NCBI GenBank assembly: GCA_027037705.1
Contig: JALVYZ010000292.1
Span: 1-8,994 of the forward strand
Reading direction: 5' to 3'
Length of the DNA stretch: 8,994 bases
Source of the DNA: a bacterium
GTDB lineage: Bacteria > DYJV01 > JALVYZ01
Both the position numbers and the translations under genes were made by a program. Each line of letters starts with the position of its first letter. The first letter of the stretch is position 1. Below are positions 1 through 8,994 of this stretch, one piece after another. The notes under the pieces were generated by a model, which saw nothing but the letters and a program-made list of their open reading frames with translations, made no database searches and had not been told where the DNA came from.

Positions 1-117
1 GGTTATTCTACTGCCTGGAAAGGTTTTTTAGCTAAAATGAATTCCTCCTCAAAGTCAACAGAGGTAGAAAGTGTTATATTTGTCCCAGTTGCTCCTGCTG
101 GGTATGGTAATGAATAA
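1..117 (+). CDS. 3' end of an unidentified gene (possible PilX-type minor pilin by position)
   Basis: Frame 1 is open from the first base to a TAA stop at 115-117 and gives 38 residues ending in VAPAGYGNE. The 5' part lies outside the window, so no domain or signal sequence can be seen. The stop lies 12 bases before the pilY1 start and only one base pair separates it from the strong Shine-Dalgarno site there, which suggests the same operon. In many bacteria pilX directly precedes pilY1, and the other three minor pilins are present downstream, so PilX is a reasonable guess from context. The visible tail has no motif that I recognise from PilX, so the identity is open. A different pilus protein or an unrelated protein is equally compatible with what is visible. 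Confidence 0.55.
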   Translation, partial: GYSTAWKGFLAKMNSSSKSTEVESVIFVPVAPAGYGNE

Positions 118-124
118 AAGGAGG
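118..124 (+). promoter_or_regulatory. Strong ribosome binding site for pilY1
   Basis: AAGGAGG, followed by further Gs, lies 5 bases upstream of the ATG at 130. It begins directly after the stop codon of the preceding gene. It is the best Shine-Dalgarno match in the pilus part of the window and fixes the pilY1 start. Confidence 0.8.
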
Positions 125-129
125 GGGAT

Positions 130-3100
130 ATGGCAAAAAAAATTTATTATTTATTTTTAATTTTATTCCTTTCTTTTAATCTTTATGCAGATCAACATAC
201 AATAAAGATAAAAATTGACAATCCCAATAGTGATAGTGACTATGAATGTTATCATGACAGTAGCGATAATAAATGGTGCCAGGTATATATAGAAATTCCT
301 GCAAAATTATATATGGATAAAGGATGGTTGAGAAGAGACTTAAAAAATTTGAGATTTAATAATGGTAGTAATGACCTCACATATTGGGTTATTCAAAAAG
401 CAGATAATAATTATCATATAAATAAGTTAGGTTTGTGGTTACTTATTCCAGATTTACAAACAGGTGTGACTTATATTGATATGATTATTGATGATAATAA
501 TTCAACTTCATATTGTAATCCAAGAGCAACTACTGATTTATCTGATGATAGAAGTAGTTATCTCTGTGCTGCTTCAGTATTTCCATTTTACAGTTATAAT
601 GTTGATGATTGGAAGCTAACAAAATATCCATCAAATCATAACTGGTATGATCCAGATACCATATTTATTAATAATACCTTATACGATCCAGATACTATAT
701 GGCCTGGAAAAAGAAGGGATGAAGCTAAAACAGGAAATGAATTTACACTTCATATTGATAATATGAAATACTATGCACCTTCAGGAAGTTATTACTCAGA
801 AGCCAAAATTTATTTTTTATCTCAAGCTCCTGCAAATAGTCCTGAAGAATTGGAAAATAGTGATGGCTATAGATTATATATAGAAAAAGCTTATGATTTT
901 AATAACGTATCAGATAATCTTCATTATACAAGAGTCCATTTTAAAATAAAATTGCAGTTAAAAGAAGGAATAATGTGGTTAACTAAAGCTGAGACTGATT
1001 GGTACCCATATAATAATACACGACATGTTTTTGATATAAAAGTTTCAAGTGATAAAATAGCTTTGTATATAAATGGTGAACATAGATATTTTTCTTCTGT
1101 TGCAGGAAGTGTTGATAATAATGGAGATTTTATAAGAGAAGATTTTTTTAATTCTGGTTTTTTTGGGATTGATAGGATGGGATGGAGAATATGTTGTGGA
1201 ACAGATATAAATTACATAATGTTAAGAAACTATTATAAGGAAGAACCTGATGTTGAGGTATATGGAAATACTGATGTAATAGTTGGAAAAGGTACTGCAG
1301 ATAGAGGTGAAGATCTAATAGAAATAGTTCCAGATATACAATTAGTTGGATTAGGTACAACAAGTGCAGAAATAAGCGGAAATACATTAGATAAATATGT
1401 GTTTGCTAAGTTAAATATAGCAAGAGAAAATCAAATAATTAATGATTTCAAATTAAAAATTAAAAATAGAGGAGACAGTACTGCTACTTTTAATATAATT
1501 CAACATAAAATTGCAGATAATCCATCTGGTTGGGTTGTTTATTGGTGTGATGAATCAGGAAATAATTGTTCTATTTCTCATCCTGATTCTATCTCAATAG
1601 AAAGTGGAGATTACAAAGAATATACATTAAAAGTTATTCCTTCTCCATCTGTTCTTTTTAATGGTGGTTCAATAAAGGTAAAAGTTAGTGTTGTATGTAA
1701 TGAAGATGGGAGTTTTGATAATGCTGAATTTAGAGTAAATGTTTTAACTAAATTGGATTGTTACTGGAAGTATAAATTACCTATAAATATAAACTGGAGT
1801 CCAGTTCATGGATATGATACTTTATACGATTATCAGGTTTTAGTTAATATTAGAAATATGACTGAATTACAATATGCTAATGAAGATGGTAGTGATATAA
1901 TAGTTACAGATAGTTCAGGAAATATTTTACCATTCTGGATTAAAAATTTTGATTACAATGGGAGAAATTTAAGTTTATGGGTTAAAACTCAATCTATTTC
2001 AGGTTCAGATAACAATATTATTTATGTTTGGTGGGGAAATAAGGAATTTAAAACAACAAAATCTGATATATATAAAACCTTTGACCTATTTGAGGACTGG
2101 CATGAATATAATCTTGGACAAACAGTTGGCTGTCCTGATGGCACAGCTCAATGTTCATCTGCTTCAAATGATTTAAGTGGATGGAAGAATATTCCAACCC
2201 CAGATGATTATTATAATTGGTGGATAATTAAAGAGTTGCCATCTGGGAATAAAATTTTAAATACTGATATCTATAGAGATGGCAGTGCTATTGATGTTCA
2301 TAATGGACTTTGTGGTTACTCTGATGGATCTGGAAAATCTTGCGATAAAGGACCTTATCTATTTGGCGGTAGCAAAGCATGGGACCATTATGAAGTATAT
2401 TATAAAATGAATGCAGGACCTTATTGTCAGTATAGTGGATGTGGAAATCCATGGGGGAATCCACAGTACAATCCAGTTTATGTCCTTGATGCAGGAAATA
2501 TGTGGGGAATTGAATTTTTTGCTGATAAATTTATTTTTAGACCTTATTCTTCAGGTATTGATTATGTGTGGCAATATCAGACATATCCAAGAAATATTTT
2601 AGGAGAAAGATTCCCTGAAAGGAACCAATGGTATTGGGTAAAAGTAAGAGTTTATAAAGAAAAAGATACAGGTATGTCAGATATTGAGGTATGGATTGCA
2701 AAAGATGAACCACAGGATATTGATAATAACACATATTATTATGAAGTTGGTTATTTTAATGCTCCACCAGTTTTTGATATCCCATTTGGAAAAATAGGTT
2801 TAGGTGGTTGGGATAGTGGATTCTATTTTGATGATGTAAGAGTAAGAAAATATATTAATCCAGAACCTACTTGTTCTCATGATAATGCTGAAACTCTTTC
2901 CCCAAGGGAAAATATTTCTTTATCTCAACCTCAAATAACACCACCATTCTTTGAAGGAAGGTCTGCATATATTTTTACTCGTACAAAACCATTTAGCTGG
3001 TTAGGTGATTTAATAGCATTAGATGCAGATTGTTATATAGGGGATAATTGTACTTCTAATCAAGATAAAGATAAAGAAGGTACTTTAAGTATATTTGGAA

Positions 3101-5136
3101 AAATTAATGATAATGTTTCAAAGGGATTAGGTTATTTCTTATTGACATCTCTACCTAATGACTACAATAGAACAAATATTGAAGATAATAATTGGATTCA
3201 AAATGGTAGATTTATTTTAACCAGAATTGATAATAAAACTACGCATGATTTTAATGGCTTTGATAAATTTGATTTAACAAACTGTAGTTATTTAAAAGAT
3301 TTATTATTAACAACAGGTACTTGTACAGAAAGTGATAATTATACAGATGAAACTGAAAAATTGATTAAATTTGTAAGAGGATTTTACATCTCTGATTATT
3401 CTAAGTCAAATGGTAGAAATATGGATTCAGATCCTCTTTATGGGAATAATAATGGAACTGCTGAAGATAATGAACAATGGAAGTTGGGAGATATTTTGCA
3501 CTCTAATCCTTTAATTGTAGGTATACCTAATATGCTATATGGAGACACTTCTTATTCAAAATTTGTCACAGACCATAGAAGTAGAGAATTAGTATTTTAC
3601 TTTATGAGTAATGATGGAATGTTGCATGCTTTCAGAGTAGCAGAATTTGATAACTATACAGTTATAAATCTTCCAAGATATAAACCAGTGGATCCCATTG
3701 AATTATGGGCTTTTATTCCAGAGGTAAATTTGCCAAAATTAAAAAATACAACAGAAGCTGATCACCATTATATTGCAGATGGTTTATTAAGAGCAATTGA
3801 TGTTAAGGATGGAAATAGATGGAAAACTATACTTATGGGAATTTCTGGTAAAGAATCAGAATATATATTTGCAATAGATATTACAGATCCTGCAGACCCT
3901 GAATTCCTTTGGGAGTTAAATAAGTACAAGAATCCTGAATTGTTCAATAAATTAGGAACTGCTATTTCTGCTCCTGCTATGGGTAAATTGAATGTAAATG
4001 GAAATGAAAAGTGGGTGGCGATTTTTGGCAGTGGTTTTAGTAATAATTTTATACAAAACTATACTGAAAAGAAGGCTTATTTAACTATTATAAATATTTT
4101 AACTGGTGAAGTTATAAAACAGATTAAAATAAATGATAAAATTGGAAATGTTTTAACAGATATATCTCCATTAAGAGATAAAAATGGTAATTTATTAAAA
4201 ATATTTTTTGGTGATTACTATGGAGCTTTATGGAAAGTCACTAATGAGAGATTAAGTGAGTTAATAGTTCAAAATAATCCTGAGTTAAATGAAAATGATA
4301 TGCTTTTTAAACCTTATGATTATGATAATCCTACTTCACCTTCAGAAGTTAAAAGACCAATTACCGCATATCCAATTGTTGCAAAAGGTGAAGGTGAAAA
4401 TGACTGGTGGATATATTTTGGGACAGGAGATTATGATGAATATGATCCAAATTATCCATATCAGAGATTTTACGGGATAAAAGATTCTCAAACAACTTAT
4501 ACTGATGCAGAAAATTGTGATAATTCTACTCCAACTTGTGGTGATTTTGTAAATGTAACATCATCAAATCAAACTAACATAAATAAAGAGAGCTGGGTAA
4601 TAGAATTAGGTCATACAGATACAATGGATGTGATTTATTCTGATTATAAAGAATGTTATAATAATTGTGTAGATAGTGGTACAGATGCTGATATTTGCGA
4701 AAGTACCTGTAGAGAATCGAATAAATCAATTAAAGGTAGAAATGAGAGAGTTATTCAACCAGCAACTGTTTTTGGAAAAATGGTATTTTTTACAACTTAT
4801 GAACCAGAAAATAATCCATGTGGTGGTGGGTTAAGCAGATTTTATGCTGTAAATTATACCACAGGGACTGTGGAAAATGATTTATTCTTAATCGGTGGAG
4901 CAAATGATTCAAGTACCACAGATAGTAGTAGTTCATTTGCAACTTTAAGAAGCGTTCAACTATCTACAAAAGGAATTCCAAGTAAAGCTTTAATATACAC
5001 AGGACATGGTGGAAAAAGTAAAGTTGTTGCTTCTGGATTAATTAATAGTTCAACAGGAGTTTTTGAAAAAATTAATTTGAATCCAGGAGCTTTTTTAAAT
5101 AATATTGATATTCTCCTATGGAGAAGAATTAAGTGA
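130..5136 (+). CDS. pilY1: PilY1-type type IV pilus tip adhesin / assembly factor with DUF2341 and LamG-like N-terminal modules
   Basis: A secreted 1668-residue protein expected to sit at the pilus tip with the minor pilins, supporting assembly and surface contact. Residues 1-20 look like a signal peptide with cleavage after LYA. Visible domains in order: a divergent DUF2341-like segment (about 51-128); a concanavalin/LamG-like segment (about 203-373); an Ig-like beta-sandwich (about 398-538); a clear DUF2341 (about 546-645) containing LPFWIK, LSLWVK and YVWWGN; a second LamG-like segment (about 657-913); and the PilY1 C-terminal beta-propeller region. The PilY1 hallmarks are WLGDL at 957-961, LGDILHSNP at 1119-1127, SNDGMLHAF at 1160-1168, FIPE before 1199, GDYYGALWK at 1361-1369 and YFGTGDY near 1430. 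I see no von Willebrand A (MIDAS) motif, unlike Pseudomonas PilY1. The propeller carries a twin CX3C cluster (C1509, C1513, C1523, C1527). The stop overlaps the next start by 4 bases. The PilY1 family call is secure; the N-terminal domain boundaries are by eye. Confidence 0.93.
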   Translation: MAKKIYYLFLILFLSFNLYADQHTIKIKIDNPNSDSDYECYHDSSDNKWCQVYIEIPAKLYMDKGWLRRDLKNLRFNNGSNDLTYWVIQKADNNYHINKLGLWLLIPDLQTGVTYIDMIIDDNNSTSYCNPRATTDLSDDRSSYLCAASVFPFYSYNVDDWKLTKYPSNHNWYDPDTIFINNTLYDPDTIWPGKRRDEAKTGNEFTLHIDNMKYYAPSGSYYSEAKIYFLSQAPANSPEELENSDGYRLYIEKAYDFNNVSDNLHYTRVHFKIKLQLKEGIMWLTKAETDWYPYNNTRHVFDIKVSSDKIALYINGEHRYFSSVAGSVDNNGDFIREDFFNSGFFGIDRMGWRICCGTDINYIMLRNYYKEEPDVEVYGNTDVIVGKGTADRGEDLIEIVPDIQLVGLGTTSAEISGNTLDKYVFAKLNIARENQIINDFKLKIKNRGDSTATFNIIQHKIADNPSGWVVYWCDESGNNCSISHPDSISIESGDYKEYTLKVIPSPSVLFNGGSIKVKVSVVCNEDGSFDNAEFRVNVLTKLDCYWKYKLPININWSPVHGYDTLYDYQVLVNIRNMTELQYANEDGSDIIVTDSSGNILPFWIKNFDYNGRNLSLWVKTQSISGSDNNIIYVWWGNKEFKTTKSDIYKTFDLFEDWHEYNLGQTVGCPDGTAQCSSASNDLSGWKNIPTPDDYYNWWIIKELPSGNKILNTDIYRDGSAIDVHNGLCGYSDGSGKSCDKGPYLFGGSKAWDHYEVYYKMNAGPYCQYSGCGNPWGNPQYNPVYVLDAGNMWGIEFFADKFIFRPYSSGIDYVWQYQTYPRNILGERFPERNQWYWVKVRVYKEKDTGMSDIEVWIAKDEPQDIDNNTYYYEVGYFNAPPVFDIPFGKIGLGGWDSGFYFDDVRVRKYINPEPTCSHDNAETLSPRENISLSQPQITPPFFEGRSAYIFTRTKPFSWLGDLIALDADCYIGDNCTSNQDKDKEGTLSIFGKINDNVSKGLGYFLLTSLPNDYNRTNIEDNNWIQNGRFILTRIDNKTTHDFNGFDKFDLTNCSYLKDLLLTTGTCTESDNYTDETEKLIKFVRGFYISDYSKSNGRNMDSDPLYGNNNGTAEDNEQWKLGDILHSNPLIVGIPNMLYGDTSYSKFVTDHRSRELVFYFMSNDGMLHAFRVAEFDNYTVINLPRYKPVDPIELWAFIPEVNLPKLKNTTEADHHYIADGLLRAIDVKDGNRWKTILMGISGKESEYIFAIDITDPADPEFLWELNKYKNPELFNKLGTAISAPAMGKLNVNGNEKWVAIFGSGFSNNFIQNYTEKKAYLTIINILTGEVIKQIKINDKIGNVLTDISPLRDKNGNLLKIFFGDYYGALWKVTNERLSELIVQNNPELNENDMLFKPYDYDNPTSPSEVKRPITAYPIVAKGEGENDWWIYFGTGDYDEYDPNYPYQRFYGIKDSQTTYTDAENCDNSTPTCGDFVNVTSSNQTNINKESWVIELGHTDTMDVIYSDYKECYNNCVDSGTDADICESTCRESNKSIKGRNERVIQPATVFGKMVFFTTYEPENNPCGGGLSRFYAVNYTTGTVENDLFLIGGANDSSTTDSSSSFATLRSVQLSTKGIPSKALIYTGHGGKSKVVASGLINSSTGVFEKINLNPGAFLNNIDILLWRRIK
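5120..5126 (+). promoter_or_regulatory. Ribosome binding site for the GTG-started fimT gene
   Basis: GGAGAAG inside the end of pilY1 lies 6 bases before the GTG at 5133. It supports the GTG start, which places the prepilin cleavage motif at residues 4-5, exactly where a short prepilin leader should end. The GTG overlaps the pilY1 TGA stop, so translation is probably coupled. Confidence 0.7.
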
Positions 5137-5663
5137 ATAAAGGATTTACTTTATTAGAGTTGTTTGTTATTGTATTAACATTTTCTACTCTTTTGTCAAT
5201 TTCTATGATTTCATTTAATTATTGGGAAGCAAAGAATAACACAAAAAATTTTGTGTTTGAATTGGCTTCTGAAATTAATTATGCAAGAGATTTATCGCGT
5301 AAAGAGGGAAAAAGAATAATTTTTGCATTAGTTAATCCTGGTGCAGGTAATCAAAACTGGACAGGAAATAGCAATATAGATCCAGTTTGCTATTTTATAT
5401 TTGAAGATGATAATAAAAATGGAACTTACGATAATGGGGAAAAAATTATTTCTTACAATAAATGCAAAAGTGTAAAAGTGACAGCGAATACTTTAATGAG
5501 AAGTTATGGGTCTAATGGTAAATGTATGATTTTATTTCCAATTGGTCTTCCTTTAATTGGAGATTCTGATAAGACTTTAACATTTCAAGCTAAAACTAAC
5601 ACTCATATTAGTTATTCTATTAAAATACATTCTGTAACTGGAATTGGAGAGATAATTCAATGA
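5133..5663 (+). CDS. fimT: FimT/GspH-type minor prepilin
   Basis: A 176-residue type IV minor pilin. The leader MNKG is followed by FTLLE, so prepilin peptidase should cut after G4 and N-methylate F5; E9 is the conserved Glu5 of the mature pilin. Residues 5-29 form the hydrophobic N-terminal helix that anchors the subunit in the inner membrane before assembly. The segment ELASEINYARDLSRKEGKRI (43-62) matches the FimT/GspH pattern of an Ala-Arg helix followed by a basic turn and strand. An acidic loop at D92-E103 (D92, N94, N96, G97, D100, E103) resembles a calcium-binding loop and recalls the D-N-NG-D-GE pattern of the family. In known systems FimT/FimU helps form the tip complex with PilV, PilW, PilX and PilY1. 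The start is GTG, and the gene overlaps both neighbours by 4 bases. FimU is an alternative name for the same role. Confidence 0.85.
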   Translation: MNKGFTLLELFVIVLTFSTLLSISMISFNYWEAKNNTKNFVFELASEINYARDLSRKEGKRIIFALVNPGAGNQNWTGNSNIDPVCYFIFEDDNKNGTYDNGEKIISYNKCKSVKVTANTLMRSYGSNGKCMILFPIGLPLIGDSDKTLTFQAKTNTHISYSIKIHSVTGIGEIIQ

Positions 5664-6154
5664 AAAATAAAAAAAAAGGTTTTACTTTAATTGAAGTTTT
5701 GGTTGCTATGTTTATTTTTACAATTGGTCTATTAGGACTGTTACCTTTATTAATTTCAAACATTAAATTAAATGAAGAAATAAAAATGAGAAATGGAGCA
5801 TTGAAACTTTTAGAAAGTTATACTTTAAGTTTAAGGGGTATAAATTATGATGATTTTAATGTTAATAACCTGAAAAATAATATGAATTATCAAGATACCT
5901 TTTCAAGTTATTTTACAAACTCTTTAACAAATAGCCCATGTCCTACAGGTTATGAAGATAGATTATATAAAGAAGATAATCTAACAAAAACAGTTGGGGG
6001 GACATCTGTTAATTATAGATATTTAATAAAATTATGCATTGATGAAGATTATCTTTATCCATATCTAAAAAAAGTTCATATTTGGATTTTTTGGAAGTTT
6101 AAAGAAAAATTTCATAAAATGGAGACAGAAATTTTTATTGGAAAGAAAACTTAG
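5660..6154 (+). CDS. pilV: PilV-type minor prepilin
   Basis: A 164-residue type IV minor pilin. The leader MKNKKKG precedes FTLIEVLVAM, giving cleavage after G7 and E12 as mature Glu5. The helix continues as FIFTIGLLGLLPLL; this GLLGL pattern is typical of PilV. The C-terminal strand segment LKKVHIWIFWKFKEKFHKME (137-156) fits the family's end, where a beta strand with a Val/Ile-Trp core closes the head domain. C94 and C126 could form a disulfide. The ATG overlaps the fimT stop as ATGA, with GGAGAG at 5646-5651 as ribosome binding site. A run of nine A bases (5669-5677) lies in the leader codons just before the cleavage site. The expected role is as part of the tip / priming complex with FimT, PilW and PilY1. 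PilV versus a GspI-type pseudopilin rests mainly on the PilY1 context. Confidence 0.83.
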   Translation: MKNKKKGFTLIEVLVAMFIFTIGLLGLLPLLISNIKLNEEIKMRNGALKLLESYTLSLRGINYDDFNVNNLKNNMNYQDTFSSYFTNSLTNSPCPTGYEDRLYKEDNLTKTVGGTSVNYRYLIKLCIDEDYLYPYLKKVHIWIFWKFKEKFHKMETEIFIGKKT

Positions 6155-6157
6155 AAA

Positions 6158-7150
6158 ATGAAAAAAGGATTTACAATAGTAGAGTTATTAGTCTCTATTT
6201 CTATTTTTTCTATTATACTTGTTGCAGCATCTGATTTTTATATCAATTCAATGCGTGAAAGTTCTAAAGAGAGATTAAAAGCTTTTAAAGAAAATGAAGT
6301 AAAAGAGGTTTTTAGATTAATTGAGGACGATATTAGACATGCAGATTTTGGATATGACAATAAAACAGATAATGATAATAATGATAATAAAAGTATAGCA
6401 ATCTATGCACTTGATAAATGTGGAAGTGGAGCTAATGAAACATTTTGTAAGCCTAACACAAGTCGTATCTTCATTGCAGATGGCTGGCAAATAATCAGAG
6501 ATTTCACTCAGGATAATTGTCCTGATGGAGATATTATTGATACAGATTATGAGACAATTTTAAATAAATTTAAAGCTGAAGTAGTCTCTTATACACCAGG
6601 AAATAAAAATATTACATTAAATACCTTAAATATTGATTCAAAGTGCAGGCAGGCAAATACATCAGCATTATGTGGCTCTAACACTTCTGATTGTAATGAT
6701 TTTAAAGATAATAAAGCATTAATTATTGCTCGTTGCTATGATGGAAGTAATAATTTTGGAGTTGAGGGAAGAAGAATAGGAGGAATTAGTAGCACTACCA
6801 TTTCATTTATTTCAAATGAAAACTTTCTTACTTATTACAATTGTAATCAAGCATATAGTGTAGCATTTCCTGCAATTGTCTGGTACATAAGAAAAAATAG
6901 TAATGGAGTTTTTTCTTTATATCGTAATGAGAATCAGGTTATTCAAGATGTTGATAATTTTGTTGTAAGAGTTGGATATGATACAAATGGAGATGGTATT
7001 ATTCAAAGTTCAGAATTATATGAAAATATTCCTCCAAATAGTGAATATTCAAAGTTAAAATTTTTTGAAATATCAATTGATTTTTATTACACATGGAAGA
7101 ATAAAAAATATTTGATGAATTATAAAACAAGTATTGAGGCATTTCATTAA
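6158..7150 (+). CDS. pilW: PilW-type minor prepilin with an EF-hand-like loop
   Basis: A 330-residue minor pilin with leader MKKG and helix FTIVELLVSISIFSIILVAA; prepilin peptidase should cut after G4, and E9 is mature Glu5. The segment FRLIEDDIRHADFGYD (52-67) matches the PilW pattern of a helix ending in Asp-Ile-Arg-x-Ala-x-Phe-Gly. The length is usual for PilW and much greater than for FimT or PilV. Near the C-terminus, D275-E286 forms a full EF-hand-type loop (D275, N277, D279, G280, I282, E286); PilW proteins often have an Asp-rich segment here, so a calcium role is plausible but inferred. Residues 67-79 are an Asp/Asn-rich linker. Several Cys residues (for example in KCGS and FCKP near 88-97) could pair outside the membrane. 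The start lies 3 bases after the pilV stop with only a weak upstream GGAAAG (6140-6145), suggesting dependence on translation of pilV. A GspJ-type pseudopilin is the alternative and less likely. Confidence 0.85.
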   Translation: MKKGFTIVELLVSISIFSIILVAASDFYINSMRESSKERLKAFKENEVKEVFRLIEDDIRHADFGYDNKTDNDNNDNKSIAIYALDKCGSGANETFCKPNTSRIFIADGWQIIRDFTQDNCPDGDIIDTDYETILNKFKAEVVSYTPGNKNITLNTLNIDSKCRQANTSALCGSNTSDCNDFKDNKALIIARCYDGSNNFGVEGRRIGGISSTTISFISNENFLTYYNCNQAYSVAFPAIVWYIRKNSNGVFSLYRNENQVIQDVDNFVVRVGYDTNGDGIIQSSELYENIPPNSEYSKLKFFEISIDFYYTWKNKKYLMNYKTSIEAFH

Positions 7151-7170
7151 ATTACCAAAAATAAAAAATA

Positions 7171-7177
7171 AAGGATG
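7171..7177 (+). promoter_or_regulatory. Ribosome binding site for the UDP-xylose synthase gene
   Basis: AAGGATG lies 7 bases before the ATG at 7185, within the 34-base AT-rich gap after pilW. No hairpin terminator and no convincing -35/-10 pair is visible in this gap, so read-through from the pilus genes is likely. Confidence 0.55.
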
Positions 7178-7184
7178 AAGTTTA

Positions 7185-8126
7185 ATGAGAGTATTAGTTA
7201 CAGGTGGAGCAGGTTTTATAGGAAGTCATTTATGTGATTACCTTTTGAAAAAAGGTCATGAAGTAATATGTCTTGATAATTTTTTTACTGGAAGAAAGGA
7301 AAATATAAAACATAATTTAGATAATTTTAAATTTGAAGTTATAAGACACGATATTGTTCAGCCAATTTTTCTTGAAGTTGACTGGATTTTTCATTTAGCA
7401 AGTCCTGCAAGTCCAATTCACTATCAATACAATCCTGTAAAAACCACAAAAACAAATGTTATGGGAACAATCCACATGCTTGGGCTTGCTAAAAGAGTTA
7501 AAGCACGAATTTTACTTGCTTCAACTTCAGAAGTTTATGGGGATCCCACAGTCCATCCTCAAAAAGAAGACTATTGGGGGAATGTAAATCCAATAGGACC
7601 AAGAAGTTGTTATGATGAAGGCAAGAGAGTTGCTGAAACATTGATGATGGATTATTATAGACAGAATAATGTTGATATTAGAATTGTTAGGATTTTTAAT
7701 ACTTATGGTCCGAGAATGTTAAAAAATGACGGAAGAGTAGTTAGTAATTTTATTGTGCAGGCTTTGACAAATGAAGATATTACTGTATTTGGTGATGGAA
7801 CACAGACAAGGTCCTTCTGTTATATAGATGACTTAGTTGAAGGATTATACAGAATGATGGAACAGGAAAAACATATTGGTCCAATAAATTTAGGCAATCC
7901 AGAAGAATACAAAATTATAGAGCTTGCAAAAAAGATAATTGAAATGACTAATAGTAAATCAAAAATAGTTTATAAATCATTACCTCCAGATGATCCGACT
8001 CAAAGACAACCAGATATAACTTTAGCAAAAAAAATTTTAAATTGGCAACCAACAATTAGTCTTGACAAAGGTTTAAAAAAGACAATTGAATACTTTAAAA
8101 AAATATTGGAGGTGAAAAATGTATAA
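7185..8126 (+). CDS. uxs: UDP-glucuronate decarboxylase (UDP-xylose synthase), short soluble form
   Basis: A 313-residue extended short-chain dehydrogenase/reductase expected to convert UDP-glucuronate to UDP-xylose and CO2 with tightly bound NAD, in the cytoplasm. The Rossmann motif is [10 protein letters not shown] (6-15; G7, G10, G13), with D31 after strand 2 for the NAD ribose. [12 protein letters not shown] (70-81) and [19 protein letters not shown] (135-153) are highly characteristic of UDP-xylose synthases. The catalytic set is present: S/T before E116 in TSEVYGDP, the Y143-x-x-x-K147 pair, and R274 in TQRQPDI near the C-terminus. There is no N-terminal membrane anchor, as in bacterial and cytosolic forms. 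The product would feed xylose into a surface polysaccharide, lipopolysaccharide or glycoprotein; which one cannot be seen here. The gene follows pilW by 34 bases and overlaps the next gene by 8 bases. A related dTDP-glucose dehydratase or UDP-glucose epimerase is unlikely given the signature segments. Confidence 0.93.
8108..8114 (+). promoter_or_regulatory. Strong ribosome binding site for the acyl-CoA ligase, inside uxs
   Basis: GGAGGTG within the last codons of uxs lies 4 bases before the ATG at 8119. It decides the start of the downstream ligase and explains the 8-base overlap of the two reading frames. The arrangement implies co-transcription and probably coupled translation. Confidence 0.75.
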
Positions 8127-8994
8127 AATCATTGAAAGGACACAATCAGCATATGATTATCAATTATTAATTAAAAGAATTATTGAAACACCATTAATAT
8201 ATTTTCCAGAACAGGAAATAGTATACAGAGATTTAAGAAGATATACTTATAAAGATTTTTATAAAAGATTAAAAAAAGCTGCAAACATGCTTGAAAAGTT
8301 AGGAGTTAAGCCAGGTTCTGTTGTTGGAGTAATGGATTGGGATTCATATAGATATCTTGAATTATTTTTTACAATTCCAATGATTGGTTCAATTATTCAT
8401 ACTATAAATATAAGATTAAGTCCTGAACAGATTTTATTTACCATAAATCATGCAGAAGATGAAATTTTATTTGTTAATAGGGATTTTCAACCTTTAATTG
8501 AGAAAATTAAAGATAAATTTACAACAGTAAAAGAAATAATTTATATGAGTGATGACTTACAACAAAGTGATTATGATAATCTTATTGATGAAGCTAATGA
8601 AGATTATGAATTTCCAGATTTTGATGAAAATACTCAAGCAACATTATTTTACACAACTGGCACAACAGGAAATCCAAAAGGAGTTTATTTTAGCCATAGA
8701 CAATTAATGCTTCATACTTTATCTGTTACAATTGCTGCAAGTGGATATGAAACAAATGGAAGATTTCGTTCAAATGATGTATATATGCCAATAACTCCTA
8801 TGTTTCATGTTCATGCATGGGGAATCCCATTTGTAGCTACTGTACTTGGAGTTAAACAAGTTTATCCAGGAAGGTATGACCCAGAATTACTTCTAACTTT
8901 AATTGAAAAAGAAAAAGTGACATTTTCCCATTGTGTCCCTACAATATTACATATGCTTCTCACACATCCTAAAGCAAAAGAAGTAGACCTATCA
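8119..8994 (+). CDS. AMP-forming fatty acyl-CoA ligase (AlkK-like), N-terminal part, cut by window end
   Basis: The frame is open from ATG 8119 to the end of the window, giving 292 residues of an adenylate-forming (ANL) enzyme; the family usually has about 530-560 residues, so roughly half is present. The protein would activate a fatty acid with ATP to the acyl-AMP and then form the CoA thioester. The ATP phosphate-binding motif is [11 protein letters not shown] (178-188). PMFHVHAWG (227-235) is the second core motif; the form with His-x-x-x-Trp-Gly resembles medium-chain ligases of the AlkK type more than acetyl-CoA synthetase. [10 protein letters not shown] (255-264) and the following CVPTIL segment fit the same group. 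The aspartate and lysine motifs of the C-terminal half lie outside the window. There is no signal peptide, so it should be cytoplasmic or peripheral to the membrane. The start overlaps uxs by 8 bases. Substrate chain length is not determinable. Confidence 0.9.

Follow-up and report, generated by a model that had tools for sequence, protein, structure and literature searches.

PilY1 is the tip adhesin of the type IV pilus and a candidate mechanosensor, and the model by which it senses leans largely on its von Willebrand A (vWA) domain. Its N-terminal domain forms the outermost pilus tip, and in a 2026 survey vWA and DUF4114 are the only published PilY1 N-terminal domains identified (PMC13190605). 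The DUF4114 head of Myxococcus xanthus PilY1.1 has been proposed to bind EPS (PMC9109919), and the Streptococcus sanguinis minor pilin PilC, which carries Ig-like and concanavalin A (ConA)-like modules, is a proven glycan binder (PMC9934059). DUF2341 proteins of archaeal type IV pilus loci (arCOG03508, including MMJJ_08210 of M. maripaludis) are proposed as tip adhesins and described without a PilY1 propeller. MMJJ_08210, from the epd pilus locus, is reported as a repeated match in a transformation screen (PMC10133366), and a 2016 survey both places DUF2341 proteins in archaeal pilus loci and reports the domain from P. aeruginosa PilY as well (PMC4858521).

The window analysed here is a full contig of 8,994 nucleotides from a bacterial genome of 2.05 Mb that is 92.8% complete. 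It encodes a PilY1-type protein of 1668 residues (130..5136, + strand) that belongs to PF05567 (E 1.4e-22; 80.7 bits against a curated cut-off of 28.1) and matches the P. aeruginosa PilY1 structure 3hx6 over residues 1118-1605 (phmmer E 2.2e-21). A signal peptide can be read at residues 1-20 (130..189, + strand; MAKKIYYLFLILFLSFNLYA), the beta-propeller spans residues 1119-1467 (3484..4530, + strand; PF05567), and a conserved segment that runs up to the propeller and includes its start, residues 1025-1168 (3202..3633, + strand), scores 72 bits with an HMM built on other PilY1s. In its C-terminal propeller and the placement of its gene among minor pilins the protein resembles the PilY1 (ComC) proteins of P. 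aeruginosa, Legionella and Acinetobacter, whereas their N-terminal vWA domain has as its counterpart here DUF2341+ConA-like modules with no MIDAS. With M. xanthus PilY1.1 and PilY1.2 it shares a non-vWA, putatively sugar-binding, beta-rich head, but theirs is of a different family, DUF4114, for which the window protein has no match. S. sanguinis PilC is a parallel in how it works, bringing Ig-like and ConA-like lectin-fold modules, of the kinds proposed here, to a type IV pilus tip, but on a pilin, with no PilY1, a single lectin module and no DUF2341. The likeness to the archaeal proteins lies in DUF2341 being encoded with type IV pilins, and tandem DUF2341+LamG surface proteins of bacteria, archaea and viral contigs contain this module too, commonly in two or three copies per protein, though unlike the window protein they are not fused to a PilY1 propeller. 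The sequence comparisons support a PilY1 in which the vWA head of other family members appears to be replaced in position by two DUF2341+LamG/ConA-like modules, with both vWA and MIDAS absent.

The second of these modules, copy 2 (residues 544-917; 1759..2880, + strand), can be assigned from its sequence with certainty as a DUF2341+ConA-like module of canonical form, since the whole of it aligns to the module profile with an hhalign probability of 99% and E 2e-18. It opens with upstream strands (WKYKLPININ...YQVLVNI), continues into DUF2341 and closes with a domain ending FDDVRVRKYINPEP. The DUF2341 domain (PF10102; residues 586-662; 1885..2115, + strand) is found at E 2e-14 and 54.3 bits, above the gathering score of 23.4. 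The initial annotation had placed it at residues 546-645; the domain is there, but the range was too wide at its start, where 546 takes in the WKYKLPININ strands of the extended module. The motifs that it quoted are all present in the protein, with LPFWIK, LSLWVK and YVWWGN at 600-637. In the AlphaFold2 model of copy 2, pLDDT is 86-93 over residues 551-640 of the DUF2341 region and lower in the ConA-like lectin-fold part (residues 652-908; 2083..2853, + strand), whose closest chains, at VIA-align Z up to 11.4, are legume lectins and the ConA domains of glycosidases and whose best Foldseek match is CBM66 (E 5e-4). A tblastn search of annotated phages with copy 2 gave no match.

Copy 1 (residues 21-378; 190..1263, + strand) is in our reading, which rests on profile comparison, a genuine module of the same kind that has diverged greatly. 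Thirty-two DUF2341+ConA modules, of unrelated genomes and of viral contigs, were combined into a profile that holds no window sequence. Against it copy 1 scores 12.1 bits in HMMER; its hhalign local score of 40.0 compares with maxima of 22.0 among 140-144 shuffles and 19.6 among the N termini of 81 other PilY1s, and its global score of 33.9 with maxima of 12.0 and 10.1 respectively. Smaller module profiles agree with this outcome, and longer profiles score better than one of DUF2341 alone. The alignment is co-linear over residues 21-382, begins just past the signal peptide and stops at NYIMLRNYYKEEPDVEV, which shares its column with the RKYxxPEP strand of the module. Along it the pairs QVYIEIP/QVLVNIR, DLKNLRF/DGSDIIV, LTYWV/LPFWI, LGLW/LSLW and NYIMLRNYYKEEP/FDDVRVRKYINPEP of copies 1 and 2 share columns, so that both the weaker first module that had been proposed and the correspondence of the two module ends were borne out. 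The direct self-alignment that should have accompanied them was not, as copy 1 meets copy 2 at chance level in BLASTP (E 0.06) and Smith-Waterman (187 of 500 shuffles as good). Searching the halves against Pfam likewise gave a PF10102 match for copy 2 but none at E 10 for residues 21-398 alone, Pfam having no call of its own for copy 1, and LamG matched neither module. A DUF2341-only HMM built without the protein's own sequence reaches residues 70-140 with 5.2 bits, a score equalled in 9 of 5000 shuffles. The DUF2341-like part of copy 1 (residues 22-140; 193..549, + strand) is delimited by the hhalign local alignment and modelled at pLDDT of about 58-82 over residues 21-120, beyond which values are mostly 30-60; the putative ConA-like (LamG/GH16-type) beta sandwich that follows (residues 135-370; 532..1239, + strand) has its best matches among GH16 laminarinases (Z up to 12.0; Foldseek E 2e-6). 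Structure prediction thus returns a ConA-like sandwich for both halves (Z 12.0 and 11.4), but on mostly low-pLDDT (30-60) models whose alignments contained module relatives from the window and viral contigs only, and which therefore support the sequence match without being independent proof of it. A GH16-type enzyme was considered and set aside: copy 2 lacks the catalytic motif ExDxxE, and where copy 1 matches it, once (EPDVE, 372), the site is on the terminal strand and not in an active site. Across the whole genome the module profile finds two places, copies 1 and 2, and as this profile includes both, the search tells us no more than that a third copy is missing.

The initial annotation had read this arrangement as an ancient duplication split by an Ig-like domain at residues 398-538. 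Two modules and an all-beta spacer are indeed what is found, but the duplication itself did not gain from the comparison: copy 1 shares 19.3% identity with copy 2 and 14-20.5% with modules from unrelated viral contigs, and being no nearer to its neighbour than to these, it is explained equally well by internal duplication and by separate recruitment. The all-beta stretch spans residues 398-540 (1321..1749, + strand), modelled with low confidence as nine beta strands and weakly matching FixG_C and DUF4859; given a best Ig-like match at Pfam E 0.05 (FixG_C) and low pLDDT, its identity as an Ig-like domain is plausible only. An RGD tripeptide lies within it (LKIKNRGDSTATF; residues 447-449, window 1468-1476). 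P. aeruginosa PilY1 binds integrin via RGD; in this linker the tripeptide may merely be the NxGDS turn that is common in such Ig-like domains.

The fusion itself appears to be rare in the genomes and loci compared, which are samples and no census. PilY1 occurs in 57 and DUF2341 in 29 of 386 sampled genomes, with no other open reading frame carrying both; among 95 genomes of another PilY1-bearing phylum DUF2341 occurs in three, in none sharing a reading frame with PilY1; and DUF2341 is absent from all 81 PilY1 reading frames of the best 80 GTDB loci among the matches listed, Pseudomonas PilY1s included. Three candidate genomes were examined and rejected, two (G071 and G381) having the families on different contigs and the third (G426) having DUF2341 with a PQQ-like propeller and no PilY1. 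In G426 the reading frame in question (L207) combines LamG, DUF2341+ConA and a PQQ-like propeller, and so resembles the window protein in its mix of parts while lacking PilY1. As a protein query the N-terminal half found no convincing homologue in the 386 genomes (best E 0.007, confined to a short stretch) and no match in viral contigs, where module instances were located by a degenerate WVKV...YYGN pattern, the module having too little conservation along any stretch for alignment-based scans. DUF2341 proteins elsewhere, from many genomes and from viral contigs, have the same layout, ending DxhxhRKYxxPEP, and in them the module is stand-alone and often tandem (three in L162; two each in L165, L172, L174, L176, L183 and L185), and this recurrence marks it as a common surface-protein unit. 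Additions of a sugar-binding type to PilY1 are not unique to this protein, as the heads of 38 scanned PilY1s without a strict MIDAS motif include PA14 (4), GLEYA (2), FG-GAP (1) and GEVED (1). A PilY1 of Aminicenantes (L150:1266-5090) shows no vWA signal and represents another alternative head type; it is probably the member of the scanned set that carries FG-GAP repeats.

Three minor prepilin genes lie immediately 3' of pilY1, their starts overlapping or 3 bases apart in an operon-like fashion. The GspH/FimU-like gene overlaps the pilY1 stop (5133..5663, + strand; PF12019 E 0.0016 and TIGR01708 E 1e-5, both under cut-off) and is followed by a PilV-like gene (5660..6154, + strand; N_methyl E 1.5e-10; TIGR02523 PilV E 3e-10, under cut-off) and a PilW/GspJ-like gene (6158..7150, + strand; N_methyl E 1e-6; weak GspJ-type matches). 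The source genome also has five strong matches to PilB/PilT-family ATPases, so that a type IV filament system is likely. At the contig start, window 1-117 holds the last 38 codons of an upstream reading frame (...VPVAPAGYGNE), which could be the missing fourth minor pilin, in the PilX position. Window 7185-8994 carries a gene of the sugar-nucleotide epimerase/decarboxylase type (dTDP/UDP-sugar family) and then the beginning of one for an AMP-binding acyl-CoA ligase, both probably unrelated to the pilus. In G001, a member of the same order and the only other genome of the same phylum in the comparison set, a 148-residue reading frame with a signal-like start, PilY2-like by position and size, lies directly 5' of pilY1 (L076:11193-11639).

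The identity of the N-terminal half admits two alternatives. Pfam misses many PilY1 vWA domains, and a diverged vWA could have been hidden here; this is very improbable and largely refuted, because no MIDAS motif (DxSxS, vWA context) lies N-terminal to the propeller, the models are all-beta, and a vWA HMM built from 36 MIDAS-bearing PilY1 N termini gives -1.4 bits for the window PilY1 and at most 0.3 for its own regions, against 101 bits for L074, the PilY1 of G001, which near its start reads PNVLFILDNSGSM. The absence of vWA that had been asserted from the sequence is upheld. Searched in G001, the whole window PilY1 gives no match at E 0.001; the two proteins are too diverged to be treated as orthologues, and the comparison therefore speaks of a different head, with no demonstrated swap. 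Copy 1 might instead be an all-beta domain of other descent whose likeness to the module comes from composition and chance, as its failure to match Pfam or, significantly, copy 2, and the shuffles that equal the short DUF2341 profile, would allow. We consider this unlikely, as with the full module profile no shuffle and no other PilY1 N terminus approaches its score, and the match keeps its order all the way from signal peptide to closing KY..EP strand.

What such a head would do is a separate matter, and the reading that we favour, with moderate confidence, is that of a PilY1 variant in which two DUF2341+ConA-like modules and an Ig-like spacer replace vWA to make a lectin-like tip head, its likeliest target being a polysaccharide or glycosylated surface. 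By homology the propeller would bind the minor-pilin cap and, with the adjacent minor pilins, take the part of known PilY1s in capping and priming the type IV pilus, while the N-terminal modules, at the outermost tip, would form a two-headed, lectin-like attachment unit, with the Ig-like domain between, that grips such a surface. The tip location we infer from PilY1 homology, and glycan binding is suggested by fold and analogy. Proteins are frequent ligands of ConA-like and LamG domains, which may also serve structure only, and the modules could accordingly be structural or protein-binding spacers, or force sensors, with adhesion left to the propeller or minor pilins and no glycan binding. The Ig-like linker and tandem layout look spacer-like and the GH16 catalytic motif is missing from its expected place in both copies, but among known structures both modules come closest to ConA-like domains that bind or cleave sugar, and S. 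sanguinis PilC, the nearest parallel at a pilus tip, has been proven to be a lectin; the spacer explanation is the less likely one. A role of the modules in DNA binding or uptake by a competence pilus, as suggested for M. maripaludis, finds encouragement in the epd-locus DUF2341 gene of that species, which is reported as a repeated find in a transformation screen (PMC10133366). That protein, however, belongs to an archaeal system described without PilY1, loss of the pilus alone explains the phenotype and DNA binding by DUF2341 is putative, so a role in DNA uptake seems improbable.

The favoured reading of a lectin-like double module has consequences for how PilY1 is viewed. A PilY1 that carries such a module and lacks vWA would mean that vWA is dispensable in some lineages, and suggests a pilus with another manner of gripping its target. 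It would also lengthen the short list of head types, which in the 2026 survey comprises vWA and DUF4114 (PMC13190605), and link bacterial PilY1 with the DUF2341 proteins of archaeal pilus loci. A broader proposal, offered tentatively and in our judgement rather more apt to fail than to stand, is that PilY1 is a general pilus-tip chassis on which unrelated adhesive modules are exchanged as heads, this lineage having swapped a force-sensing vWA for a tandem DUF2341-lectin head common to archaeal pilus and viral surface proteins. If that were true, one gripping module would serve both PilY1 in bacteria and the DUF2341 pilus-tip proteins of archaea.
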